Shown: positions 1-64,000 of the stretch, piece by piece
How the letters are laid out: each line of letters opens with the position of its first letter
Position numbering within the stretch: the stretch's first letter is position 1
Source: Acidobacteriota bacterium
GTDB taxonomy: Bacteria > Acidobacteriota > Terriglobia > Terriglobales > Acidobacteriaceae
Reading direction: 5' to 3'
NCBI GenBank assembly: GCA_003225175.1
Contig: QIBA01000047.1
Span: forward strand, 1 to 64,000
DNA length: 64,000 bases
Made by a program: the position numbers and the translations under genes
Notes under the pieces: model-generated
What the model was told of the DNA's origin: nothing
Database searches by the model: none
The model's input: only the letters and a program-made list of their open reading frames with translations

Positions 1-289
1 CACATTTCGCAGGTAGATTACTCAGAATCGGCCTCCGGCTCTGTGTCAGAAATTGAATTGCAATGGCGAACGTTCCGTCCTCAATTGTCGTTTCGCCTGA
101 CTCGCCTGACTTTGCCTTCGGATAATGAAGCTGCACGCGAACTCTCGAACCACGTGCGGCTCGCTCAACTCGTCCCTTCACAGTGATCGTATAGATCGCA
201 CATTCTGCGTATCCACGAGAAACACAGCCCGCCAGACTAATCCATAAAGTCCAAACAATGAGGAGCAGGGGCACGGATCGCATCGACAT
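1..289 (-). CDS. Putative lipoprotein, C-terminus cut by window edge
   Basis: Only the first 96 codons are visible; the rest lies beyond the left edge. Translation from the ATG at 289 gives a hydrophobic segment (about residues 6-20) ending in a lipobox, LAGC with Cys22. This predicts Sec export, lipidation on Cys22 and membrane anchoring. The start is fixed by an AAGGAG ribosome site eight bases upstream. The visible mature part is short, mixed in charge and beta-strand-like (for example VKGRVERAARGSRVRVQL), perhaps a small carrier or regulatory beta-domain, but I do not recognise the family. The gene reads away from the response regulator region and appears to have its own promoter in the spacer at 290-741. 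Confidence 0.6.
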   Translation of the reverse strand, partial: MSMRSVPLLLIVWTLWISLAGCVSRGYAECAIYTITVKGRVERAARGSRVRVQLHYPKAKSGESGETTIEDGTFAIAIQFLTQSRRPILSNLPAKC

Positions 290-741
290 GAGCTTCACTC
301 CTTGAGCATCCGCTCTAGGCACCGCTACCTTTTGTTCGGCATATTTTATGCGAAAGAAGGCATGCTAACGATTCGTTCTGCCATAGTTGTTGTTAAATCG
401 CCATTACACTCACGACAAACTGCTTTTGATCGTTTCCTTGGTGGATAGTCGGCTACCCGGAAGTTGCGATTGAACGGAGAGTAAGTTCCGTGTTGCCCGT
501 TACTCGCCAGCAAAGCTGGAATCAGGTTCGTTCATCGTAATCGAGTCTGGCAGAGCCTTGGCTGCCGCGCCGCCTGACCTACTGTCATGTCTTACCACCA
601 CGGTGCACCAGGAGACGGGTAACCAGCCTTCCCGTTTTGGGTTTTGCTTCAGACTTCCATGTAAAGGGTGGCCCATCCTCGCGCGCTGTTCGCGAGGTGG
701 GATTCGAGCGTGGTGAAACCCGGCGAGCGAGTTTCGTGCTC
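290..741. other. Intergenic spacer with a palindromic element
   Basis: No convincing gene. It holds the ribosome site of the lipoprotein gene (295-302 on the minus strand) and presumably its promoter. Near the 3' end of the response regulator gene is a long imperfect dyad at 672-701, listed separately. No T-run follows either side of that dyad, so it is not a textbook terminator. Confidence 0.5.
672..701. repeat. Palindromic intergenic element (CCCATCCTCGCG dyad)
   Basis: CCCA-t-CCTCGCG (672-683) pairs with CGCGAGG-TGGG (691-701) across a 7-base loop, giving 11 pairs with one bulged T. It lies about 40 bp past the stop of the minus-strand response regulator. The surrounding sequence (GGGTGGCCCATCC and GGTGAAACCCGG) adds further partial symmetry. 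It may be a dispersed REP-like element or a transcript-end hairpin; I see only one copy here. Confidence 0.45.
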
Positions 742-1629
742 CTATGCGATTTTTTGTCTGATTCTCCGCGTTGACTTTGTGTGCTGGGGTGCGACGTCCG
801 TGGCTTGGAAGGCGCGGATGGATTCTTCCAGAAGCGCCTGCAGGTATTCGCCGATCTTCAGCGTCTCGGGTATGAGCGTGCTCAGATTCATGACCAGCAG
901 GTTTTCCTGCAAGACGGCGCCAATCACCCGGTTCAGGATGCGCGTCTCGGTTACCAGAAGCGGTATGGTATAGCGCTGCCGCGCGCGATCGGCGCCATGC
1001 ACTGCTGCGGCGCTCAGGGATTCGGCTGCGACATGCGTTTCCCCGGCTTCAAGGGCATTGGCGAGGTCATTCAACAGCAGCGGCAAACGATCAATGCGTT
1101 CTTCCTTGCTGATCGGAACTGCGGAGAGCCTTGGGTCTGCTTCGACCTCCTCAAGCCAGCGCTGAATAATTTCGTTGGAGTTTTCGAGGACTACATGCCA
1201 TGCCTGCTTGCAAGGCGCCTGGCCGCAAACGCGCGGATGGCGGGCTTTCTCCTTGAGCGTAGCGATCAGCGTGGGAATGTCGGCAGGCTTGGTGAAGTAA
1301 TCGTCCACCTGCTTGCGGATAGCTTCGAGCGCCGTTTGGAAATCCGGATATCCGGTCAGAATGAATGTGGCGGCGCTCGGCTGAATTCGGCGCATGGCGC
1401 TGACCAATATGAATCCATCGGCCGGGCTGCCGATGTTCAGATCGGTGAGCAGCACGTCGAACTCGCGATGGCTGATGAGCTCCAGCGCTTCCGGCACCGA
1501 TGCCGCCACCGTTACGTCGAACCCCTGCTGTTCCAGGATCGCGGGAAGGGTCATCCGGATCGCTCTTTCGTCATCAACGAATAGCACGCGTGTCTTGGGA
1601 GTTTGCAAATCTTGGTTCTCAGTTCTCAC
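742..1629 (-). CDS. Response regulator with RsbRD-like C-terminal domain
   Basis: A cytoplasmic signalling protein of 295 residues. Residues about 14-125 form a CheY-like receiver: acidic pair in VLFVDDE, phospho-acceptor Asp63 in VLLTDLNIG, the Thr of FILTGYP and the Lys of DYFTKPAD. The C-terminal half (from about residue 135) is helical and resembles the RsbRD N-terminal domain of RsbR-type regulators and some histidine kinases (WLEEVEADPRL, then a heme-free globin-like helical bundle). There is no DNA-binding domain, so output is probably protein-protein. I chose the GTG at 1629 because the receiver begins just after it and the in-frame sequence upstream looks non-coding; a longer frame runs to 1797. 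No strong ribosome site is visible, so the start is uncertain. It stands alone with no kinase beside it. Confidence 0.8.
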   Translation of the reverse strand: MRTENQDLQTPKTRVLFVDDERAIRMTLPAILEQQGFDVTVAASVPEALELISHREFDVLLTDLNIGSPADGFILVSAMRRIQPSAATFILTGYPDFQTALEAIRKQVDDYFTKPADIPTLIATLKEKARHPRVCGQAPCKQAWHVVLENSNEIIQRWLEEVEADPRLSAVPISKEERIDRLPLLLNDLANALEAGETHVAAESLSAAAVHGADRARQRYTIPLLVTETRILNRVIGAVLQENLLVMNLSTLIPETLKIGEYLQALLEESIRAFQATDVAPQHTKSTRRIRQKIA

Positions 1630-2004
1630 AATCGGGTTAGATGCTTCCAGTGCTCCTGCCCAAAAAAAATAATTGCTCGGATGTTTGCGGCAGCCTCTTG
1701 CCCGCCGCTGATTGCTGATTGCCGGGTACTCCGTCGGGTGCCTTTGGCTTACATCCGCGGTTGAAGGCGCGCCAGACGAAGTCTTGTGCATGATCACGGC
1801 GAAGGCGGGCGCGGTTTGCAGGAGTTACGCGCTCCGGATTGTCGTGTCCGGAGCAATGATCTTTCAACACCGAACCTGGTTCGGTGCTACCACGGGTCAA
1901 GATTACCAGTCAACGAAAATTTCATTTTGGAACTCAGGCGGCTCGGGCAGAGTGCTCGTCGCAGTCATTGGACGCTGGCGCGAGCAACGGATGCGAATTT
2001 CAGA

Positions 2005-2035
2005 ATTCACTGCTTATTCACTGTTATTCACTGTT
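2005..2035. repeat. Tandem ATTCACTG repeats
   Basis: Three adjacent copies of ATTCACTG(C)TT at 2005-2015, 2016-2025 and 2026-2035. The last two are identical 10-mers and the first carries an extra C. They are close in sequence to the second array about 95 bp further on (AATTCGCTG). Confidence 0.7.
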
Positions 2036-2129
2036 CTTGGGGGCGGGGAAAAACTGCGAATTTCCGTAATCCCTTGACGCGGCAGCGGGTTACGCGGAGT
2101 TGTCCGTTGCTCGCCACCCTTTTGTAAAA

Positions 2130-2165
2130 AAATTCGCTGTTAAATTCGCTGATAAATTCGCTGTT
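2130..2165. repeat. Three 12-bp tandem repeats AAATTCGCTG(T/A)T
   Basis: Units at 2130-2141, 2142-2153 and 2154-2165. The outer two are identical and the middle one differs by one base. There are no unique spacers, so this is not a CRISPR array. Function unknown; it could be protein-binding iterons or replication slippage. Confidence 0.8.
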
Positions 2166-2379
2166 CCGCGAACACCAGTGAATTCGGCCAGTTTGAAACT
2201 CAGTCCGTTGCTCTCAGCAGGAGGGGTCGTGGAGTGTTTGGATTGCAGCTCGCGTAAGCTGCCGGCGCTTGGTTAGAAGTCGTGTGATGTCGGAGAAGCG
2301 AGTGCGCCACGAGATGGCGCGAGGTTGGGCCGTCCTTATTTCACTAGCCGGCAGGCATCTGCACTCAAAGGATTATTGC

Positions 2380-3282
2380 CTAAGACTCAGATCCGTGAGC
2401 AGCCTGATAGCGAGAGCGACGGCGCTCGACGACTTGTTTTTGCAACACTTTCTCCACCATCCGCTCAACCTGGGGCATGAAGGGTTCCTGATTGAGAAGC
2501 GCAACCTTTCCGCCGCTGTGTCCCATCTGCAGGGCTACTTCGTTCCAACGTAACAGAGGCGAGGTGATGGGAATTTGAATCGATTCGCGTGAGGGCTCAG
2601 GCTTCAGCAGATATCCGACCCAGATCAGCAGCGACGAGTAGTAAGCCATCGGCAGGAATTGTGACCAGAGTGGGAACTTGCTGATGTGCGAGGCGGCTAA
2701 TGCGCTGTAGACAACGATTGTGCAAAATGCATCGAACCCGAATCCCAGGGCGAACCCAAATACCCGATTGCGCATGGAAACGCCTAGATGCTGAGAGCCG
2801 ATGAACAGAAAGATCAGTAGGGCGCATTCCATCACGCCGACAATGCGCTCGAAGTCGTGGACACCGGTCGCTAACCAACGGTGTGGGGCTCCAACTGAAG
2901 AAGCTGGGTTGCTGATGAAGACCAGAAAGCCGATGAAGAAGACAGACCCAGCAGCCCATTTGAAGACGATCTTTGCCAAATCCTGAAGTCCCGCGAAGGG
3001 CGTGAATGCGGCGCAGAAAATCTCGTAGAGAACTGCGAGGGCAGCCATGTTCGCCAGTGCCGTGCCTACCCAGTACACCGAAAAGTACGGCCACGAAGAG
3101 AATCCAAACTTGCGATAGCAGACAAAGCGAACCACGTTGAGCAGGGTCAGAAGGATGAGGTAGGAAGCAAAGAATGCAAACTGCTTCAACAACTTACGTC
3201 GATACAGCAAATAGACGCAAAACAGCTGGAGAATCGGGCAGGACAGCCAAATCAACGTTGCTTGAAGTGTTAGGCCGGGCAT
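2380..3282 (-). CDS. Multi-pass membrane protein of unknown function
   Basis: A 300-residue integral membrane protein with about seven hydrophobic segments: near residues 5-25, 35-50, 65-90, 105-125, 150-165, 175-200 and 210-225. A cytoplasmic C-terminal tail of about 70 residues follows, rich in charge (ERMVEKVLQKQVVERRRSRY). From memory this resembles a widespread but uncharacterised family of Acidobacteriota membrane proteins that begin with a TLIWLSCPILQL-like helix; I cannot assign a function. I chose the ATG at 3282 because it sits just before the first helix. A longer frame to 3387 would overlap the small secreted peptide gene upstream, and neither start has a good ribosome site. It lies 85 bp downstream of that peptide gene and may be co-transcribed with it. 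Confidence 0.7.
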   Translation of the reverse strand: MPGLTLQATLIWLSCPILQLFCVYLLYRRKLLKQFAFFASYLILLTLLNVVRFVCYRKFGFSSWPYFSVYWVGTALANMAALAVLYEIFCAAFTPFAGLQDLAKIVFKWAAGSVFFIGFLVFISNPASSVGAPHRWLATGVHDFERIVGVMECALLIFLFIGSQHLGVSMRNRVFGFALGFGFDAFCTIVVYSALAASHISKFPLWSQFLPMAYYSSLLIWVGYLLKPEPSRESIQIPITSPLLRWNEVALQMGHSGGKVALLNQEPFMPQVERMVEKVLQKQVVERRRSRYQAAHGSES

Positions 3283-3367
3283 TGTCCAAGCTTGCGAGGA
3301 GGATATTCCCTTGCCCGGCCTATCTTCAAGCAGAAAGTAAGGGCTCGCGTAGTGCCCCTGGAAGGCG

Positions 3368-3508
3368 CTAGTTGACCAAGCAACCATCCGGCGGGCAGAT
3401 CGGCACCGGGTCGCCGCCAGCGTTGCCTGGTCGGTTTTGCGAAACTCCGGCAGTGGCGACCACTACTCCTAAAGTGAGAGTTGCAAGTAACAAGCGAAAC
3501 TTCTTCAT
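3368..3508 (-). CDS. Small secreted peptide, 46 residues
   Basis: A short gene with a well-placed ribosome site (GGAGGA eight bases before the ATG at 3508). The product begins MKKFRLLLATLTLGVVVATA, a classic Sec signal peptide with a likely cleavage after residue 20 or so. That leaves a mature peptide of only about 25 residues, rich in Gly and Pro, ending in CPPDGC-LVN with two closely spaced cysteines that could form a disulphide or bind a metal. I do not recognise a family. It precedes the membrane protein gene at 2380-3282 in the same direction, so the two could form an operon in which the peptide is a ligand or substrate of the membrane protein; that is speculation. Confidence 0.6.
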   Translation of the reverse strand: MKKFRLLLATLTLGVVVATAGVSQNRPGNAGGDPVPICPPDGCLVN

Positions 3509-3963
3509 AATGTTTTCCTCCAAACAACAAGCAGGTAACCCGCACACATGCACTGGAGGTTACCTACTTGCCGACAATATCAACCCCGATGCGAGATTCC
3601 CAACAGGTTTTTCCTCCAGAGCTTCATGCAACGAGTCTGAAGAACATGGCCTCCCGGGCTCAGAGCTATAGCATTTTTCGTTGACAATTCCATTTCGGCA
3701 GATGACGCAGATGAACCCTCGAAAGGGTTGTGAAATCGAGCGATTAGCGCTCTACAAGGCTTTTAGAATCAAATTCTTGTAAATTGGTGGCCGCGGATGC
3801 GGCAGGCTTTCCACTGAGGTGAGAAATTTCTAATGGCCTGGAAGCCTGAGATCAGATTGCGAGTGCTGATGGTCAGAAAAACCGGTCCAAGCCAGCTCGG
3901 CTAATCGTATCAAGATGGTAATTTTGGGTCGATGGTCGACCCAATGCTCAATCCTCTCAGGAA
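3509..3963. other. Intergenic spacer
   Basis: About 455 bp with no supportable gene. It carries the ribosome site and presumed promoter of the secreted peptide on the minus strand, a small hairpin AACCCT-cgaa-AGGGTT at 3714-3729, and the 9-bp hairpin at 3924-3944 listed separately. Confidence 0.5.
3924..3944 (-). terminator. Hairpin after the acylase gene, possible transcript end
   Basis: TTGGGTCGA-tgg-TCGACCCAA is a perfect 9-bp stem with a 3-base loop, 20 bp past the acylase stop codon. On the minus strand it is followed by AATTACC rather than a U-run, so it is not an intrinsic terminator by the usual rule. It may protect the 3' end or mark factor-dependent termination. Confidence 0.35.
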
Positions 3964-6129
3964 TTAAGTCCCCGGGTGGTATTCGCGCTCGGTATGACCG
4001 GCCAATTGTGAGCGGTAAAAGTAGACTTCGCGCAGGTTCCCGGTGCTGTAGCGCGTTGCCTCATCGTTGAAATGAGGCGACGAGGGATGGCCGCTCTCAC
4101 CGCCGGCAGTGACCGCTTTGGCGCGTACGCGGTCTCCAAATTCCACAACTGCAACAAAGCTGTTGCCGCTGGTGCCGTACCACCTCTTTGTTCCCGGATA
4201 AGCGCGTGCTGCGAAGGACGCCAGCGATCCCCAGCGCGAAGAGGTGAAGCCGACGGGAATGCTAGGTTGCGAATCAGCGAAACGCTGAACAATGTCACCA
4301 TTAAGCCGCTGGTATCGGTTGATCTCGCTCCAGGGAGTCTTCCAGCTTCCGAACTCAGTCGCGAGTCTGTCGGATGCCGCAGCGAATGATTCCAGGAGCT
4401 GCTGCGGCGCTGCGGCGCTGACCGTATCGGCAGTCAAGCCCGTCTTTCGCGCGTCAATGTCTAATCGTCTTTGGACATCCTCGCCCCAGAAGACAGCCAA
4501 CGATGTAGCAACAGATGAGCTCGACCAGCGAAGGTCCCACTTGCGCAGAACTTCGATTTCATCTGCCAATCTGGCTTTCAAGGGATTGTCGTCAGCCGCA
4601 TTCTCCCAAGCTTTAACCAAGGCTGGAATCGGCTTCTCAAACCAGGTCAGATAGCTGTCGTATGCCGCGGCTATGAGGGAATCGAGAGTGAAGTCCCTGG
4701 TTCCCTGTAACACCCGGATGGCGTGCAGTCCACGGGCTGATTCACCGCCGGTTTCCACGTATGCAGGATAGTCTTCTCGTTTTGGGCTGCTGGGGCCGGC
4801 AGCGGACCATGGCCAATTGTTGCAGTTATACAGCCAGCCGCTTTTTGGGTTCAGCAGATGCGGCGTTTCATCAAGGGAAAGAACTCCATGCCATTCGGTT
4901 GCAGGATTGCTTCCGTCCACCGGCTTGGTCCAGTCGAAGCCGGTATCCCGTTTTGGGATGAAGTTGCCGTGGAAATATGCGATGTCGCCAGCGGAATCGG
5001 CGAAGATGGTGTTGTTCGACGAGTTCGCCTGAAGTTCCATCGTCCTCCGAAAAGACTGATAGTCCTTCGTCTTTGTGCGGGTATAAGACTGGATCAGCTG
5101 CTTTACTGGTTCCTGCAGCAACCTGATACTGATCCACTTTCCACCGATCTCGCCGATGATTGGCCCGTGGTGAGTGCGATAAATGGTGAACTTCCTGGTG
5201 GCTAGACCGTGGTCGGTTTTATAGGGCACGGCGATTTCGGTTACCACGACAGGTCGCTCTTCATTCCCATATTTGTAGTAGAGCCGATCCCCCTTTTTTT
5301 CCACGGTCTCCAGGTACTCGTCGATGGCGTCAACGCCACTCGAAGTATGCATCCAGCCAGTGTGCTCGTTGAATCCCTGATAGATGAAGAATTGACCCCA
5401 GGTTGCGGCGCCGTAGGCATTCAGTCCTTCGTCGCTCACCATCTGCAGTTCGGACCGGAAAAAAAACGAGGTGTGCGGATTGATCAGCAGCAGAGCGTGA
5501 TGGCTGAGAGTGTTCGAAGGCGCAATCGCCATTCCGTTTGATCCTGTCGGTTCCGCGGGTTCGGCGTTGTCGGGCAAGAATGCGTCACTCACTTGGGTCT
5601 TACCGTAGAACGCCTCAAGCTGCTTAAGGTTCACCCGCTCTATGTCGCCACCGATGCTTCCTTCGGTGAAGGTGAGCGCCATCCATGGCTCAAATCGCTC
5701 GATGACTCTCGGTTTAACTTCCGCATGCTTAAAGAGGTAGTAATTCAGTCCGTCGGCGAACGCTCCCATGAGGCTCTTCAGCCACTCGGGACTCGATGTG
5801 TATTGCGACTTCATCGCATCCGGATCGATAAAGAGCTTCATGCGCAGGTCCTGGTATATCTTTGACTCACCTTCTGCTTCCGCGAGCCGTCCTATGGCAT
5901 TGATGTAGTTAGTCTCAACGCGATTGAAGTCGTCCTCGGCCTGCGCATACATCGCTCCAAACACGGTATCGGCATCGGTTTTTCCGAAGACGTGCGCGAT
6001 TCCCCAATCGTCTCTCACGATGGTCACGTTGCGTGCCCGTCGTTCCCAGCGCGCAAGCTCATTTTTTTCCGGTGCTGCAGTGGCAAGACAGGATGATGCT
6101 ATGAGGAGGACGAAGAGAATTTTCTTCAT
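3964..6129 (-). CDS. Penicillin acylase family Ntn-hydrolase, exported
   Basis: A 721-residue precursor of the N-terminal-nucleophile amidohydrolase family (penicillin G acylase, aculeacin and acyl-homoserine-lactone acylases). It starts with a signal peptide (MKKILFVLLIASSCLATAA), then the alpha-chain region. The autocatalytic cleavage point is in PTGSNGMAIAP, where Ser197 would become the N-terminus and nucleophile of the beta chain. The beta chain also has the family pattern HTGWMHTSSGVD and the conserved Asn in the LQANSSNNTIFAD block. It should act in the periplasm on amide-linked acyl groups; the substrate cannot be read from sequence. I chose the ATG at 6129 because it gives the signal peptide; the frame is open to 6192. 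The ABC exporter directly upstream in the same direction suggests joint export or detoxification, which is inference. Confidence 0.88.
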   Translation of the reverse strand: MKKILFVLLIASSCLATAAPEKNELARWERRARNVTIVRDDWGIAHVFGKTDADTVFGAMYAQAEDDFNRVETNYINAIGRLAEAEGESKIYQDLRMKLFIDPDAMKSQYTSSPEWLKSLMGAFADGLNYYLFKHAEVKPRVIERFEPWMALTFTEGSIGGDIERVNLKQLEAFYGKTQVSDAFLPDNAEPAEPTGSNGMAIAPSNTLSHHALLLINPHTSFFFRSELQMVSDEGLNAYGAATWGQFFIYQGFNEHTGWMHTSSGVDAIDEYLETVEKKGDRLYYKYGNEERPVVVTEIAVPYKTDHGLATRKFTIYRTHHGPIIGEIGGKWISIRLLQEPVKQLIQSYTRTKTKDYQSFRRTMELQANSSNNTIFADSAGDIAYFHGNFIPKRDTGFDWTKPVDGSNPATEWHGVLSLDETPHLLNPKSGWLYNCNNWPWSAAGPSSPKREDYPAYVETGGESARGLHAIRVLQGTRDFTLDSLIAAAYDSYLTWFEKPIPALVKAWENAADDNPLKARLADEIEVLRKWDLRWSSSSVATSLAVFWGEDVQRRLDIDARKTGLTADTVSAAAPQQLLESFAAASDRLATEFGSWKTPWSEINRYQRLNGDIVQRFADSQPSIPVGFTSSRWGSLASFAARAYPGTKRWYGTSGNSFVAVVEFGDRVRAKAVTAGGESGHPSSPHFNDEATRYSTGNLREVYFYRSQLAGHTEREYHPGT

Positions 6130-6207
6130 TAGGCTTGAGGCTCCACGAATCGACAAACGTCCATTCAATATCACAGTGAGGCGGGTAGACAAATCTCAGA
6201 CGGATCT

Positions 6208-7008
6208 CTAGCTCAATATTCTGGCTAGAAATCCTTTCATGCCAATCGATGTGAGGAGCGCAAGGGAAACCGTCAGCGCTAAGAGACTGGCCCAAACTGG
6301 CATATGGGGCAGGGAAGGCGTCAATGCGGTTCGCAGGCCCTCGCTCATGTAGACGAGGGGATTGAGCAGAACCACGATTTGCAGCCAGCGTACGTGCGCA
6401 AGCAGCCCCCAGGGGTAATAGACGCAGCCTAGAAACGTTACGGGAACCACGATAATGCCGAAGATCAGTCCGATCTGCTGCGGTTTCACGGAGACGCCGA
6501 TTGTCAGACCGACTGCGCCTGAGACGAGACTAGCCAGCAGCACGACTACTATTAAAGTTGCCCAGTTAGCAACGTGCACGTGAACTTGTTTGGCCGGAAT
6601 GAAGTAGACCAGCGGAAAGATCACAATGGCGGCGAAAATGCTCTGGATCGCGCTGAACACGATTTTTTCAACCGCGACCATTTGGACGGGCAAAGGTGAC
6701 ATTACCCGGTCGTGAATTTCGCGCGTAGCTCCGATCTCAACCGATAACGGCAGCGCTGTGGCCATGATTCCCTGAAAGAAGATGCCGACCGCGATTAATC
6801 CAGGAAGGATTACTGTGCCAAAGCCAACTCCACCAGGGCTTTGGAATCCTTGTCCCATTTTGGGGAACAAATACGTGAAGACGAACACAAACATCAGCGG
6901 GTTCATCACTGTGCGAATCAGGAAGGCAATGAACTCTCGGCGGAGCACGCTCAGGTCGCGCAGCAACATACCCCAGAACGCCCGCCATCGCAGGGCAGAA
7001 CTATTCAC
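6208..7008 (-). CDS. ABC-2 type transporter permease
   Basis: A 266-residue membrane subunit of an ABC-2 exporter (DrrB/NodJ-like). After a short cytoplasmic N-terminus (LRDLSVLRREFIAFLIR) there are about six membrane helices, with the ABC-2 signature region around LGCVYYPWGLLAHVRWLQ. The GTG start at 7008 overlaps the last codons of the ATPase gene by 8 bases and has a GGGGAGGG ribosome site, so the two are translationally coupled and form one exporter. The half-transporters presumably assemble as two permeases plus two ATPases. The substrate is unknown; DrrAB relatives export drugs and lipids. The acylase gene follows after about 80 bp. Confidence 0.9.
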   Translation of the reverse strand: MNSSALRWRAFWGMLLRDLSVLRREFIAFLIRTVMNPLMFVFVFTYLFPKMGQGFQSPGGVGFGTVILPGLIAVGIFFQGIMATALPLSVEIGATREIHDRVMSPLPVQMVAVEKIVFSAIQSIFAAIVIFPLVYFIPAKQVHVHVANWATLIVVVLLASLVSGAVGLTIGVSVKPQQIGLIFGIIVVPVTFLGCVYYPWGLLAHVRWLQIVVLLNPLVYMSEGLRTALTPSLPHMPVWASLLALTVSLALLTSIGMKGFLARILS

Positions 7009-7948
7009 GCAGGTCCCTCCCCGTGAGCTTGATAAAGACCGTCTCCAATGAGGTTTCGTTTACCGAGATGTCGCGGAGATTATTTCCAGCAATCTCCACG
7101 ATGCGGGGCAAAATTCCGTCACTGCCTGTGGTAAATACGCGAAGGCCTTCGGAGAAGCTTTCGACCGAGGCCACTTCCCGTAGTTGCTGCAAGCGAGCCG
7201 CGAGGGCAGAGCCATCGGCCTGACGCAGATGCAGCTCAAAAATTTTCTGCGCTCCAACGCCGCGCTTTAGTTCTTCGGGAGTATCGCAAACCAGGATCTT
7301 TCCATGATCGATGATAGCGACTCGGTCGCAGAGCTCATCGGCTTCTTCCATATAGTGCGTTGTAAGCAGGATGGTGATCCCTTGTTGCCGAAGCGTCCGA
7401 ATGTTGTCCCACAGCGCGAGACGTGATTGCGGGTCGAGGCCGGCGCTGGGCTCATCAAGAAACAGGATTGTGGGATTGTGAGCGATGGCGCGGGCGATTT
7501 GCACGCGTTGCGCGAGGCCACCTGAGAGCTCCCGTACAAATGACTTGCCGCGTTCACTGAGCTTGAACATCTCCAGCAACTCGCTGGTGCGTTTGGACGC
7601 TTGCGAGCTGCCGAAGCCGAAATATCGGCAATGGAAGTAGATGTTCTCCCAGATTGTGCACTGCCGGTCGAGGGTGTTGTATTGCGGCACCACGCCCATG
7701 TAACGACGCGCTTCAGCGGGATGAGCTATGACGTCGATGGCGGCAACCTGAACCTTTCCTGAAGTAGGAAGCGAACGCGTGGTGCAGACGCTGATTGTGG
7801 TTGATTTACCGGCTCCGTTTGGTCCAAGCAGCCCGAAGAGTTCTCCGGTCGCGACGCTTAGATCGATGCTCTTAACAGCTTCGATCGGTACTTTGCCCGT
7901 ATATGTCTTGTAAAGCTTTTCGATGCTGACGATGGGTGCAGTGGTCAC
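7001..7948 (-). CDS. ABC transporter ATP-binding protein, DrrA/NodI type
   Basis: A 315-residue ATPase that powers the ABC-2 permease encoded next. It shows Walker A GPNGAGKST, Q-loop in VVPQYNTLD, signature LSGGLAQRVQIARA, Walker B ILFLDEPSAGLDP and the switch His in LLTTHYMEEAD. An extra C-terminal domain of about 80 residues is typical of DrrA-like exporters. The start is a GTG at 7948 (VTTAPIVSIEKLYKTY) with no strong ribosome site. It heads the three-gene unit ATPase-permease-acylase on the minus strand. The signature motif has Leu where many ABC proteins have Gln or Met, which is minor. Confidence 0.93.
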   Translation of the reverse strand: MTTAPIVSIEKLYKTYTGKVPIEAVKSIDLSVATGELFGLLGPNGAGKSTTISVCTTRSLPTSGKVQVAAIDVIAHPAEARRYMGVVPQYNTLDRQCTIWENIYFHCRYFGFGSSQASKRTSELLEMFKLSERGKSFVRELSGGLAQRVQIARAIAHNPTILFLDEPSAGLDPQSRLALWDNIRTLRQQGITILLTTHYMEEADELCDRVAIIDHGKILVCDTPEELKRGVGAQKIFELHLRQADGSALAARLQQLREVASVESFSEGLRVFTTGSDGILPRIVEIAGNNLRDISVNETSLETVFIKLTGRDLRE

Positions 7949-8079
7949 GACGCTTTGCCAGACTCGCTCAATTGTAAAGCCTTCAATCGACGAGATGAGA
8001 TAACAGATCGAGACGCGATTTCGAACTCTGCGACGAGAACCGACTAGAGCACAGCTTCCCTGGAGGAACTGCTCGGCAA

Positions 8080-9846
8080 CTAGACGCTCTCGCCAGCAAC
8101 CGCTGTCTGCACTTGCGGGGTCACAGCCGCGACGCGACGAAGACGGAAGTCTCCTCGTTCGAATACTGTTGTGAGTGCGGCTACAACGCGAGGATCAAAT
8201 TTTGTATTCACCAGCGAGTTGATAATGCGCACGACGTATTCCGGGTCCATGGCGGCCTGGTAAGGACGATTGGTGGTCATTGCATCGAAGCAATCGGCAA
8301 CCATGATGATGCGGGGCGTGAGCGGAATTTCGTCGCCCTTGAGACCATGAGGATAGCCTCGACCATCCAACGATTCGTGATGCAGTTCAATTCCGGGAAT
8401 CATTTCCTTCAGCATCTCGACCGGCCGAAGGATCGCGGCGCCTTTCGTCGTGTGCGTCTTCATGATTTCGTATTCATCGGGGGTGAGGGCTCCGGGCTTC
8501 TTGAGGATTCGGTCCTCGATTCCTATCTTGCCGACATCGTGTAACTGAGCTGAGATGCGGATCTTTTCGATTTCCTCCTCGGGCAGCCCGAGTTCCTTTG
8601 CAATCAGCACTGAGTAGCGAGTCACGCGGTCGGAGTGACCGCGTGTGTACGGATCCTTTTCGTCAACCGCGCCCGCAAGCATCTGAATAGAACTCATAAA
8701 GAGCGTCCGATTTTGTTCGGCGGCGCGCTTCAGGTCAAGCACGAACCGTTCCAGATCAGAAGTCATGGTGTTGAACGTGTCGGCGAGCTCGCCGATTTCT
8801 GTGCGGCTCTTCAACTGGACACGTCGTGAGAAGTCTCCTCGGGCAATGGCGCGGCTGGATTCGGTGAGGGTCTGGAGAGGGATAGCGAGTTGCCGCGCAG
8901 CAAAGATTCCGAATCCAACACTTAGCAAAATTGCTAGTGATGCAAACAGTCTTGCCTGATGCTGCATCTCGAATACGCTTTGATATGCATCAGCCTGTGT
9001 CTTCTGAGCAATGACTGCCCACTGCAGCGACGGAACCGGGCTGAATGTCCCAAGCATGTCGACAATGTGTTTGCCCCGCATCATTGCGAATTCGCTAGTG
9101 GCAACCAGTCGCGCGTGCGCGCCCTGATCAACGAAAGTTCTCACCAGCAGATTGGTGGTCATTTCCTGGCCGGTTGCATAGTGGCTGTCGGCGCCTGCAA
9201 CCAGTCGTCCCTGGTGGTCAACTACGAATGTTTCCAGCCCTCCCTTACTGGCATCCCTGAGGCTATTGATCAGATATTGCAGATCAACCACTACTCCGAT
9301 CATTCCCAGGAAATGGTCGTTGCTGACGACGGGCGAGCTGACCAGCATTGTTGTGCGTTGATCCTTGCCGGATCCCACTGTGAGCGCTTGCCCGTTGTAG
9401 ACGCGGCCCTCTCGAGCTGCCATGAAGGCATGCTCGAGTTCGCGCTGCACAAATGCGTCGGGAGCGATGCGTCCTGCCGAAACACCTTTCCCTTCATCGT
9501 TTAGAAGCGTGGCGTAATCGAGGATATCGGACGAAGAGGTAAATCTTTCGACAAGCGCTCGCAGTTCAGGAGTGTTGACATGGTCCGCAGTAAGATTCCC
9601 GCCGCTGGTGACCAACACAGCCGCAGAGAGATTTCCGAGAGAGCTCTGCAGCGTGACTTGACGATGTTCCACATCGTCGCTGAGTGACTTTGTAACCGTA
9701 TTCTGCAGTAGCTGCTCGTTGATCTTGAGTCGTTCACGATTGATCGCGACAACTTGAGTGCCATAAAAGTACAGCGGCACGACGCCTACGAGGATCAGGA
9801 CACCAGAAATCAGGTAGAGCAGCGGTATACGGTTGGGTAGGCGCAT
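8080..9846 (-). CDS. HD-GYP c-di-GMP phosphodiesterase with Cache and HAMP domains
   Basis: A 588-residue membrane receptor. An N-terminal membrane helix (about residues 8-30) is followed by a periplasmic double-Cache-like sensor to about residue 290, a second helix, and a HAMP linker (PLQTLTESSRAIARGDFSRR). The catalytic HD-GYP domain has the metal ligands HD in SAQLHDVGKIGIED, the second His pair in IELHHESLDGRGYP (the GYP motif), and ADCFDAMTTNRPY. It is predicted to hydrolyse cyclic di-GMP in response to a periplasmic ligand. The window also encodes a pilus ATPase with a c-di-GMP-binding MshEN domain (36.7 kb), a plausible downstream target in the cell. The gene is monocistronic by spacing, 112 bp downstream of gpsA. 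Confidence 0.93.
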   Translation of the reverse strand: MRLPNRIPLLYLISGVLILVGVVPLYFYGTQVVAINRERLKINEQLLQNTVTKSLSDDVEHRQVTLQSSLGNLSAAVLVTSGGNLTADHVNTPELRALVERFTSSSDILDYATLLNDEGKGVSAGRIAPDAFVQRELEHAFMAAREGRVYNGQALTVGSGKDQRTTMLVSSPVVSNDHFLGMIGVVVDLQYLINSLRDASKGGLETFVVDHQGRLVAGADSHYATGQEMTTNLLVRTFVDQGAHARLVATSEFAMMRGKHIVDMLGTFSPVPSLQWAVIAQKTQADAYQSVFEMQHQARLFASLAILLSVGFGIFAARQLAIPLQTLTESSRAIARGDFSRRVQLKSRTEIGELADTFNTMTSDLERFVLDLKRAAEQNRTLFMSSIQMLAGAVDEKDPYTRGHSDRVTRYSVLIAKELGLPEEEIEKIRISAQLHDVGKIGIEDRILKKPGALTPDEYEIMKTHTTKGAAILRPVEMLKEMIPGIELHHESLDGRGYPHGLKGDEIPLTPRIIMVADCFDAMTTNRPYQAAMDPEYVVRIINSLVNTKFDPRVVAALTTVFERGDFRLRRVAAVTPQVQTAVAGESV

Positions 9847-9958
9847 GGACTTTCGGAAATTGGACGGAATTCTACCTTGATTATCTAGAAACTCCGGATG
9901 TCTAACTACGTTCTCAGGCGTTTTACTGATTACTTCGGGCCAAGGTAGATGTGAGGTG

Positions 9959-10954
9959 TCATTCTTCTTTGCCGGGCCGACTCATGAGTTCCCGGATTGC
10001 GTCTTTCGGCGATTTCTCTTCGTGCAGCAGGGCATGTATCTGCTCGGTGATAGGCATCTCGATGCCGTAGCGGGACGCCAATCCGAGTGCAGCATCGGTA
10101 GTAAGCACTCCTTCCGCGACCATTCCGTGCATGCCGGCCATGATGTCCCGCAGCTTGCGGCCGCGTCCCAACTCAACGCCGACAGTACGATTGCGCGACA
10201 GTCCTCCGGTGCAGGTCAATACAAGATCTCCCATGCCGGCGAGTCCGGAGAGGGTTTCCCGGCGAGCGCCGCAGGCTACAGCGAGGCGCGTGATCTCTGC
10301 CAGACCGCGTGTTATCAGCGCTGCGGCGGTGTTGTGGCCGAAATTAAGGCCTTCGACAACTCCGGCGGCGATTGCGATTACGTTCTTCAGCGAGCCGCCA
10401 AGTTCCACCCCGGGGACATCATCGGAGGTGTAGATGCGGAACATCGGATCGCTAAATTCTCGCTGAACCAGGGCCGAAACACTTGCATCAGTCGAGGCAA
10501 CAGTGAGCGCCGTTGGATCTCCTCGCGCGACTTCTTTCGCAAATGTAGGCCCGCTTAGCGCGGCCACCCCCTTTATTCCGGCTGCATGCGTTGCGATTTC
10601 AGTCATTCGCTTGTAGGTGCCGTTCTCGATCCCCTTGGTTGCGCTTACCACGATCTTCGCGGTTGGTTGCAGGGCCTTGATTTGCTCATAAAGGCATCGG
10701 GCGTGATGTGATGGCATCACGGTGAGAAGTATTTCTGCCCTGCTGAGAGCGTCCGCGAGAGAGTTTGTTACGTGTACCGCTCCGGGGATTTGACAGCCTG
10801 GAAGAAATAGCGTGTTGCTTCTCTTCTTCTCAATGGACTCGCGAACTTCGGGCTCATAGGCCCAAAGTTGGATCTGATGCCGGCCGCCTCGCGCGAGCAC
10901 GATCGAGAGTGCGGTGCCCCACGCTCCCGCTCCGATCACTGCGATGCGGCTCAA
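9959..10954 (-). CDS. gpsA: Glycerol-3-phosphate dehydrogenase [NAD(P)+]
   Basis: A 331-residue cytoplasmic enzyme that reduces dihydroxyacetone phosphate to sn-glycerol-3-phosphate, the backbone of membrane phospholipids. It shows the Rossmann motif IAVIGAGAWGTALS at the N-terminus, SATKGIE, the catalytic Lys region GSLKNVIAIAAGV, and GLAGMGDLVLTCTG. The start is a TTG at 10954 preceded by GGAG seven bases away, and the length matches the family. It lies 37 bp downstream of plsY in the same direction; together they make and then acylate glycerol-3-phosphate, so a gpsA-plsY unit makes biochemical sense. Confidence 0.96.
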   Translation of the reverse strand: MSRIAVIGAGAWGTALSIVLARGGRHQIQLWAYEPEVRESIEKKRSNTLFLPGCQIPGAVHVTNSLADALSRAEILLTVMPSHHARCLYEQIKALQPTAKIVVSATKGIENGTYKRMTEIATHAAGIKGVAALSGPTFAKEVARGDPTALTVASTDASVSALVQREFSDPMFRIYTSDDVPGVELGGSLKNVIAIAAGVVEGLNFGHNTAAALITRGLAEITRLAVACGARRETLSGLAGMGDLVLTCTGGLSRNRTVGVELGRGRKLRDIMAGMHGMVAEGVLTTDAALGLASRYGIEMPITEQIHALLHEEKSPKDAIRELMSRPGKEE

Positions 10955-10991
10955 GCGCTACTCCGTGCCGGTACAGGAATGGATCGTCGCA

Positions 10992-11621
10992 TTAGCTCTT
11001 GTGGAACTGCAGGCGGTTTTCGGTCCCATCAAGTAGACGTCTTATGTTGGCCTTGTGCTTGAGAATGATCAGTAGGGAAGCGCCTAACATCACGGCAAGG
11101 CCTGCCGGCGAAGACTGGTTACGATAAAGAAAAAACGCGAGCAGAGGGAATACCGCGCTGGCGATAATGGAGCCGAGCGAAACGTACCTGGAGATCAAAA
11201 CGGTCACGAGAAAGACGGCGAACACCACGAGAATGGCTCGGGGCGCCAATCCGACGAAGGCTCCTACGGCAGTTGCAACCCCCTTGCCACCGCGAAATCG
11301 CAGCCAGGCAGGAAAGACGTGTCCGAGAATTGCACACAAAGCCGCGAGCGACGCGGCTAGTCCAAGATCGATTCCCGCGACCCGTAGGCTCACGAGTGAT
11401 GCAAGGAGTACGGCGAAATAACCTTTCAGCGCATCGAGGAGCAATGTCGCGACGCCGAGCTTTGCCCCTCCGGAACGCGCAACGTTAGTGGCGCCAATGT
11501 TCCCGCTCCCGGTGAGCCGGACGTCTTTGCCGAGCAGCACCCGAACAAGAATCAATCCGAAAGGGATTGAACCCAACACGTACGCAACGAACGCTAAACC
11601 GAAATAGACGGCGATATGCAT
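10992..11621 (-). CDS. plsY: Acyl-phosphate:glycerol-3-phosphate acyltransferase
   Basis: A 209-residue inner-membrane protein with about five helices that transfers an acyl group from acyl-phosphate to glycerol-3-phosphate, the first acylation step of phospholipid synthesis in most bacteria. The three PlsY motifs are visible: GSIPFG near residue 17, TGSGNIGATNVAR near residue 37 (glycerol-3-phosphate site) and FRGGKGVATAVG near residue 109. The start is the ATG at 11621. It sits between thpR and gpsA on the minus strand with 16 and 37 bp gaps, consistent with a longer operon cinA-thpR-plsY-gpsA. Confidence 0.96.
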   Translation of the reverse strand: MHIAVYFGLAFVAYVLGSIPFGLILVRVLLGKDVRLTGSGNIGATNVARSGGAKLGVATLLLDALKGYFAVLLASLVSLRVAGIDLGLAASLAALCAILGHVFPAWLRFRGGKGVATAVGAFVGLAPRAILVVFAVFLVTVLISRYVSLGSIIASAVFPLLAFFLYRNQSSPAGLAVMLGASLLIILKHKANIRRLLDGTENRLQFHKS

Positions 11622-11637
11622 GCGGCTTCAGCAGAGA

Positions 11638-12183
11638 TTAGTGCAGCGGAAAACTGGCAATCTTGCTGTATGAAGCGCCTTTCGGCGACAGCTTGCTTTC
11701 ATACAGATGGAATTCCTTTGCGGTCATTGTACCGAAGCTCGGGTTCAGATCTGGTAACACCGTATTGACGTTTCGTGTCCGGCTCCTCTCCATGAAACGC
11801 GCAAGCGTCACGTGAGGAGTGAAGGCGCGCTTCTCGCGTTCGAATCCTAGCAAAGTTAATGCTTCATCAGTACCTTCAGCTAAACTTGCAAGCTCCGGGC
11901 CAGAATGAAGCCCGACCCAGAGAACACGTGGCGATTTCGGATTGGGAAAAAACCCGATATTCCTCACGGAAAGCTCAAACTGCCGAGCCTTGACCTTCTG
12001 CAGAGCACTCTCGATGGAGACGCGTCGCTCATCAGCTACATTACCGAGAAACTTCAGGGTAACGTGCAGTCCTTCTGGACGGACCCAACGCGCGTTAGCC
12101 AAGCGATGCTTAGCTTGATTGACGAACTCCGAAATGCGATTGCGAATTTCTGGAGAGACCTCGATGGCAACAAACAAACGCAT
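11638..12183 (-). CDS. thpR: RNA 2',3'-cyclic phosphodiesterase (LigT family)
   Basis: A 181-residue 2H-phosphoesterase that opens 2',3'-cyclic phosphates at RNA ends to 2'-phosphate. Both catalytic HxTx motifs are present: HVTLKFLG near residue 43 and HVTLARF near residue 128. MRLFVAIEV at the start is typical of the family. I chose the ATG at 12183, one base after the stop of cinA (TGA-A-ATG), which implies translational coupling. A TTG 24 bases upstream would overlap cinA and adds residues not seen in the family. Confidence 0.92.
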   Translation of the reverse strand: MRLFVAIEVSPEIRNRISEFVNQAKHRLANARWVRPEGLHVTLKFLGNVADERRVSIESALQKVKARQFELSVRNIGFFPNPKSPRVLWVGLHSGPELASLAEGTDEALTLLGFEREKRAFTPHVTLARFMERSRTRNVNTVLPDLNPSFGTMTAKEFHLYESKLSPKGASYSKIASFPLH

Positions 12184-12184
12184 T

Positions 12185-13426
12185 TCAAAGCAGCTTTCGC
12201 CGCACAAGATCGAGTCCGGTGAAGCTTGCCCAAAGGCGGATGCGTTCGCGATCTCCGGGCATTCGGCGTTCTACAACTTCGTGCTCATTGCCGTCTGAAA
12301 TTGCGACGTATACCAGCCCAACAGGCTTTTCCGGAGTGGCGCCCGTGGGACCGGCGATTCCCGTGATTCCCACTCCGAAGGTGGCTTTCGTGCGCTCTCT
12401 TATTCCTTGTGCCAAGGCGATCGCTACCTCGCGGCTTACGGCTCCGTGCTCCGCGATTAACTTTGATGGAACTCCTGCGAGCTTGGTCTTCAATTCGTTT
12501 GAATACACCACGGCGCCGCCAAGAAAGTAACGCGAGCTGCCGGGGACAGACGTGATGCGTTCCGCCATCATGCCGCCGGTACACGACTCCGCGACGGCAA
12601 GCGTCGCGCCACGCATCTGCAGGAAATAACCAACAATCTTTTCGATCGGTTCGCCACTGCTGGAGATCACACAATCGTCTAATTCTTCCTCGATCCTGTC
12701 GGCCAGTTCTTCCACTCGATGATCGGCTTCCGCCTGCATATCTGCGCGGCTTTGAAGATGGACTTGAACTTCACCGCCGTGCGCGAGGATTGTCGTTTGC
12801 ACATCCGGAACCCTCGTGTAAATAGGAGCGATGCGAGCGTCGCATGCCGATTCACCCATTGCGATACGCAGGAGACGTTTCGCAATGAATTGCGGTGGGA
12901 GAACCTCCTTCAGCCTCGGGAAACATTGAGCATCGAACAATGGCTTCAGCTCGTGCGGCGGCCCGGGGAGGAGCATGACGTAGCGACGATCGCCCTCCCA
13001 GTTCGTCTGCAACCATTGCGCCGGCGCTGTTCCGTTGAGATTACGCAAGAGAACAGCGCCATCGAGAACGTCCGCCTGACGAGAGTTGTTATCGGGCATC
13101 TGCATGCGACGTTCTGCGAAGCGCTTGTAGAGTTCAGTGATAATTTCCGGATCGCGGTGCAGTTCGATCCCCAATGCCTCAGCAACTGACTCTCGGGTGA
13201 GATCGTCTTCCGTGGGGCCGAGTCCGCCCATGAAGATCACGATCTCGGCACGAACGATAGCGATGCGTGCCACCGAAACCAAGTCGGAGCGTGAATCACC
13301 AACAACCGTCTTGAATCGAACTTGCACTCCGAGTTCGTTGAGTCTCTCGGTCAGAAATAGAGAATTCGTGTCTTGGCGGAATGGGGTCAGCAGCTCCGAG
13401 CCGATGGCGATAATCTCGGCGTTCAC
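12185..13426 (-). CDS. cinA: CinA family protein (nicotinamide-nucleotide amidase type)
   Basis: A 413-residue two-domain protein. The N-terminal MoCF_biosynth domain begins NAEIIAIGSELLTP and has GGLGPTEDDLTRE and LLPGPPHELKP. The C-terminal CinA domain has AVAESCTGGMMAE, VPGSSRYFLGG and FGVGITGIAGPTGATPEKPVG. CinA proteins recycle the NMN by-product of NAD-dependent ligase (amidase) and ADP-ribose (pyrophosphatase); the competence link is by name and varies. I chose the GTG at 13426, which gives the usual length; the open frame extends to 13555 with unrelated residues. It is followed directly by thpR. Confidence 0.94.
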   Translation of the reverse strand: MNAEIIAIGSELLTPFRQDTNSLFLTERLNELGVQVRFKTVVGDSRSDLVSVARIAIVRAEIVIFMGGLGPTEDDLTRESVAEALGIELHRDPEIITELYKRFAERRMQMPDNNSRQADVLDGAVLLRNLNGTAPAQWLQTNWEGDRRYVMLLPGPPHELKPLFDAQCFPRLKEVLPPQFIAKRLLRIAMGESACDARIAPIYTRVPDVQTTILAHGGEVQVHLQSRADMQAEADHRVEELADRIEEELDDCVISSSGEPIEKIVGYFLQMRGATLAVAESCTGGMMAERITSVPGSSRYFLGGAVVYSNELKTKLAGVPSKLIAEHGAVSREVAIALAQGIRERTKATFGVGITGIAGPTGATPEKPVGLVYVAISDGNEHEVVERRMPGDRERIRLWASFTGLDLVRRKLL

Positions 13427-13461
13427 GTTTGCAGTATAGCTTTCAGAGTTTGGCTTCCTGA

Positions 13462-14517
13462 TCAGGGCAAGAGCGGAAGCCCCTGGATGTTCCACGACAG
13501 GTGAAATACAGCCGATGTAGTGGCGAGTACCGCCGCGCGGCCTGGGGCGAAGCATAGCCCAACAAGATTCTGACCGGAGACGCAGAGTGTGGCCTGCTTA
13601 TCTGGCGTTATGCGCACGATGCCACGCTTTCCAGTGAATGACGCAGCTACGTACAGATTCCCGCTGGCATCAAATGCCATCCCCTGAGGACGACCAAGCC
13701 CGCGGAAAAAGAGCGAGCCGTCGCCGTGCGGATCGATGCGATAGATGGCGTCATAGCTCGAAGTAGTCGGGCCGGTCACATAAAGACTCTGATCGGGTCC
13801 GAAGGCTAAGTGATAAGCCGAGACGCTGGGCTCGAGAGTGGCAAAGACGAAGGTCTGACGGTCGCGAGCAATCTTGAAGATCGTGCCACTTCGATCGCCA
13901 ACATACAGGTTCTGTTCGCGATCAAACGCGATGCCGGTCGCAACTCCCATTCCTTCGGCGTAGGCCGACATAGTTCCATTTGGAGCCACACGATAGACAG
14001 TACCGTTCTGCCGCGACGAGACGTACATCTGTCCCTCTCGATCGAAAGCGACGCCGTGGGCATTCATCAACTCAGCGAGAAATGGTTTTACGTGATAGCT
14101 GGTGTCGATCTTGTAGATAGAAACGGGTACTTTTTGTCCGCGAGATCCGGAGAAGGTGACGAAGAGACTTCCTTCGTGATCGATGGCGGGATTGGTGACC
14201 GGGTGAAGATTCTCCGCGATAGGCACGGCTACCTTCAGATCGAAGCCGTTGCTCGTAGCCTCATCGGGTATTACGACGACAGGACCGGAGTTGGCGCCTT
14301 CGGGAACTCTCGCAACTACGAAATCGTCCGACGAGATCACCACACCGCCTGGCTCATCGCCGAAACGTACTATGGGACGGCGCATCTCTTGAGGACGCAG
14401 GCCACTGCCTGAGATGCGTACTTCGCCGCCGGGAAGAGCGAATTGTGGAGTGACGGATGCGATATACGGCTTGCCGTTCAAGCTCTGCTTTCCCCGCAAG
14501 CGATCTGAGATTCCCAT
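13462..14517 (-). CDS. IPT/TIG domain plus NHL-repeat beta-propeller protein
   Basis: A 351-residue protein. Residues about 17-95 form an IPT/TIG immunoglobulin-like fold (IASVTPQFALPGGEVRISG, VARVPEGANSGPVVV). The rest is a six-bladed NHL/SMP-30-like propeller in which blades repeat patterns such as HGVAFDREGQMYVSSR, TGIAFDREQNLYVGDR and QGMAFDASGNLYVAAS. No signal peptide is visible at the chosen ATG (14517), although such proteins are often secreted, so the cellular site is unclear. Function is unknown; propellers of this kind bind ligands or act as lactonases, but I see no clear catalytic set. It lies 42 bp past pgpA on the same strand. Confidence 0.85.
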   Translation of the reverse strand: MGISDRLRGKQSLNGKPYIASVTPQFALPGGEVRISGSGLRPQEMRRPIVRFGDEPGGVVISSDDFVVARVPEGANSGPVVVIPDEATSNGFDLKVAVPIAENLHPVTNPAIDHEGSLFVTFSGSRGQKVPVSIYKIDTSYHVKPFLAELMNAHGVAFDREGQMYVSSRQNGTVYRVAPNGTMSAYAEGMGVATGIAFDREQNLYVGDRSGTIFKIARDRQTFVFATLEPSVSAYHLAFGPDQSLYVTGPTTSSYDAIYRIDPHGDGSLFFRGLGRPQGMAFDASGNLYVAASFTGKRGIVRITPDKQATLCVSGQNLVGLCFAPGRAAVLATTSAVFHLSWNIQGLPLLP

Positions 14518-14559
14518 ATTTGCACAGCCCCGCTCATCGCTCGCTTCAACGGCATCGCC

Positions 14560-15066
14560 TCAAAGCACAGGCCAGAACTTCATCAAGGCGGCCAAAACCA
14601 AGAGCGCGTAACCACCGGCACCGACATCGTCGAGCATAATGCCCGTACCGTCTGGCAGCCGTTCGAGCGCGCGCAGCGGCGGCGGTTTCAAAATATCGAA
14701 GCAACGAAAAAGTATAAGGCTCGCTAAAAGATATTTCCAACGAAGCGGCGCGATGATGAGCGGAATCATCTGTCCCGCCACTTCATCGATCACGACAAAT
14801 CCTGGATCTTTCACTCCGCTCTCTCTCGCAACCACGCTGCTTGCAGGGATGCCGATCGCGACGATGGCACAAGTTATGGCAACTGCAACGACGAAGAGAT
14901 GACTCGACATCGTGCGTGACAACCCCCACCAGAGAAGCACGGTGACTACCGACGCCCATGTGCCGGGACCTGGACGAAGTTGCCCGACCCCCAAAAAAGT
15001 TCCCACCAGCCAAGCCCAATTCGTATGCGGAGTAGACGATTCTGGCTTAGTGGCGCTTGTGCTCAT
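14560..15066 (-). CDS. pgpA: Phosphatidylglycerophosphatase A
   Basis: A 168-residue inner-membrane phosphatase that converts phosphatidylglycerophosphate to phosphatidylglycerol. Family motifs are visible: GTFLGVGQLRPGPGTWAS near residue 22, VIDEVAGQMIPL near residue 92 and FRCFDILKPPP near residue 119, followed by the acidic MLDDVGAGGYA. I chose the ATG at 15066, which overlaps the 3' end of yacG by 20 bases; the frame remains open upstream to 15153. It has three or four membrane helices. Together with plsY, gpsA and cdsA elsewhere in the window it belongs to phospholipid synthesis. Confidence 0.93.
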   Translation of the reverse strand: MSTSATKPESSTPHTNWAWLVGTFLGVGQLRPGPGTWASVVTVLLWWGLSRTMSSHLFVVAVAITCAIVAIGIPASSVVARESGVKDPGFVVIDEVAGQMIPLIIAPLRWKYLLASLILFRCFDILKPPPLRALERLPDGTGIMLDDVGAGGYALLVLAALMKFWPVL

Positions 15067-15277
15067 TTTTATCCGGCTCGGACTGTGGACGCTGATCGAT
15101 TTCTTCGAGCAACTCCGGATCGAGCACAGGCGAGCTGATGCGGTAGCCACCACTCGCCCATTTGCCGAGGTCGATCAGCCGACAACGATCGCTGCAGAAG
15201 GGGAAACACTCGTCAGTGCGCAAGACGATAGTCTTGCAAGTGGGGCAGCGAAGACCGAGAGCTTTCTTGCGAACCAT
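15047..15277 (-). CDS. yacG: YacG-like zinc-binding protein (DNA gyrase inhibitor family)
   Basis: A 76-residue protein with the YacG zinc motif: CPTC near residue 11 and CSDRC near residue 28, followed by the family pattern RLIDLGKWASGGYRI. YacG of E. coli binds and inhibits DNA gyrase and is cytoplasmic; the acidic/basic tail after residue 55 is usually disordered. It starts 2 bp after the rimO stop and overlaps pgpA, so rimO-yacG-pgpA are probably co-transcribed. The function in this organism is inferred from the family only. Confidence 0.9.
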   Translation of the reverse strand: MVRKKALGLRCPTCKTIVLRTDECFPFCSDRCRLIDLGKWASGGYRISSPVLDPELLEEIDQRPQSEPDKNEHKRH

Positions 15278-15279
15278 AC

Positions 15280-16836
15280 CTATAGGATGCGCGCGACAAG
15301 ATCATACTCGTGCGCCTCGGTAATCTCGCAACGGTAGAATTCCCCAACAGTGAGCGATTCGTGAGAACCGAAGTCGTTGATGAAGACCTTGCCATCTATC
15401 TCAGGAGCGTGCATGGGAGTGCGTCCTTCCCAAAGCAGATCTGTCTCGTCCGAGGGCCCTTCCACAAGAACATCGAATTCACCTCCGACGAGCTGCTTCT
15501 TCTTGCGCTTGCTAATGGCTTGCTGAATGCGCATCAATTTCTTTCGGCGGCGCTCGATTTCAGCAGTAGGGACTTTGTCTCCTAGCTTGAAAGCCGCTGC
15601 GCCATCTTCGTTGGAGTAACTGAAAACTCCCATCCAATCGAATTCAGCTGCGCCGACAAACTCACACAGCTCCGCAAATTCGGATTCGCTTTCACCCGGA
15701 AAGCCAACAATGAAAGAAGTGCGCAGCGTGAGGTTCGAAATTGTCCGGCGCATCTTTTCTATACTCTTAAGAAAAATGTCAGCTCCGGCTCCACGCTTCA
15801 TCCGTTTCAGCACCGACGTGGATGCATGCTGCAGAGGAACGTCGATGTAGGGGCAAATCTTTTCGTGCGCCGCAATCGTATCCAGCAGCCGGCCGGTGAT
15901 CTTGTTGGGATACGCGTAGAGAAAGCGGATCCAACGCAGTTCATCGATTTCCGCAAGCCGGGCGAGCAGCAAAGCGAGACCGTCTTTGATGCCGAGATCT
16001 TCGCCGTAGCACGTTGTGTCCTGACCAATCAGAGTCAGCTCTCTCACCCCATTCGCCGCCAGACGTCGCGCCTCTGCGATGACCGATTCGAAATGCCTTG
16101 AGCGGAACATTCCTCGGAGCTGCGGAATGATGCAGAAGCTGCACGGATGATCGCAGCCTTCCGCGATCTTCATGTATGCAGACGTCTTTCCCGTTGCAAG
16201 CAGCCGGGGAGTGTTCTCGTTATATAAGTAGTTGGGCAGGTCCGCGATTGCGCCCTCCCAATCAGCGCGTGAAAAACGTCCATCGGCCTTGCGCGCTCTG
16301 CCTTCCGGTCGCGAGTGTGTCTTAACTGCGCTTGGCGCTCGATCGATCAGAATCTTGAACGGTGAGTCCGCTTGAGTCGGAGCAAGCGGTGCGGGTGCAA
16401 TGCCCGCCGCTGCGATGATGTGTTCGAGTTCCCCAGTGCCGACGACGGCATCAATGTCTGGAATATTTTTCTGGATCTCCGAGCGGTAGCGTTCTACGAG
16501 GCAGCCGGCCACGATGAGCTTCTGCGCTCTTCCGGCAGCCTTATGCTGTGCCATCTCAAGAATTGTGTCGACGGATTCCTGCTTTGCCGAATCGATGAAC
16601 GAACACGTATTCACAACGATGATGTCGGCTTCATCGACGCGAGTGGTGATCTTGGCTCCAGCCTGATTCAAAAGCCCCATCATGACTTCGCTGTCGACCA
16701 AGTTCTTCGGACAGCCAAGGCTGACGAACCCTACCTTCTTGATAGCTCTTGAAGGCCTCGAATTGGGGCTATCTGAAATAGCAGGAGAGATTTCAGGACA
16801 AGCTTCTACGGGCATGCAATCTTTCAATTTTACCAT
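15280..16836 (-). CDS. rimO: Ribosomal protein S12 methylthiotransferase
   Basis: A 518-residue radical-SAM enzyme that adds a methylthio group to Asp of ribosomal protein S12. Domains in order: an unusual N-terminal extension of about 30 residues; UPF0004 domain with cluster cysteines in SLGCPKNLVDSE, NTCSFIDSA and VAGCLVERY; radical-SAM core with CDHPCSFCIIPQLRG; and a C-terminal TRAM domain. An insertion (PLAPTQADSPFKILIDR and following residues) sits between the first two parts, making the protein longer than the roughly 440 residues usual for RimO. I chose the ATG at 16836; a second ATG at 16815 is equally possible. It overlaps nothing and follows the transglutaminase gene by 28 bp. Confidence 0.94.
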   Translation of the reverse strand: MVKLKDCMPVEACPEISPAISDSPNSRPSRAIKKVGFVSLGCPKNLVDSEVMMGLLNQAGAKITTRVDEADIIVVNTCSFIDSAKQESVDTILEMAQHKAAGRAQKLIVAGCLVERYRSEIQKNIPDIDAVVGTGELEHIIAAAGIAPAPLAPTQADSPFKILIDRAPSAVKTHSRPEGRARKADGRFSRADWEGAIADLPNYLYNENTPRLLATGKTSAYMKIAEGCDHPCSFCIIPQLRGMFRSRHFESVIAEARRLAANGVRELTLIGQDTTCYGEDLGIKDGLALLLARLAEIDELRWIRFLYAYPNKITGRLLDTIAAHEKICPYIDVPLQHASTSVLKRMKRGAGADIFLKSIEKMRRTISNLTLRTSFIVGFPGESESEFAELCEFVGAAEFDWMGVFSYSNEDGAAAFKLGDKVPTAEIERRRKKLMRIQQAISKRKKKQLVGGEFDVLVEGPSDETDLLWEGRTPMHAPEIDGKVFINDFGSHESLTVGEFYRCEITEAHEYDLVARIL

Positions 16837-16864
16837 TCCGGGCTGGCAGGCCCCACCAGGCAAT

Positions 16865-19051
16865 TCATTTCTCCTTCGAGGCGGCTTCCATTTCGCGGTA
16901 CAGCTCCGGCAGCTTTTCAGCGTCTTCAGGCGAATCGCCGAACCTCGCGCGCTCATAGTGCGCAGTGAAGCGCGCTGCAGATTGGCGGATAGTCTCCTGG
17001 CGAATGGTCTTTAGGAACTCATGGGAAGTCTGCGCGGGATTCTTTCGAATACCGCGCTTCGATAGGAGTCTCAGCACGCGCGTGTACCAGATGGTTGCTG
17101 CCGTATGCGGCTCGAGCATCGGCTTCTTCGCGATTCTGAATCGCCGAAGCACACGAAAGCCTCTCGGTCCCAGCAACAAAAGCATGGAGAGTGCGAGACC
17201 ACCACCGAGCCACAGTGTCCACATGCGCTGGTGCTGTTCGAAGTGATTGCGCACCGCCCTAGCCTGGCGCAACAGACCTTCATAGAAAGACTGAGCGCCG
17301 TCGTGAAGGGAATCAAAGCGCATGCGGCTTTGACGTACGAGCGTCGAGCCCAGCAGGGTTTGATGTCCAGTGTCGTAGTTCACGACCCACTCGTGCCAGA
17401 ACTCGCGCATGGCATCCATGTAGAGATACACGCGATTCCAGGAACTATGGTCGACTGAGGACGAGCTTGGAGTTGGGTCGAATGTGTACCATCCATAGCC
17501 GGGAAAGTAAGCCTCTACCCAGGAATGCGCATCTTTGGCTCGCACGATATAGCTTTCCGTTAGGTCGTTGTACTCACCACCGCGGAAGCCGTTGACGAGC
17601 CGCGATGGAATTCCAAGCGTCCGCAGCATCACGGCCATCGAAGACGCGAAGTACTCGCAGTGCCCCACTTGGCGTTCGAAGAGAAAGTTGGCTATCGGAT
17701 CTATCGGGGAAATGGATGGCAGCTGCAGTGTGTAGCCATAGTGGCTCGCGAGATAACGCTCGATGTCCGATGCCTTCTGAAACGGCGTCTCGTGGCTCGC
17801 TGTAATCTGCTGGGCGAGGTCTTTGATGCGAGGATCAAGATTCGCCGGAGGCGTCATGTAAAGCATCTCGCTCAAACCTATCTGGCCATTTGGCCGCAGA
17901 TTTTTCGGCATAGGCGGCGGGAGCTCCGAAGTCACCATGTAGTCGCTGATCCCGCGTGAGTTATCGGCATTGAAGATTGAGCCGGTTGAGTCGATGCTGA
18001 TCGATCGATACCTGCCATTGATCGATTGCGCTTCCGGAAGCACGAAGAAGACGCGTGATCCGAAGGGTTCCAGCGAAATCTTGTAGTGCACGTGCTCGCC
18101 GTGTCCGGCCAAGAGTCGCGGGTTCGATGCTGTGAGTCCCAGAGCCCAATTTGAATTCATCGCCTGGGGCATACTGTTCTCGCGCGGATTGCTCCATAGC
18201 TTGCCATCGAATTTTGTGAGCGCCACGCCACGCCACCGTAGGTCATTCGGAACGCGGGTGCCGGGTGCAAATTTGACATGCATCATCACGACGCTGGATT
18301 GCTGCAGCTCTCCAATTTCTCCGAGTCTCACCTCTTCGCTGAACCCTGTGGAGAGATCGCTGCGAGAGCTCAACGCGCTGAGGTATCCGGCAGAAGCCTT
18401 CCGTGGAATCAGAAAGAAGAAGGCGATTGTTCCAACGACGATGCTCACCACTAGGACGATGCACGCTCGCGCGACGGACCCTGGTAATCGCCGCAGATCG
18501 CGCAGCTCCCGCGTTTCCGTCGGAGCGGATGGTTCAGCAACGATCCAGGATCGTCGCATCTCCATGCTCACAAAGGTCATGACTGCGAGCAGCACAAATA
18601 CACAGAACAGCGCGAAGAAGAGAGAATCCACCGTGAGCACAGCTGCCGCGAGAACCATGCCAAATGACAACATTCCCAGATACACGTAATCGCGTTCGCG
18701 ATGGACGGAAAAAACTTTCACAATCGCGGCGAACAGCAGCATGTGGATCAATGAGCCGATGAATGTCTGCGAGATCAGGAAGTAGTCGACGGCAAAGAAA
18801 AAGACATAAATGAGGGTGAAGTAGGTAGTCCACCGTTCGGGAAGAGTGACATTTACGTGCCGAAGCAGGAGATAACCCTTTGCCAGCAGTGCAGAGACGC
18901 CGAGGATCAGCGATAAGAGATCGAGCCTGCCGGTTCCAGCAAGGATCGCGAAGCCGGTGAATAGAAGGAAGTACAGAGAAATTTCGAAGAATCGTTGAAT
19001 AACGGGGTGCGCGCTTCGCGCGACACTTGGCGCGTCAGAAGACATCGGCAT
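16865..19051 (-). CDS. TgpA-like membrane transglutaminase (DUF3488 / Transglut_core)
   Basis: A 728-residue inner-membrane protein. About six membrane helices (residues 20-190) form the DUF3488 region, then a seventh near 195-215. A periplasmic transglutaminase-like domain follows, with the catalytic triad Cys465 (QVGHCEYFASSM), His509 (KDAHSWVEAYF) and Asp525 (YTFDPTP). A final helix near residue 625 leads to a cytoplasmic DUF4129-type tail. TgpA of Pseudomonas is a member; its natural substrate is not settled. Such genes usually neighbour a MoxR ATPase and a DUF58 gene; none lies on either side here, so it stands apart from that context. The rimO gene follows 28 bp downstream. Confidence 0.92.
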   Translation of the reverse strand: MPMSSDAPSVARSAHPVIQRFFEISLYFLLFTGFAILAGTGRLDLLSLILGVSALLAKGYLLLRHVNVTLPERWTTYFTLIYVFFFAVDYFLISQTFIGSLIHMLLFAAIVKVFSVHRERDYVYLGMLSFGMVLAAAVLTVDSLFFALFCVFVLLAVMTFVSMEMRRSWIVAEPSAPTETRELRDLRRLPGSVARACIVLVVSIVVGTIAFFFLIPRKASAGYLSALSSRSDLSTGFSEEVRLGEIGELQQSSVVMMHVKFAPGTRVPNDLRWRGVALTKFDGKLWSNPRENSMPQAMNSNWALGLTASNPRLLAGHGEHVHYKISLEPFGSRVFFVLPEAQSINGRYRSISIDSTGSIFNADNSRGISDYMVTSELPPPMPKNLRPNGQIGLSEMLYMTPPANLDPRIKDLAQQITASHETPFQKASDIERYLASHYGYTLQLPSISPIDPIANFLFERQVGHCEYFASSMAVMLRTLGIPSRLVNGFRGGEYNDLTESYIVRAKDAHSWVEAYFPGYGWYTFDPTPSSSSVDHSSWNRVYLYMDAMREFWHEWVVNYDTGHQTLLGSTLVRQSRMRFDSLHDGAQSFYEGLLRQARAVRNHFEQHQRMWTLWLGGGLALSMLLLLGPRGFRVLRRFRIAKKPMLEPHTAATIWYTRVLRLLSKRGIRKNPAQTSHEFLKTIRQETIRQSAARFTAHYERARFGDSPEDAEKLPELYREMEAASKEK

Positions 19052-19223
19052 TGAGCCCAGTTTACCCCGGAAATTTCAGGAGCAAGTAGTTCCTTAAGGA
19101 CGTCGTTCTTGATGTCCGCTCAATTGGGGGAGTCTCCCGTCCAGCTGCTCTGAATCTTGTTCGCTCATTTTCACCGCGCGCTGCTGTCGTGCCTGGAACC
19201 TGCGGAATCTTGGCGGAAGCGAA

Positions 19224-19232
19224 TGTTAATAT
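19224..19232 (+). promoter_or_regulatory. Extended -10 promoter of the SRP RNA gene
   Basis: TG-T-TAATAT (19224-19232) matches the extended -10 form and ends about 8 bp before the first base of the SRP RNA stem. No good -35 box lies at the expected distance, as is common with extended -10 promoters. Confidence 0.5.
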
Positions 19233-19240
19233 CGGAATGT

Positions 19241-19343
19241 CAGATGCCGGGTCCCGCGCGATGTAATCCCGTGAACCCCGCCAGGTCCGGAAGGAAGCAA
19301 CGGTAATGGGCCAGTGCATGTGCAGTGGGCTCCCCGGTATCTG
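19241..19343 (+). ncRNA. ffs: Signal recognition particle RNA (4.5S, bacterial small type)
   Basis: The universally conserved Ffh-binding helix 8 is present: CAGGTCCGGAAGGAAGCA at about 19282-19299, with the GGAA tetraloop and the asymmetric loop. The ends close perfectly: CAGATGCCGGG (19241-19251) pairs with CCCGGTATCTG (19333-19343), 11 pairs with one G-U. A length near 103 nt fits the small bacterial class without an Alu domain. The RNA binds Ffh and targets nascent membrane proteins to the Sec translocon. It lies just upstream of fabH and rules out fabH starts before about 19344. Confidence 0.95.
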
Positions 19344-19408
19344 GCTCGCTTAGGTTTTGCCGACCGTCAGAGCTGCTTTCGACGGCCAACTCACTCCTGG
19401 AGAATGGT

Positions 19409-20410
19409 TTGAGACAGCTTCAGCGGGCCAAAATCAGTGCCCTCGGAACCTACGTTCCTCCCCGACTTCTCACCAACGCCGACCTTGAAAAAATGGTCGA
19501 GACCAACGACCAGTGGATCCAGGAGCGCACCGGAATTCGCCAGCGTCATCTGGTGGACAAAGGAGTCGCTACTTCAGATATCGCCTGCGAAGCTGCGCAG
19601 ATAGCGCTTAGAAATGCGGGAGTTGCTCCATCCGAAGTCGAAGCAATTATCGTTGGTACGGTCACGCCAGACATGCTGTTTCCTTCCACGGCTTGCCTCG
19701 TTCAATACAAACTGGGAGCGCCGGGCGCTTGGGGGTTCGATCTCTCCGCCGCATGTTCTGGATTTGTTTACGCGCTGCAGTGCGGAGCGCAATTGATTCA
19801 AACTGGATCACACAAGAAGGTGTTGGTGATCGGCGCCGATGTGATGTCTGCGATTATCGATTACACCGACCGCGCTACCTGCGTGATCTTCGGCGACGGA
19901 GCTGGCGCAGTGCTCCTCGAGCCCGCAAGCGATCGGGAAGATTTTGGACTGATCGACTTCATGCACGAAGTCGATGGATCCGGTGTTTGCTCCTTAAACA
20001 TGCCCGGCGGCGGCAGCTTGCACCCAGCAACGCATGAAACCGTAGATAAGAAGATGCATTTCGTGCATCAGGATGGTGGTGCAGTCTTCAAATACGCCGT
20101 CCGCAAGATGGCGGAATTCTCGGAAAAAATTCTTACTCGAAATGGATTCACGGGGACCGACGTAGTCGCCTTTATTCCTCACCAGGCAAATAAACGAATC
20201 ATTACGGCGACGGCTGAACGGCTGGGCTTGGCATCAGATCGCGTCATCATCAATATCGGTGAGTATGGAAATACCACCGCCGGAACTATTCCTCTGGCCA
20301 TGCAAAGCGCTCTGGATGAAGGCAAGCTGAAAAAAGGTGATCTTGTGCTGCTCGCGTCGGTTGGAGCCGGATTCACGGTGGGAGCCACGCTTTTGCGTTG
20401 GGCTTACTAG
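19409..20410 (+). CDS. fabH: 3-oxoacyl-[acyl-carrier-protein] synthase III
   Basis: A 333-residue enzyme that starts fatty-acid chains by condensing acetyl-CoA (or another acyl-CoA) with malonyl-ACP. The catalytic triad is visible: Cys in [13 protein letters not shown] (about residue 120), His in [10 protein letters not shown] and Asn in [11 protein letters not shown]. The motif [10 protein letters not shown] is typical of KAS III. I chose the TTG at 19409 because TGGAG lies six bases before it and the protein then begins just ahead of [10 protein letters not shown]; a longer frame from 19325 would read through the SRP RNA. The gene faces the VTT membrane protein gene tail to tail. Confidence 0.95.
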
Positions 20411-20424
20411 CCGGCCGCCGCTGT

Positions 20425-21066
20425 TTACGCTGCCTTCTTCTCTGCCGAATGCAGCATCGGCAATCCTTTTTGCTTCCGGCGCCACAGGTAAGCTGCCGTT
20501 GCGAGTCCCCCAAGTACGGCTAGAACGATCAGTGTCCAAATGATCGGCCGCGAATACAGCTGCATCGCCCGAACAATCGACTGCCCATATTTCCGTCCTA
20601 GCCACGCCACAACGCCGTAACGAACAAGCCTTCCGCCGGCGTATGCCCCGAGAAATTTCGTTTTGGGAACTTTCATCACTCCAGCGGCCAGCAGAAATGG
20701 TGAGAGCGGAAACGGTGGTGGTAGGAAGGCTGGAACGGCTACAGCCCCAACTCCATACTTCTCACTCCAGCGATATACATTCTTCACTTTCCTTTCGGGA
20801 ATGCGCTTCGCAAGTCCCTCTTTTCCGCCTTTCACTCCGATGCCATAAGTGATGTAAGCACCGAGCGAGGAGCCGATCGTCGCTGCCAGAACATAGATCC
20901 ACCAGTTATGTGGGGAAGATCCGACGAGGAGAATGAGCAGGAGATCAAGGCTTCCAGGAGTGGGCACAACCGATGCATCCGCCAAACCGAGCAGGACTTC
21001 GCCGATTGGTCCTAGCGCGCGCAGTTTTGCCCACACTCCACCCGCGATAATCAGCCCGGAGAACAC
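20425..21066 (-). CDS. VTT-domain (DedA/SNARE-associated) membrane protein
   Basis: A 213-residue membrane protein with the VTT/DedA-like fold: reentrant segments around ADASVVPTPGSLDLLL and FLPPPFPLSPFLLAAG, with the conserved Gly-rich GAYITYGIGVKGGKEG between them, and a last helix near residues 180-200 followed by a basic tail. The family includes YqaA/DedA proteins linked to lipid scrambling and envelope integrity. The start is a GTG at 21066. It follows mqnA by 17 bp on the minus strand, so the two may share a transcript. The precise role is unknown. Confidence 0.85.
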   Translation of the reverse strand: MFSGLIIAGGVWAKLRALGPIGEVLLGLADASVVPTPGSLDLLLILLVGSSPHNWWIYVLAATIGSSLGAYITYGIGVKGGKEGLAKRIPERKVKNVYRWSEKYGVGAVAVPAFLPPPFPLSPFLLAAGVMKVPKTKFLGAYAGGRLVRYGVVAWLGRKYGQSIVRAMQLYSRPIIWTLIVLAVLGGLATAAYLWRRKQKGLPMLHSAEKKAA

Positions 21067-21083
21067 GCGCGTAACCTAGCTGG

Positions 21084-21938
21084 TTAGACGCGGTTTTCAG
21101 AAGTCGAGTTGCGGAATGTGAGTTCCGGAACCAGCTGCAGCTCAGGTGCGGAGGGAAGTACTCCGTAAGAAGCTGCAAGTTCGAAGAACAGTTTCATACC
21201 CGATATGCTTTCGGTATCGAGGTAATAATAGATGTTATCTCTTAGATAGCTGCTTACAGCATTTTGGGAAATCGAGAGCTTGGGTGACCACTGATCTGCG
21301 ATTTCGGGGATATGCTTCAGCCCTTTGTCACGGGATTCGCGAAAGACTTCTCCCACTCGACTGAGTTCCTCCTCCGGCGCAGCATCTTCACGCACCGCCC
21401 AGAACGCAAAGACGAAAGGTTTTCCAGTCATGTTCCACCATTCTTCTGCCAGGTCCCAAGTTTGATATTGCGCCCGATCTACCTGCAGAGCAGGGTCTCC
21501 GATCAGCAATGCAGCGTCGTACTTCTGCAACATGGCATCCAGTCCTGGCTCCGCGGAAGCGAACGTGACATCCCGATTCTGCATTCGCAGAAGCACCTGA
21601 ACCAGCGCTGCAGATGTGCGCGATGATGAGTCCAGAGCCACGCTCCGGATTTCGCTGAACCGTTGCCGGCTTATGAGAAGAATCGAACGGACTGCACCCT
21701 TGCTCGCAATAGCAGCATCCGGAAGAACACGCAAAGAGCGAATGGTCGTGTACGCAGCAACGGGAATAATTCCGATATCAGCAGAGCCTTCCTCAAGCAG
21801 CTGTGCGCAGCGTGAGGGAATCGTGTAATCAACCTGGAATTGTTTGCGCAGCTCGGCAGATCGCGAGCCCTGTTCGAAGTCCCACATCAGCGGAGCGGTG
21901 TTCAGATAACTGATGGCAGAGACTCGGAGTCGAGACAT
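21084..21938 (-). CDS. mqnA: Chorismate dehydratase of the futalosine menaquinone pathway
   Basis: A 284-residue MqnA family enzyme converting chorismate to 3-enolpyruvylbenzoate, the first step of the futalosine route to menaquinone. The N-terminal signature SAISYLNTAPLMW and the pattern SADIGIIPVAAY are characteristic, as are SSSRTSAALVQVLL and DAALLIGDPAL. The fold is a periplasmic-binding-protein-like domain but there is no signal peptide, consistent with a cytoplasmic enzyme. Other mqn genes are not in this window. The VTT gene follows at once. Its presence implies that menaquinone, not ubiquinone, is the respiratory quinone. Confidence 0.92.
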   Translation of the reverse strand: MSRLRVSAISYLNTAPLMWDFEQGSRSAELRKQFQVDYTIPSRCAQLLEEGSADIGIIPVAAYTTIRSLRVLPDAAIASKGAVRSILLISRQRFSEIRSVALDSSSRTSAALVQVLLRMQNRDVTFASAEPGLDAMLQKYDAALLIGDPALQVDRAQYQTWDLAEEWWNMTGKPFVFAFWAVREDAAPEEELSRVGEVFRESRDKGLKHIPEIADQWSPKLSISQNAVSSYLRDNIYYYLDTESISGMKLFFELAASYGVLPSAPELQLVPELTFRNSTSENRV

Positions 21939-22076
21939 TCATGGAAATAGTAACAGGCAAAGAGGATCGGCTGATCGGGTGAAGTGAAAGGCGAAGTTGT
22001 GATTTCGTCATTGCGCGATTTAGTGAGTCCAAAAATCGCAGGAATCATTCGACTGCGAAATAACCGGACTTTAACT

Positions 22077-22112
22077 TCACCCAATCACCCGATGGCCCGA
22101 TCACCCGATTCA
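22077..22112. repeat. TCACCC(G/A)A(T) direct repeats
   Basis: Copies at 22077-22084 (TCACCCAA), 22085-22093 (TCACCCGAT) and 22101-22109 (TCACCCGAT), with a related GGCCCGA between, ending TTCAC. An inverted copy, GATCGGGTGA, lies at 21973-21982 near the start of mqnA. The region is between divergent mqnA and dprA, just upstream of the dprA promoter. Confidence 0.6.
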
Positions 22113-22122
22113 CTTTAGTTCC

Positions 22123-22152
22123 TTGACACTCTGACAGTCCTACCTGTATCGT
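22123..22152 (+). promoter_or_regulatory. Predicted promoter of dprA
   Basis: TTGACA (22123-22128), an 18-base spacer, and TATCGT (22147-22152), followed 20 bp later by the dprA ATG. The -35 box is perfect and the -10 box matches 4 of 6. Such a short leader leaves little room for a ribosome site, and none is obvious. Confidence 0.45.
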
Positions 22153-22171
22153 CCGCGTCCAGTTTGCTCCG

Positions 22172-23344
22172 ATGACTGATTCCGCAGCGGTTTCTCGTTC
22201 CATTCAGCCAGATGTCGCCACTCTGCAGTGGCTTGCGCTGACGCTTACGCCTGCGATGGGTCCCATTCGGGGACATCGGCTTGTTCAACAATTTGGTGGT
22301 GTAGAACGCGTATTTAGCGCCTCGCTCACGGAACTCGAGGCGGCGGGATTGCCCGCAGCCTCGGCGCAATCGATCGCGCTGGGGAAGTCCTTCTCGCAAG
22401 CCGAAGAAGAATTTATGAAGGCGCGCGATGTTGGTGCGGAGATTATTTCGTTTGAAGACGAGCATTATCCCGCCCGGCTGAAGCAGATCTACGACCCGCC
22501 TTTGGCACTCTATGTGCGTGGAAATGGTGAGCTGCTGGCTGAGCCGAGCATGGGAGTGGTCGGAACTCGTCATCCTACGCCGTATGGCATGGGCATGGCC
22601 GAACGGTTATCGAACGATCTTGCGTCCCGTGGGCTCGTGATCGTGAGCGGCATGGCGCGAGGTGTCGACACTCACGCTCATCGCGGAGCGCTCAACGGCA
22701 AAGGCAAAACGCTTGCGGTCTGGGGCACTGGAATCGACGTGCCGTATCCGCGCGACAACCGGCGAATTGCCGAGGCGATCATTGCTGCCGGAGGAGCACT
22801 GGTCACTGAGTTTTCGGTGGGGACGTTTGCAGCCCCGCAGAACTTCCCGATTCGGAACCGAATTATCAGCGGCCTATCGCTGGGAGTGCTGGTAGTCGAA
22901 GCTGGCGAGTACAGCGGAACGCGCATCACGGCTCGTTGTGCGCTGGAGCAGGGAAGGGAGATTTTCGCCGTCCCGGGCAATGTTACAAATCGAAACTCGT
23001 GGGGACCTAATACGCTGATAAAACAAGGGGCTAAGCTCACGGCAACGTGGGAGGATGTGTGGGAAGAGCTCCCCGTCGACATCAAGCTGCAACTCGAGGC
23101 AAATTGGCGGGTTGAATCCCCGAAGCCGGCTGAAGCATCTCTATTCGCGGATTCGCAGCTGTCGCCGCACGAAAAGCGCATTTTCGCGCTGCTGAAGCCC
23201 GACGAGGTTACCCAGCTCGACGTGATTATTGAAAAGCTGGAGGGAGAAATCTCCTCATCGGAAATCTTTTCAGCACTCTTTGAGCTGGAACTGGCAGGCA
23301 AAGTCAAACAGCTTCCAGGCAAGAATTACGTTAAGACGTTTTGA
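22172..23344 (+). CDS. dprA: DNA-processing protein DprA
   Basis: A 390-residue cytoplasmic protein that protects incoming single-stranded DNA during natural transformation and loads RecA. It has an N-terminal SAM/HhH-like region (GPIRGHRLVQQFGG), the Rossmann-like core with VVGTRHPTPYG, SGMARGVDTHAHRGAL, GTGIDVPYPRDN and FPIRNRIISGLS, and a C-terminal winged-helix (DML1-like) domain from about residue 320. Length and domain order match the family. The start is the ATG at 22172. Its neighbour topA is 65 bp downstream; the dprA-topA pair is conserved in many bacteria, which supports both calls. Confidence 0.95.
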   Translation: MTDSAAVSRSIQPDVATLQWLALTLTPAMGPIRGHRLVQQFGGVERVFSASLTELEAAGLPAASAQSIALGKSFSQAEEEFMKARDVGAEIISFEDEHYPARLKQIYDPPLALYVRGNGELLAEPSMGVVGTRHPTPYGMGMAERLSNDLASRGLVIVSGMARGVDTHAHRGALNGKGKTLAVWGTGIDVPYPRDNRRIAEAIIAAGGALVTEFSVGTFAAPQNFPIRNRIISGLSLGVLVVEAGEYSGTRITARCALEQGREIFAVPGNVTNRNSWGPNTLIKQGAKLTATWEDVWEELPVDIKLQLEANWRVESPKPAEASLFADSQLSPHEKRIFALLKPDEVTQLDVIIEKLEGEISSSEIFSALFELELAGKVKQLPGKNYVKTF

Positions 23345-23409
23345 CCAGTTGGCCGATATCTTTCGGCTTGTGATAGTTTCGCAACAGACTTTGCATTAAG
23401 GAAAGAACA

Positions 23410-25992
23410 TTGTCCAAAGCTTTAGTCATCGTTGAGTCGCCGGGCAAGGCGAAAACGATCAATAAGTATCTCGGCAAGGATTACGAAGTCGAAGCCTCGC
23501 TCGGCCATGTTAAAGATCTGCCGAAGAGTCAGATCGGTGTCGATTTCGATAACGACTTCGAAACCGAGTACATCGTCATTCCCGGTAAAGAAAAGGTCTT
23601 AACGAATCTGAAAAAGAAGGCTAAGGGTGCGTCCGCCATTTACCTCGCGGCTGACCCGGACCGGGAAGGCGAAGCTATTGCTGCGCACTTATACGAGGAA
23701 CTTGGAGAAGCAAAGCCCAAGAAGAAGCGCGGCGGTGGTATTCCCATTCATCGCGTGACCTTCAACGAAATCACTTCAAAGGCAGTGAAGGCCGCGTTTG
23801 ATCATCCTCGAGAGATCGACTGGAATCTGGTTGACGCGCAGCAGACGCGTCGCGTTCTTGATCGCATTGTTGGCTATCAGATTTCTCCGCTGTTGTGGGA
23901 CAAGGTTCGCCGTGGACTCTCAGCCGGTCGTGTGCAAACTGTCGCTCTGCGTTTGATTGTCGAACGCGAACGAGAGATCAAGGCGTTTGAGAAGAAGGAA
24001 TACTGGACAATCGACGCGCATCTCTCGGCAGTGAAGCCGCCGGCTTTTGATGCGCGTTTTACAGGAATTGGCGGCGAGAAGACCGAAGTTCCGAATGGGG
24101 AAGTATCCGAGAAGATCACAAATGCGGTGCGCCAAGCGCAATGGAGCGTGCGTTCTGTCGAGAAGAAGGAACGCCGCCGCAGCGCGGCTGCACCATTCAC
24201 GACGAGCAAGTTCCAGCAGGACGCCTCGCGCAAGCTGCGTTTCAGCGTGAAACGAGCGATGATGCTTGCTCAGCGTCTGTATGAAGGTGTGGAACTGGGG
24301 GATGAAGGATCGGTAGGTCTGATTACCTACATGCGTACCGATTCGATGCGTGTTGCGCAAGATGCGCTCGACGAAGTGCGCGAACTTGTTGCCTCGAATT
24401 TTGGCAAAGAGTTTCTTCCAGAGTCGCCCAATATTTACAAGTCGAAGAAGGACGCGCAAGAGGCGCACGAAGCGATTCGTCCGACATCTGCACTGCGTCA
24501 CCCTGACTTGGTAAAACAGTATTTGCAGGAAGATGAATTCAAGGTTTACAAGCTCATTTGGCAGCGCTTTGTCGCTTCACAAATGATGCCCGCTGTATTC
24601 GACCAGACCTCAGTTGATATCGACGCCGTCGCGGATCGCACTTACAACTTCCGCGTGACAGGTTCTGTGCTCAAGTTTGAAGGCTTCCTCAAGGTTTATG
24701 AAGAATCGAAGGAAGTCAAGGACGAAGAGGATGAGGCGCTGAAACACAAGCTGCCGCCGCTGGAAGCAGATCAGAAGCTCACACTGAAGGATTTGAAACC
24801 GGAGCAGCACTTCACCGAACCTCCGCCGCGTTACAACGAAGCCTCGCTCGTAAAGGAATTGGAAGAGCGTGGCATCGGTCGTCCATCGACATATGCCGCC
24901 ATTCTGGGAACCATACAGGAGCGCCAGTACGTGCAGAAGATCGGCGGCAAGTTCATTCCAACGGAAATCGGTCTCGTCGTAACCGACTTGCTGGTGAAGA
25001 ACTTTGCGGAGATCTTCGATCCGGCTTACACAGCTCGCCTCGAAGAGGAACTCGACGAAATTGAGGAGGGCAAAGAGAAGTGGACCGACGCGATGTCGGA
25101 GTTCTACAAACGCTTCCAAAAGGACCTGAAGTATGCGCAGAAGCACATGGAGAATGTGAAGCGCATGGAGAAGCCCACTGATGAGAAGTGCGAGCGCTGT
25201 GGCTCGCCACTCGTCCTGAAGTGGGGCAAGTTCGGTTCATTCTTCGCCTGCAGCGCGTACGACAAGGAAGATCCCAATAGCTGCACGTTCACCAAAGAGA
25301 ACGTCATCGATCTACCCGATCTCGAAAATGCCGACCTGCAGGAAACTACGCAGGAGGAATACTGCGAGAATTGTGGACGCACGATGGTCCTGAAGCGAGG
25401 CCGTTTCGGTCAGTTCATGGCTTGCACCGGATATCCAGAGTGCAAGACGACGCGCCGTCTCGATCAGGGCAAGAAGGTTCCCGACGTTCCGCTGGAGGAG
25501 ATTTGTCCGAAATGCGGCCGCAACATGGTGCTGCGTCACGGCCGCTATGGCGAATTTGTATCTTGCAGCGGATATCCTGAATGCAAGTACGTGAAACAGA
25601 ACTTCATCGGAGTGAGCTGCCCGCTATGCGCGACGGAAGGACGCAAGGACGGCGAGTTGGTGGAAAAGAAGGCCCGGCGTCGCGGCAACATCTTCTACGG
25701 CTGCTCGAATTACCCAAAGTGCGAGTTCACTTCCGCATACAAACCTGTTGCCGAGGAATGTCCGGAGTGCGGCAGCCCATATCTGCTTGAGAAGAATTTG
25801 AAAGCAGGTACCTTCCTGGTGTGCCCGAACAACAAGCGCACGGCCTCGGAGGAGGAAGAGCCTCAGCCGAAACGCAAGAAGAAGCCGGCAAAGGCCAAAC
25901 GCGAGGCTGCGGCTGAGACTACCGAAGCCCCAATCGTCAAGTGCGACTACTCGAAGCAAGTCGCCACCAAGGAACCTGTGGCAGTGGCGTAA
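23410..25992 (+). CDS. topA: DNA topoisomerase I
   Basis: An 860-residue type IA topoisomerase that relaxes negative supercoils. The Toprim domain begins ALVIVESPGKAKTI and has the acidic DPDREGEA. The catalytic tyrosine is Tyr307 in GLITYMRTDSMRV. The C-terminal part carries five cysteine zinc-ribbon modules (first CERCGSPLVLKWGKFG, then CENCGRTM, CPKCGRNM, CPLCATEG and CPECGSPY) and ends in a Lys/Arg-rich tail (PKRKKKPAKAKREAA) that would bind DNA. The start is a TTG at 23410 with AAGGA seven bases upstream. It follows dprA, likely in the same transcript. Confidence 0.97.
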   Translation: MSKALVIVESPGKAKTINKYLGKDYEVEASLGHVKDLPKSQIGVDFDNDFETEYIVIPGKEKVLTNLKKKAKGASAIYLAADPDREGEAIAAHLYEELGEAKPKKKRGGGIPIHRVTFNEITSKAVKAAFDHPREIDWNLVDAQQTRRVLDRIVGYQISPLLWDKVRRGLSAGRVQTVALRLIVEREREIKAFEKKEYWTIDAHLSAVKPPAFDARFTGIGGEKTEVPNGEVSEKITNAVRQAQWSVRSVEKKERRRSAAAPFTTSKFQQDASRKLRFSVKRAMMLAQRLYEGVELGDEGSVGLITYMRTDSMRVAQDALDEVRELVASNFGKEFLPESPNIYKSKKDAQEAHEAIRPTSALRHPDLVKQYLQEDEFKVYKLIWQRFVASQMMPAVFDQTSVDIDAVADRTYNFRVTGSVLKFEGFLKVYEESKEVKDEEDEALKHKLPPLEADQKLTLKDLKPEQHFTEPPPRYNEASLVKELEERGIGRPSTYAAILGTIQERQYVQKIGGKFIPTEIGLVVTDLLVKNFAEIFDPAYTARLEEELDEIEEGKEKWTDAMSEFYKRFQKDLKYAQKHMENVKRMEKPTDEKCERCGSPLVLKWGKFGSFFACSAYDKEDPNSCTFTKENVIDLPDLENADLQETTQEEYCENCGRTMVLKRGRFGQFMACTGYPECKTTRRLDQGKKVPDVPLEEICPKCGRNMVLRHGRYGEFVSCSGYPECKYVKQNFIGVSCPLCATEGRKDGELVEKKARRRGNIFYGCSNYPKCEFTSAYKPVAEECPECGSPYLLEKNLKAGTFLVCPNNKRTASEEEEPQPKRKKKPAKAKREAAAETTEAPIVKCDYSKQVATKEPVAVA

Positions 25993-26488
25993 CGCGCACT
26001 TCTGTTTTTCTAAGCGACTAAGGTCGCCAATGCTTCGCGGTTTTCATTTCGCAGGTACTTTACTTTCTTACTCCTTTGCCGCTGGCCTGGGAGCGGAGGT
26101 CCAGTAACTCCGGATCGGTTCAGGTCTTGAGGGCGAAGATAAACCGATTTAGCCTCGTCCATTCGGATTCAGAGTACCCCCATAGGCCAAATTGCCTCGA
26201 ACGCTAGCCGCCATCTCAGCGAAATTTGCAAATCCGATAAAGTGCGCCGTGAAAGCGCGTCCTGATACGTTCTAATAGAAGATGTCTGTGCAGTTTCAGC
26301 TTCTGATCCTCAGTGCCTCATTCGGCGTCAATTCGAGCATTTTTGAGGCACTCCAGATGCACTTTTGAGGCACATTCAAAGCCAGTTTGGGGCAGTTTTG
26401 TACAACTTATCAGCGCATGACGGTGCCTGGAGATGCGGAAATCGGTTACGATAGCGATCGCCCATCCATATTCAAAAGGAGTTCCGCA
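25993..26488. other. Intergenic spacer after topA
   Basis: About 495 bp with no supportable gene. It contains a small hairpin GCGAC-taag-GTCGC at 26014-26027 soon after topA with no T-run, the GTGCCTCA/TGAGGCAC set at 26312-26373 listed separately, and the ribosome site AAGGAG (26476-26481) of the next gene. Confidence 0.5.
26312..26373. repeat. AGTGCCTCA / TGAGGCACT alternative hairpins
   Basis: AGTGCCTCA (26312-26320) is perfectly complementary to TGAGGCACT (26344-26352), and eight of its bases also match a second copy TTTTGAGGCAC at 26363-26373. The two downstream copies are direct repeats of TTTTGAGGCAC spaced 22 bp apart, two helical turns. It may be an operator or a leader structure for the gene at 26489. 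Confidence 0.5.
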
Positions 26489-26965
26489 ATGGCTGATCAG
26501 ACTCTCTCTCCAGGTATGACCAACAAAGCAACGCACGGCGATGTCGACATCATTTTGCGCTTGTATCAAATGCGATGCGAACCGGTGATGCGCGAAGCCC
26601 GCAAGTTCATGACTTTCGACTTCTGGCCGAGCAGTTTTGAGGAGCTTGGCAAACTCTTCGGCGCCGGAGGAAAGGAGTTCGCTTACTTCCGCCAGGTAAC
26701 TTCCTATTGGGACATGGCGATGTCATTCGTGGCACGTGGTGCGCTCGATCAGCACCTGTTCCTCGACAACTGCAACGAAATGATCTTCAACTACGTGAAG
26801 CTGAAACCGTTTCTCTCCGGATTACGCGAGACGGTCAACCCAATGTTCTGGAAAAGAATTGAAGATTTCCTTACCAGCTCACCTGAGGCACAGCAGAAGG
26901 TTGAGAGCATCACCAAAAATGTGGAGCGCGTCCGCGAGCAGCGTAGGAAAGCTGCGGCGGCTTAA
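26489..26965 (+). CDS. Conserved hypothetical cytoplasmic protein
   Basis: A 158-residue helical protein I cannot name. It has no signal peptide or membrane segment. The aromatic-rich centre (MTFDFWPSSFEELGKLF, FRQVTSYWDMAMSFVARG) and acidic/amide patch FLDNCNEMIFNYVKLKPF look like a compact helical bundle, and the C-terminus ends in a basic coiled segment (VERVREQRRKAAAA). The start is well supported: AAGGAG seven bases before the ATG at 26489, while the open frame extends to 26387 without a ribosome site. It is flanked by repeat-bearing spacers and not obviously linked to the aldehyde dehydrogenase gene downstream. Confidence 0.75.
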   Translation: MADQTLSPGMTNKATHGDVDIILRLYQMRCEPVMREARKFMTFDFWPSSFEELGKLFGAGGKEFAYFRQVTSYWDMAMSFVARGALDQHLFLDNCNEMIFNYVKLKPFLSGLRETVNPMFWKRIEDFLTSSPEAQQKVESITKNVERVREQRRKAAAA

Positions 26966-26976
26966 TCCCCAAAGAC

Positions 26977-27058
26977 AACACGAAGGTCACGAAGGCGCAC
27001 AGCGAGACGTCACGAAGCTCCTTCGTGTCCTTGGTGAGCACTTCGTATCCTTCGTGTT
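26977..27058. repeat. 82-bp CACGAAGG palindromic element
   Basis: Outer arms AACACGAAGGTCACGAAG (26977-26994) and CTTCGTATCCTTCGTGTT (27041-27058) are complementary at 16 of 18 positions. An inner perfect hairpin CACGAAG-ctc-CTTCGTG lies at 27011-27027. The motif CGAAG or its complement occurs seven or so times within it. It resembles a REP/MITE-like nested palindrome between the hypothetical gene and the aldehyde dehydrogenase gene. Confidence 0.65.
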
Positions 27059-27146
27059 CGCTCTTCCCCCGGCTGTGCTCCCCGGGTACTACCGTCCAGT
27101 GGTAAGATGCCCCAGTTCCTTCCAACCTCACTTCTGAGGAGGCAGT

Positions 27147-28634
27147 ATGGCAACAGCAACTCCGCTGCAGATGCAAGATGCAGTCAGTCAATTCTTAGCA
27201 ACCCCAAGGAAACTTCTAATCGACGGCAGATGGGTCGCTGCTTCGTCGGGTAAGACATTTGATTCCATCGATCCCGCAACAGGTGAAGTCCTCGCCCGAG
27301 TGGCTGAAGGCGACAAGGCAGATATCGATGCCGCGGTAAAGGCGGCGCGCCGCGCATTTGAGAATGGTCCCTGGACCAAGATGTCGGCGAGCGAGCGTGG
27401 TCGTATCATCTGGAAAATCGCCGATCTGCTCGAAGAGCACACTGAAGAATTCGCCGAACTTGAAACTCTGGACAACGGTAAGCCGATTTCGGTCTCGCGC
27501 GTTGCCGACGTTCCGCTCGCCGTCGATCTATTTCGCTACATGGCAGGATGGTCAACTAAGATCGAGGGCAACACGATTCCCATTGCGGGACCATTCTTCG
27601 CCTACACTCGACGTGAGCCTATCGGAGTCGTCGGACAGATCATCCCGTGGAACTTCCCGCTGCTGATGGCGGCATGGAAACTTGGACCTGCGCTCGCGAC
27701 TGGATGCACCGTCGTTCTCAAACCGGCCGAGCAGACTCCTCTGTCTGCAGTGCGTCTGGGGGAACTGGCGATGGAAGCTGGACTTCCTCCCGGTGTGTTG
27801 AACATTGTCACCGGCTTCGGCGAAACTGCCGGCGCTGCGCTGGCAGCCCATCCAGATGTGGACAAGATCGCCTTCACCGGCTCTACCGAAGTCGGAAAGT
27901 TGATTGTTCACGCTGCCGCCGGAAATCTGAAGAAGGTGACTCTCGAGTTGGGCGGCAAGTCGCCGAACATCGTTTTTGACGATGCCGATGTGAACAAAGC
28001 GACTGCAGGCGCTGCCAACGCGATCTTCTTCAATCACGGACAATGCTGCTGCGCCGGCTCTCGTCTCTTCGTGGAAGACAAAATCTTCGACAAGGTAGTC
28101 GAGGGTGTGTCGGAATCGGCGAAAAAGATCCGTGTGGGTCCAGGTATGAACACCGACACGCAGATGGGACCGCTGGTTTCCGAAGAGCAGTTCCGGCGCG
28201 TGTGCGGCTACATGGAGGCAGGCCTGAATGAAGGTGCGAAGGCGGTGGTTGGTGGGAAGAAAGTCGGCAATCGTGGTTATTTCGTTGAGCCGACGGTTCT
28301 GGTCAACACCAATCCCAAAATGAAAGTGGTGCAAGAGGAGATTTTTGGGCCGGTGGTTACAGCGATGCCTTTCAAGAGTGTCGGCGAGATCGCCGCCGAA
28401 GCCAACAACACTAGCTATGGACTTGCGGCGGGCATTTGGACGAAAGACATCGGCAAAGCCCACGCTCTAGCGAATAAACTGAAGGCCGGTACGGTGTGGA
28501 TCAACTGCTACAACGTCTTCGACGCGGCCATGCCTTTCGGCGGTTACAAGCAATCCGGATGGGGCCGTGAAATGGGTAAAGAAGCTCTGGAGCTCTACAC
28601 CGAGACCAAAGCGGTTTGCGTGAAGATTAACTGA
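27147..28634 (+). CDS. NAD(P)-dependent aldehyde dehydrogenase
   Basis: A 495-residue cytoplasmic enzyme of the classical ALDH superfamily (ALDH1/2-like, betaine-aldehyde type) oxidising aldehydes to acids. Visible motifs: cofactor region GQIIPWNFPLLMAAWK with KPAEQTPL, GFTGSTEVGK-like AFTGSTEVGKLI, catalytic Glu in LELGGKSPNIVFDD, catalytic Cys in HGQCCCAGSR, and EEIFGPVVTAMPF. Three consecutive cysteines at the active site are common in this subgroup. The substrate cannot be told from sequence. The ATG at 27147 has a GAGGAGG ribosome site. It is a single-gene unit: a repeat element lies upstream and an intrinsic terminator downstream. Confidence 0.94.
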   Translation: MATATPLQMQDAVSQFLATPRKLLIDGRWVAASSGKTFDSIDPATGEVLARVAEGDKADIDAAVKAARRAFENGPWTKMSASERGRIIWKIADLLEEHTEEFAELETLDNGKPISVSRVADVPLAVDLFRYMAGWSTKIEGNTIPIAGPFFAYTRREPIGVVGQIIPWNFPLLMAAWKLGPALATGCTVVLKPAEQTPLSAVRLGELAMEAGLPPGVLNIVTGFGETAGAALAAHPDVDKIAFTGSTEVGKLIVHAAAGNLKKVTLELGGKSPNIVFDDADVNKATAGAANAIFFNHGQCCCAGSRLFVEDKIFDKVVEGVSESAKKIRVGPGMNTDTQMGPLVSEEQFRRVCGYMEAGLNEGAKAVVGGKKVGNRGYFVEPTVLVNTNPKMKVVQEEIFGPVVTAMPFKSVGEIAAEANNTSYGLAAGIWTKDIGKAHALANKLKAGTVWINCYNVFDAAMPFGGYKQSGWGREMGKEALELYTETKAVCVKIN

Positions 28635-28653
28635 GCTGGATTCCTATAATAGG

Positions 28654-28690
28654 AAGAGGCCGGAAGAGTCCTCCGGCCTCTTTGTTTCGT
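28654..28690 (+). terminator. Intrinsic terminator after the aldehyde dehydrogenase gene
   Basis: AAGAGGCCGGA (28654-28664) pairs with TCCGGCCTCTT (28672-28682), an 11-bp stem with a 7-base loop, followed by TGTTTC. It starts 20 bp after the stop codon. Confidence 0.85.
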
Positions 28691-29103
28691 ATCGTAAGTT
28701 ATTTACCCTCAATTTGGTTAGCGCCTTTCATCCAGCGCCCTGCGCCCATAGCAGCTGATGTGTCGGCTGTTGTTGTGGCGCGGGGGATCTGCTGTTTTCG
28801 CTGCTGATCAAACGGCAGACCCCAGCCCGCCTCAGATTCAATGGGCAAATGCGGCTGCCATGCTACGGCCTGAGGGGTGACATCAGGTATTTTGACGTCG
28901 TTCGTGGACCTCAAGCTGAGCTGAAGCCCTCGAAAAATGCAAGTAGATCCTTAGCTCTTAGCAAGTCTCTTCAGGACTGAGCGATACTTTTGCATCACTT
29001 TCCTTGCGACCCGCAGCTTGTGCCCCTGAGTCTCCGGTGCTCCACGGAAGCGTTTCCCGACTGCTTCTTAAGCCGCTGTTGCTTCTTGCTTTGCGAGTGC
29101 GCA
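28691..29103. other. Intergenic spacer, possible short ORF
   Basis: About 410 bp between convergent genes. A 71-codon minus-strand frame (28699-28914) starts with TTG, has no ribosome site and low-complexity composition, so I do not call it. Nothing else stands out. Confidence 0.4.
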
Positions 29104-31521
29104 TCATTCCGCTCGCAGCGTCTGCATAGGATCGATCGAGGCGGCCCGCCGAGCTGGAATCCAAGCGGCCGGCAAAGCGCCTGTAATCAACAACACGCAA
29201 GTAGCACCCAATACAAACGGATCTGTGGGCGAGACGCCATAGAGTAGATCGCGAACCAAACGAGTAGAAAGCAACGCTCCGAGCAGACCAACTAGGCATC
29301 CAAGTGCGACCTTCCGTACGATTTGAGCCGTGATCCACCGCTTTACGCTCTGTGGTTGAGCGCCGAGGGCGATGCGCACTGCGATCTCCGCTTTTCTAGA
29401 TGCGACGGCATAAGCAGCCACGCCGAAAACTCCCAGAGCTGCAAGAAACAAGGCCAAGCCAGCAAAGATCGATAGCAGCAGAGTGAGGAACTGCCGCTGG
29501 CGCAGGCTCTGCGACAAGTAGTAGCTCATCGGGTGAATGCGGACTGGAACTTCTTTGTCGATAGTGTGAATTGCGGTTTCGGCGGCGGCTGCGATGCTTT
29601 CCGGATTTCCGCTGGTGCGCACCAGCAGCACCATGGTGCTGTGTTGTCCTTGGGCTTCAGGGACAAACATTTCAGGTTCCGTTTCAGCATCGAACCCGAA
29701 CTGCTTTACATCGTCCACGACCCCGACGATCTGCAGCAGGTCACCGGCCTCGCCTCGACCGCCAAAGCGAAGCATATGTCCTACGGCGTCCCCAGTCGGC
29801 CACCATTTGCGCGCGAACGTCTGATTGACGACCGTAACGTGAGCTGAGGATGCGTTATCTGTCGAGAGAAACGTCCTTCCCGAAATAGTGCGAATTCCCG
29901 CAGCGCGAAAATAGTTTTCGTCTGCAACGTTGTGCAACGCAATCGGCAGATTCGGATCATCAGGCTGTATTCGGCCCGGAATGGTATAGAAGTAGTCTCC
30001 GCATTCGCCAACCAATGGTGGGGTGCATACGTTTCCGACATCAATCACGCCGGCGACGGCTCGCAGCCGATCGACTGCCGTAGAAAAGAAGCTCTGACTT
30101 GCTTGTTGCGCCTTGTATTTCTCGCCGGTGAGTACGATATCCAGGCTCAGCAGGTGCTCGGGTACAAAGCCTGGATTCACTGCGAGCGTCTTTCGCAGGC
30201 TCTGAAGCAACAGTCCAGTTCCGGCAACCAGCACAATCGTGACCGCCACCCCGGCGACGAGCAGGGAAGAGCGAATCACTTGCCGGCGATGTCCGGCATA
30301 GGCAGAAACTGAATGACTGCGTAATGCCTGCTCCGGGGCGATGCGCAAGGTAGCCCAGCCGGGGAGCACGCTGCAAACAATGGCGATGGCCGCGGTCACG
30401 GCAAAGCTAAACGTCAATACCGGCCATCGGATCGCCGTGTCTCCAAGGCGCGGAATATCTTGCGGCCCCAACCTCAGCAAGAACGGCAAAGATGCATATG
30501 CGATTAGAACGCCGGAGGCTCCGGCGAATACAGCCAGCCAAAGGCTCTCGCCCAGGGATTGCTGAAAGATGCGATATCCGCTCGCACCGAGAGCAGCGCG
30601 AACGGCATATTCCCGTTCCCGGTCGGCACTACGCGTTAGCAGCAAGTTGCTGACATTGGCACAGCCGACGAGGAGGACGATCGCTACCGCCGCCATCAAC
30701 AACGAAAGCACCGGACGAATGGACTTGAAGTAGTTTTCCTGCAGACGATACATCAGCACCGAATGATCGCCATTGGTGGCCGGATACTCAGCTGCGATCC
30801 GCGCTGCAATTCCCTCCAGTTCAGCGCGCGCTGCATTCTCGGTAACTCCAGGACGCGGACGAGCCAGCACACTGATACTTCCATGCGCCGTCCGATTATT
30901 GAATGAAGGATCGGCAGCCTCGGGACCAAGCGGCACATACATGTCTTCGGGACGGCTGAGGAAGAAGTGAAACTCTGGCGGCATCACTCCGACGATGCTG
31001 TATGGTTTGCCGCTCAGGTTTACCGACGATCCAACTATTTTGGAATCGCCGTGAAGCTGATTTTGCCAAAACGAATGGCTCAGCATCACGACTGCCGGAG
31101 CGCCCGGCTTGTCCTCATTGGCACTGAATAGTCGGCCAAGAAATGGACGAGCGCCGAGGAGAGGAAAGAACTCGGCGGTCACTCTTGCTGCGCGCGGCAA
31201 ACTGGTGTGGGTTCCGTCGAAGTAATCGAAGTGCTTTAAGTCGTAGGCCGCGAGTCCTTCAAAAGAATGTTGCTGCGCCCGCCACTCTTCGAAGTTCGGC
31301 CAGGCAACGCTCATAGCTTGCGCCTTCGCGGACTCGCGGAAAACGTACAGTTGTTCGGGATGCGGAAAGGGCAGGCTGTTGAGCAGTACCGCCTGGATCA
31401 CGCTATATACGGCAGTCGTAACTCCCATGCCAAGAGCAAGCGTGAGAACCGCTGTAAGTGCGAAGCCCGGTGAATTGCGCAGACGGCGAAGGGAATAACT
31501 GAGATCCCGGATGATCATCAT
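29104..31521 (-). CDS. ADOP-family duplicated FtsX-type permease
   Basis: An 805-residue inner-membrane protein of the acidobacterial duplicated orphan permease family (MacB/FtsX-related). It has two tandem copies of the MacB periplasmic-core plus FtsX layout. Copy one starts RDLSYSLRRLRNSPGFALTA, with its periplasmic core to about residue 270 and then three helices (AIVLLVGCANVSNLLLTRSA). Copy two has a helix near 425, a second core and last helices from about 690 (GVFGVAAYAVASRKAEIAVR). No ATPase gene is adjacent, as usual for the family, hence orphan. Function is unproven, probably export or envelope mechanics. The ATG at 31521 has GGAG eight bases upstream; a TTG three bases earlier also opens the frame. 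It overlaps the stop codon of a possible small gene. Confidence 0.92.
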   Translation of the reverse strand: MMIIRDLSYSLRRLRNSPGFALTAVLTLALGMGVTTAVYSVIQAVLLNSLPFPHPEQLYVFRESAKAQAMSVAWPNFEEWRAQQHSFEGLAAYDLKHFDYFDGTHTSLPRAARVTAEFFPLLGARPFLGRLFSANEDKPGAPAVVMLSHSFWQNQLHGDSKIVGSSVNLSGKPYSIVGVMPPEFHFFLSRPEDMYVPLGPEAADPSFNNRTAHGSISVLARPRPGVTENAARAELEGIAARIAAEYPATNGDHSVLMYRLQENYFKSIRPVLSLLMAAVAIVLLVGCANVSNLLLTRSADREREYAVRAALGASGYRIFQQSLGESLWLAVFAGASGVLIAYASLPFLLRLGPQDIPRLGDTAIRWPVLTFSFAVTAAIAIVCSVLPGWATLRIAPEQALRSHSVSAYAGHRRQVIRSSLLVAGVAVTIVLVAGTGLLLQSLRKTLAVNPGFVPEHLLSLDIVLTGEKYKAQQASQSFFSTAVDRLRAVAGVIDVGNVCTPPLVGECGDYFYTIPGRIQPDDPNLPIALHNVADENYFRAAGIRTISGRTFLSTDNASSAHVTVVNQTFARKWWPTGDAVGHMLRFGGRGEAGDLLQIVGVVDDVKQFGFDAETEPEMFVPEAQGQHSTMVLLVRTSGNPESIAAAAETAIHTIDKEVPVRIHPMSYYLSQSLRQRQFLTLLLSIFAGLALFLAALGVFGVAAYAVASRKAEIAVRIALGAQPQSVKRWITAQIVRKVALGCLVGLLGALLSTRLVRDLLYGVSPTDPFVLGATCVLLITGALPAAWIPARRAASIDPMQTLRAE

Positions 31522-31760
31522 CAATACTTCTCCAGACAGCTTTCTCTCGGCTGGTGTGCATTTTCAGGGCCAGGCAGTTGCGATGCAAGTAGTTGTTTGT
31601 GGGTAGTGATTGGATAGATGTGGAACCGCAATGTTCCGAAAACAGCACCCAGTGTTCGAGCGCGAACACCGGCCTGGCAATCGGCTTCAACCCAGTGAAA
31701 GTCGAAGATTCCACCGAGTGCTCCGTTGCACAATCCGGCGCTAATGAAAGCCCATGACAT
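31521..31760 (-). CDS. Possible small protein translationally coupled to the ADOP permease
   Basis: A 79-residue frame with an ATG at 31760 preceded by AGAGG eight bases upstream. Its TGA stop overlaps the permease ATG (TGATG), the usual signature of translational coupling. The N-terminus is weakly hydrophobic (MSWAFISAGLCNGALGGIF), then mixed residues with two cysteines. I do not recognise a family and the codon pattern is not decisive, so it could instead be the permease leader. It is divergent from uppS, whose start is only 36 bp away. Confidence 0.4.
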   Translation of the reverse strand: MSWAFISAGLCNGALGGIFDFHWVEADCQAGVRARTLGAVFGTLRFHIYPITTHKQLLASQLPGPENAHQPRESCLEKY

Positions 31761-31796
31761 TCCGCAACCCTCTGTGATAACTTACTACTTTGCGTC

Positions 31797-32669
31797 ATGA
31801 AGCACTTGCAAGAAAACAGTAGCAACGTCGATGAGCTGTCGGCAAAGGAGCGAGCGGTTTATTCGCGCCTCAACCCTGGCCACGTGCCGCAGCACATAGC
31901 GATCATCATGGATGGGAATGGACGCTGGGCGAACCGGCGACACTTGCCCCGGTTTGTGGGACATCGTAGCGGAGTTCAGACAGTACGAGGCGTAGTAGAG
32001 ACTGCGGCGCGAATCGGTTTGTCTTACTTGACGCTATACGCGTTCTCCGCAGAGAACTGGAAGCGACGCCCGCGCACGGAAGTAGATTTTCTGATGCAGT
32101 TGCTGCGTCAGTACCTCAAGCAGGAAGTTCCGCGTCTGAATCGGAACAATGTGCGCCTTACGTGCATTGGCCGCATCCATGAGTTGCCGAAGACGGTGCA
32201 GGAACGACTGAAGTGGGCTGAAGAGGCGACTGCCGGCAATACAGGCATGGTTTTGACACTGGCGCTCAACTACGGAGCACGCGCAGAGATCGTGGACGCC
32301 TTCCGCGCAATCATCACTGCGGCCAGGAACAATGGCGGGATCGATCATCTCCACATCGATGAAGAAGTCGTGAGCCGTCATTTGTATGGCACGATGCCAG
32401 ATCCCGATTTGGTAATTCGCACGAGTGGCGAGCTACGCGTCAGCAATTTTCTACTCTGGCAGATCGCGTATGCCGAAATTTATGTGACTGGCAAGTTGTG
32501 GCCTGATTTTGAAGGCGTTGATCTGCTTGAGGCTATCGCCGACTATCAACGTCGCGATCGGCGCTACGGTGGGCTCAGCGCTTCCTCCAACGGACGTGCT
32601 CAGCGCGTCTCTGGAAACGGTACTCGGCCGGATGATTCGCTCGCCAGCGAGCTGGCCCTGCACAAATAG
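31797..32669 (+). CDS. uppS: Isoprenyl transferase (undecaprenyl diphosphate synthase)
   Basis: A 290-residue cis-prenyltransferase that makes the C55 lipid carrier for peptidoglycan and O-antigen. The N-terminal catalytic motif IAIIMDGNGRWA contains Asp39, followed by GHRSGVQTVRGVVE, the pattern TLYAFSAENWKRRPRTEV, and the C-terminal DLVIRTSGELRVSNFLLWQ and YAEIYVTGKLWPDF motifs. Length is slightly above the 250 residues usual because of a 30-residue N-terminal and a 40-residue low-complexity C-terminal extension. It opens the conserved envelope cluster uppS-cdsA-dxr-rseP. Confidence 0.96.
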   Translation: MKHLQENSSNVDELSAKERAVYSRLNPGHVPQHIAIIMDGNGRWANRRHLPRFVGHRSGVQTVRGVVETAARIGLSYLTLYAFSAENWKRRPRTEVDFLMQLLRQYLKQEVPRLNRNNVRLTCIGRIHELPKTVQERLKWAEEATAGNTGMVLTLALNYGARAEIVDAFRAIITAARNNGGIDHLHIDEEVVSRHLYGTMPDPDLVIRTSGELRVSNFLLWQIAYAEIYVTGKLWPDFEGVDLLEAIADYQRRDRRYGGLSASSNGRAQRVSGNGTRPDDSLASELALHK

Positions 32670-32720
32670 ACACCTTTCAATCACTTTCGCGCGACTCCTC
32701 GGGATGATTTAATTTCTGCA

Positions 32721-33659
32721 ATGCAGCGCGTTCTCACCGCAATTGTCCTCATTCCTCTCGTAGTGCTGGCGGTTTTCAAAGCGCCGTTCTGGCTGTTTGC
32801 CCTCATTCTCGCCATCATCGCTTTGCCATGCGCAGATGAGTACTTGAACATTGCGGCTGCGCACAATCTGAAGCCGTTGCGGACACTCACGTACGTCGCT
32901 GTGCTCGCAGTGCTCGGCTACTATTATGTTTCGGTTGTGATCCGTCAGGTGCGTCCCCTGGGTTTACCAGGTTTGCAGACGCTGCGCGATCCCTGGACGC
33001 AATACCAGATTCTGCTCGTCATGGTGAGTCTCATGCCTTTTGTGTTGCTGGTGGCCGCTATGCAAACAGAAGACTTGCGTCAGGCGCTTCCTTCCGCGGC
33101 GGTGTCATACATCGCGCTGCCATATATCGGTATCACTTTGGGATTCCTCCTCTTTACTCGCGGTCTAATCCCGGATGGAGCATTCGCGATTCTTTATTTA
33201 TTGCTCGTGGTGTGGGCAGGCGATATCTGCGCCTACTATGTGGGAGGCGCAATCGGTCGGCATCGATTGGCGCCGCGTATCAGTCCTGGCAAATCATGGG
33301 AGGGCGCGGCTGCGTCGATAGTTGGCAGTATGATCGCTGGAACCTTGATGTTGGTTTATAACCGTCCTATCGCCGAAAGGCTTTACGACTGGAAGCTATT
33401 GGCAGGTGAGAGCGTCCTTTCGGCGAAGCCGAGTCCCGCGCCCAATGCCATCTGGATGGCTATCTTAGTTTCGGTATCAATCAACATCGCTGCTCAGCTT
33501 GGGGACCTTGTGGAGTCAATGATGAAGCGCGGCGCCGACATCAAGGACTCGGGAAGACTACTTCCGGGACATGGCGGCATACTCGATCGAGTTGATGCCT
33601 TGCTGCTGGCGTCACCAGTACTGTGGTACTATTGTTCTTTCCGCAAAATAAACTTCTAG
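32721..33659 (+). CDS. cdsA: Phosphatidate cytidylyltransferase
   Basis: A 312-residue integral membrane enzyme forming CDP-diacylglycerol from phosphatidate and CTP, the branch point of phospholipid synthesis. About eight helices are visible. The C-terminal CDS signature is SMMKRGADIKDSGRLLPGHG followed by GILDRVDAL, with conserved Lys-Arg, Lys-Asp and Asp residues; a second conserved block is RISPGKSWEGAAAS. The start is the ATG at 32741-like context MQRVLTAIVLIPLVVL, read from 32721. It lies 51 bp after uppS and two bases before dxr. Confidence 0.95.
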   Translation: MQRVLTAIVLIPLVVLAVFKAPFWLFALILAIIALPCADEYLNIAAAHNLKPLRTLTYVAVLAVLGYYYVSVVIRQVRPLGLPGLQTLRDPWTQYQILLVMVSLMPFVLLVAAMQTEDLRQALPSAAVSYIALPYIGITLGFLLFTRGLIPDGAFAILYLLLVVWAGDICAYYVGGAIGRHRLAPRISPGKSWEGAAASIVGSMIAGTLMLVYNRPIAERLYDWKLLAGESVLSAKPSPAPNAIWMAILVSVSINIAAQLGDLVESMMKRGADIKDSGRLLPGHGGILDRVDALLLASPVLWYYCSFRKINF

Positions 33660-33661
33660 AC

Positions 33662-34906
33662 GTGAGTAATCCTCTCAATCCAGCTTCTCTGCTGGAAGTT
33701 TCTCCCGATTCCAAGCGCCGGATAGCCATCCTTGGTTCCACGGGATCCATCGGCGTCAGCACGCTAAAGATCGTTGAAGCTTACCCGGAACGCTTTAGCG
33801 TGACATCACTTGCGGCCGGGAACAATGTTGAAATTGCATTCGAGCAATGTCGCAGATGGCAGCCCAAGCTGATTTCAATGGCTACCGAGGAGCGAGCGTC
33901 TGAGCTGAAAAATCTGCTCAATGCGGTAGGTCTGCGGATTCCCGTTCTTTCCGCCGCGGCCGGCACAGTTCAGGTTGCCACTCATCATGACGCTGATTTT
34001 GTGGTGAGCGCCATCGTTGGTGTTGCTGGTCTGGAAGCGACGTATGAGGCAGTCCGGGCGGGGAAGTGGGTTGGACTGGCAAACAAAGAGTGTCTGGTAG
34101 CGGCTGGTGAATTGATTACCACCGAGGCTCGACGCCAGCAAAAGCCGCTACTCCCAATCGACAGCGAACACAACGCGGTCCACCAGTGCATGCGTGGAGG
34201 CAGTCTCGCTGAAGTCACAGCGGTGTGGCTGACAGCTTCCGGTGGCCCATTCCTGAACACCCCAAAGTCTGAATTCAGCAACATCACTGTGCAGCAGGCG
34301 CTCAATCATCCGACCTGGAAAATGGGGAAGCGGATCACCATTGATTCTGCAACTTTGATGAACAAGGGATTCGAAGTCATCGAAGCTTGCCGGCTTTTCA
34401 ATCTGCCTCCCGCGCAGGTCAAGGTGATTGTCCATCCGCAATCAACGATTCACTCTTTGGTGGAATTCCGCGACGGCAGCATTCTTGCTCAACTGTCGGT
34501 GACAGACATGCGGCTTCCCATCCTGTATGCATTGACCTATCCGGAGCGGCTGGAATCAGGGTTGAAGTTCGACTTAACCAGCTTAAGAAAGCTCGATTTC
34601 TGTGCTCCTGATATGGAGAAATTCCCTTGCCTCAAACTAGCGTACGAAGCAGCCGAGGCCGGGGGAGCTAAAACCATTGCCCTCAATGCAGCCGATGAGG
34701 TTGCAGTTGCAGCGTTTTTGGACGGTGTGATCGGTTTTGAGGAGATCCCCAGGACAATAAAACGGGTGCTGGACGAAACTACTCCATCGCATCCTGAATC
34801 TATTAAACAAGTACTGCAGATTGATGTCGAAGCAAGGGCCTTTGCTGCCGAGGTGACAGGGTTCGAAAAGCCCTCATTCCCAGCATTGGGGGTGTACACT
34901 CTTTAA
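33662..34906 (+). CDS. dxr: 1-deoxy-D-xylulose 5-phosphate reductoisomerase
   Basis: A 414-residue NADPH enzyme converting DXP to 2-C-methylerythritol 4-phosphate, the committed step of the MEP isoprenoid pathway that feeds uppS. The NADPH motif is IAILGSTGSIGVST. The metal/substrate motifs are LPIDSEHNAVHQ and ASGGPF, with TIDSATLMNKGFEVIEA and VHPQSTIHSLVEF also typical. I chose the GTG at 33662, two bases after the cdsA stop codon; the open frame extends into cdsA but those residues are not part of the family. No clear ribosome site, which suggests translational reinitiation. Confidence 0.95.
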   Translation: MSNPLNPASLLEVSPDSKRRIAILGSTGSIGVSTLKIVEAYPERFSVTSLAAGNNVEIAFEQCRRWQPKLISMATEERASELKNLLNAVGLRIPVLSAAAGTVQVATHHDADFVVSAIVGVAGLEATYEAVRAGKWVGLANKECLVAAGELITTEARRQQKPLLPIDSEHNAVHQCMRGGSLAEVTAVWLTASGGPFLNTPKSEFSNITVQQALNHPTWKMGKRITIDSATLMNKGFEVIEACRLFNLPPAQVKVIVHPQSTIHSLVEFRDGSILAQLSVTDMRLPILYALTYPERLESGLKFDLTSLRKLDFCAPDMEKFPCLKLAYEAAEAGGAKTIALNAADEVAVAAFLDGVIGFEEIPRTIKRVLDETTPSHPESIKQVLQIDVEARAFAAEVTGFEKPSFPALGVYTL

Positions 34907-34937
34907 GCTCCGGCCTTGGAAACATTGAAATCTTAAG

Positions 34938-36302
34938 ATGCAAACATTGACTAGTTTTCTTGTAGGTACCGCGTATGCAGTTGTGGCGGTAGCGTTTGTG
35001 CTCGGAGTGATGATTCTAGTGCACGAATTCGGCCACTACGCGGTGGCAAAGTTGTGCGGCGTTCGCGTGGACGTCTTTTCTCTCGGATTTGGAAAGCGCC
35101 TTTTCGGGTTCCGGCGCGGCGACACTGATTATCGGATTAGCGCGCTGCCTCTCGGCGGCTACGTCAAGATGGCAGGCGAAAATCCTATGGATGCTCGTAC
35201 TGGGGATCCAGGTGAATTTGTCTCTCATCCGCGCTGGCAAAGGCTCCTCATCGCCGTTGCCGGTCCAACGATGAACATCCTGCTCGCGGTTGGAATTGTC
35301 ACCGGCGTATTCATGGTGCACTACTCGCACGACTGGTATCTCGATCAACCCACGCGAGTCGGATGGGTAGAGGAGAACTCTCCTGCCGCAAAAGCGGGTC
35401 TGATGCCGGGAGATTTGATTACGCAGATCGACGGAGTCTCGAATCCACTTTGGGAAGACACCAAGGCAAAGATCACGATTAGCCCGCAACAGCCACTACC
35501 AATCACACTGAAACGTGGCGATAAGAGCATTTCTTCGACGCTAATACCTGATACTTATGGTCCGAGCCATGCCGGAGAAGCCGGCCTCGAACCTGCCGGT
35601 GGGATTACCGTCGAGGGCATGGAAGAGAATATGCCTGCTTACAAGGCGGGGATCCGCAAGGGAGACGAGATCCTTGCCATTAATGGAACGGCACTTCATT
35701 CCATCGGTGAGTTAACTCACTTCTTGCAGCAGGACAAAGGCAAGCCCGTCGAGGTGACGGTAATGCGCGCCGGCAAAACCAGCAACTATCAAATGACCCC
35801 AGTGCTGGCCCCGAATGGCGAGGGCGCGGAGCGATACCGGATTGGTTTCTCGCCCGGCGTACGGCAGCACATTGACCGGCTGACTTTCTCGGAAGCTTTA
35901 AGCCGATCGGTAGAGACAAACAAGAAATACGCTTTCCTGTTAGTGGAACTCGTCGAGAAGATGGTACAGCGCAAGGTTTCAGTCAAGATGATGAGCGGTC
36001 CCATCGACATCGCGAAGGTTTCGGGTGAGGCTGCTCGCGAGCCAGGCTGGACGCCTCTGCTTCTCTTAATGGCAGGCATCAGTTTGAATCTCGGAATCTT
36101 CAACCTGTTCCCAATTCCTATTTTGGATGGCGGTGTGATTCTGCTGCTGCTGATCGAGGGGTTGATGCGCCGCGATATCAGCCTGCACATCAAGGAACGA
36201 ATTTACCAAGCAGCATTCGTCTTCCTGGTGCTGTTCGCGGCGATGGTGATCTTCAACGACATTACAAAGAGCCTCCCAGGATTATCAGGATTGCTGCGAT
36301 AA
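34938..36302 (+). CDS. rseP: Site-2 protease RseP, zinc metalloprotease
   Basis: A 454-residue inner-membrane protease that performs regulated intramembrane proteolysis, classically releasing sigma-E from its anti-sigma factor and clearing signal peptides. Zinc ligands are His29 and His33 in LVHEFGHYAVA, and the third ligand region is NLFPIPILDGG near the C-terminus. Two PDZ domains lie between (about residues 130-210, with the carboxylate loop in SPAAKAGLMPGDLI, and 215-290, with KAGIRKGDEILAING). Four membrane helices surround them. It is the last gene before an intrinsic terminator at 36327. Confidence 0.95.
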   Translation: MQTLTSFLVGTAYAVVAVAFVLGVMILVHEFGHYAVAKLCGVRVDVFSLGFGKRLFGFRRGDTDYRISALPLGGYVKMAGENPMDARTGDPGEFVSHPRWQRLLIAVAGPTMNILLAVGIVTGVFMVHYSHDWYLDQPTRVGWVEENSPAAKAGLMPGDLITQIDGVSNPLWEDTKAKITISPQQPLPITLKRGDKSISSTLIPDTYGPSHAGEAGLEPAGGITVEGMEENMPAYKAGIRKGDEILAINGTALHSIGELTHFLQQDKGKPVEVTVMRAGKTSNYQMTPVLAPNGEGAERYRIGFSPGVRQHIDRLTFSEALSRSVETNKKYAFLLVELVEKMVQRKVSVKMMSGPIDIAKVSGEAAREPGWTPLLLLMAGISLNLGIFNLFPIPILDGGVILLLLIEGLMRRDISLHIKERIYQAAFVFLVLFAAMVIFNDITKSLPGLSGLLR

Positions 36303-36326
36303 GCTCGCCACATCAGAGCAAACGAG

Positions 36327-36359
36327 AACCGGTCTTTTTCGAGGCCGGTTTTGTTTTTT
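36327..36359 (+). terminator. Intrinsic terminator after rseP
   Basis: AACCGGTCT (36327-36335) pairs with AGGCCGGTT (36342-36350) with one G-U, a 6-base loop, then TTGTTTTTT. It closes the uppS-cdsA-dxr-rseP unit. Confidence 0.9.
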
Positions 36360-36364
36360 CGATC

Positions 36365-36488
36365 AGCACTCAGCAGTCGGCACTCAGCATTCAGTCATAA
36401 AATATTCCTGGTGGTTGACGCCAGATCGTTTCCCTCAACGTGTAGTGCCGTACAACCGCCTGAATGACAATGCTGATTGCTGAGTGCT
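36365..36488. repeat. GCACTCAGCA repeats, two direct and one inverted
   Basis: Direct copies AGCACTCAGCA (36365-36375) and GCACTCAGCATTCAG (36380-36394). An inverted copy lies at 36474-36488 (CTGATTGCTGAGTGC), complementary to the second with one mismatch. The arms could fold into an imperfect hairpin with an 80-base loop. Confidence 0.6.
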
Positions 36489-36727
36489 TCTGTACATAAC
36501 GATGGTGTCTGTCCTTAGTAACTAAGTAGTTTTCCTTCTTCCGTTTGTAACCTTTCTGCGTTGACAATAAATGTCACCTCGCACATTCTGCGATTCATTG
36601 CCTATCTGTTAAGACAGGTTCGTGGAGCGCGTAACGATCAGCAGAAACCGTGCGGTTGCTGTCGCGTTGTCCAATCCATTTAGGGAATTGTTGAGGCCGG
36701 TGCGATCCGGTCCGGGGAAGCGAGAGT

Positions 36728-38443
36728 ATGTCTCAACGACTGGGCGATCTCCTGGTTCGGGAAAAGGTCATTAATCATGACCAGCTGACTCAGGCGCTTA
36801 GGAAGCAACGAGAAACCGGCGGTCGCCTTGGATCCGTGCTGGTAAAGATGGGCCTGCTCACGGACGAGGAGGTCACGAACTTTCTCAGCCGCCAGTACGG
36901 CGTTCCGGCTATCAATCTGCAATTTTTTGAAATCGATCCTAATGTCATAAAGCTTATCCCGCAGGAAACCGCGCGCAAACACCAAATCCTTCCGCTTAGC
37001 CGAGTCGGCGCGTCGCTGACGATTGCCATGGTGGATCCGACCAACGTCTTCGCCATGGACGATATCAAGTTCATGACCGGCTTTAACATTGAGCCGGTGG
37101 TCGCTTCCGAAACCGCGATCATGGAGCGGATCGAGCAGGCGTACGCCGGGCCGGAGGCGGAGCAGGAGAACCTCGAGGACATCATTTCCTCCATGGGCGA
37201 AGAGGCCGAGCTGGAGCTGCAGGCGGACGCCGAAGAGCTTAATGCCTCTGACTTAGAAAAGAGCGCGGAAGAAGCGCCCATTGTAAAGCTGGTGAACTTA
37301 ATTCTTACGGACGCAGTCAAGCGCGGCGCCAGTGACATTCACATCGAGCCATATGAAAAGGAGTATCGAGTTCGCTTCCGCATTGATGGTGTATTGCAGA
37401 ACATCATGCAGCCCCCGTTGAAGTTGAAGGATGCAATCACTTCTCGTATCAAAATCATGTCGAAGCTCGATATCAGCGAAAAGCGTTTGCCGCAAGACGG
37501 CCGCATCATGATGAAGATGAACCTTCACGGCCGCAGGAAACAGCTTGACTTCCGTGTGAACTGTCTGCCTACGCTGTGGGGCGAGAAGATCGTTCTTCGT
37601 CTGCTCGACAAAGAGAATCTGCGGCTCGACATGACAAAGCTTGGCTTCGAGGCCGAGTCTCTCGCGAAGTTCCAGCATGCTGTACTGAAACCCTACGGCA
37701 TGGTGCTAGTAACTGGCCCTACTGGTTCAGGCAAGACCAACACACTCTACTCGGCCATTTCACTTCTTAACAAACCAGACACCAACATCATGACTGCCGA
37801 AGATCCGGTGGAGTTTCAGCTTGCCGGTGTCAACCAAGTGCAGATGAAGGAAGCGATTGGGCTGAACTTCGCTGCAGCCTTGCGAGCCTTCCTGCGTCAG
37901 GATCCGAACACGATCCTGGTCGGAGAGATTCGCGACTTTGAAACTGCTGAAATCGCGATCAAGGCTGCTCTTACGGGCCACCTTGTGCTCTCGACGCTGC
38001 ACACCAACGGTGCTCCCGAAACCATCAGCCGACTTATGAACATGGGCATTGAGCCCTTCCTGGTTGCGACTGCTGTGCACTTGATCGTTGCTCAGCGATT
38101 GGTGCGTCGCATCTGCACGAATTGCATCGAGCCGATGGAGATAAATCCGCAGGCGCTGCTCGACGCCGGCTTTACGCCGGAACAGTTAAAGACCGCGAAG
38201 GTCTCGAAAGGGAAAGGCTGCTCGGCATGCAATAGCAGCGGATACAAGGGACGCGCTGGCCTTTACGAAGTAATGGTGATCGATGACGACATTCGCGAAC
38301 TGATCCTGGTTGGCGCGTCTGCTGTGGAGCTTAAGAAGAAGGCGATGGAGCACGGCATGATCACGCTTCGCGGAAGTGGTTTGCGGAAGGTGGCGGACGG
38401 CATGACCACATTGGAAGAGGTTGCTCGTGAAACTGTGCACTAG
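36728..38443 (+). CDS. pilB: Type IV pilus extension ATPase PilB with MshEN domain
   Basis: A 571-residue hexameric ATPase that drives pilus polymerisation. The N-terminal MshEN domain carries two tandem 24-residue c-di-GMP-binding motifs, RLGDLLVREKVINHDQLTQA and RLGSVLVKMGLLTDEEVTNF; the first has Lys where the usual Gly sits. The catalytic half has Walker A GPTGSGKTNTL, Asp box and Walker B ILVGEIRDFETAEIA, and His box LSTLHTNGA. Two cysteine pairs (ICTNC and CSAC) form the zinc site of PilB/GspE. Thus pilus extension is probably responsive to cyclic di-GMP. It starts the pilB-pilT-pilC unit. Confidence 0.95.
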   Translation: MSQRLGDLLVREKVINHDQLTQALRKQRETGGRLGSVLVKMGLLTDEEVTNFLSRQYGVPAINLQFFEIDPNVIKLIPQETARKHQILPLSRVGASLTIAMVDPTNVFAMDDIKFMTGFNIEPVVASETAIMERIEQAYAGPEAEQENLEDIISSMGEEAELELQADAEELNASDLEKSAEEAPIVKLVNLILTDAVKRGASDIHIEPYEKEYRVRFRIDGVLQNIMQPPLKLKDAITSRIKIMSKLDISEKRLPQDGRIMMKMNLHGRRKQLDFRVNCLPTLWGEKIVLRLLDKENLRLDMTKLGFEAESLAKFQHAVLKPYGMVLVTGPTGSGKTNTLYSAISLLNKPDTNIMTAEDPVEFQLAGVNQVQMKEAIGLNFAAALRAFLRQDPNTILVGEIRDFETAEIAIKAALTGHLVLSTLHTNGAPETISRLMNMGIEPFLVATAVHLIVAQRLVRRICTNCIEPMEINPQALLDAGFTPEQLKTAKVSKGKGCSACNSSGYKGRAGLYEVMVIDDDIRELILVGASAVELKKKAMEHGMITLRGSGLRKVADGMTTLEEVARETVH

Positions 38444-38497
38444 TAGCGGCAAGTTGGAAGAAAAACTGATTGAGCCTGGACTCGAACAGAGGAAGCA

Positions 38498-39610
38498 ATG
38501 ACTGCGACGCTAAGTGATCTGTTAAAGAAGATGTTGGAGATGAACGGAAGTGATCTTCACATCTCCACCAATTCCCCACCACAGGTGCGAGTGCATGGCC
38601 ATCTCCAGCCTCTGGATATGCCGATGCTCACTCCGTCAGAAACAAAGCAGCTGGCCTACAGCGTGTTGACGGACGCGCAGAAGCACCGCTTTGAAGAGAA
38701 TCTCGAACTCGACTTCTCGTTTGGACTGAAGGGACTGGCGCGCTTCCGCGGCAATCTCTTTAATCAACGCGGAGCGACGGGCGCTGTCTTTCGCGTGATC
38801 CCGTATGAGATCAGATCGTTCCAACAACTAAACCTTCCTCCCATTGTGGCAAAGCTGTGTGAAAAGCCGAGAGGACTCATTCTGATTACGGGTCCTACCG
38901 GGTCGGGAAAATCGACTACGCTCGCGGCCATGATCGACAAGATCAACACCGAGCGTCACGATCACATCATCACCATCGAAGACCCGATCGAGTTCGTGCA
39001 CCAGAACAAGAACTGCCTCGTCAATCAGCGCGAGGTCCACTCTGATACGAAATCATTCAGCGATGCCTTGCGCGCAGCGCTGCGTGAAGATCCTGACGTC
39101 GTGCTGATCGGCGAGATGCGCGATCTTGAGACGATCGAGTCAGCGTTGCGTATCGCTGAAACGGGCCACCTCACTTTCGGCACCTTGCACACGAACTCAG
39201 CCGCTTCCACGATTAACCGTGTAATTGACGTTTTTCCCTCGCACCAGCAATCCCAGATTCGCGCCCAGCTATCGCTGGTTCTCGAAGGGGTGCTCTGCCA
39301 ATCGCTGTTGCCAAAGATCGGCGGCCAGGGGCGCAGCTGTGCGATGGAGATTCTCGTACCGAACGCGGCCGTACGCAACTTGATCCGCGAAGACAAGATT
39401 CACCAGATTTACTCAGCAATGCAGTCTGGGCAGGACAAGTACGGAATGCAGACGTTCAATCAGTCTTTGGCGAGTTTGTATTTCAGCAAGCAGATTTCGC
39501 TTGAAACAGCATTACTGCGTTCGTCAATGCCAGACGAGCTGCAGGAGATGATCAATCGCGGACAGGCGGCCGTGGGGGCCAAGGCGGCTCCAGCCGCGGG
39601 ACGCAAATAG
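38498..39610 (+). CDS. pilT: Type IV pilus retraction ATPase PilT
   Basis: A 370-residue cytoplasmic ATPase that depolymerises pili and powers twitching and DNA uptake. The N-terminal PAS-like domain begins LSDLLKKMLEMNGSDLHIS. Walker A is GPTGSGKSTTLAAM, the Walker B-like element is DVVLIGEMRDLETIE, the His box is FGTLHTNSA, and the retraction-specific AIRNLIRE-like motif reads AVRNLIREDKIHQI. The ATG at 38498 has AGAGGA upstream. It lies 54 bp after pilB and 47 bp before pilC. Confidence 0.96.
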   Translation: MTATLSDLLKKMLEMNGSDLHISTNSPPQVRVHGHLQPLDMPMLTPSETKQLAYSVLTDAQKHRFEENLELDFSFGLKGLARFRGNLFNQRGATGAVFRVIPYEIRSFQQLNLPPIVAKLCEKPRGLILITGPTGSGKSTTLAAMIDKINTERHDHIITIEDPIEFVHQNKNCLVNQREVHSDTKSFSDALRAALREDPDVVLIGEMRDLETIESALRIAETGHLTFGTLHTNSAASTINRVIDVFPSHQQSQIRAQLSLVLEGVLCQSLLPKIGGQGRSCAMEILVPNAAVRNLIREDKIHQIYSAMQSGQDKYGMQTFNQSLASLYFSKQISLETALLRSSMPDELQEMINRGQAAVGAKAAPAAGRK

Positions 39611-39657
39611 GAATAACGGGGATTTTATTCTCCGTACGATAAACGCAGGAGAGAGCG

Positions 39658-40866
39658 ATGCCGATCTACAAATTTTCAGGAGTCGATGCTTCCGGAAGCA
39701 GAGTTGCCGGCGAGCGCGAGGCCACGAACAAGCAGGTGCTCCAGGCGAACTTGCGCAAAGAGCGCGTAGCCAACATCGTGATTAAGGAAAAGGGCAAGGA
39801 GTTTACTCTTCCCACGCTCGGTTCCGGCAAGGTCCCGGTAAAGGACATCGCCATTTTCTTCCGGCAGTTTTCGGTCATGATCGACGCCGGTCTGCCACTT
39901 GTGCAATGCCTGGAAATTCTGGCGGCTAATCAGGAGAATCCCGCCTTTCAAAAGTCGCTCACAGGCGTCCGAGTGACCGTGGAAGGCGGCTCGACTCTCG
40001 CCAACGCCATGCGTCAATACCCGAAAGTCTTTGATGATTTGACCACAAACATGGTGGAGGCGGGTGAGACCGGCGGTATTCTGGACGTCATCCTCCAACG
40101 CCTGGCTACGTATGTAGAAAAGGCCGTCAAACTGAAATCTGCGGTGAAGTCAGCCTTGATCTATCCAGTTTCGGTTATTACGATCGCGGTGCTCGTCGTG
40201 GGCGCACTGCTCAAATTCGTTGTTCCCATTTTTGAAAAGCTGTTTGCTGGATTGGGTGTCGATCTGCCACTCCCAACACGAATCGTCATTAGTTTCAGCC
40301 AATTTGTGCAGAACTTCTGGTGGGTTGCTATCGTAGGTTTGATCGCAGCGGTCTTTGGCATCAAGCAGGTTAGAAAAGATCCCAAGGGCAAGTACCTCAC
40401 CGATAACCTGCTGCTCAAGCTGCCTGTCGTCGGAGTATTGCTGCGAAAGATCGCCGTGGCCCGATTTACTCGAACTCTAGGTACGCTTATCACCTCCGGA
40501 GTCCCCATACTTGAGGGACTCTCAATTACTGCTCGTACCTCCGGCAACGCTGTACTCGAACAAGCGCTTCTGAAAGTGCGCAAGGCAATCGAGGAAGGCC
40601 GCACCATCGTTGATCCTCTCAAAGAATGCGGCGTGTTCCCGAACATGGTCACGCAGATGATCGGCGTTGGCGAAGCGACTGGCGCGATGGACAACATGTT
40701 GCAGAAGATCGCCGACTTCTACGAAGACGAAGTCGATGCCGCCACAAAAGACTTGCTGACGATGCTGGAGCCGTTGATGATCGCATTCCTGGGCGTCGCG
40801 GTCGGCGGGATCGTCATCTCACTCTATATGCCGCTCTTCTCCATGATCGCGAAGCTTTCGGGCTAA
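39658..40866 (+). CDS. pilC: Type IV pilus inner-membrane platform protein PilC
   Basis: A 402-residue T2SS-F-fold protein that links the PilB/PilT motors to the pilin fibre. Two repeated F domains are visible: the first with FFRQFSVMIDAGLPLVQCLE and the second with FTRTLGTLITSGVPILEGLS, each followed by a membrane helix (about residues 170-190 and 375-395), plus a third near 220-235. The ATG at 39658 has a GGAGAG ribosome site. A strong intrinsic terminator follows, so pilS/pilR are transcribed separately. No pilin gene is in this window. Confidence 0.95.
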   Translation: MPIYKFSGVDASGSRVAGEREATNKQVLQANLRKERVANIVIKEKGKEFTLPTLGSGKVPVKDIAIFFRQFSVMIDAGLPLVQCLEILAANQENPAFQKSLTGVRVTVEGGSTLANAMRQYPKVFDDLTTNMVEAGETGGILDVILQRLATYVEKAVKLKSAVKSALIYPVSVITIAVLVVGALLKFVVPIFEKLFAGLGVDLPLPTRIVISFSQFVQNFWWVAIVGLIAAVFGIKQVRKDPKGKYLTDNLLLKLPVVGVLLRKIAVARFTRTLGTLITSGVPILEGLSITARTSGNAVLEQALLKVRKAIEEGRTIVDPLKECGVFPNMVTQMIGVGEATGAMDNMLQKIADFYEDEVDAATKDLLTMLEPLMIAFLGVAVGGIVISLYMPLFSMIAKLSG

Positions 40867-40874
40867 TCGAATCC

Positions 40875-40918
40875 GGGCGGAGGCGGGACACCGCCTCCGC
40901 CCAAACTTTTATTTGTTT
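40875..40918 (+). terminator. Intrinsic terminator after pilC
   Basis: GGGCGGAGGCGG (40875-40886) pairs perfectly with CCGCCTCCGCCC (40891-40902) around a GACA loop, followed by AAACTTTTATTTGTTT. It separates the structural pil genes from pilS-pilR. Confidence 0.92.
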
Positions 40919-40978
40919 ATGCACGGTTGTAAAAATTTCGCATAACCCAAGGCCCGGGTCGTTCATTCTTAGATCCCC

Positions 40979-42649
40979 ATGCGTACATTCGACGAACGAA
41001 CGTGGTTGAGCTGGCTGGTGAAGGTGAGGATCATTATCATCACCTTCCTGCTTGGTATCGGGCTGGCCATCATTCGGCTTACCCACACCAATGTGTCGGA
41101 GTGGGCGTTCGTCAGTGTCATTCTGCTCTGGTACACGGTGGGCGTGTTCTTCCTCCTGCTTTACTCAGTCTGGGAAGACTTTGCCCTACAAGCGCGCATT
41201 CAGGTAATCAGTGATCTTGCGCTCACAACCGCCGTCATCTACATCACCGGCGGAATCGATACCTCTTTCAATTTTCTTTACCCGCTTGTCATCATTGTCG
41301 CCAGTATCCTACTTCCGCGCTGGTGGGCGTACCTGGCGGCAGCTCTTTCCTTCATTGCATTCGGCGCAATTCTCGATCTCTCGTACTACCAGGTGATTCG
41401 CTCCTTTTCGGTGTCTCGTCCTGATCTGCAGTCAGTTCAGCTCGTGGTTGGCGTCAATTTCTTCGCCTACATGGCTATTGCCTACCTGGCCAGCAATCTA
41501 AGCGCGAAGCTGCGGCAAGTCGGCGTCGAGCTGCACGTAAAGAGCGACGAGCTGCAAGATCTCCAGGTGATGCAGGAGAACATCCTGCATTCGATGCGTG
41601 GCGGACTCATCACCACCGATCTCGAAGGCCATATCAATCTCGTGAACCAGCCGGGGCTGAACTTTCTCGGGCGCAAGCTGAGTGACATGCTGGGGACTCA
41701 CATTTCAACGGTCTTCATTGATCCCATGCCTGAGGAGGATTCCTATCCAGTGCAGGATGAGTTGCGGGCGGCTACTCCAGATGGAGAGAAAATCTTCGGC
41801 CTTACAGTAACCCCACTCACTATTCACGATGGTGAGATTGTTGGTTTCGTTTACACCTTCGCCGATCTGACGGAGGTAAGGCGTCTGGAGAATGAAATTC
41901 GTCAGCGAGATCGGCTCGCTGCGATTGGACGTCTCGCGGCCGGCATTGCGCACGAGATTCGTAATCCGCTGTCATCGATCGCGGGCTCAGTGCAGGTCCT
42001 CTCCACGATGGCGACGCTCAATGAGGAGCAGCAAGTCTTAGTTGACATCGTGCGCCGTGAGTCGGAGCGCCTGAACAATATCATCTCCGACTTTCTTTCC
42101 TATTCTCGCGAGAAAAACTACAAATTTGCCCAACATGACTTGCTGCTCTTACTCGACGACACACTCCGCTTAATGGAGAACCGGCCTTCTCGCGGCAGTG
42201 CCGAGTATCGCTTGGTTCGTAACTTTGAGGCGCGTGAAGCATTAGCTCTCGTTGACCCTGATCGCCTGAAGCAAGTTTTGTGGAACCTATGTGATAACGC
42301 ATTTCGCGCCATGCCTGACGGAGGTTCACTCAAAATAACTCTGAAAGCGCGAGGCAGCAATTGGGCGCTGTCGTTTAAAGACAGTGGTGTTGGTGTGCCG
42401 CCAGAGCAGCTCGAAAAAATTTTCGAGCCGTTTCAATCCAGTTTTGAGGGAGGTACTGGCCTTGGATTAGCCTTGGTCTACCAAATTGTTCAGGCTCACA
42501 AAGGACGTGTTTATGCGGTTTCTACCCCCGGAGAAGGCGCGGAATTCGTAGTGGAGATCCCACAGGCCATGGCCCTGCCTCGGGCGCTTACTGTTGCCGA
42601 AAAGAGAGTGCGCGCCTCTATGGCTTTATCGGAGAGAGTGAATGGCTAA
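40979..42649 (+). CDS. pilS: PilS-like membrane sensor histidine kinase
   Basis: A 556-residue sensor kinase. Six membrane helices occupy residues 10-185, as in PilS of Pseudomonas, followed by a short coiled linker, a PAS domain (about 205-310), a HisKA domain with phospho-acceptor His325 (IAHEIRNPLSSIAG) and a HATPase domain with N-box LCDNAFRAMPDGG and G-boxes DSGVGVPPEQ and GGTGLGLALV. In Pseudomonas PilS senses pilin level in the membrane and controls pilin transcription through PilR. Location between pilC and pilR supports that role. Its 3' end overlaps pilR by 8 bases. Confidence 0.93.
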   Translation: MRTFDERTWLSWLVKVRIIIITFLLGIGLAIIRLTHTNVSEWAFVSVILLWYTVGVFFLLLYSVWEDFALQARIQVISDLALTTAVIYITGGIDTSFNFLYPLVIIVASILLPRWWAYLAAALSFIAFGAILDLSYYQVIRSFSVSRPDLQSVQLVVGVNFFAYMAIAYLASNLSAKLRQVGVELHVKSDELQDLQVMQENILHSMRGGLITTDLEGHINLVNQPGLNFLGRKLSDMLGTHISTVFIDPMPEEDSYPVQDELRAATPDGEKIFGLTVTPLTIHDGEIVGFVYTFADLTEVRRLENEIRQRDRLAAIGRLAAGIAHEIRNPLSSIAGSVQVLSTMATLNEEQQVLVDIVRRESERLNNIISDFLSYSREKNYKFAQHDLLLLLDDTLRLMENRPSRGSAEYRLVRNFEAREALALVDPDRLKQVLWNLCDNAFRAMPDGGSLKITLKARGSNWALSFKDSGVGVPPEQLEKIFEPFQSSFEGGTGLGLALVYQIVQAHKGRVYAVSTPGEGAEFVVEIPQAMALPRALTVAEKRVRASMALSERVNG

Positions 42650-44027
42650 CGTTTTAGTCTGCGACGACGAACGCTCGATTCGCGAGTTGCTCGATATCGC
42701 ACTACGGAAGGAAGGGCACAAAGTCGAGACGGTAAGCTCCGGCGAGGCTGCACTGCGAAAGATGGAAGCGGCTCGCTACGACGTGATCGTCACCGACATT
42801 AAGATGCCGAAGATTGATGGCATCGAGGTGCTGAAGCACGCACACCGCTTGTCGCCCGAGTCGGCTGTTGTCCTGATTACTGCGGCGGGCGACTTCGATT
42901 CCGCCGTGCAAGCTGTCAAAGCAGGCGCTTTTGACTACATTCAGAAAACGCCAAACGCGCTTGTAGAGGAGGTAAGAGTCTCGATTGGGCGCGCGGCGGA
43001 GGTCATCGAACTGCGTCGCCAGAATCAGGCTTTCCGCCGCGACGCCGCCAGCCGTAATTCGATGGACAATATCATCGGATGTAGCCCGGCAATCAATACG
43101 CTCAAAGAAACGATCCGTACGGTAGCTTCGACGGGCAGCACAATTCTGATTCAGGGAGAGAGTGGAACCGGTAAGGAGCTCGTGGCACGGGCCGTCCATT
43201 CGTGTTCGCAGAGAGACGGACAACCGTTTGTCTCCGTCAACTGTGGCGCCTTTCCCGAAACGCTACTTGAGACCGAACTTTTTGGATATATGAAAGGCGC
43301 TTTCACGGGCGCGAATCAGAATAAACAAGGCCTTTTTGAAGTCGCCAGCGGCGGAACTATCTTTCTGGACGAAATCGCCGAGATGAGTCTCGCCATGCAG
43401 GTGAAACTGCTACGCGCCTTGCAGGAGCGCACGATTCGTCCGGTGGGTGGAACATCTGAAATCCCCGTGGATGTTCGTGTGATCGCCGCCACTAACCGCG
43501 ACCTGCAGGAGATGGTCGAGCAAAAGACGTTCCGCGAGGACCTCTACTACAGAATCACAGTGATTCCGATCGAAGTTCCTCCTCTACGGGCTCGACAGGA
43601 AGATATCCCTCTGCTAGCCAACCATTTCCTCAAACGCTATGCGCCCGCAGCCGGGAAAAACATTTTGCGCATCTCTGATGAGTCCATTGAGATGCTGATG
43701 GCATATGACTGGCCCGGGAATGTCCGCCAGCTGGAAAACACGATTGAGCGCGGTGTCGCGATGGAGATTGGTGAAGTGCTGAACGTAATCGCTCCTGGGG
43801 AGCGTTCCAAGGCTCGAGTTGCAGCTGAGGCAATGGGGGCTCTATCCCCAGAGTCGGTGGCAGTGCCTGCCGATGGAATCGATATGGAAGCTTACGTCGC
43901 CGACCTTGAGCGTTCCATGCTGCAATCAGCGCTGCGGCAGTCAGGCGGCGTACAGACTCGCGCAGCGGAAATGTTGAAGCTCTCGTACCGCTCCTTCCGC
44001 CACTTGATGAAGAAGTACAACCTTTAG
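42642..44027 (+). CDS. pilR: PilR-like sigma-54-dependent response regulator
   Basis: A 461-residue NtrC-family activator. The receiver has phospho-acceptor Asp52 (VTDIKMPKIDG). The AAA+ domain has Walker A GESGTGKELVARAVH, the sigma-54 contact loop GAFTGA, Walker B GGTIFLDEIAEM and RVIAATNRDLQ. The C-terminal Fis-type helix-turn-helix is QTRAAEMLKLSYRSFRHLM. It is predicted to activate sigma-54 promoters, in homologues the pilin gene. Translation is coupled to pilS by an 8-base overlap. It ends convergent with the cupin gene. Confidence 0.95.
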   Translation: MANVLVCDDERSIRELLDIALRKEGHKVETVSSGEAALRKMEAARYDVIVTDIKMPKIDGIEVLKHAHRLSPESAVVLITAAGDFDSAVQAVKAGAFDYIQKTPNALVEEVRVSIGRAAEVIELRRQNQAFRRDAASRNSMDNIIGCSPAINTLKETIRTVASTGSTILIQGESGTGKELVARAVHSCSQRDGQPFVSVNCGAFPETLLETELFGYMKGAFTGANQNKQGLFEVASGGTIFLDEIAEMSLAMQVKLLRALQERTIRPVGGTSEIPVDVRVIAATNRDLQEMVEQKTFREDLYYRITVIPIEVPPLRARQEDIPLLANHFLKRYAPAAGKNILRISDESIEMLMAYDWPGNVRQLENTIERGVAMEIGEVLNVIAPGERSKARVAAEAMGALSPESVAVPADGIDMEAYVADLERSMLQSALRQSGGVQTRAAEMLKLSYRSFRHLMKKYNL

Positions 44028-44031
44028 ACCT

Positions 44032-44064
44032 TCCCGAAACGGTAATCACCGATCTCTCGGGAAC
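44032..44064. terminator. Symmetric hairpin between convergent pilR and cupin genes
   Basis: TTCCCGA (44032-44038) pairs with TCGGGAA (44058-44064), with a second stem CGGT/ACCG inside (44041-44052). It fills the 43-bp gap between two converging genes. Neither strand has a T-run, so a terminator role is only a suggestion. Confidence 0.35.
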
Positions 44065-44070
44065 CCGCTT

Positions 44071-44445
44071 CTACACGGCCCACAGGCTCTCGTCTTGATC
44101 GGAATGCAGTCCGCGATCCTCGCCCGTGATCCAGTCCTTGCGTTGAGGTGTACACACATCGATTGCGACGACGTCTTCCAGCACTTCGGACGAATGCTCA
44201 ACGCCGCGCGGGATCGTCAAGACCTGATTCGGAAGCAGCGTCACTGCGCCTGTCGGTAATTGGAAGCGCCAGGAGCCTTTGAGGAGGAAAATGACCTCTT
44301 CCTGGTCGTGGCAATGAGGTCTGGTTACCGATCCTTGTTTTGCCTCTAGTCGCGCGAGTGTCAGGCTCTCTCCAGTTGCTACCTTTCGCCGATATTCGCG
44401 TGTCAGATAGTCGGGACGCATCTTGTTCATGTCATAGACTGCCAT
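44071..44445 (-). CDS. Cupin-domain protein, last gene of the ilv operon
   Basis: A 124-residue single-domain cupin. Metal-binding motif 1 reads RPHCHDQEEVIFLLKG (His-x-His and Glu) and motif 2 is PRGVEHSSEV, with one His. It could bind a divalent metal and act as an isomerase, dioxygenase or sugar sensor, but the family is too broad to name an activity. The ATG at 44445 has AAGGA eight bases upstream and lies 13 bp after the ilvC stop codon, so it is almost certainly transcribed with ilvD-B-N-C. A link to branched-chain amino-acid metabolism is inferred from position only. Confidence 0.88.
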   Translation of the reverse strand: MAVYDMNKMRPDYLTREYRRKVATGESLTLARLEAKQGSVTRPHCHDQEEVIFLLKGSWRFQLPTGAVTLLPNQVLTIPRGVEHSSEVLEDVVAIDVCTPQRKDWITGEDRGLHSDQDESLWAV

Positions 44446-44458
44446 AATGGTTATCCTT

Positions 44459-45532
44459 CTAGACTGCTACCGCCTTTTTTTCATCCTTTGTTTCGGCTGG
44501 GCTTTCCGATCGATTCTCCATTTGATCGGGACCGATAGTCGTGGGATTGACGAACGGCATCATGGAACGCAACTTCGCTCCCACCTGCTCAATTAAGTGC
44601 TCGCGCTCGCGGCTGCGCACCTGATTGAACCAGGGCCGACCTTTTTCGTTCTCCGCAATCCACTCCCGTGCGAAGTCCCCACTGCGTACATCGGCGAGCA
44701 TTTGCCGCAGTGCCGCATAAGTCTCTTTTGTGACAACCTTCGGGCCGCCCGTGTAGTCGCCATATTCAGCCGTATCGCTTACTGAATAGCGCATAAAGTT
44801 GAGCCCGCCCCGGTACATGAGATCGACAATCAGCTTGAGCTCATGCATGCACTCAAAGTATGCGATCTCCGGCTGATATCCAGCTTCGACCAGCGTTTCG
44901 AATCCGGCTTTGATCAGAGCGCTCACGCCGCCGCACAGGACAGCCTGTTCGCCAAAAAGGTCCGTCTCTGTTTCCTCTGCAAAAGTCGTCTCGATGACCC
45001 CGGCGCGCGTGCAGCCGATGCCTTTTGCGTAGGAGAGAGCCAGAGCTTTGGCTTTGCCGCTGGCATCTTGATGCACAGCCAGGAGTCCAGGTGTTCCGCC
45101 GCCCTCTGCGAAGACTTCGCGCACACGGTGACCGGGCGATTTTGGCGCGATCATGATGACGTCGACGTTAGCTGGAGGCTCGATGGTCTTGAAGTGAATA
45201 TTGAACCCGTGTGCGAACAATAGCGTCTTGCCGGCCGACAGAGCAAGCGCGATAGCCTCCTGATAGAGCTTTGGCTGCACGGTATCGGGTACGAGGAGGA
45301 CCAAAATGTCGCCCCATGCAGCCGCGTCCTTTGGAACCAGCACCTCGAATCCGGCCTCGCGCGCCTTCGCTCGTGAACGGCTTTGGAGCTCCAGCGCTAT
45401 TCGGACTTGAACTCCACTGTCGCGAAGGTTCAACGCGTGTGCATGCCCCTGGGACCCATAGCCGAAGACCGCTACTTTCTTGCCTCTTATCAGTGCCAGA
45501 TCTGCCGAGTTTTCGTAGTAGATGTTTGCCAT
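44459..45532 (-). CDS. ilvC: Ketol-acid reductoisomerase
   Basis: A 357-residue class I enzyme that isomerises and reduces acetolactate or acetohydroxybutyrate to the dihydroxy acids of valine, leucine and isoleucine synthesis. The Rossmann motif is [20 protein letters not shown]; the NADPH loop has Ser/Arg residues (LQSRSRAKA). The knotted C-terminal domain has [31 protein letters not shown] and [12 protein letters not shown] with the metal-binding acids. An acidic/Lys tail ends the protein. AAAGGAAA upstream of the ATG at 45532. It follows ilvN by 15 bp. Confidence 0.97.
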
Positions 45533-45547
45533 TGAGAATTTCCTTTC

Positions 45548-46114
45548 TTAGGAACAGTTACGCAATAGGTTGAGGTGATCTGAGTTCCAAAATGGTGCAG
45601 CACCCTTAGGGGTGCGCGCCCCCGGAGCAAAGACAGGAGCGCTTCCTCGAGTCATGGCGACGCGGCCCGTGCGCGTCATCTCAAGAATTCCGTACGGACG
45701 GACGCCTTCGACTAGACTGTCAATCGCGTCTTCCGGTCCCGTGGCTTCGATCACCAAGGACTCAACGGCAACCTCAAGAACTCTGGCGCGGAATGCTTCG
45801 ACAACGCGCATTACTTCCGGCCGCACGTCCTGCGAAGCGGCCACCTTCACGATCACTAATTCGCGATGGAGCGACGGAACCGAGGAGATGTCATGGACGT
45901 GAAGAACCTCGGGCAGTTTGTACAAGTTGGCCTCGACAAGCGGTGCTCCTTGAGCATCGATCCCGACTACGACCGTCATTCGCGAAATTTCTTGCAAGTG
46001 TGTGTGTCCGACAGTCAGCGACTCAATGTTGTACCCTCGCCGCCGGAACAGCGATGAAACCCGGTTCAGAACGCCCGGATGATCGGCAACGTAGACAATA
46101 AAAGTGCGTACCAT
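45548..46114 (-). CDS. ilvN: Acetolactate synthase small (regulatory) subunit
   Basis: A 188-residue regulatory subunit with an N-terminal ACT domain (TFIVYVADHPGVLNRVSSLF, RRRGYNIESLTVG) that binds valine, and a C-terminal ACT-like domain. It activates and confers feedback inhibition on IlvB. Two starts compete: ATG 46120 overlaps the ilvB stop (ATGA), while ATG 46114 has GGAGG at the better distance of seven bases; I chose 46114. The last 30 residues (APVFAPGARTPKGAAPF and on) exceed the usual length of about 160-165 and look disordered. Confidence 0.94.
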   Translation of the reverse strand: MVRTFIVYVADHPGVLNRVSSLFRRRGYNIESLTVGHTHLQEISRMTVVVGIDAQGAPLVEANLYKLPEVLHVHDISSVPSLHRELVIVKVAASQDVRPEVMRVVEAFRARVLEVAVESLVIEATGPEDAIDSLVEGVRPYGILEMTRTGRVAMTRGSAPVFAPGARTPKGAAPFWNSDHLNLLRNCS

Positions 46115-46116
46115 GT

Positions 46117-47826
46117 TCATGCCTCCGATGCCGCGGTCTCGACGAGCGGACTCGGGCGGCGAATCATCTGGTGCAGAGCCGCTCCGCTGGGTACCATGGG
46201 AAATACCGAGTCTTCCTGTTCCACCATGAAATTGATTAGTGCAGTGCCTCGACGCTTTCGCGCTTCGCGAATCATTGGTCCAACCTGCTCTCGATTGCGC
46301 GCCGTGAGCCCCAGCAATCCGAACGCTTCGGCTAGTTTGGCGAAATCTGGACTGAGTAGGGGCGTTGCGGAATAGCGGCGGTCGTAGAAGAACTCCTGCC
46401 ACTGTCTCACCATGCCCAGATATCCGTTATTGATTACAGCGATATTCAGGTCAAGTTCCTCCTGCGCTGCTGTGGCCAGTTCCGCCATTGTCATTTGGAA
46501 TCCGCCGTCCCCTGCGACGACCCAAACTTCGGAGTCGGGGCGTGCGAACTTCGCGCCGATGGCTGCCGGTAATGCGAATCCCATTGTGCCGAGTCCGCCG
46601 GAAGTAATCAGTGAACGCGGCCGTTCGTGCTTATAATACTGGGCTTCCCACATCTGGTGCTGGCCTACATCCGTGACCACGATGGAATTGCCATCGGTCT
46701 CGCGCCACAGATCATGAATGACATGCGCGGCATAGAGATGACCATTATCGGGCAGCCTCTGAATATCGCGGACCGCAGAGTCTCCCTTGAGCCCATCCAG
46801 GTAATCGAGCCAGCTGTGCCGATCGGCGCGTGCTAAATCGGGAATGATTCGGGTAAGAACCTGGCGCAAGTCACCGAGCAGAGGGACGTCCACGCGAACA
46901 TTCTTGTTGACCTCCGCCGGATCGATCTCAACGTGAATCTTCTTAGCCTTCGGCGCGTATGTTTTGAGCGTGCCGGTTACGCGGTCATCGAAGCGCATGC
47001 CAAAGGCGAGGAGCAAATCCGCTTCCTGGATGGCGTGGTTTACCCATGCCTCTCCATGCATGCCCATCATTCCGAGATTGAGAGGATGCGAGGCAGGAAA
47101 GCCTCCGATACCGAGCAGCGTCATGGCAACCGGGATCGAGGCGCGCTCAGCGAACTCGCGGAGTTCGTCCATTGCGTTCGACAGCAGAACTCCGTGACCG
47201 GCGAGAATCACCGGACGCTTGGCTGCATTGATCATTGCAATCGCGGCGGCATGCTGATCAGAATCGAAGTTCTGTTTGCCCTCTGTTATTGGCAGGGGAG
47301 TGTAGGTGGAGCGGTCGAACTCGCAGGAAGACTGCTGCGCGTCCTTAGTGATATCCACCAGCACCGGACCGGGACGCCCACTGCGGGCCAGATGAAAAGC
47401 CGCACGCAGTGTAGGCGCGATATCTTCTGCTCGCTTGACGAGATAGTTATGTTTGGTGATCGGCAGAGTGATGCCAGTGATATCGGTTTCTTGAAATGCA
47501 TCGGTGCCAAGGAATTTGCTGCCTACCTGCCCGGTGATGCAAACGATCGGCGAGGAATCCATCATGGCAGTAGCGATTCCAGTCACCATATTGGTGGCGC
47601 CGGGACCGGATGTCGCTATTGCAACACCCACGTCGCCTCCAGCTCGCGCATATCCGTCTGCCATATGGGTAGCGCCTTGCTCGTGGCGAACGAGAACGTG
47701 GTGAATTTCCGGGTACCCACAAAGCGCGTCGTATGCAGGAAGGATCGCGCCGCCGGGATAGCCAAAGACGTGCTTCACTCCTTCTCCGATCAAGCACTCC
47801 CACAGGATTTGCGCACCGGTTCTCAT
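46117..47826 (-). CDS. ilvB: Acetolactate synthase large (catalytic) subunit
   Basis: A 569-residue ThDP-dependent enzyme making 2-acetolactate and 2-aceto-2-hydroxybutyrate, the first common step of branched-chain synthesis. The N-terminal domain begins with FGYPGGAILPAYDAL and has catalytic Glu49 in LVRHEQGATHMADGYA; the FAD-binding middle domain follows. The C-terminal ThDP motif is GDGGFQMTMAELATA through VINN. The ATG at 47826 is 20 bp after ilvD, and it overlaps or abuts ilvN, so the two subunits are made in step. Confidence 0.97.
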   Translation of the reverse strand: MRTGAQILWECLIGEGVKHVFGYPGGAILPAYDALCGYPEIHHVLVRHEQGATHMADGYARAGGDVGVAIATSGPGATNMVTGIATAMMDSSPIVCITGQVGSKFLGTDAFQETDITGITLPITKHNYLVKRAEDIAPTLRAAFHLARSGRPGPVLVDITKDAQQSSCEFDRSTYTPLPITEGKQNFDSDQHAAAIAMINAAKRPVILAGHGVLLSNAMDELREFAERASIPVAMTLLGIGGFPASHPLNLGMMGMHGEAWVNHAIQEADLLLAFGMRFDDRVTGTLKTYAPKAKKIHVEIDPAEVNKNVRVDVPLLGDLRQVLTRIIPDLARADRHSWLDYLDGLKGDSAVRDIQRLPDNGHLYAAHVIHDLWRETDGNSIVVTDVGQHQMWEAQYYKHERPRSLITSGGLGTMGFALPAAIGAKFARPDSEVWVVAGDGGFQMTMAELATAAQEELDLNIAVINNGYLGMVRQWQEFFYDRRYSATPLLSPDFAKLAEAFGLLGLTARNREQVGPMIREARKRRGTALINFMVEQEDSVFPMVPSGAALHQMIRRPSPLVETAASEA

Positions 47827-47846
47827 GGTTTCTTCACTTCCTCCGC

Positions 47847-49517
47847 CTAAATCGTGACCGCGCCGCGCGAGGCCGACGATACCTGGTTTGCGTACTTCGC
47901 CATAACCCCAGTTCCATATCGGGGCTGAGGCGGCTTCCAGGATGCGAGCCGCTGTTTCAATTCCGAATTGGAAACATCCACGCGCAACTCGCGCTTCTTC
48001 AGATCGAATACGATCACATCGCCTTCACGCACTGCGGCTATGGGTCCGCCATTCATAGCTTCGGGAGCGACATGGCCAGCCATCAGCCCATGAGTGGCGC
48101 CGGAGAATCGTCCATCGGTGAGTAACGCGACCGAATCGCCGAGCCCTGCCCCCACAAGTGCTGCGGTAACGGCGAGCATCTCGCGCATACCCGGACCGCC
48201 CTTCGGTCCTTCGTAGCGAATCACGATTACATCGCCCGTCTTGATCCGGCCGCTCTGCACAGCAGCGAACGCCAGCTCTTCGCTGTCGAAGACGCGTGCT
48301 GGTCCTGCGTGATGTTGAAAATCGTGACCTGCGACTTTCAGCACACAGCCTTCCGGGGCGAGATTCCCTTTCAGAATCACGAGCCCGCCAGTCGGTTTGA
48401 GCGGATTGTCTGCGGGACGCACTACTTCCTGGTCGGGGGTTTCGACCGCGTTCTTCGCCTCTTCTCCGATCGACTTGCCTGTAACCGTTAGCGCGTCGGA
48501 ATGTAGCAGGCCGGCTGCCGCCAGCCGTTGAGCGACAAGCAGAGTTCCTCCTGCTTCAAACAGATCAGTAGCTACGAACCTGCCACCTGGCTTGAGGTCT
48601 GCAATAAGTGGAACGCGAGAACTGATGCGTTCAAAGTCATCGATTACAAACGGAACATCTGAGGTATGGGCAATCGCGAGCAGGTGAAGAACAGCATTCG
48701 TGGAGCCGCCGGTGGCTGCAACGCTGGCGACGGCGTTCTCGAAGGCTGCGCGGGTAAGAATCTGCTTCGGCAGACGTTGCCCGGCCACGAGTTCCATAAC
48801 GAGACAGCCTATTGCCTCCGCCTGGCGCATCTTCGATGGATGAGTCGCGGGAACGCCTCCGCTCCCCATCGCTGCGATTCCAAGAAACTCGCAGACCATG
48901 GCCATCGTGTTTGCGGTGAATTGACCGCCACACGCGCCGGCGCCAGGACAAGCCTTGTCCTCGATTTCCTTCAGATCCGAATCCGCCAGCTTGCCGCGGC
49001 TGTGAGCGCCGACCGCCTCAAAGACATCCTGAATGGTGACGTTCTTGCCGCGAAAAGATCCTGGAGCGATGGAACCACCATACAGAACGACTGATGGAAG
49101 ATTCAGTCTCGCGACCGCCATTACCGCGCCCGGAATGGTCTTGTCGCAGCCGACCAGGACCACGAGGCCGTCGAAGTGATTCCCGCGCGCTACCAGTTCA
49201 ATCGAGTCGGCGATAACCTCACGGCTCACAAGAGAGGTACGCATGCCCTCTGCGCCCATGGTGATACCGTCGGAGATGGAGACGGTATTGAACTCCATCG
49301 GAGTCCCGCCGGCTTCACGTACCCCGCGCTTAACCCCAGCGGCAAGCTCACGCAGATGATAGTTGCACGGACCAATTTCCGTCCAGGTATTCGCAACGCC
49401 AATAATGGGACGACGAAGGTCTTCGTCTGTGAATCCCACTGCCTTGAGCATGGCGCGCGCAGGAGCCCGGCTTGGTCCTTCGGTAATCGCCGCGCTGTTT
49501 CGTTTCCCCTGGTTCAT
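47847..49517 (-). CDS. ilvD: Dihydroxy-acid dehydratase
   Basis: A 556-residue iron-sulphur dehydratase that converts the dihydroxy acids to 2-keto acids. The cluster cysteines are Cys51 (IGPCNYHLRELA), the Cys of LVGCDKTIPGAVM and that of CPGAGACGGQFTANTMA. PEDMIA-type catalytic residues are in the C-terminal barrel (TDGRFSGATHGLMAGH). I chose the ATG at 49517, with GAGG seven bases upstream; a frame from 49559 would start inside the attenuator stem. It is the first gene of ilvD-ilvB-ilvN-ilvC-cupin, behind a leader peptide and attenuator. Confidence 0.96.
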   Translation of the reverse strand: MNQGKRNSAAITEGPSRAPARAMLKAVGFTDEDLRRPIIGVANTWTEIGPCNYHLRELAAGVKRGVREAGGTPMEFNTVSISDGITMGAEGMRTSLVSREVIADSIELVARGNHFDGLVVLVGCDKTIPGAVMAVARLNLPSVVLYGGSIAPGSFRGKNVTIQDVFEAVGAHSRGKLADSDLKEIEDKACPGAGACGGQFTANTMAMVCEFLGIAAMGSGGVPATHPSKMRQAEAIGCLVMELVAGQRLPKQILTRAAFENAVASVAATGGSTNAVLHLLAIAHTSDVPFVIDDFERISSRVPLIADLKPGGRFVATDLFEAGGTLLVAQRLAAAGLLHSDALTVTGKSIGEEAKNAVETPDQEVVRPADNPLKPTGGLVILKGNLAPEGCVLKVAGHDFQHHAGPARVFDSEELAFAAVQSGRIKTGDVIVIRYEGPKGGPGMREMLAVTAALVGAGLGDSVALLTDGRFSGATHGLMAGHVAPEAMNGGPIAAVREGDVIVFDLKKRELRVDVSNSELKQRLASWKPPQPRYGTGVMAKYANQVSSASRGAVTI

Positions 49518-49539
49518 TACAAAACCTCGAACTCTCCCT

Positions 49540-49607
49540 AAAACACTTGAGGCCATCATCCGCTGAATGATGGCCTCGAACTCTGTTGCTTCTTCAGGCC
49601 ATCATCC
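49540..49607 (-). promoter_or_regulatory. Transcription attenuator of the ilv operon (alternative hairpins)
   Basis: Read on the minus strand, three segments share one sequence. A: GGATGATGGCCT (49607-49596). B: GAGGCCATCATTC (49577-49565). C: GGATGATGGCCTC (49561-49549). A pairs with B (12 pairs, one G-U), and B pairs with C (13 pairs, one G-U, loop AGC). The two pairings exclude each other. B:C is followed by AAG then TGTTTT (49545-49540), an intrinsic-terminator-like arrangement with an imperfect U-tract. The leader-peptide stop codon lies inside A, so a ribosome that finishes the peptide would cover A and let B:C form. A ribosome stalled earlier on Leu/Val/Ile codons would leave A free to form the antiterminator A:B. 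Confidence 0.75.
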
Positions 49608-49664
49608 TGTTGCCATAAGCAAAAGGAGGAGTGTAAGCAGAGAAATTCGAACGACAGTAAGCAC
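49602..49664 (-). CDS. ilv operon leader peptide (Leu/Val/Ile-rich)
   Basis: A 20-codon frame starting at a GTG (49664), with the ribosome site AGTGAGG eight bases upstream (49679-49673). It reads M-LTVVRISLLTLLLLLMATG, then TGA. It holds eight Leu, two Val and one Ile, including five Leu codons in a row (CTC CTC CTT TTG CTT), just before the attenuator. The same frame is open from an ATG at 49721 (39 residues), close to the predicted transcript start, but that ATG has no ribosome site. Composition and position match known ilv leader peptides (for example ilvL of enteric bacteria), whose translation senses charged branched-chain tRNAs. It is too short for ordinary gene callers. Confidence 0.7.
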   Translation of the reverse strand: MLTVVRISLLTLLLLLMATG

Positions 49665-49750
49665 AGACAAAACCTCACTTCCACGGAACCCTAAACCATT
49701 TGTGCTTACGCTGAAATTCATGGAGACATCTACCCGCTCAATGGATTGGA

Positions 49751-49779
49751 ACTATAAATGTCGCTTATGAAGAAGTCAA
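49751..49779 (-). promoter_or_regulatory. Promoter of the ilv operon
   Basis: On the minus strand TTGACT (49779-49774), a 17-base spacer and TATAGT (49756-49751): five of six matches in each box with ideal spacing. Transcription would begin near 49745, giving a leader of about 228 bases before ilvD. Confidence 0.8.
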
Positions 49780-49848
49780 CAATATAAGCGGAACCTCCTG
49801 CCCGAGCTGCTCATCGACTTTCCTGATGCGCACTATCTGAAGTTTCGA

Positions 49849-49876
49849 TTGGAACCCAGAACCGGCTGCCTATACA
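49849..49876 (+). promoter_or_regulatory. Predicted promoter of gltB
   Basis: TTGGAA (49849-49854), a 16-base spacer and TATACA (49871-49876), 58 bp before the gltB GTG. It is back to back with the ilv promoter about 70 bp away. Confidence 0.45.
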
Positions 49877-49934
49877 CCTGAACAGTAAGCTAGGGCGCAG
49901 TGTCCCCTGTGAAATTTCTGATAAGGCGGCAGAT

Positions 49935-52900
49935 GTGCAGCAAGGCTTGTACGATCCCCGGTTTGAACACGACTCCTGCGGTGCAGGTTTCATTACGCGA
50001 GTCTCCGCCGTGCCCTCCTTCGAAGTGCTCCAGATGGGATTGGAAGCTCTCTCGCGTCTAGCGCATCGAGGCGCGATTGCAGCCGATGGACGGAGTGGAG
50101 ACGGAGCCGGCATTACCGCATGCCTGCCGCAAGAATTGTTTAGGGCGTTTCTACGCGAATGCGGTTTGCGAATCGGCGGTACTCAACCCCTTGCTGCGGG
50201 AATGATCTTTGCCAATCTGGACGAACTTGCCGTTAGCGACGAGATTCTCCGTTCCGCTTTGGAACAGGAGCAACTGAGTTTGCTCTGCTGGCGTGACGTG
50301 CCGGTCAATGAAGAAGCGCTTGGAGCGACCGCGCTCGCTTCTATGCCTGTCATCCGACAGGCCCTGATCACTCCGCTGGTTGCGATGCAGATTAACGAGC
50401 TGGAAGCCCGGTTATATCGTGCGCGCAAGATATTCGAACGAGCAAACCTAAATTCCTACATCGCCTCACTGTCGGCTAAGACGATTGTCTACAAGGCACT
50501 CTGTACGGGAGCCCACCTACGCGAGTTCTATCTCGACCTACAGGATGCTAATTTTGAGACCGCCTTCGTAGTTTTCCATCAGCGTTACGCGACCAATACA
50601 CATCCTTCGTGGTGGCTGGCGCAGCCATTTCGCCTGCTCGCTCACAACGGAGAGATCAATACTATCGGCGCCAATCGCACTTGGATGAAGGCGCGCGAAA
50701 ATCAACTTCCACCGCACTGCCTGCCGATGCTGCGGGAAGGCGGCTCGGATTCCTGTCACTTGGACGAAACTGCCGAAATGTTAGTGCGAGGCGGACGCGA
50801 CGTGCTGCACAGCATCGCGATGCTGGTTGTGCCTGCATGGCAGGCCCATCCTGCGTTTCAGGATCTCGCTGGCTTCTATCGCGAGCATGCTTCGATGATG
50901 GAACCATGGGATGGTCCTGCAGCCTTGGCGTTTACCGACGGTCGCTATGTTGGCGCCGCCCTTGATCGGAATGGCCTTCGTCCGATGCGCTACGCCATCA
51001 CGAATGACAATGTGGTCGTTGCTGGATCAGAAGTCGGTCTGTTTGACTTGGACGATCAATGCGTCTGCGTGAAAGGCCGTCTTGGTCCGGGGCAGATGCT
51101 GGCAATTGATCTGGAAGAGCACTCGGTTCTCGAAGCGGAGGGAATCAAGCAGCATCTTCTGAAGCAAAGCCCAAAGCGGAACTCACGGTTGTTGAGTGTG
51201 CCGGCGGTCTCAGCACGGATTGAGCCGATTGCGAACGAGCGCTTGCAATCCTTATTCGGCTTTACGCGCGAAGATCTCAAGCTGGTCATCAGCCCCATGG
51301 CGCGCGAGGGTAAAGAAGCGGTCTGGTCTATGGGCGACGACACGCCGATTTCTGCTCTCGCGCGTGTTCCCAGATCGTCTTATAGCTACTTTCGACAGCG
51401 GTTCGCACAAGTCACTAACCCGCCGATTGATCCATTGCGGGAAGACCTGATGATGTCTCTTCGCACCCTGCTAGGCCGCAGGCCATCGTGCTGCGACGAT
51501 GATGAATCAGTTGCGACGCTGTTGAACTTTGCCTCGCCGGTGCTTAGTGAGTCTGAACTTCAGGGCATTCGCGTTCAGCCGCTCGTCAAGGCCACTGAGC
51601 TGCAATGCACGTCCCCGGCGCTCGCCAGTTTGGAGCAGTCCCTCGACGAACTTTGCCGTAAGGCAGAGCGTGCGGTGGCGGAAGGCACTGAATTACTCAT
51701 TCTGTCTGATCGGAATGCAAGTCCGGGAGATCTGCCGATTCCGATGGCGCTTGCTGTCGGTGCCGTGCACCATTGCCTGATTAAGGCCAGCCTACGCATG
51801 AGTTGCGACTTGGTTGCTGACAGCGGCGATGTTTGGGACGTTCATCACGCGGCCGTGCTGATCGGTTATGGCGCCGGAGCGATGTGTCCATGGCTGGCGC
51901 TTCGGAGCTGCGAGTCTCCGCAGAAATTGCTGGAAGCGTTAGCCAACGGCTTGAAGAAGGTGATGTCCAAATTGGGCATTTCCGATGTAGCGAGTTATCG
52001 CGGTGGACAGTTCTTTCAAACCATCGGTTTCGATGAGCGGATCGCGCAAAAATGCTTCACAGGCACTCCGAACCTGCTGGGCAAGATCAGTTTCGAGACA
52101 ATTCAGCAGGAGCTTATCCGCCGCGCTCAGCTAGACGACAGGCACGAGGCCGAACTCAACATCCTGCAGGATTACGGCTCAATCCGGTATCGCAAATCCG
52201 ACCACGCCGACCAGCACGGATGGGCTCCGCCAGTCGTGCGCGCGATGCAGACCGCCGTAGGCGTAGCTCGCGGCAAATCGGAACTTACGTCAAGCGAAAC
52301 CGCGTGGAACGGCTTCCTGAATCAGACTGATTCGCTTAAGCCCCACAATCTTCGCGATCTGCTCGAGTTCGCTCCTGGGACTACTCCGATGTCGATTGAG
52401 GAGATCGAACCAGCAGCTAAAATCGCGCGCCGCTTCGTCACGAGCGCGATGTCTCTGGGTTCGATCAGTCCCGAAGCGCATCGCACTTTGTCTCAGGCAA
52501 TGAACCTGCTCGGAGGCAAGTCAAATACGGGCGAAGGCGGGGAGGATCCGGAGATTTATCGCATCCAGCCCGACGCGAACAACAAGGTCAAGCAAGTGGC
52601 ATCAGGCCGCTTTGGAGTCACCGCCGAGTACCTGGTGCAGGCTGAAGAACTGGAGATCAAGATCGCCCAAGGTTCGAAGCCCGGAGAAGGGGGACAGCTT
52701 CCTGCCGCCAAGGTGACTGAACTCATCGCCCGATTGCGCCATGCACAACTGGGAATGTCGTTGATCAGCCCTCCCCCACATCACGACATTTACAGCATCG
52801 AGGACCTGGCCCAGCTGATTCACGACCTGAAGCAAGTGAATCCCAAGGCTCGCGTCGGCGTGAAGCTGGTGTCTGAAGCGGGCATCGGAACTGTAGCTTC

Positions 52901-54314
52901 CGGCGTTGCTAAGGCCTATGCCGATTACATAGTGGTTTCAGGACATGCCGGAGGAACTGGCGCATCACCGCTGAGCAGCATCAAGCACGCAGGCGCGCCC
53001 TGGGAACTCGGACTGGCCGAGACGCAGCAGACGCTGATGCTCAATGGACTGCGCAGTCGCGTCCGTTTGCGAGTCGATGGTGGCTTGCGCACGGCGCACG
53101 ATGTTGTAGTCGCCGCTCTCCTTGGAGCAGAGGAGTTCGCTTTTGGCACTGCAGCCTTGGTGGCAATCGGATGCGACATGGCGCGCCAGTGTCATCTTGA
53201 TACTTGTCCGGCCGGGATTGCCACGCAGCGACCTGAACTGCGCGCCAAATTCCGCGGCAAGCCGGAGCATGTGGTCGCCTACTTCATGCGCCTTGCTGAA
53301 GACGTGCGGCGACTGCTCGCGGAGCTCGGCCTGCGCTCTATTTCCGAAGCGGTCGGCAGGTGCGACCTGCTGCAACAGGTCTCGACTGACGGGAGGCTCG
53401 ATCTCTCGCGGTTGCTCTTCCGGAGCGAGGGCGATGCGCCCCGGTGCATGACGCCTCGAAATGACCGTCCGTCCGATCACGAGCCGTTCGGACTAGGTCT
53501 GAGCGCCGAGATCGCCGCCACTGTTCGCCGTGGCCAAAGCTTTGATCGCGAATTCCAGATTGGGAATCAGAACCGCTCAGCCGGTACTGCGATTGCCGGA
53601 GAGCTGATGCGTCAGTTCGGCGCGCGAGGGCTAAACAGCAGCGAAGTTCGTCTCTTATTCCGAGGTGCCGCTGGTCAGTCCTTCGGCGCGTTTTGCGTTG
53701 AGGGAATGGAACTCACACTTGAAGGCGAGGCAAACGATTACGTTGGCAAAGGGCTTTCCGGTGGCGCAATCATTCTTAAGCCTCGGGGAGCGGCGGTGAC
53801 CGCCTCCAACGAGAACGTGATCCTCGGCAACGTGGCTCTGTACGGCGCTACCTCTGGACGCCTATTCGCCGCAGGACGTGCGGGAGAGCGTTTTGGGGTT
53901 CGGAACTCCGGTGCCGTCGCAGTCGTGGAAGGACTCGGAGACCACGGCTGCGAATACATGACCGGCGGCTGCGTCGTCGTGCTTGGCGACATCGGATGCA
54001 ATTTCGCCGCTGGAATGACAGGCGGAAAGGCCTATATCTTCGACCCCGCGAATCTCACAGAAACTCGGGTGAACACGGAGTCGGTCGAAGTAGGCATTCC
54101 CTCCTACCAGCAGCTTCATCAATTGGAGATGCTGGTGCGTGTCCACGCCCTGCTTACCGAAAGTGCCTGGGCACAGCAACTGCTTGCTACATGGCTGGAG
54201 TGTAGCCGGCTGTTCCGGTTTATCGCACCACGGCAGACAGCGAAGGCGGCTTGGATCGCTCCAAATGTTCTCGCGATTCCCGAACTGGGACCGCCAGCGT
54301 TTCCGCAGGCCTGA
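49935..54314 (+). CDS. gltB: Glutamate synthase large subunit (GltB)
   Basis: A 1459-residue protein that moves the amide of glutamine to 2-oxoglutarate, forming two glutamates. Domains in order: class II glutamine amidotransferase, whose mature N-terminus is Cys15 in HDSCGAGFITRV after a short propeptide; central linker domain; FMN-binding synthase barrel with GKSNTGEGGEDPE, GAKPGEGGQLP-like SKPGEGGQLP and VSGHAGGTGASPLSSIKHAG; 3Fe-4S cysteines in CDMARQCHLDTCPAG; and the C-terminal GXGXG helix (GGCVVVLGDIGCNFAAGMTGG). The start is a GTG at 49935 with AAGG upstream. No small subunit gltD adjoins it, so the electron donor is encoded elsewhere or differs. Confidence 0.95.
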   Translation: MQQGLYDPRFEHDSCGAGFITRVSAVPSFEVLQMGLEALSRLAHRGAIAADGRSGDGAGITACLPQELFRAFLRECGLRIGGTQPLAAGMIFANLDELAVSDEILRSALEQEQLSLLCWRDVPVNEEALGATALASMPVIRQALITPLVAMQINELEARLYRARKIFERANLNSYIASLSAKTIVYKALCTGAHLREFYLDLQDANFETAFVVFHQRYATNTHPSWWLAQPFRLLAHNGEINTIGANRTWMKARENQLPPHCLPMLREGGSDSCHLDETAEMLVRGGRDVLHSIAMLVVPAWQAHPAFQDLAGFYREHASMMEPWDGPAALAFTDGRYVGAALDRNGLRPMRYAITNDNVVVAGSEVGLFDLDDQCVCVKGRLGPGQMLAIDLEEHSVLEAEGIKQHLLKQSPKRNSRLLSVPAVSARIEPIANERLQSLFGFTREDLKLVISPMAREGKEAVWSMGDDTPISALARVPRSSYSYFRQRFAQVTNPPIDPLREDLMMSLRTLLGRRPSCCDDDESVATLLNFASPVLSESELQGIRVQPLVKATELQCTSPALASLEQSLDELCRKAERAVAEGTELLILSDRNASPGDLPIPMALAVGAVHHCLIKASLRMSCDLVADSGDVWDVHHAAVLIGYGAGAMCPWLALRSCESPQKLLEALANGLKKVMSKLGISDVASYRGGQFFQTIGFDERIAQKCFTGTPNLLGKISFETIQQELIRRAQLDDRHEAELNILQDYGSIRYRKSDHADQHGWAPPVVRAMQTAVGVARGKSELTSSETAWNGFLNQTDSLKPHNLRDLLEFAPGTTPMSIEEIEPAAKIARRFVTSAMSLGSISPEAHRTLSQAMNLLGGKSNTGEGGEDPEIYRIQPDANNKVKQVASGRFGVTAEYLVQAEELEIKIAQGSKPGEGGQLPAAKVTELIARLRHAQLGMSLISPPPHHDIYSIEDLAQLIHDLKQVNPKARVGVKLVSEAGIGTVASGVAKAYADYIVVSGHAGGTGASPLSSIKHAGAPWELGLAETQQTLMLNGLRSRVRLRVDGGLRTAHDVVVAALLGAEEFAFGTAALVAIGCDMARQCHLDTCPAGIATQRPELRAKFRGKPEHVVAYFMRLAEDVRRLLAELGLRSISEAVGRCDLLQQVSTDGRLDLSRLLFRSEGDAPRCMTPRNDRPSDHEPFGLGLSAEIAATVRRGQSFDREFQIGNQNRSAGTAIAGELMRQFGARGLNSSEVRLLFRGAAGQSFGAFCVEGMELTLEGEANDYVGKGLSGGAIILKPRGAAVTASNENVILGNVALYGATSGRLFAAGRAGERFGVRNSGAVAVVEGLGDHGCEYMTGGCVVVLGDIGCNFAAGMTGGKAYIFDPANLTETRVNTESVEVGIPSYQQLHQLEMLVRVHALLTESAWAQQLLATWLECSRLFRFIAPRQTAKAAWIAPNVLAIPELGPPAFPQA

Positions 54315-54325
54315 TCTGGCCGGTA

Positions 54326-54347
54326 AGGACGCAGCATGCTGCGTCCT
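54326..54347. repeat. Palindrome AGGACGCAGCATGCTGCGTCCT
   Basis: A perfect 22-bp palindrome in the 41-bp gap between convergent gltB and the sugar transporter gene. It shares an 18-base core, GACGCAGCATGCTGCGTC, with the copy at 56055-56076. It may act as a two-way transcript end, though T-runs are absent. Confidence 0.8.
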
Positions 54348-54355
54348 ACCAACGC

Positions 54356-55657
54356 TTAGGCCGCTGTCGCGGCGGCTCTGTGCCTCGAGCCCCTGAATCC
54401 GTAGTACGCGATATAGAGATAGCAGATCACCGGCAGAATGAACGCATGGTGAATTCCAATTCGATCCGCAAGCAGGCCTTGTAGCTCGGGAACAATTGCT
54501 CCACCAACGATCGCTGCGATCAGCAACGCAGAGCCATCTCCTGTTAAGGGTCCGAGTCCGTCGACACCTAGTGTGAAGATGCTCGGGAACATGATCGAAT
54601 TGAAGAGGCCGACGAGCAAAATCGTCCACATGGCGAAGTGGCCGAAGCTCAACATCGACGCAGTTACGAGCAAAGCCGCTACGATCGCGTTAAAGCCAAG
54701 GAGTGCGCCTGTACTAATCTTTTGTAAAAGTGCCGAGCCGATAAAGCGCCCTACCATCGCACCGCCCCAGTAATACTTCAGCATGTCAGCCGCGTCTTGC
54801 AGACTGAGTCCACCAATATCGGAGCGGTTGAAATAATTAGTCAAGAAGCTGCCGATCGAAACTTCGGCGCCGACGTATACGAAAATGGCAACGGCACCGA
54901 GAACCAAGTGTCGATACCGCCAGACCGAGTCATGCACCACTCCGTGGGCCTCAGCAGACTGGATCCTCGGCAGATTGAAAAACCCGATAATGACCGCCAA
55001 CACAAACAGCGCGACTGCGAGTCCAATGTAAGGTCCCTTTACTGATGCTGCCTGCGCCACGCGATAGTCATGTAACTGCTGGGTACTCATCGTTCGCAGG
55101 ACTTCGACTGCGACCGGAGCTGCCACAGCTCCGAGGATTAACTTGCTGCCGAAAGTAGGCGCCACAGTCGTGCCCAGCGAATTAAAGGCTTGTGTCAGAT
55201 TCAGGCGGCTCGATGCCGTTCGCGGTGGTCCCAGCACCGCCACATACGGATTTGCGGATGTTTGCAGGATCGTCATGCCCGCCGCTAGCGTAATCAGGGC
55301 AGCCAGAAACAACGGAAACGAGGGAACTGCGGCTGCCGGCACAAACATGAACGCGCCGAGTCCCATCGTCACCAAGCCCGCGACCATCGCCTTCTTGTAG
55401 CCGAAGAAATCAATGATCTTGCCGGATGGGAACGAAAAGACGAAATACGCGGAGAAGAAGGCGAACTGCACGAGCATTACTTCCGCATAGTTCAGATCGA
55501 AGATGCTCTTCAAGTGAGGGATTAAAATGTCATTCAGGCAAGTGAGAAAACCCCACATGAAAAACAGAGTGGTGACCATCGCCATCGCGCGGTAGTTCGT
55601 GCTCTGCGGCGTGGTCTGGATTGGGAGAACGGTCGTGGTTCCGCTAGTCGCAGGCAT
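54356..55657 (-). CDS. FucP/GluP-type sugar:proton symporter (MFS)
   Basis: A 433-residue major-facilitator transporter with 12 membrane helices. The family pattern is clear: FFMWGFLTCLNDILIPHLK in helix 1, the acidic residue that couples protons in this region, FFSAYFVFSFPSGKIIDFFGYKK in helices 2-3, and QTSANPYVAVLG in helix 4. Relatives carry L-fucose, or glucose and galactose; which one cannot be decided from sequence. The start is the ATG at 55657, giving a 25-residue cytoplasmic N-terminus. It has no sugar-catabolic neighbours. It converges with gltB and is flanked by palindromic repeats on both sides. Confidence 0.9.
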   Translation of the reverse strand: MPATSGTTTVLPIQTTPQSTNYRAMAMVTTLFFMWGFLTCLNDILIPHLKSIFDLNYAEVMLVQFAFFSAYFVFSFPSGKIIDFFGYKKAMVAGLVTMGLGAFMFVPAAAVPSFPLFLAALITLAAGMTILQTSANPYVAVLGPPRTASSRLNLTQAFNSLGTTVAPTFGSKLILGAVAAPVAVEVLRTMSTQQLHDYRVAQAASVKGPYIGLAVALFVLAVIIGFFNLPRIQSAEAHGVVHDSVWRYRHLVLGAVAIFVYVGAEVSIGSFLTNYFNRSDIGGLSLQDAADMLKYYWGGAMVGRFIGSALLQKISTGALLGFNAIVAALLVTASMLSFGHFAMWTILLVGLFNSIMFPSIFTLGVDGLGPLTGDGSALLIAAIVGGAIVPELQGLLADRIGIHHAFILPVICYLYIAYYGFRGSRHRAAATAA

Positions 55658-55749
55658 TCGGGGTAGATGTCCTTTGTTTCAGCTAAAGAAATATAACCGA
55701 GAATACGAACCGAAGTTGGGGATTTCGTCGAAGCAGGAATACCGAATGC

Positions 55750-56022
55750 CTATGCTCGTTTCGCTGCACTTATAGCTGTTGTGACTCCGACACTCGTGTT
55801 CATCCAGCGAGCTACCAGGGTTTGGACGCAGGCCTGTCCGCACAGGTGCTTCACGTCGGTGTCGTGTGCGCTCATGTTCTCCCAGGGATAGACCTTCAGC
55901 AGGGGACGCTCGGGAGCATCCTCGAATGGTCTGTAGCGTTCGGTCCAGGCAAGCCACCAATGGTCCACGCTACCTTTCTGCTTGCCGCAAATCTCGCAAT
56001 GAAAAGTTTCGGTCCAAGTCAT
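55750..56022 (-). CDS. Small hypothetical protein with CxxC and CxxxC motifs
   Basis: A 90-residue protein with a good start: GGAG eight bases before the ATG at 56022. It begins MTWTETFHCEICGKQKG (a CxxC knuckle) and has HLCGQACVQTLVARWM further on, so four cysteines could hold one zinc ion. The rest is rich in Trp and acidic residues. There is no signal peptide. I do not recognise a named family; similar short CxxC proteins are common as lone genes in Acidobacteriota. It lies between the sugar transporter and a palindromic repeat. Confidence 0.75.
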   Translation of the reverse strand: MTWTETFHCEICGKQKGSVDHWWLAWTERYRPFEDAPERPLLKVYPWENMSAHDTDVKHLCGQACVQTLVARWMNTSVGVTTAISAAKRA

Positions 56023-56054
56023 GGAAGTATCTCCACTAATCTAACAAAGTAAGT

Positions 56055-56076
56055 GAGACGCAGCATGCTGCGTCTC
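56055..56076. repeat. Palindrome GAGACGCAGCATGCTGCGTCTC
   Basis: A perfect 22-bp palindrome sharing the 18-base core GACGCAGCATGCTGCGTC with the copy at 54326-54347; only the outer two bases on each side differ, and they differ in a compensated way, so the symmetry is kept. Confidence 0.8.
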
Positions 56077-56087
56077 TACTGGGCTGA

Positions 56088-56121
56088 GTTACGGCCTGGC
56101 ATACGTTACGGCCTGGCATAC
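56088..56121. repeat. 17-bp tandem duplication at the 3' end of the K+ channel gene
   Basis: GTTACGGCCTGGCATAC occurs twice without a gap (56088-56104 and 56105-56121). The second copy encodes the last residues and stop of the channel gene and the first copy lies just past the stop. This looks like a recent slippage event. Confidence 0.85.
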
Positions 56122-57212
56122 ATAGCGCGGCTGGCAGCATGCTCTCGCGCGCTGCATACGTCCTTTGCATCGCCAAGCACAATCAGGACTAATCCCGCAT
56201 GACAGGTGACGTTTTCGGGAGGATTCACCCAAAAGCCGTGCTTCTTTCCATCATGGTATGCATCTTTGATTGCGAGGGGTAATAGGTTGTAGCTACCGCG
56301 CAATTGCAAGTCGGCCACGCGCTTGCCAATCCAGATTGAGTTTTCAGGGATTTCGATTTCCTCGATCCGCAACGTGCGGCTCTTGTCCTTGAGCATGAGG
56401 TCAAGGAAGTTCACTACATGGGGACGCAGTACTTCGCTGGCAATGCGCATGCCTCCGATCTGGTTCGGAGAAACGGTGGAGTCGGCTCCGGCTTTCGTCA
56501 GTCGCTCAGCAAATTTCTGGTCAATGCAGCGGGCTACGATGCGCAAGTCGGGGTTTTTCTGCCGGGCTAACACCGTGATGATGAGGTTTTCTTTGTCGGA
56601 GGCCAGCGTGGTGATCATGCCTTTGGCGCGGTCGATGACGAGCTTGTCGAGCATGTCGGCGTCTGTGGCATCGCCAACGAGATACAGCATCTCGCGGTAG
56701 AGACCGCTGTCGTCATTCACCATTCGGTTGATGTGATCTTCATTGGTCTCAATCACCACAAACGGAGCATGAGTCCTTGCCAGCTCCTCAACTGCGTGGC
56801 GCCCAGTGTCGCCCAGGCCGCAGACGATGTAATGATCTCTTAGCTCGTTGATACGCTTAAGCATCCTACGTCTCCAGAAAATGCTGGTGATCTCACCTTC
56901 GACGAGGAAGGCGGTCACCACCGAGAACACATACAACATGATCATCACGCCGAAGACGATCACGAAGATGTTGAAGGCCCGCAGCATTGGGTTGTGGGCG
57001 GTGTCGACGATCTCGGTATAACCGACGCTCGACAGCGTGATGATCGCCATGTACAGGGCGTCGAGTAGCGTGACCGAGGGACCTCCGAGAATCCGATAGC
57101 CCGTTACGCTGATCGCCACAACGATGAAGAGGAAGATGAAGGCAATCCTGAGTTGTCGGCGGAGTTCCATTAGGGCCGGGTACGGGTGGGGAAAGTAGCT
57201 GAATCTTAGCAT
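56106..57212 (-). CDS. Potassium channel with RCK (TrkA-N/TrkA-C) domains
   Basis: A 368-residue channel subunit. Two membrane helices (about residues 22-42 and 83-108) flank a pore loop with TLSSVGYTE in the place of the canonical TVGYGD selectivity filter. The cytoplasmic RCK domain has the Rossmann motif HYIVCGLGDTGRHAVEEL and the acidic pair at the ends of the next strands (VVIETNEDH, VGDATDADML), followed by a TrkA-C regulatory domain (ENSIWIGKRVADLQL). It should form gated tetramers controlling K+ or a related ion. The filter change (Thr for the last Gly) recurs in some RCK channels but leaves selectivity uncertain. Confidence 0.9.
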   Translation of the reverse strand: MLRFSYFPHPYPALMELRRQLRIAFIFLFIVVAISVTGYRILGGPSVTLLDALYMAIITLSSVGYTEIVDTAHNPMLRAFNIFVIVFGVMIMLYVFSVVTAFLVEGEITSIFWRRRMLKRINELRDHYIVCGLGDTGRHAVEELARTHAPFVVIETNEDHINRMVNDDSGLYREMLYLVGDATDADMLDKLVIDRAKGMITTLASDKENLIITVLARQKNPDLRIVARCIDQKFAERLTKAGADSTVSPNQIGGMRIASEVLRPHVVNFLDLMLKDKSRTLRIEEIEIPENSIWIGKRVADLQLRGSYNLLPLAIKDAYHDGKKHGFWVNPPENVTCHAGLVLIVLGDAKDVCSAREHAASRAMYARP

Positions 57213-57276
57213 GAAAGAGATGCTTTCCCGTTCAAAAGCCTTGTCTTGCGGTGCTTTCAGGTATGTTGCTTAGCGC

Positions 57277-57900
57277 ATGGCTAGCGAAGCTGACAGCTTC
57301 TCTGATGACCTCACCGGATTCGTTCTCGCCGGAGGCGCCAGCCGGCGGATGGGTCGCGACAAGGCCCGGATTCCATGGGAAGACGGTACCTTGCTCACCC
57401 ACGCCATCGAGCAAATGAAGTGCGCGGCTTCAAAGGTCTTCGTCATTGGTGCGGTGGTGCCAGAGAACTTGCCGGTGCCGGTTCTGCCAGACAAGGTTCC
57501 AGGTCTCGGGCCGCTGGCAGGAATTGAAGCGGCCCTGAGCAATTCCGCGACTCATTGGAATCTGGTACTGGCAGTTGACTTGCCGTTGGTTACGCCAGCC
57601 ATGCTCAAATGGATCTCAGATCTCCGAACTGGCGCCGTGGAGCGAGCCCTGATCCCCCGCGTGAAATCACGACTTCAGCCGCTGTGTGCCATTTATCATC
57701 GCGATCTCTTGCCCGAAATTGACAAAGCATTGTCTCTGCAGCGGTCATCAATTCATCGCTTGTTAGAACGGCTGAGTACGCGCATCATTGAAGAAGATGA
57801 ATTGATTGCCGCCGGTTTCGTTCCGGAAATGTTCTTAAACGTGAACAGTCCCGAGGATCTGGAGCGCGCCCGAGCGATGGCAAAGACGAAGCATGGCTAG
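57277..57900 (+). CDS. mobA: Molybdenum cofactor guanylyltransferase
   Basis: A 207-residue cytoplasmic nucleotidyltransferase that attaches GMP to molybdopterin, giving the bis-MGD cofactor used by DMSO-reductase-type enzymes. The N-terminal signature is FVLAGGASRRMGRDKARI, then PDKVPGLGPLAGIEAAL and the metal-binding LVLAVDLPLVTPAML. The C-terminus FLNVNSPEDLERARAM is also typical. No other Mo-cofactor gene is nearby. The stop codon overlaps the start of the ABC ATPase gene by 8 bases. Confidence 0.92.
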   Translation: MASEADSFSDDLTGFVLAGGASRRMGRDKARIPWEDGTLLTHAIEQMKCAASKVFVIGAVVPENLPVPVLPDKVPGLGPLAGIEAALSNSATHWNLVLAVDLPLVTPAMLKWISDLRTGAVERALIPRVKSRLQPLCAIYHRDLLPEIDKALSLQRSSIHRLLERLSTRIIEEDELIAAGFVPEMFLNVNSPEDLERARAMAKTKHG

Positions 57901-58693
57901 CAACGGACATCATCTCGCTCACATGAACGGCAACTTGCCGGAAGGTCATCCGTACATCGAGTTCAGAGACGTTTGCAAAGCCTTCGGACGGCAGGTTGTG
58001 TTGCACCATGTGAACCTTGACGTTCTGCCCGGACAGACGATGTGCATTCTGGGCCGCAGCGGCGTCGGCAAGTCGGTCTCACTGCAGCTCATCATGGGGT
58101 TCCTGAAGGCGGATAAAGGAGAAGTGATTGTCGCCGGGGAAGACATCACCCGCATGGACGAGCCCAATTTGGAACGAATCCGCAAGAAAGTAACCATGGT
58201 CTTTCAGAACGGAGCTCTCTTCGACTCGCTATCGGTGGGAGAAAACGTAGCCTTCCCCCTACGCGAACGACGGGACCTGAACGAAGAGCAGATATTTCAG
58301 GTGGTCGATGGCTTGCTTGAAATGGTGGGTGTCAAAGCGATGCGCGACCTTCTTCCTTCCGACCTCTCTACTGGCATGAAGCGTTCAGTGGCCATCGCTC
58401 GTGCTTTGGCCGCTCAGCCCGAGTGCATCCTGTACGACGAGCCCACGACGATGGTCGACCCCCTGATGGCCCAGCTGCTTGGCGACCTTATTAAAAAACT
58501 GAAGTTCCAGCTGAAACTCACCAGCATCGTTGTTACTCATGACATGCGTCTCGCCCACAAGCTCGCCGATCGCGTGCTCTTCCTGCACGAAGGCGTAGCG
58601 CTCTATTTTGGGACTATGAAGGGAATGAGCGAGAGTGATGATCCAGTCTTACGCCAGTTCCTGGACCTGGATGAGCTGAAGCTTCCCGGCTGA
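57893..58693 (+). CDS. MlaF-like ABC transporter ATPase, orphan
   Basis: A 266-residue ABC ATPase of the MlaF/Mkl subfamily, which powers phospholipid transport between the membranes. It shows Walker A LGRSGVGKSVSL, Q-loop VFQNGALFDSLSV, signature LSTGMKRSVAIARA, Walker B ILYDEPTTMVDP and switch VVTHDM. Two positions deviate from MlaF: LSTGM for LSGGM and DEPTTMVDP for DEPTTGLDP. The partner genes mlaE and mlaD are not adjacent; the next gene is a polysaccharide kinase. It is coupled to mobA by an 8-base overlap. Confidence 0.88.
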   Translation: MASNGHHLAHMNGNLPEGHPYIEFRDVCKAFGRQVVLHHVNLDVLPGQTMCILGRSGVGKSVSLQLIMGFLKADKGEVIVAGEDITRMDEPNLERIRKKVTMVFQNGALFDSLSVGENVAFPLRERRDLNEEQIFQVVDGLLEMVGVKAMRDLLPSDLSTGMKRSVAIARALAAQPECILYDEPTTMVDPLMAQLLGDLIKKLKFQLKLTSIVVTHDMRLAHKLADRVLFLHEGVALYFGTMKGMSESDDPVLRQFLDLDELKLPG

Positions 58694-58805
58694 TGAAACA
58701 CGGCGATGGCAAATAGCAAAGACGCAGCAAGATTCGTCGCTTGCGGGCAATTCGTAATCGCAAAAATCGGGACTTGAATAAATTCAATCACAAGAGTACC
58801 TTTTC

Positions 58806-58889
58806 GGTCCTCGGACGATAGGACCTTTGGGTGTAGTTCCGCTTTCCATCTGAGTCCTGTCCGATGTTCACTATGCCAGGGACTACACC
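58806..58889 (+). other. Structured leader upstream of the polysaccharide kinase gene
   Basis: GGTCCT-cggacgat-AGGACC (58806-58825) forms a hairpin, and GGTGTAGTTCC (58830-58840) pairs with GGGACTACACC (58879-58889) with one mismatch across a 38-base loop. The 3' arm ends just before the ATG at 58893 and could occlude translation initiation. Upstream is a further dyad TTGAAT-aa-ATTCAA (58774-58787). It does not match a riboswitch class I know. Confidence 0.4.
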
Positions 58890-58892
58890 ACG

Positions 58893-61109
58893 ATGGACGC
58901 GCGCGAGCTGATTAAGTCGAACCCAGCAGAGCTCTCTGCTCAAAACACACCTGCGTCCCAGGGCATTCATTACGGTTGGGCGCGGCTTGTTCCTCTAAAT
59001 CCGGTTCAGCGTGTAGTGCGCCTGCTGCATAAGCATGTCTGGATCATCCTGGGCTGTACCTCGCTATCGGTGTCGGTGAGTGTGCTCTACGCGATGCGCC
59101 AGCCTCGCCTTTATCGTGCGACCACAAACATCGCGATTGATCGCGACAGTAACGCCACCGTGCCACTTAACAAGGCCTTTGCTTCAGCGCTGGGGGACGC
59201 TGACGATTACAGCGTCAGTCTGGAAACGCAGATCCGTGTTCTCGCAAGCCGTAGCCTTGCTGAGGTTGTAGTTCGCAAGCTGGACCTGGCGCATAATGCC
59301 GAGTTCATGCGCGATGCAAACCGGCAGTTTGCCTCTCTTCGTGAGATTGCACCTGCCCCGGAGAGCATAGCCGTGCAGGCGCTTCTCTCCGGACTCTCGG
59401 TGAAGACGATCAAGAACACGCGAGTGGTTGAGGTGAGCTTCACGGGCAGATATCGCGATCTAAACGCCAGAATCGTAAATACTCTGGTCGACGTTTTTAT
59501 CGACGACAATATCCGCTCCCGCTATGAGGCCGCAAATCGCGCAGCCAAATTCCTTTCGGCACAACTGACTGAGTTGCGCGCGACAGTTGAGGAATCTCAG
59601 CAGAAGCTGGTTGCGTACGAGCGGGAACATAACATCCTCATGGTCGACGACAAGCAAAATGTTGTTACCAGCAAGCTCAATGAACTGAACAAGCAGCTGA
59701 CGGCCGCGGAAGAAGATCGCATGGAGAAGGAGGCCTCGTACCAGGCAATTGCGGCGGGTAGCCTTGATCGCATCGGCGAAAACAAAAGCGGAGAGGCGCT
59801 GCAGAGTCTTCGCCTGCGTGAAGCTGAACTGAAAAACGAATACGCGCAGGCCACAACTACGTACGGTCCCAACCATCCAAAGGTTATAGAGCTGACGAAT
59901 CGCATCAATGCGATAAACCTGAGTATTCAGACAGAACTCAAGAGATTGCAGGCAAGAGCCGAGCTTGAATATCAGGTTGCATCGCGGCGGGAGCAGAAGC
60001 TGCGGGCCGCCTTTGAGGCGCAAAAAGTCGAAGCCAATCGATTAAATGTGAGCGCCATTCAATATGGACTACTAAGAAGGGAATCCGAAGCAAACCGCCA
60101 GCTCTACGATAACCTTGAAGAACGCATGAAAGAGGCCGGCGTTGCCGCCGGCCTCCGCTCGACAAATGTCCGGCTGATAGATCCGGCTGAGGCCACCGAA
60201 CTGCCGGTCTCGCCCTATCTTCCACGCAGCAGTTACTTAGGCCTCTTTCTGGGATTTCTTCTCAGCGCAGCAGTGATCGGATTCAGGGAAAGCATGGATC
60301 GTGCTCTTCGTGACCCGGCGGACGTTGAATCATTTACGGCAATGCCGTCGTTGGCAATTATTCCGCAACATCGTGGTTCGCCGCGATTGCTCACTTCGAA
60401 AGTTGGCGAAGCACCTCAAGTCCTCAGTTTGACTGAACCTCGCACTGCTATCGCGGAAGCGTATCGCTCTCTTGGAACGTCGATTCTGCTGGCGTCTCGT
60501 GATTTGAAATCGTTGCTGGTTTCAAGTCCGCTACCCGCTGAGGGTAAGACGATGACCGCTGCGAACGTCGCGGTTGTCCTCGCCCAACAAGGCAAGGCTG
60601 TACTGCTAGTTGACGCGGATCTTCGCAAGCCTGGACTGGATCGGGAATTTGGAATTGCCGGCACGCCGGGGCTGAGCGATCTTCTTTCAGGCGGAGCCGG
60701 TGAAGAATGTGTTATTCACAAAATCGAAGGCGTGGCAAATCTATCCATCGTAGCGGCGGGAAGTTCGCCGGCGATGACGGCTGAGATGCTTGGTTCGGAC
60801 AGAATGCGTGCAATTATGGAATCATGGCGTGAGCGCTACGATTACGTAATTCTCGATACACCGCCGATTATCGCGGCTACGGATGCGGTGCGCCTTTCAA
60901 AGGAAGTTGATTCTGTGCTGCTGGTGATTCGTTCCGGACAGACCCCGACCGATGCACTCGCTCGAAGCTGTGATGTGTTGAATCAGGCTAACATCCCAGT
61001 GTTAGGCATCGTCGTGAATGGAGTTAGCCCACGTTCATCCGGATCGTACTATTACGGATATTATCCCCAGCTCGCGAAAGGTTATTACACCAATTCACCC
61101 CAGGTCTGA
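58893..61109 (+). CDS. Wzz-type chain-length regulator fused to BY-kinase (polysaccharide copolymerase)
   Basis: A 738-residue inner-membrane tyrosine autokinase for exopolysaccharide assembly. Wzz domain: first helix about residues 48-68, then a periplasmic region with long coiled coils (about 210-400), the conserved Pro-rich segment LPVSPYLPRSS and a second helix near 450. BY-kinase domain: Walker A as SPLPAEGKTMTAANVA, Walker A' VLLVDADLRKPGLD and Walker B YVILDTPPII. The C-terminus is a tyrosine cluster (SGSYYYGYYPQLAKGYY), the autophosphorylation site. Phosphorylation cycles set polymer length and export. A methyltransferase gene follows, fitting a polysaccharide locus that is only partly visible. 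Confidence 0.93.
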   Translation: MDARELIKSNPAELSAQNTPASQGIHYGWARLVPLNPVQRVVRLLHKHVWIILGCTSLSVSVSVLYAMRQPRLYRATTNIAIDRDSNATVPLNKAFASALGDADDYSVSLETQIRVLASRSLAEVVVRKLDLAHNAEFMRDANRQFASLREIAPAPESIAVQALLSGLSVKTIKNTRVVEVSFTGRYRDLNARIVNTLVDVFIDDNIRSRYEAANRAAKFLSAQLTELRATVEESQQKLVAYEREHNILMVDDKQNVVTSKLNELNKQLTAAEEDRMEKEASYQAIAAGSLDRIGENKSGEALQSLRLREAELKNEYAQATTTYGPNHPKVIELTNRINAINLSIQTELKRLQARAELEYQVASRREQKLRAAFEAQKVEANRLNVSAIQYGLLRRESEANRQLYDNLEERMKEAGVAAGLRSTNVRLIDPAEATELPVSPYLPRSSYLGLFLGFLLSAAVIGFRESMDRALRDPADVESFTAMPSLAIIPQHRGSPRLLTSKVGEAPQVLSLTEPRTAIAEAYRSLGTSILLASRDLKSLLVSSPLPAEGKTMTAANVAVVLAQQGKAVLLVDADLRKPGLDREFGIAGTPGLSDLLSGGAGEECVIHKIEGVANLSIVAAGSSPAMTAEMLGSDRMRAIMESWRERYDYVILDTPPIIAATDAVRLSKEVDSVLLVIRSGQTPTDALARSCDVLNQANIPVLGIVVNGVSPRSSGSYYYGYYPQLAKGYYTNSPQV

Positions 61110-61133
61110 ATTGAGAAGATAACGCTCGTTTGT

Positions 61134-61274
61134 TCAAGCAGCCTTATTACGGCGGGTGGTGCGCTGAGGCGTTGTTTCGTGCATCCTGCGGTCGGATTCT
61201 GCGGCGGCGCGGCATAGAGAGAGCACGACGATAAACAAGAGAACCCAAATCGCAACTCCTAACGCCCACCACAT
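61134..61274 (-). CDS. Small single-pass membrane protein, 46 residues
   Basis: On the minus strand between two plus-strand genes. The ATG at 61274 opens a frame starting MWWALGVAIWVLLFIVVLSL, one strong membrane helix of about 20 residues, then CRAAAESDRRMHETT and a basic tail ending RRNKAA. The layout (short helix, Arg-rich cytoplasmic end) is typical of small bacterial membrane proteins, and similar LCRAA-x-x-DRR sequences occur, as I recall, in related genomes. The ribosome site is weak (CGAG), so translation is not assured. It is too short for most annotation. Confidence 0.5.
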   Translation of the reverse strand: MWWALGVAIWVLLFIVVLSLCRAAAESDRRMHETTPQRTTRRNKAA

Positions 61275-61287
61275 ACGACTCGACTCG

Positions 61288-62133
61288 ATGACACCGTCCT
61301 ACTCACACTTAGATGCTGAATCTTCAAAGGAGTCGTTTCCTGTCGTTTCCCGGCGCAACTCTGCCCGCTTCGACAATGGCGCTGTCTTAAGTCCAACGTC
61401 GGAGACGTCGGCTGAAGCGTTCTTTGAGCGGCACGCCGGTGCTTTGGCTGATTGCTACCAGAGCGGGAGCTACGCTCAGCGCCGCAGCCTGGTTCGCGAA
61501 ATTATCGGTGAGGAACTGCTTAGACGGAACCGTCCGGTGACGACGATCAGGCTTCTCGACTTCGGTTGTGGGAGCGGCATCCTGTTGAAAGATGCAGCCG
61601 ATCTTGGCCTACAGGCCACGGGAGTCGACAGCTGCAAAGGCATGATTCTTGCTGCGCGCGATCAACTCGCCGGTTTGCGCAAGCAGGTCAGCCTGGAATG
61701 GCTTCGCAGCAGTTCCGCAAAAGGGAACTACGAGCGAGAGAGCTATGACATAGTTTTGTGTCTGTCCGTTCTCGAGTTTCTTCACGATATGCGAAGTGCG
61801 TTGTCGCGTATTTGCGCTCGTGTGATGAGAGGCGGAATTCTCGTCCTCTCGGTTCCAAACCGGCACAGTTTGCTGCGAAGCCTGGAAGGCTTCATCTATC
61901 GCAATCCACGTGCGTTCCATTGTTTCCCTCGGTTGCACCATTTGACTGGCGCTGACTCATATCTGAACTACCAGGTTCATCAATTTACTCGCGCTGAGTT
62001 ATCGGGCTTTCTCCATGAATACGGACTGAGGGAAGAACAACATCGATTTCACGTAGCTCCGCCCCTGTTGCACTGCTTGGGAAGATTTGAGCCCATTGGA
62101 ATGATGCTGATGGCGGTCTTTCGTAGAGTTTGA
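61288..62133 (+). CDS. Class I SAM-dependent methyltransferase
   Basis: A 281-residue cytoplasmic enzyme with a Rossmann methyltransferase fold. Motif I is LLDFGCGSGILLKDA near residue 90; the acidic end of strand 2 is in TGVDSCKGM, and motif IV is YDIVLCLSVLEFL. The C-terminal part with FHCFPRLHHLTGAD and YLNYQVHQFTRAEL suggests a cap for a medium-sized acceptor such as a sugar or lipid. The substrate is unknown. Position right after a polysaccharide copolymerase hints at sugar methylation, inferred from context only. A start at 61288 is in the normal range; the upstream signal is weak. Confidence 0.85.
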   Translation: MTPSYSHLDAESSKESFPVVSRRNSARFDNGAVLSPTSETSAEAFFERHAGALADCYQSGSYAQRRSLVREIIGEELLRRNRPVTTIRLLDFGCGSGILLKDAADLGLQATGVDSCKGMILAARDQLAGLRKQVSLEWLRSSSAKGNYERESYDIVLCLSVLEFLHDMRSALSRICARVMRGGILVLSVPNRHSLLRSLEGFIYRNPRAFHCFPRLHHLTGADSYLNYQVHQFTRAELSGFLHEYGLREEQHRFHVAPPLLHCLGRFEPIGMMLMAVFRRV

Positions 62134-62275
62134 GATCGTGGATTTGAAAATGGTCTGGCTTGGAGAGATGCTCCTGTCACGACTCGATTCATGCTGACCC
62201 GATCTATGCAAGAGTGAAACAGTATTAAGTCAGAATTCGGCCGAGGCAGGAGGATCCACGTACATCACTGCCTCC

Positions 62276-63193
62276 TTACTGCCGAATTCGCGGATTCACC
62301 ACCGCATATAGGACATCGGTTAGAAGATTCACGGCTATGTATGTAAGTCCAATCGCGAGGATGCAACCCTGAACGAGAAAGTAGTCGCGGCTGCTGATTG
62401 CGCTGATAGTCAGGCGTCCAATTCCAGGCCACGAAAAAATCGTCTCCGTGACTATGGCGCCCGCGAGAAGTGAGCCAAATTGCAGGCCGAGGACTGTGAG
62501 CACGGGAATCATCGCATTGCGCAGGGCATGCTTGTAGACCACTTTGCTCTCGCTCAAGCCTTTTGCGCGAGCGGTGCGTACATAGTCTTGACTCAACTCC
62601 TCGAGCATGGCGGTCCGCACCATTCGCGTGAGGATTGCCGCCAGTGCGCCTCCCAGCGTGACGGCAGGTAATACTAAGTGCTCCCATGTTCCGGCTCCTG
62701 AAACTGGAAGCAGGCCAAGCTTGATGGCGAAGAACAGAATCAGAATCGGCCCGAGTGCAAAATTGGGAAACGATAGGCCGAAAAGGCTTACGACGCTCAG
62801 TAAGCGATCGTCCCAGCGATTGCGCCGTTGCGCGGAACGCACCCCTGCAGGAATCGACAGAAGGAGTGCCACGACGAGAGCCGCAACTGTCAGTCGCAGC
62901 GTGTATGGATAGCGCTCCCAGATGACGCGGCCAACATCCTGATTCAGTCGAATGGATTGCCCCAATCGTCCGTGCAGGACTCCCTTCCAGTACTGCAGAT
63001 ATTGTTTTCCTATTGGCTGATCGAGCCCATATGCATGGCGCGCTACCTGAATATCAGCACTAGCCGCTCCTTCGCCGAGCATGGCTTGAATCGGATCGCC
63101 GGGTACCAGGTGAATCAGCAGGAAGACAACCGAGACCACCAGCCACAGTACGGGCAGGGTGTACACAAGTCGGGAGACGATCAGCCGAATCAT
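62276..63193 (-). CDS. ABC transporter permease, DppB/OppB family
   Basis: A 305-residue inner-membrane subunit of a peptide- or nickel-type ABC importer. Six helices are visible: near residues 8-30, 98-120, 132-155, 170-190, 230-250 and 275-295. The N-terminal family pattern is LIHLVPGDPIQAMLG and the cytoplasmic EAA loop reads DYVRTARAKGLSESKVVYKH. The partner permease (DppC), the ATPases and the binding protein are not visible in this direction; they would lie downstream (lower coordinates), where none is found, or elsewhere. It follows the CNNM-type gene by 21 bp. Confidence 0.92.
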   Translation of the reverse strand: MIRLIVSRLVYTLPVLWLVVSVVFLLIHLVPGDPIQAMLGEGAASADIQVARHAYGLDQPIGKQYLQYWKGVLHGRLGQSIRLNQDVGRVIWERYPYTLRLTVAALVVALLLSIPAGVRSAQRRNRWDDRLLSVVSLFGLSFPNFALGPILILFFAIKLGLLPVSGAGTWEHLVLPAVTLGGALAAILTRMVRTAMLEELSQDYVRTARAKGLSESKVVYKHALRNAMIPVLTVLGLQFGSLLAGAIVTETIFSWPGIGRLTISAISSRDYFLVQGCILAIGLTYIAVNLLTDVLYAVVNPRIRQ

Positions 63194-63214
63194 GCGCCGT
63201 TTCCTGACGCTGCT

Positions 63215-64000
63215 CTAGGATTCATGGAAGAGAGAAGGTTGTTCTTCCGCTTGAGGTTCTGGTGTGCTGAGCGCCTCGACCTTAACTTGAAGGACGCGAC
63301 GGTCATACATCTGAAGGACGGTGTAGCGGCGTGCTTCGAACTCGACCGAATCGCCGGTCTGCGGCAAACGTCCAAGGCGCCACATGATGAAGCCCCCTAA
63401 AGTTTCGAAGCCTTCATCGCGGGGCAGGCGAATGCGCAGGTGCGACTCGAGATCGCGAACGTTCGCGCCGCCTTCCAGAACCAATGCTCCGGTGTCGAGC
63501 AGATGGGGCTGGACGGTGACATCAAACTCGTCCTCAATCTCGCCGACGATCTGTTCAAGGGCGTCCTCGACCGTGACGAGACCAACCGTCGATCCATACT
63601 CATCCACAACGATGGCGAGGTGACGCTTGCGCTGTCTGAATTCCGCCAATAGATCGATCACCGGTTTTGTTTCGGGAACAACAAGAACGTCGCGCATGAT
63701 GTGTCGTACGCGCAATGTGACTTCCGGCGGGAGTGGTCGTGCTCGCGCCGAAATGCGCAAGTGCATGAAGCGCGATAGGTCCTTGGAATAGAGCATGCCG
63801 ACAATGTGTTCTTTGCCCAAAGCGGGATCGTAAACGGGGATTCGCGAGTGTTGATCCTCAACGACGCGCGCCATGGCATCTTCGAGCGTCATATCCGCAG
63901 GCAGGGAGAATATGTTCTGGCGTGGTACAAGGATCTCTCGCACGGTCATGTTCTCCAGCTCCAGCGCGCGGTGCATGATCTCCTCCTGTAGCGGAGGCAG
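63215..64000 (-). CDS. CNNM/CorC-type hemolysin-family protein, N-terminus cut by window edge
   Basis: The 261 C-terminal residues of a protein whose start lies beyond the right edge; the frame is open from 64000. Visible are the end of the linker (LPPLQEEIMHRALELEN), a pair of CBS domains (from TVREILVPRQNIFSLP to about 130 residues on, with HSRIPVYD and AIVVDEYGSTVGLVTVEDAL), and the C-terminal CorC_HlyC transporter-associated domain (LESHLRIRLPRDEGFETLGG). The missing part would be the DUF21 (CNNM) membrane domain. Such proteins are linked to Mg2+/Co2+ transport or extrusion; hemolysin is a historical name. An internal ATG at 63976 is not the real start. Confidence 0.9.
   Translation of the reverse strand: MPPLQEEIMHRALELENMTVREILVPRQNIFSLPADMTLEDAMARVVEDQHSRIPVYDPALGKEHIVGMLYSKDLSRFMHLRISARARPLPPEVTLRVRHIMRDVLVVPETKPVIDLLAEFRQRKRHLAIVVDEYGSTVGLVTVEDALEQIVGEIEDEFDVTVQPHLLDTGALVLEGGANVRDLESHLRIRLPRDEGFETLGGFIMWRLGRLPQTGDSVEFEARRYTVLQMYDRRVLQVKVEALSTPEPQAEEQPSLFHES

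What the first reader, a model, noticed from the sequence alone, without database searches (positions are those of the whole stretch)
49540..49779. Unannotated leader peptide and three-segment attenuator controlling the ilv operon
Seen: a near-consensus promoter (TTGACT-17-TATAGT), a short frame with a ribosome site encoding M-LTVVRISLLTLLLLLMATG, its TGA inside segment A, and segments A, B and C that form either A:B (12 bp) or B:C (13 bp, followed by TGTTTT). Known: enteric ilvL/leu leaders work this way, with stalled ribosomes selecting the antiterminator. Inference: transcription of ilvD-B-N-C-cupin is tuned by charged Leu (and Val/Ile) tRNA. I know of no description of ribosome-mediated ilv attenuation in Acidobacteriota. 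The weak U-tract and the promoter-proximal ATG without a ribosome site are the weak points.
Basis: partly seen in the sequence, partly recalled or inferred. Interest (0 to 1): 0.82.

Follow-up and report, generated by a model that had tools for sequence, protein, structure and literature searches.

The report
Leader-peptide attenuator family in Acidobacteriota
A short leucine-rich leader frame followed by three alternative RNA segments sits in front of a branched-chain amino acid operon, and the same arrangement recurs across the phylum Acidobacteriota with leader codons that match the pathway behind it, so these bacteria very probably tune amino acid synthesis by ribosome-mediated transcription attenuation.

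Summary
Promoter, 39-codon frame with its TGA inside segment A, A:B (12 bp) and B:C (13 bp, weak U-tract) are in the sequence. A covariance model built without the window's genus still ranks the locus first in the 5.73 Mb genome (E 5.5e-7). A DNA pattern with no peptide information matched 42 stretches in one genome each of 84,980 species. Four seem to lie inside genes; of the other 38, 36 are named as Acidobacteriota, and 28 of the 38 have an Ile/Leu/Val-rich frame, against 2 of 111 open control frames. In 162 loci leaders fit the gene behind them: Ile/Leu/Val-rich for branched-chain genes in 76 of 90, Thr-rich for aspartokinase/homoserine dehydrogenase in 18 of 21, Cys-rich for cysteine genes in 3 of 3. 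A pairs better with its own B than with swapped ones (0 of 5000 permutations). No Rfam match at any site tested. Best reading: classic ribosome-mediated attenuation, a family I found undescribed for this phylum in the library searched. Translation, stalling and termination are inferred; no RNA data were available.

The parts
49763..49789 (-). Inverted repeat GCTTAT-N15-ATAAGC around the -35 box, candidate operator
   Evidence: Half-sites kept while the spacer varies in the five genus members read; exact match here and at one other place in the genome, at the start of a glycosyltransferase-like gene (by reading), with one control match; CTTAT-N15-ATAAGC at the leuA promoter. Function inferred.
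49751..49779 (-). Promoter TTGACT-17-TATAGT
   Evidence: Consensus scan, 10 of 12 matches, 0.6 expected
49602..49721 (-). Leader frame, 39 codons plus TGA: MNFSVSTNGLGFRGSEVLSVLTVVRISLLTLLLLLMATG
   Evidence: Translation; frame kept in relatives. The start codon is uncertain (ATG 49721, or a TTG/GTG nearer the stop).
49596..49607 (-). Segment A, GGATGATGGCCT, contains the leader stop codon; 5' strand of the antiterminator
   Evidence: Inverted repeat I2; fold with C masked; own-versus-swapped pairing on 70 sequences
49565..49577 (-). Segment B, GAGGCCATCATTC, shared by antiterminator and terminator
49549..49561 (-). Segment C, GGATGATGGCCTC, 3' strand of the terminator
   Evidence: changes on both sides in 7 of 13 pairs
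49540..49548 (-). Terminator tail AAGTGTTTT, weak here
   Evidence: Sequence; a number of relatives have longer T-runs
47847..49517 (-). ilvD, dihydroxy-acid dehydratase, first gene of the operon; start ATG 49517 with GAGG seven bases before it
   Evidence: Pfam ILVD_EDD_N and ILV_EDD_C; start chosen by reading against relatives
46117..47826 (-). ilvB, acetolactate synthase large subunit
   Evidence: ORF; Pfam TPP_enzyme N, M and C; likeness to L081, which matches TIGR00118
45548..46402 (-). Frame that holds ilvN, acetolactate synthase small subunit; the true start lies inside it
   Evidence: ORF; Pfam ALS_ss_C and ACT_AHAS_ss over residues 103-253 of the frame
44459..45532 (-). ilvC, ketol-acid reductoisomerase
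   Evidence: ORF; Pfam KARI_N and KARI_C
44071..44445 (-). Cupin-domain gene at the end of the operon
   Evidence: ORF; Pfam Cupin_2, E 1.4e-6

Best explanation
It is a ribosome-mediated transcription attenuator of the ilvD-B-N-C-cupin operon. RNA polymerase starts at the promoter and a ribosome translates the 39-codon leader. When charged Leu (and Val/Ile) tRNA is plentiful the ribosome reaches the TGA, which lies inside segment A, and covers A; B then pairs with C and transcription stops before ilvD. When charged tRNA is short the ribosome stalls in the Leu/Val/Ile run upstream of A; A pairs with B as soon as B is made, C stays free, and polymerase reads into the operon. Shown here: the anatomy, its conservation, covariation of the terminator, complementarity of A to its own B, and the match between leader codons and pathway. 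Inferred: translation, stalling, termination, the kinetic advantage of A:B, and the sign of the response.
For: Anatomy. The model without the window's genus ranks this locus first in its genome, E 5.5e-7; the next independent place has E 0.80. Pattern scan: 28 of 38 loci judged to lie outside genes have 7 or more Ile/Leu/Val in 15 codons in the frame that the pattern fixes, against 3 and 0 of 38 in the other two frames, 2 of 111 open control frames and 6 of all 229 control sites. Leader and gene match across 162 loci (Fisher p 2e-14 for Thr, 3e-8 for Ile/Leu/Val, related genomes not removed). After crude clustering of similar peptides 36 of 43 branched-chain and 15 of 18 Thr-pathway clusters still fit. 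A:B own -19.74 against -16.37 kcal/mol swapped, 0 of 5000 permutations; in the 26 loci with divergent B -19.52 against -15.05, 0 of 5000. B:C: 93.0% of cells paired, 7 of 13 pairs changed on both sides. Of the 70 full-length R1 hits read, all 35 with E up to 8.4e-5 have an amino acid gene within 1.5 kb downstream.
Against: The U-tract is weak in the window. The whole leader is not unusually stable. With the ribosome on the last Leu codon the plain energy model still prefers B:C. Column-wise, A:B shows 70.6% of cells paired and 3 pairs changed on both sides, no more than shuffles (3.1), because the register shifts. In one search, 40 of 500 shuffles reach 7 doubly changed B:C pairs. Codon changes in the leaders are mostly not synonymous (191 of 280 in 11 leuA leaders, 20 of 27 in three genus members), so translation is not proved by codon bias. 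The start codon is unsettled. leuA in the same genome has no such leader. 318 of 396 phylum genomes had no R2 hit at E 0.001. 6 of 21 Thr-pathway leaders are also Ile/Leu/Val-rich, and 3 gltB leaders are unexplained. No RNA or translation data.
Confidence: 0.9

Rival explanations
1. The frame encodes a small hydrophobic membrane protein with its own terminator, and the operon is fed by read-through; the Leu run is a transmembrane helix, not a sensor.
For: 39 residues with a Leu/Val/Ile-rich stretch; hairpin with T's behind it.
Against: Leaders before threonine genes are Thr-rich and before cysteine genes Cys-rich, with the same segments. Outside the leuA group the peptide diverges while A, B and C stay recognisable. 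The stop codon lies in A in many loci.
Confidence: 0.03
2. The segments act on translation of ilvD (hiding its ribosome site) rather than on transcription.
For: The U-tract is weak in the window and the ilvD ATG lies 32 nt from the end of C.
Against: The ilvD ribosome site GAGG (49528-49525) lies 20 bases beyond C, outside all three segments; it was not part of the segment folded. A number of relatives have long T-runs right after C.
Confidence: 0.04
3. A protein or metabolite, not a ribosome, chooses between A:B and B:C (riboswitch or RNA-binding regulator).
For: Conserved letters GGATGATG / GGCCATCATCC / GGATGATGGCC in different operons could be a binding site.
Against: No Rfam family matches. 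The change of leader codons with the pathway is not explained.
Confidence: 0.02
4. A chance hairpin and chance frame.
For: In the window alone a terminator-like site is expected 0.7 times per 561 bases and the fold z-score is -0.67.
Against: Conservation across the phylum and the model built without the genus.
Confidence: 0.01

Closest known systems
Enterobacterial thr/ilv/leu leader attenuators (thrL, ilvL, ivbL, leuL; recalled, not read here)
   Same: Leader peptide rich in the codons of the pathway's amino acids; competing antiterminator and terminator; same gene sets (thr, ilv, leu)
   Different: Here the antiterminator strand A contains the leader stop codon and the model needs no protector hairpin; one consensus cassette recurs before branched-chain, Thr and Cys genes; no Rfam family matches
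Corynebacterium ilvB-II motif, with ilvB-OMG and Leptospira ilvB motifs (PMC10272879; passages and section 14 read)
   Same: Uncharged-tRNA sensing proposed through a BCAA-rich uORF before ilvB, with terminator and antiterminator; the authors suggest wider use of attenuation in other lineages
   Different: There the putative antiterminator uses the right shoulder of the terminator stem, here the 5' strand B; there described before ilvB, here before ilvD, ilvB, ilvN, ilvA, leuA, citramalate synthase, aspartokinase, homoserine dehydrogenase and cysteine genes. Whether ilvB-OMG ('various bacterial phyla') includes Acidobacteriota is not said in the section read.
Actinobacterial trp, ilvB and cys leaders (PMC1262725; abstract and passages read)
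   Same: Candidate classical attenuators with complementary triples for trp; BCAA leaders with terminators before ilvB; Cys-run leaders before cys operons
   Different: By that paper the cys leaders lack obvious terminators and the mode of the ilvB leaders is unclear; here Cys-rich leaders carry the A/B/C set (L210, L233, L247)
S. aureus ilv leucine-rich attenuator peptide (PMC5794164; title and start of abstract in a listing)
   Same: Leucine-rich attenuator peptide acting on BCAA synthesis
   Different: Other phylum; details not read

Membership tests
Ribosome-mediated (classic) transcription attenuator | Short leader frame rich in codons of the regulated pathway's amino acid | tested here: met
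Ribosome-mediated (classic) transcription attenuator | Intrinsic-terminator-like hairpin between leader and first gene, conserved as a structure | tested here: met
   the U-tract is weak in the window
Ribosome-mediated (classic) transcription attenuator | Mutually exclusive antiterminator whose complementarity is kept | tested here: met
   Own-versus-swapped pairing and fold under masking; the column-wise count is no better than shuffles for doubly changed pairs
Ribosome-mediated (classic) transcription attenuator | Position lets a terminating ribosome cover the antiterminator strand and a stalled one leave it free | tested here: inconclusive
   Stop codon inside A. With the last Leu codon in the A site the mask reaches only the first bases of A, but the minimum-energy fold still prefers B:C, so the switch must be kinetic.
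Ribosome-mediated (classic) transcription attenuator | Leader is translated | tested here: inconclusive
   Frame kept open (37 of 38). In 11 leuA leaders compared gap-free over 20 codons the third codon position varies most (191 against 88 and 146), but 191 of 280 codon changes alter the residue; in three genus members 20 of 27 do. No translation data.
Ribosome-mediated (classic) transcription attenuator | Premature termination relieved by amino acid shortage | not testable with these tools
   No RNA-seq or reporter data
Rfam families (release 15) | Match to a covariance model | tested here: not met
   Window 48000-51500, E up to 5: 0 matches; 20 loci at gathering score: only a tRNA; 12 loci, E up to 0.1: 0 matches
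T-box | Match to a T-box model upstream of the operon | tested here: not met
   No family matched; that T-box models are in the library is recalled

The most novel reading that the evidence does not exclude
One homologous, portable attenuator cassette (GGATGATG / GGCCATCATCC / GGATGATGGCC with the leader stop inside the first segment) spread through the Acidobacteriota, and only the control codons in front of it were rewritten to Leu/Ile/Val, Thr or Cys as it came to stand before different operons, so that an amino acid sensor is retargeted by changing a dozen codons.
Probability: 0.4. Interest if true: 0.75.

Novelty: new member of a known kind. Interest (0 to 1): 0.6.

Why it matters
Acidobacteriota are very common soil bacteria whose gene regulation is little known (recalled). 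[quoted passage not shown] Here a large set gets one: a readable sensor whose codons state the amino acid, usable to annotate operons of unknown function, such as the small gene behind the Leu-rich leaders in L181, L182, L195 and L214. It also extends ribosome-mediated attenuation, including a Cys version with a terminator, to another phylum and makes it testable whether attenuators are inherited, transferred or reinvented.

Tried and rejected
Looking only upstream of ilvD: of 62 genomes with a match (own genome included), 61 upstream regions were read (G056 ends at a contig edge). Only a minority showed a leader. Many other ilvD genes follow what I read as leuD or another gene closely, so their leader, if any, would lie elsewhere. 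Hence the change to a structure model and a DNA pattern.

A single MAFFT alignment for A:B failed for register shifts and was replaced by the own-versus-swapped duplex test. That test does not remove relatedness, so 0 of 5000 is not a strict probability.

Weak R1 hits: of 70 full-length hits read (overlapping antisense and partial matches were not read), 35 have E up to 8.4e-5 and all 35 have an amino acid gene behind them; of the 35 weaker ones 11 do by tblastn, 12 with L116 classed by reading. The rest look like plain terminators. Pattern loci L138, L143, L148 and L157, which by my reading lie inside genes, were set aside before the 28-of-38 count. 18 same-contig or identical duplicates were dropped before the 162. 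Not all hits were fetched; 68 loci of that search, mostly E up to 1e-5, were read. The three cysteine loci were classed after reading because my reference set held no cysteine gene; Pfam and NCBIfam then supported them. In L233 the cysteine synthase frame is the second gene, behind an unnamed one.

Ten of 38 pattern loci fall short of 7 in the pattern's frame: L139, L162, L165, L175 seem to use a stop further on in another frame; L144, L158 are Thr-rich; L142 is Cys-rich; L154 has 6; L164 and L176 (gltB) are unexplained. Fourteen of 90 branched-chain loci have no Ile/Leu/Val-rich first frame by my rule; some have one in another frame or only a few Ile codons, and L097 and L126 (ilvA) show none. 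Of 34 loci without a recognised gene, 17 have a frame and 9 of these are Ile/Leu/Val-rich.

An operator regulon search in the own genome gave two places for GCTTAT-N15-ATAAGC and one control match, too few to claim a regulon.

Full report
What was claimed.

Check of the observation. All parts are present. The promoter is TTGACT-17-TATAGT at 49779-49751. The frame from ATG 49721 to TGA 49604-49602 reads MNFSVSTNGLGFRGSEVLSVLTVVRISLLTLLLLLMATG. A is 49607-49596, B 49577-49565, C 49561-49549, followed by AAGTGTTTT. With C masked the RNA folds as A:B; with a ribosome on the stop codon it folds as the 13-bp B:C hairpin at -22.2 kcal/mol. Taken alone this is not beyond chance: the whole leader has z -0.67, and one terminator-like and one promoter-like site were expected 0.7 and 0.6 times. 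No Rfam family matches. The operon genes behind it are supported by Pfam: ilvD, ilvB, ilvN, ilvC and a cupin.

Which organism. Genome G004, of the same genus as the window, has a 46,329-base contig with the attenuator that record QIBC01000001.1, also 46,329 bases, 'Acidobacteria bacterium isolate gp1 AA112', shows.

Relatives. IlvD was found in 62 of 81 genomes, the own one included. Upstream of ilvD the four other genus members with a match (a fifth, G005, had none), and G042, G031, G020, G026 and G067 from other genera, carry a leader and segments that look alike. Their B:C helix keeps pairing through changes (93.8% of cells).

A family, not one site. Model R1, built from these ten, hit 74 of 300 genomes of the window's family at E 0.01. 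Of 70 full-length hits read, the 35 with E up to 8.4e-5 all have an amino acid gene within 1.5 kb downstream; of the 35 weaker ones 11 do, or 12 with one classed by reading. Model R2 (70 sequences) hit 78 of 396 genomes drawn from the phylum at E 0.001, in many families. A model without any sequence of the window's genus, R3 (46 sequences), still ranks the window locus first in its own genome, E 5.5e-7 against 0.80 for the next independent place.

DNA-pattern test. The pattern GGATGAN{15,45}GCCATCATYCN{3,14}GATGATGGC, which says nothing about codons before the stop, was run over one genome for each of 84,980 species: 42 stretches. Thirty-six records bear names of Acidobacteriota or of groups that belong to it (recalled: Terriglobia, Sulfotelmatobacter, Vicinamibacterales, Blastocatellia). 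Of the six others, four seem to lie inside genes, one named Acidimicrobiia (L175) is identical at the site to a genome that the genome collection places in the window's phylum (L183), and one is a Woeseiaceae MAG (L165) with a Thr/Ile-rich leader before homoserine dehydrogenase. In the 38 outside genes the frame that ends at the pattern's TGA holds 7 or more Ile/Leu/Val in 15 codons in 28 and is open for 20 codons in 37; the other two frames reach 7 in 3 and 0. Of 229 other GGATGA sites in the same loci 6 reach 7; of the 111 that are open for 20 codons 2 do.

The leader names the pathway. After dropping 18 duplicates, 162 loci from the three searches were classed by the gene behind them (families confirmed on representatives; L116 and the cysteine loci were classed by reading), and the leader taken by a rule blind to composition (first stop at offset 5-26 that closes 15 codons or more). 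Branched-chain genes (ilvD, ilvB, ilvA, ilvN, leuA, citramalate synthase and relatives): 76 of 90 have 6 or more Ile/Leu/Val in 15 (84 of the 90 have a frame by the rule). Aspartokinase and homoserine dehydrogenase: 18 of 21 have 4 or more Thr in 15, against 3 of the 84 branched-chain leaders; 6 of the 21 are Ile/Leu/Val-rich as well. Cysteine genes: 3 of 3 have 4 or more Cys in 15, for example CPICSCCC before a siroheme synthase gene (L210) and CACPCCCPACC before a cysteine synthase gene (L247). pheA: 5 of 6 leaders are Ile/Leu/Val-rich, and pheA is followed by ilvD or ilvB in 4 of 6. LysR genes 3 of 3, cupin-like genes 2 of 2. gltB: 0 of 3, unexplained. Thirty-four loci have no recognised gene (17 with a frame, 9 of them Ile/Leu/Val-rich). 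The association survives crude clustering of similar peptides (36 of 43 and 15 of 18).

Both helices are kept. B:C: 93.0% of cells paired in 70 sequences, 7 of 13 pairs with changes on both sides (40 of 500 shuffles reach 7), covariation score 0.268 against 0.144 in shuffles, 0 of 500 as high. A:B: the register shifts between loci, so column counts are poor. Pairing each A with its own B gives -19.74 kcal/mol on average, with other B's -16.37; no permutation of 5000 reached the observed sum. For the 26 loci whose B departs from the consensus the figures are -19.52 and -15.05. For example ilvA loci with B CACCCGC have A GCGGGTG. Relatedness is not removed by this test.

How it most likely works. 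The stop codon lies in A. A ribosome that finishes the leader covers A and lets B:C form; one held at the Leu/Val/Ile codons leaves A free. In the plain energy model the full-length RNA prefers B:C even then, so A:B must win by being made first: with the transcript ending at 49557 A:B is the best fold (-21.2). That step is inferred, as are translation, termination and the direction of the response. Codon changes in the leaders are mostly not synonymous, which fits a peptide whose sequence matters little, but does not prove translation.

What was corrected. The GTG start is GTC in a near relative; an in-frame ATG near the promoter is kept in three of the five genus members, and the other two have a GTG at about that place.

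Second layer. Around the -35 box lies GCTTAT-N15-ATAAGC, whose arms are kept in the five genus members. In the genome it occurs at one other place, at the start of a glycosyltransferase-like gene, with one control match. The form CTTAT-N15-ATAAGC with TTG close behind occurs once, at the leuA promoter, where a LysR-type gene lies divergently (Pfam) and there is no leader. So ilvD may be under both a regulator and attenuation; this is a lead. The same genome has a second candidate attenuator, before aspartokinase, with leader MNSRRITMSMTTTGTIMSTARPAEGDI (L208; R2 E 3.6e-5; Pfam AA_kinase); R1 and R3 did not find it.

Known or new. The mechanism is classic. Literature, in an open-access library only: attenuation + leader peptide + Acidobacteria gave three papers, of which passages of two were read (PMC4833913, PMC2965389) and the third, on EF-P, was not opened; the same with Acidobacteriota gave none; Acidobacteria + ilvD + leader + terminator none; ribosome-mediated + attenuation + Acidobacteri none. 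A wider search gave 46 papers, 15 listed, none with such a title; in PMC2864571 the only Acidobacteria motifs in the passages shown, Acido-1 and Acido-Lenti-1, are marked as not cis-regulatory. [quoted passage not shown] PMC10272879 section 14 suggests uORF attenuation for ilvB-OMG motifs 'from various bacterial phyla'; I could not check whether Acidobacteriota are among them. Lopatovskaya 2010 is not held. So I file it as a new family of a known kind, in a phylum where I found no description, with the shared cassette across pathways as its most unusual trait.

Noticed in passing
window 49763-49789: Inverted repeat GCTTAT-N15-ATAAGC over the ilvD -35 box, arms kept in five genus members; similar element at the genome's leuA promoter beside a divergent LysR-type gene (L250).
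   Followed up: partly
L208:320-490 (G000:C43:28791-28875): Second candidate attenuator in the window's own genome, before aspartokinase, with a Thr/Met/Ile-rich leader.
   Followed up: partly
L210, L233, L247: Cys-rich leaders with A/B/C segments ahead of siroheme synthase (L210) and cysteine synthase genes (first gene in L247, second in L233).
   Followed up: partly
L164, L176, L191, L236: The same segments before gltB (glutamate synthase) with leaders that are neither clearly Glu/Gln- nor BCAA-rich; the sensed amino acid is unclear (L176 and L191 are the same site). gltB is also the divergent neighbour of ilvD in the window.
   Followed up: no
L181, L182, L195, L214: Leu-rich leaders with the segments before a family of small proteins (73-99 aa in the frames read); L182's has no Pfam match.
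   Followed up: partly
L180, L185, L197: Val/Leu/Ile-rich attenuators before LysR-type regulator genes (Pfam), so a regulator itself seems to be attenuated.
   Followed up: partly
window 44071-44445; L207, L227: A small cupin gene ends the ilv operon in the window, and genes similar to it (tblastn; L207 has no Pfam match) come first behind Leu-rich leaders elsewhere.
   Followed up: partly
leuA leaders, e.g. L082, L084, L179: In the 12 leuA leaders listed most codons of the stretch GCC CTT ... GTG GCC ATT ... GGC CTG GTG CTT GCA are identical down to the third base, which hints at a further pairing or function inside the frame.
   Followed up: partly
L192, L212: Strong model hits before genes that read like MFS transporters, whose leaders show no obvious control codons.
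   Followed up: no
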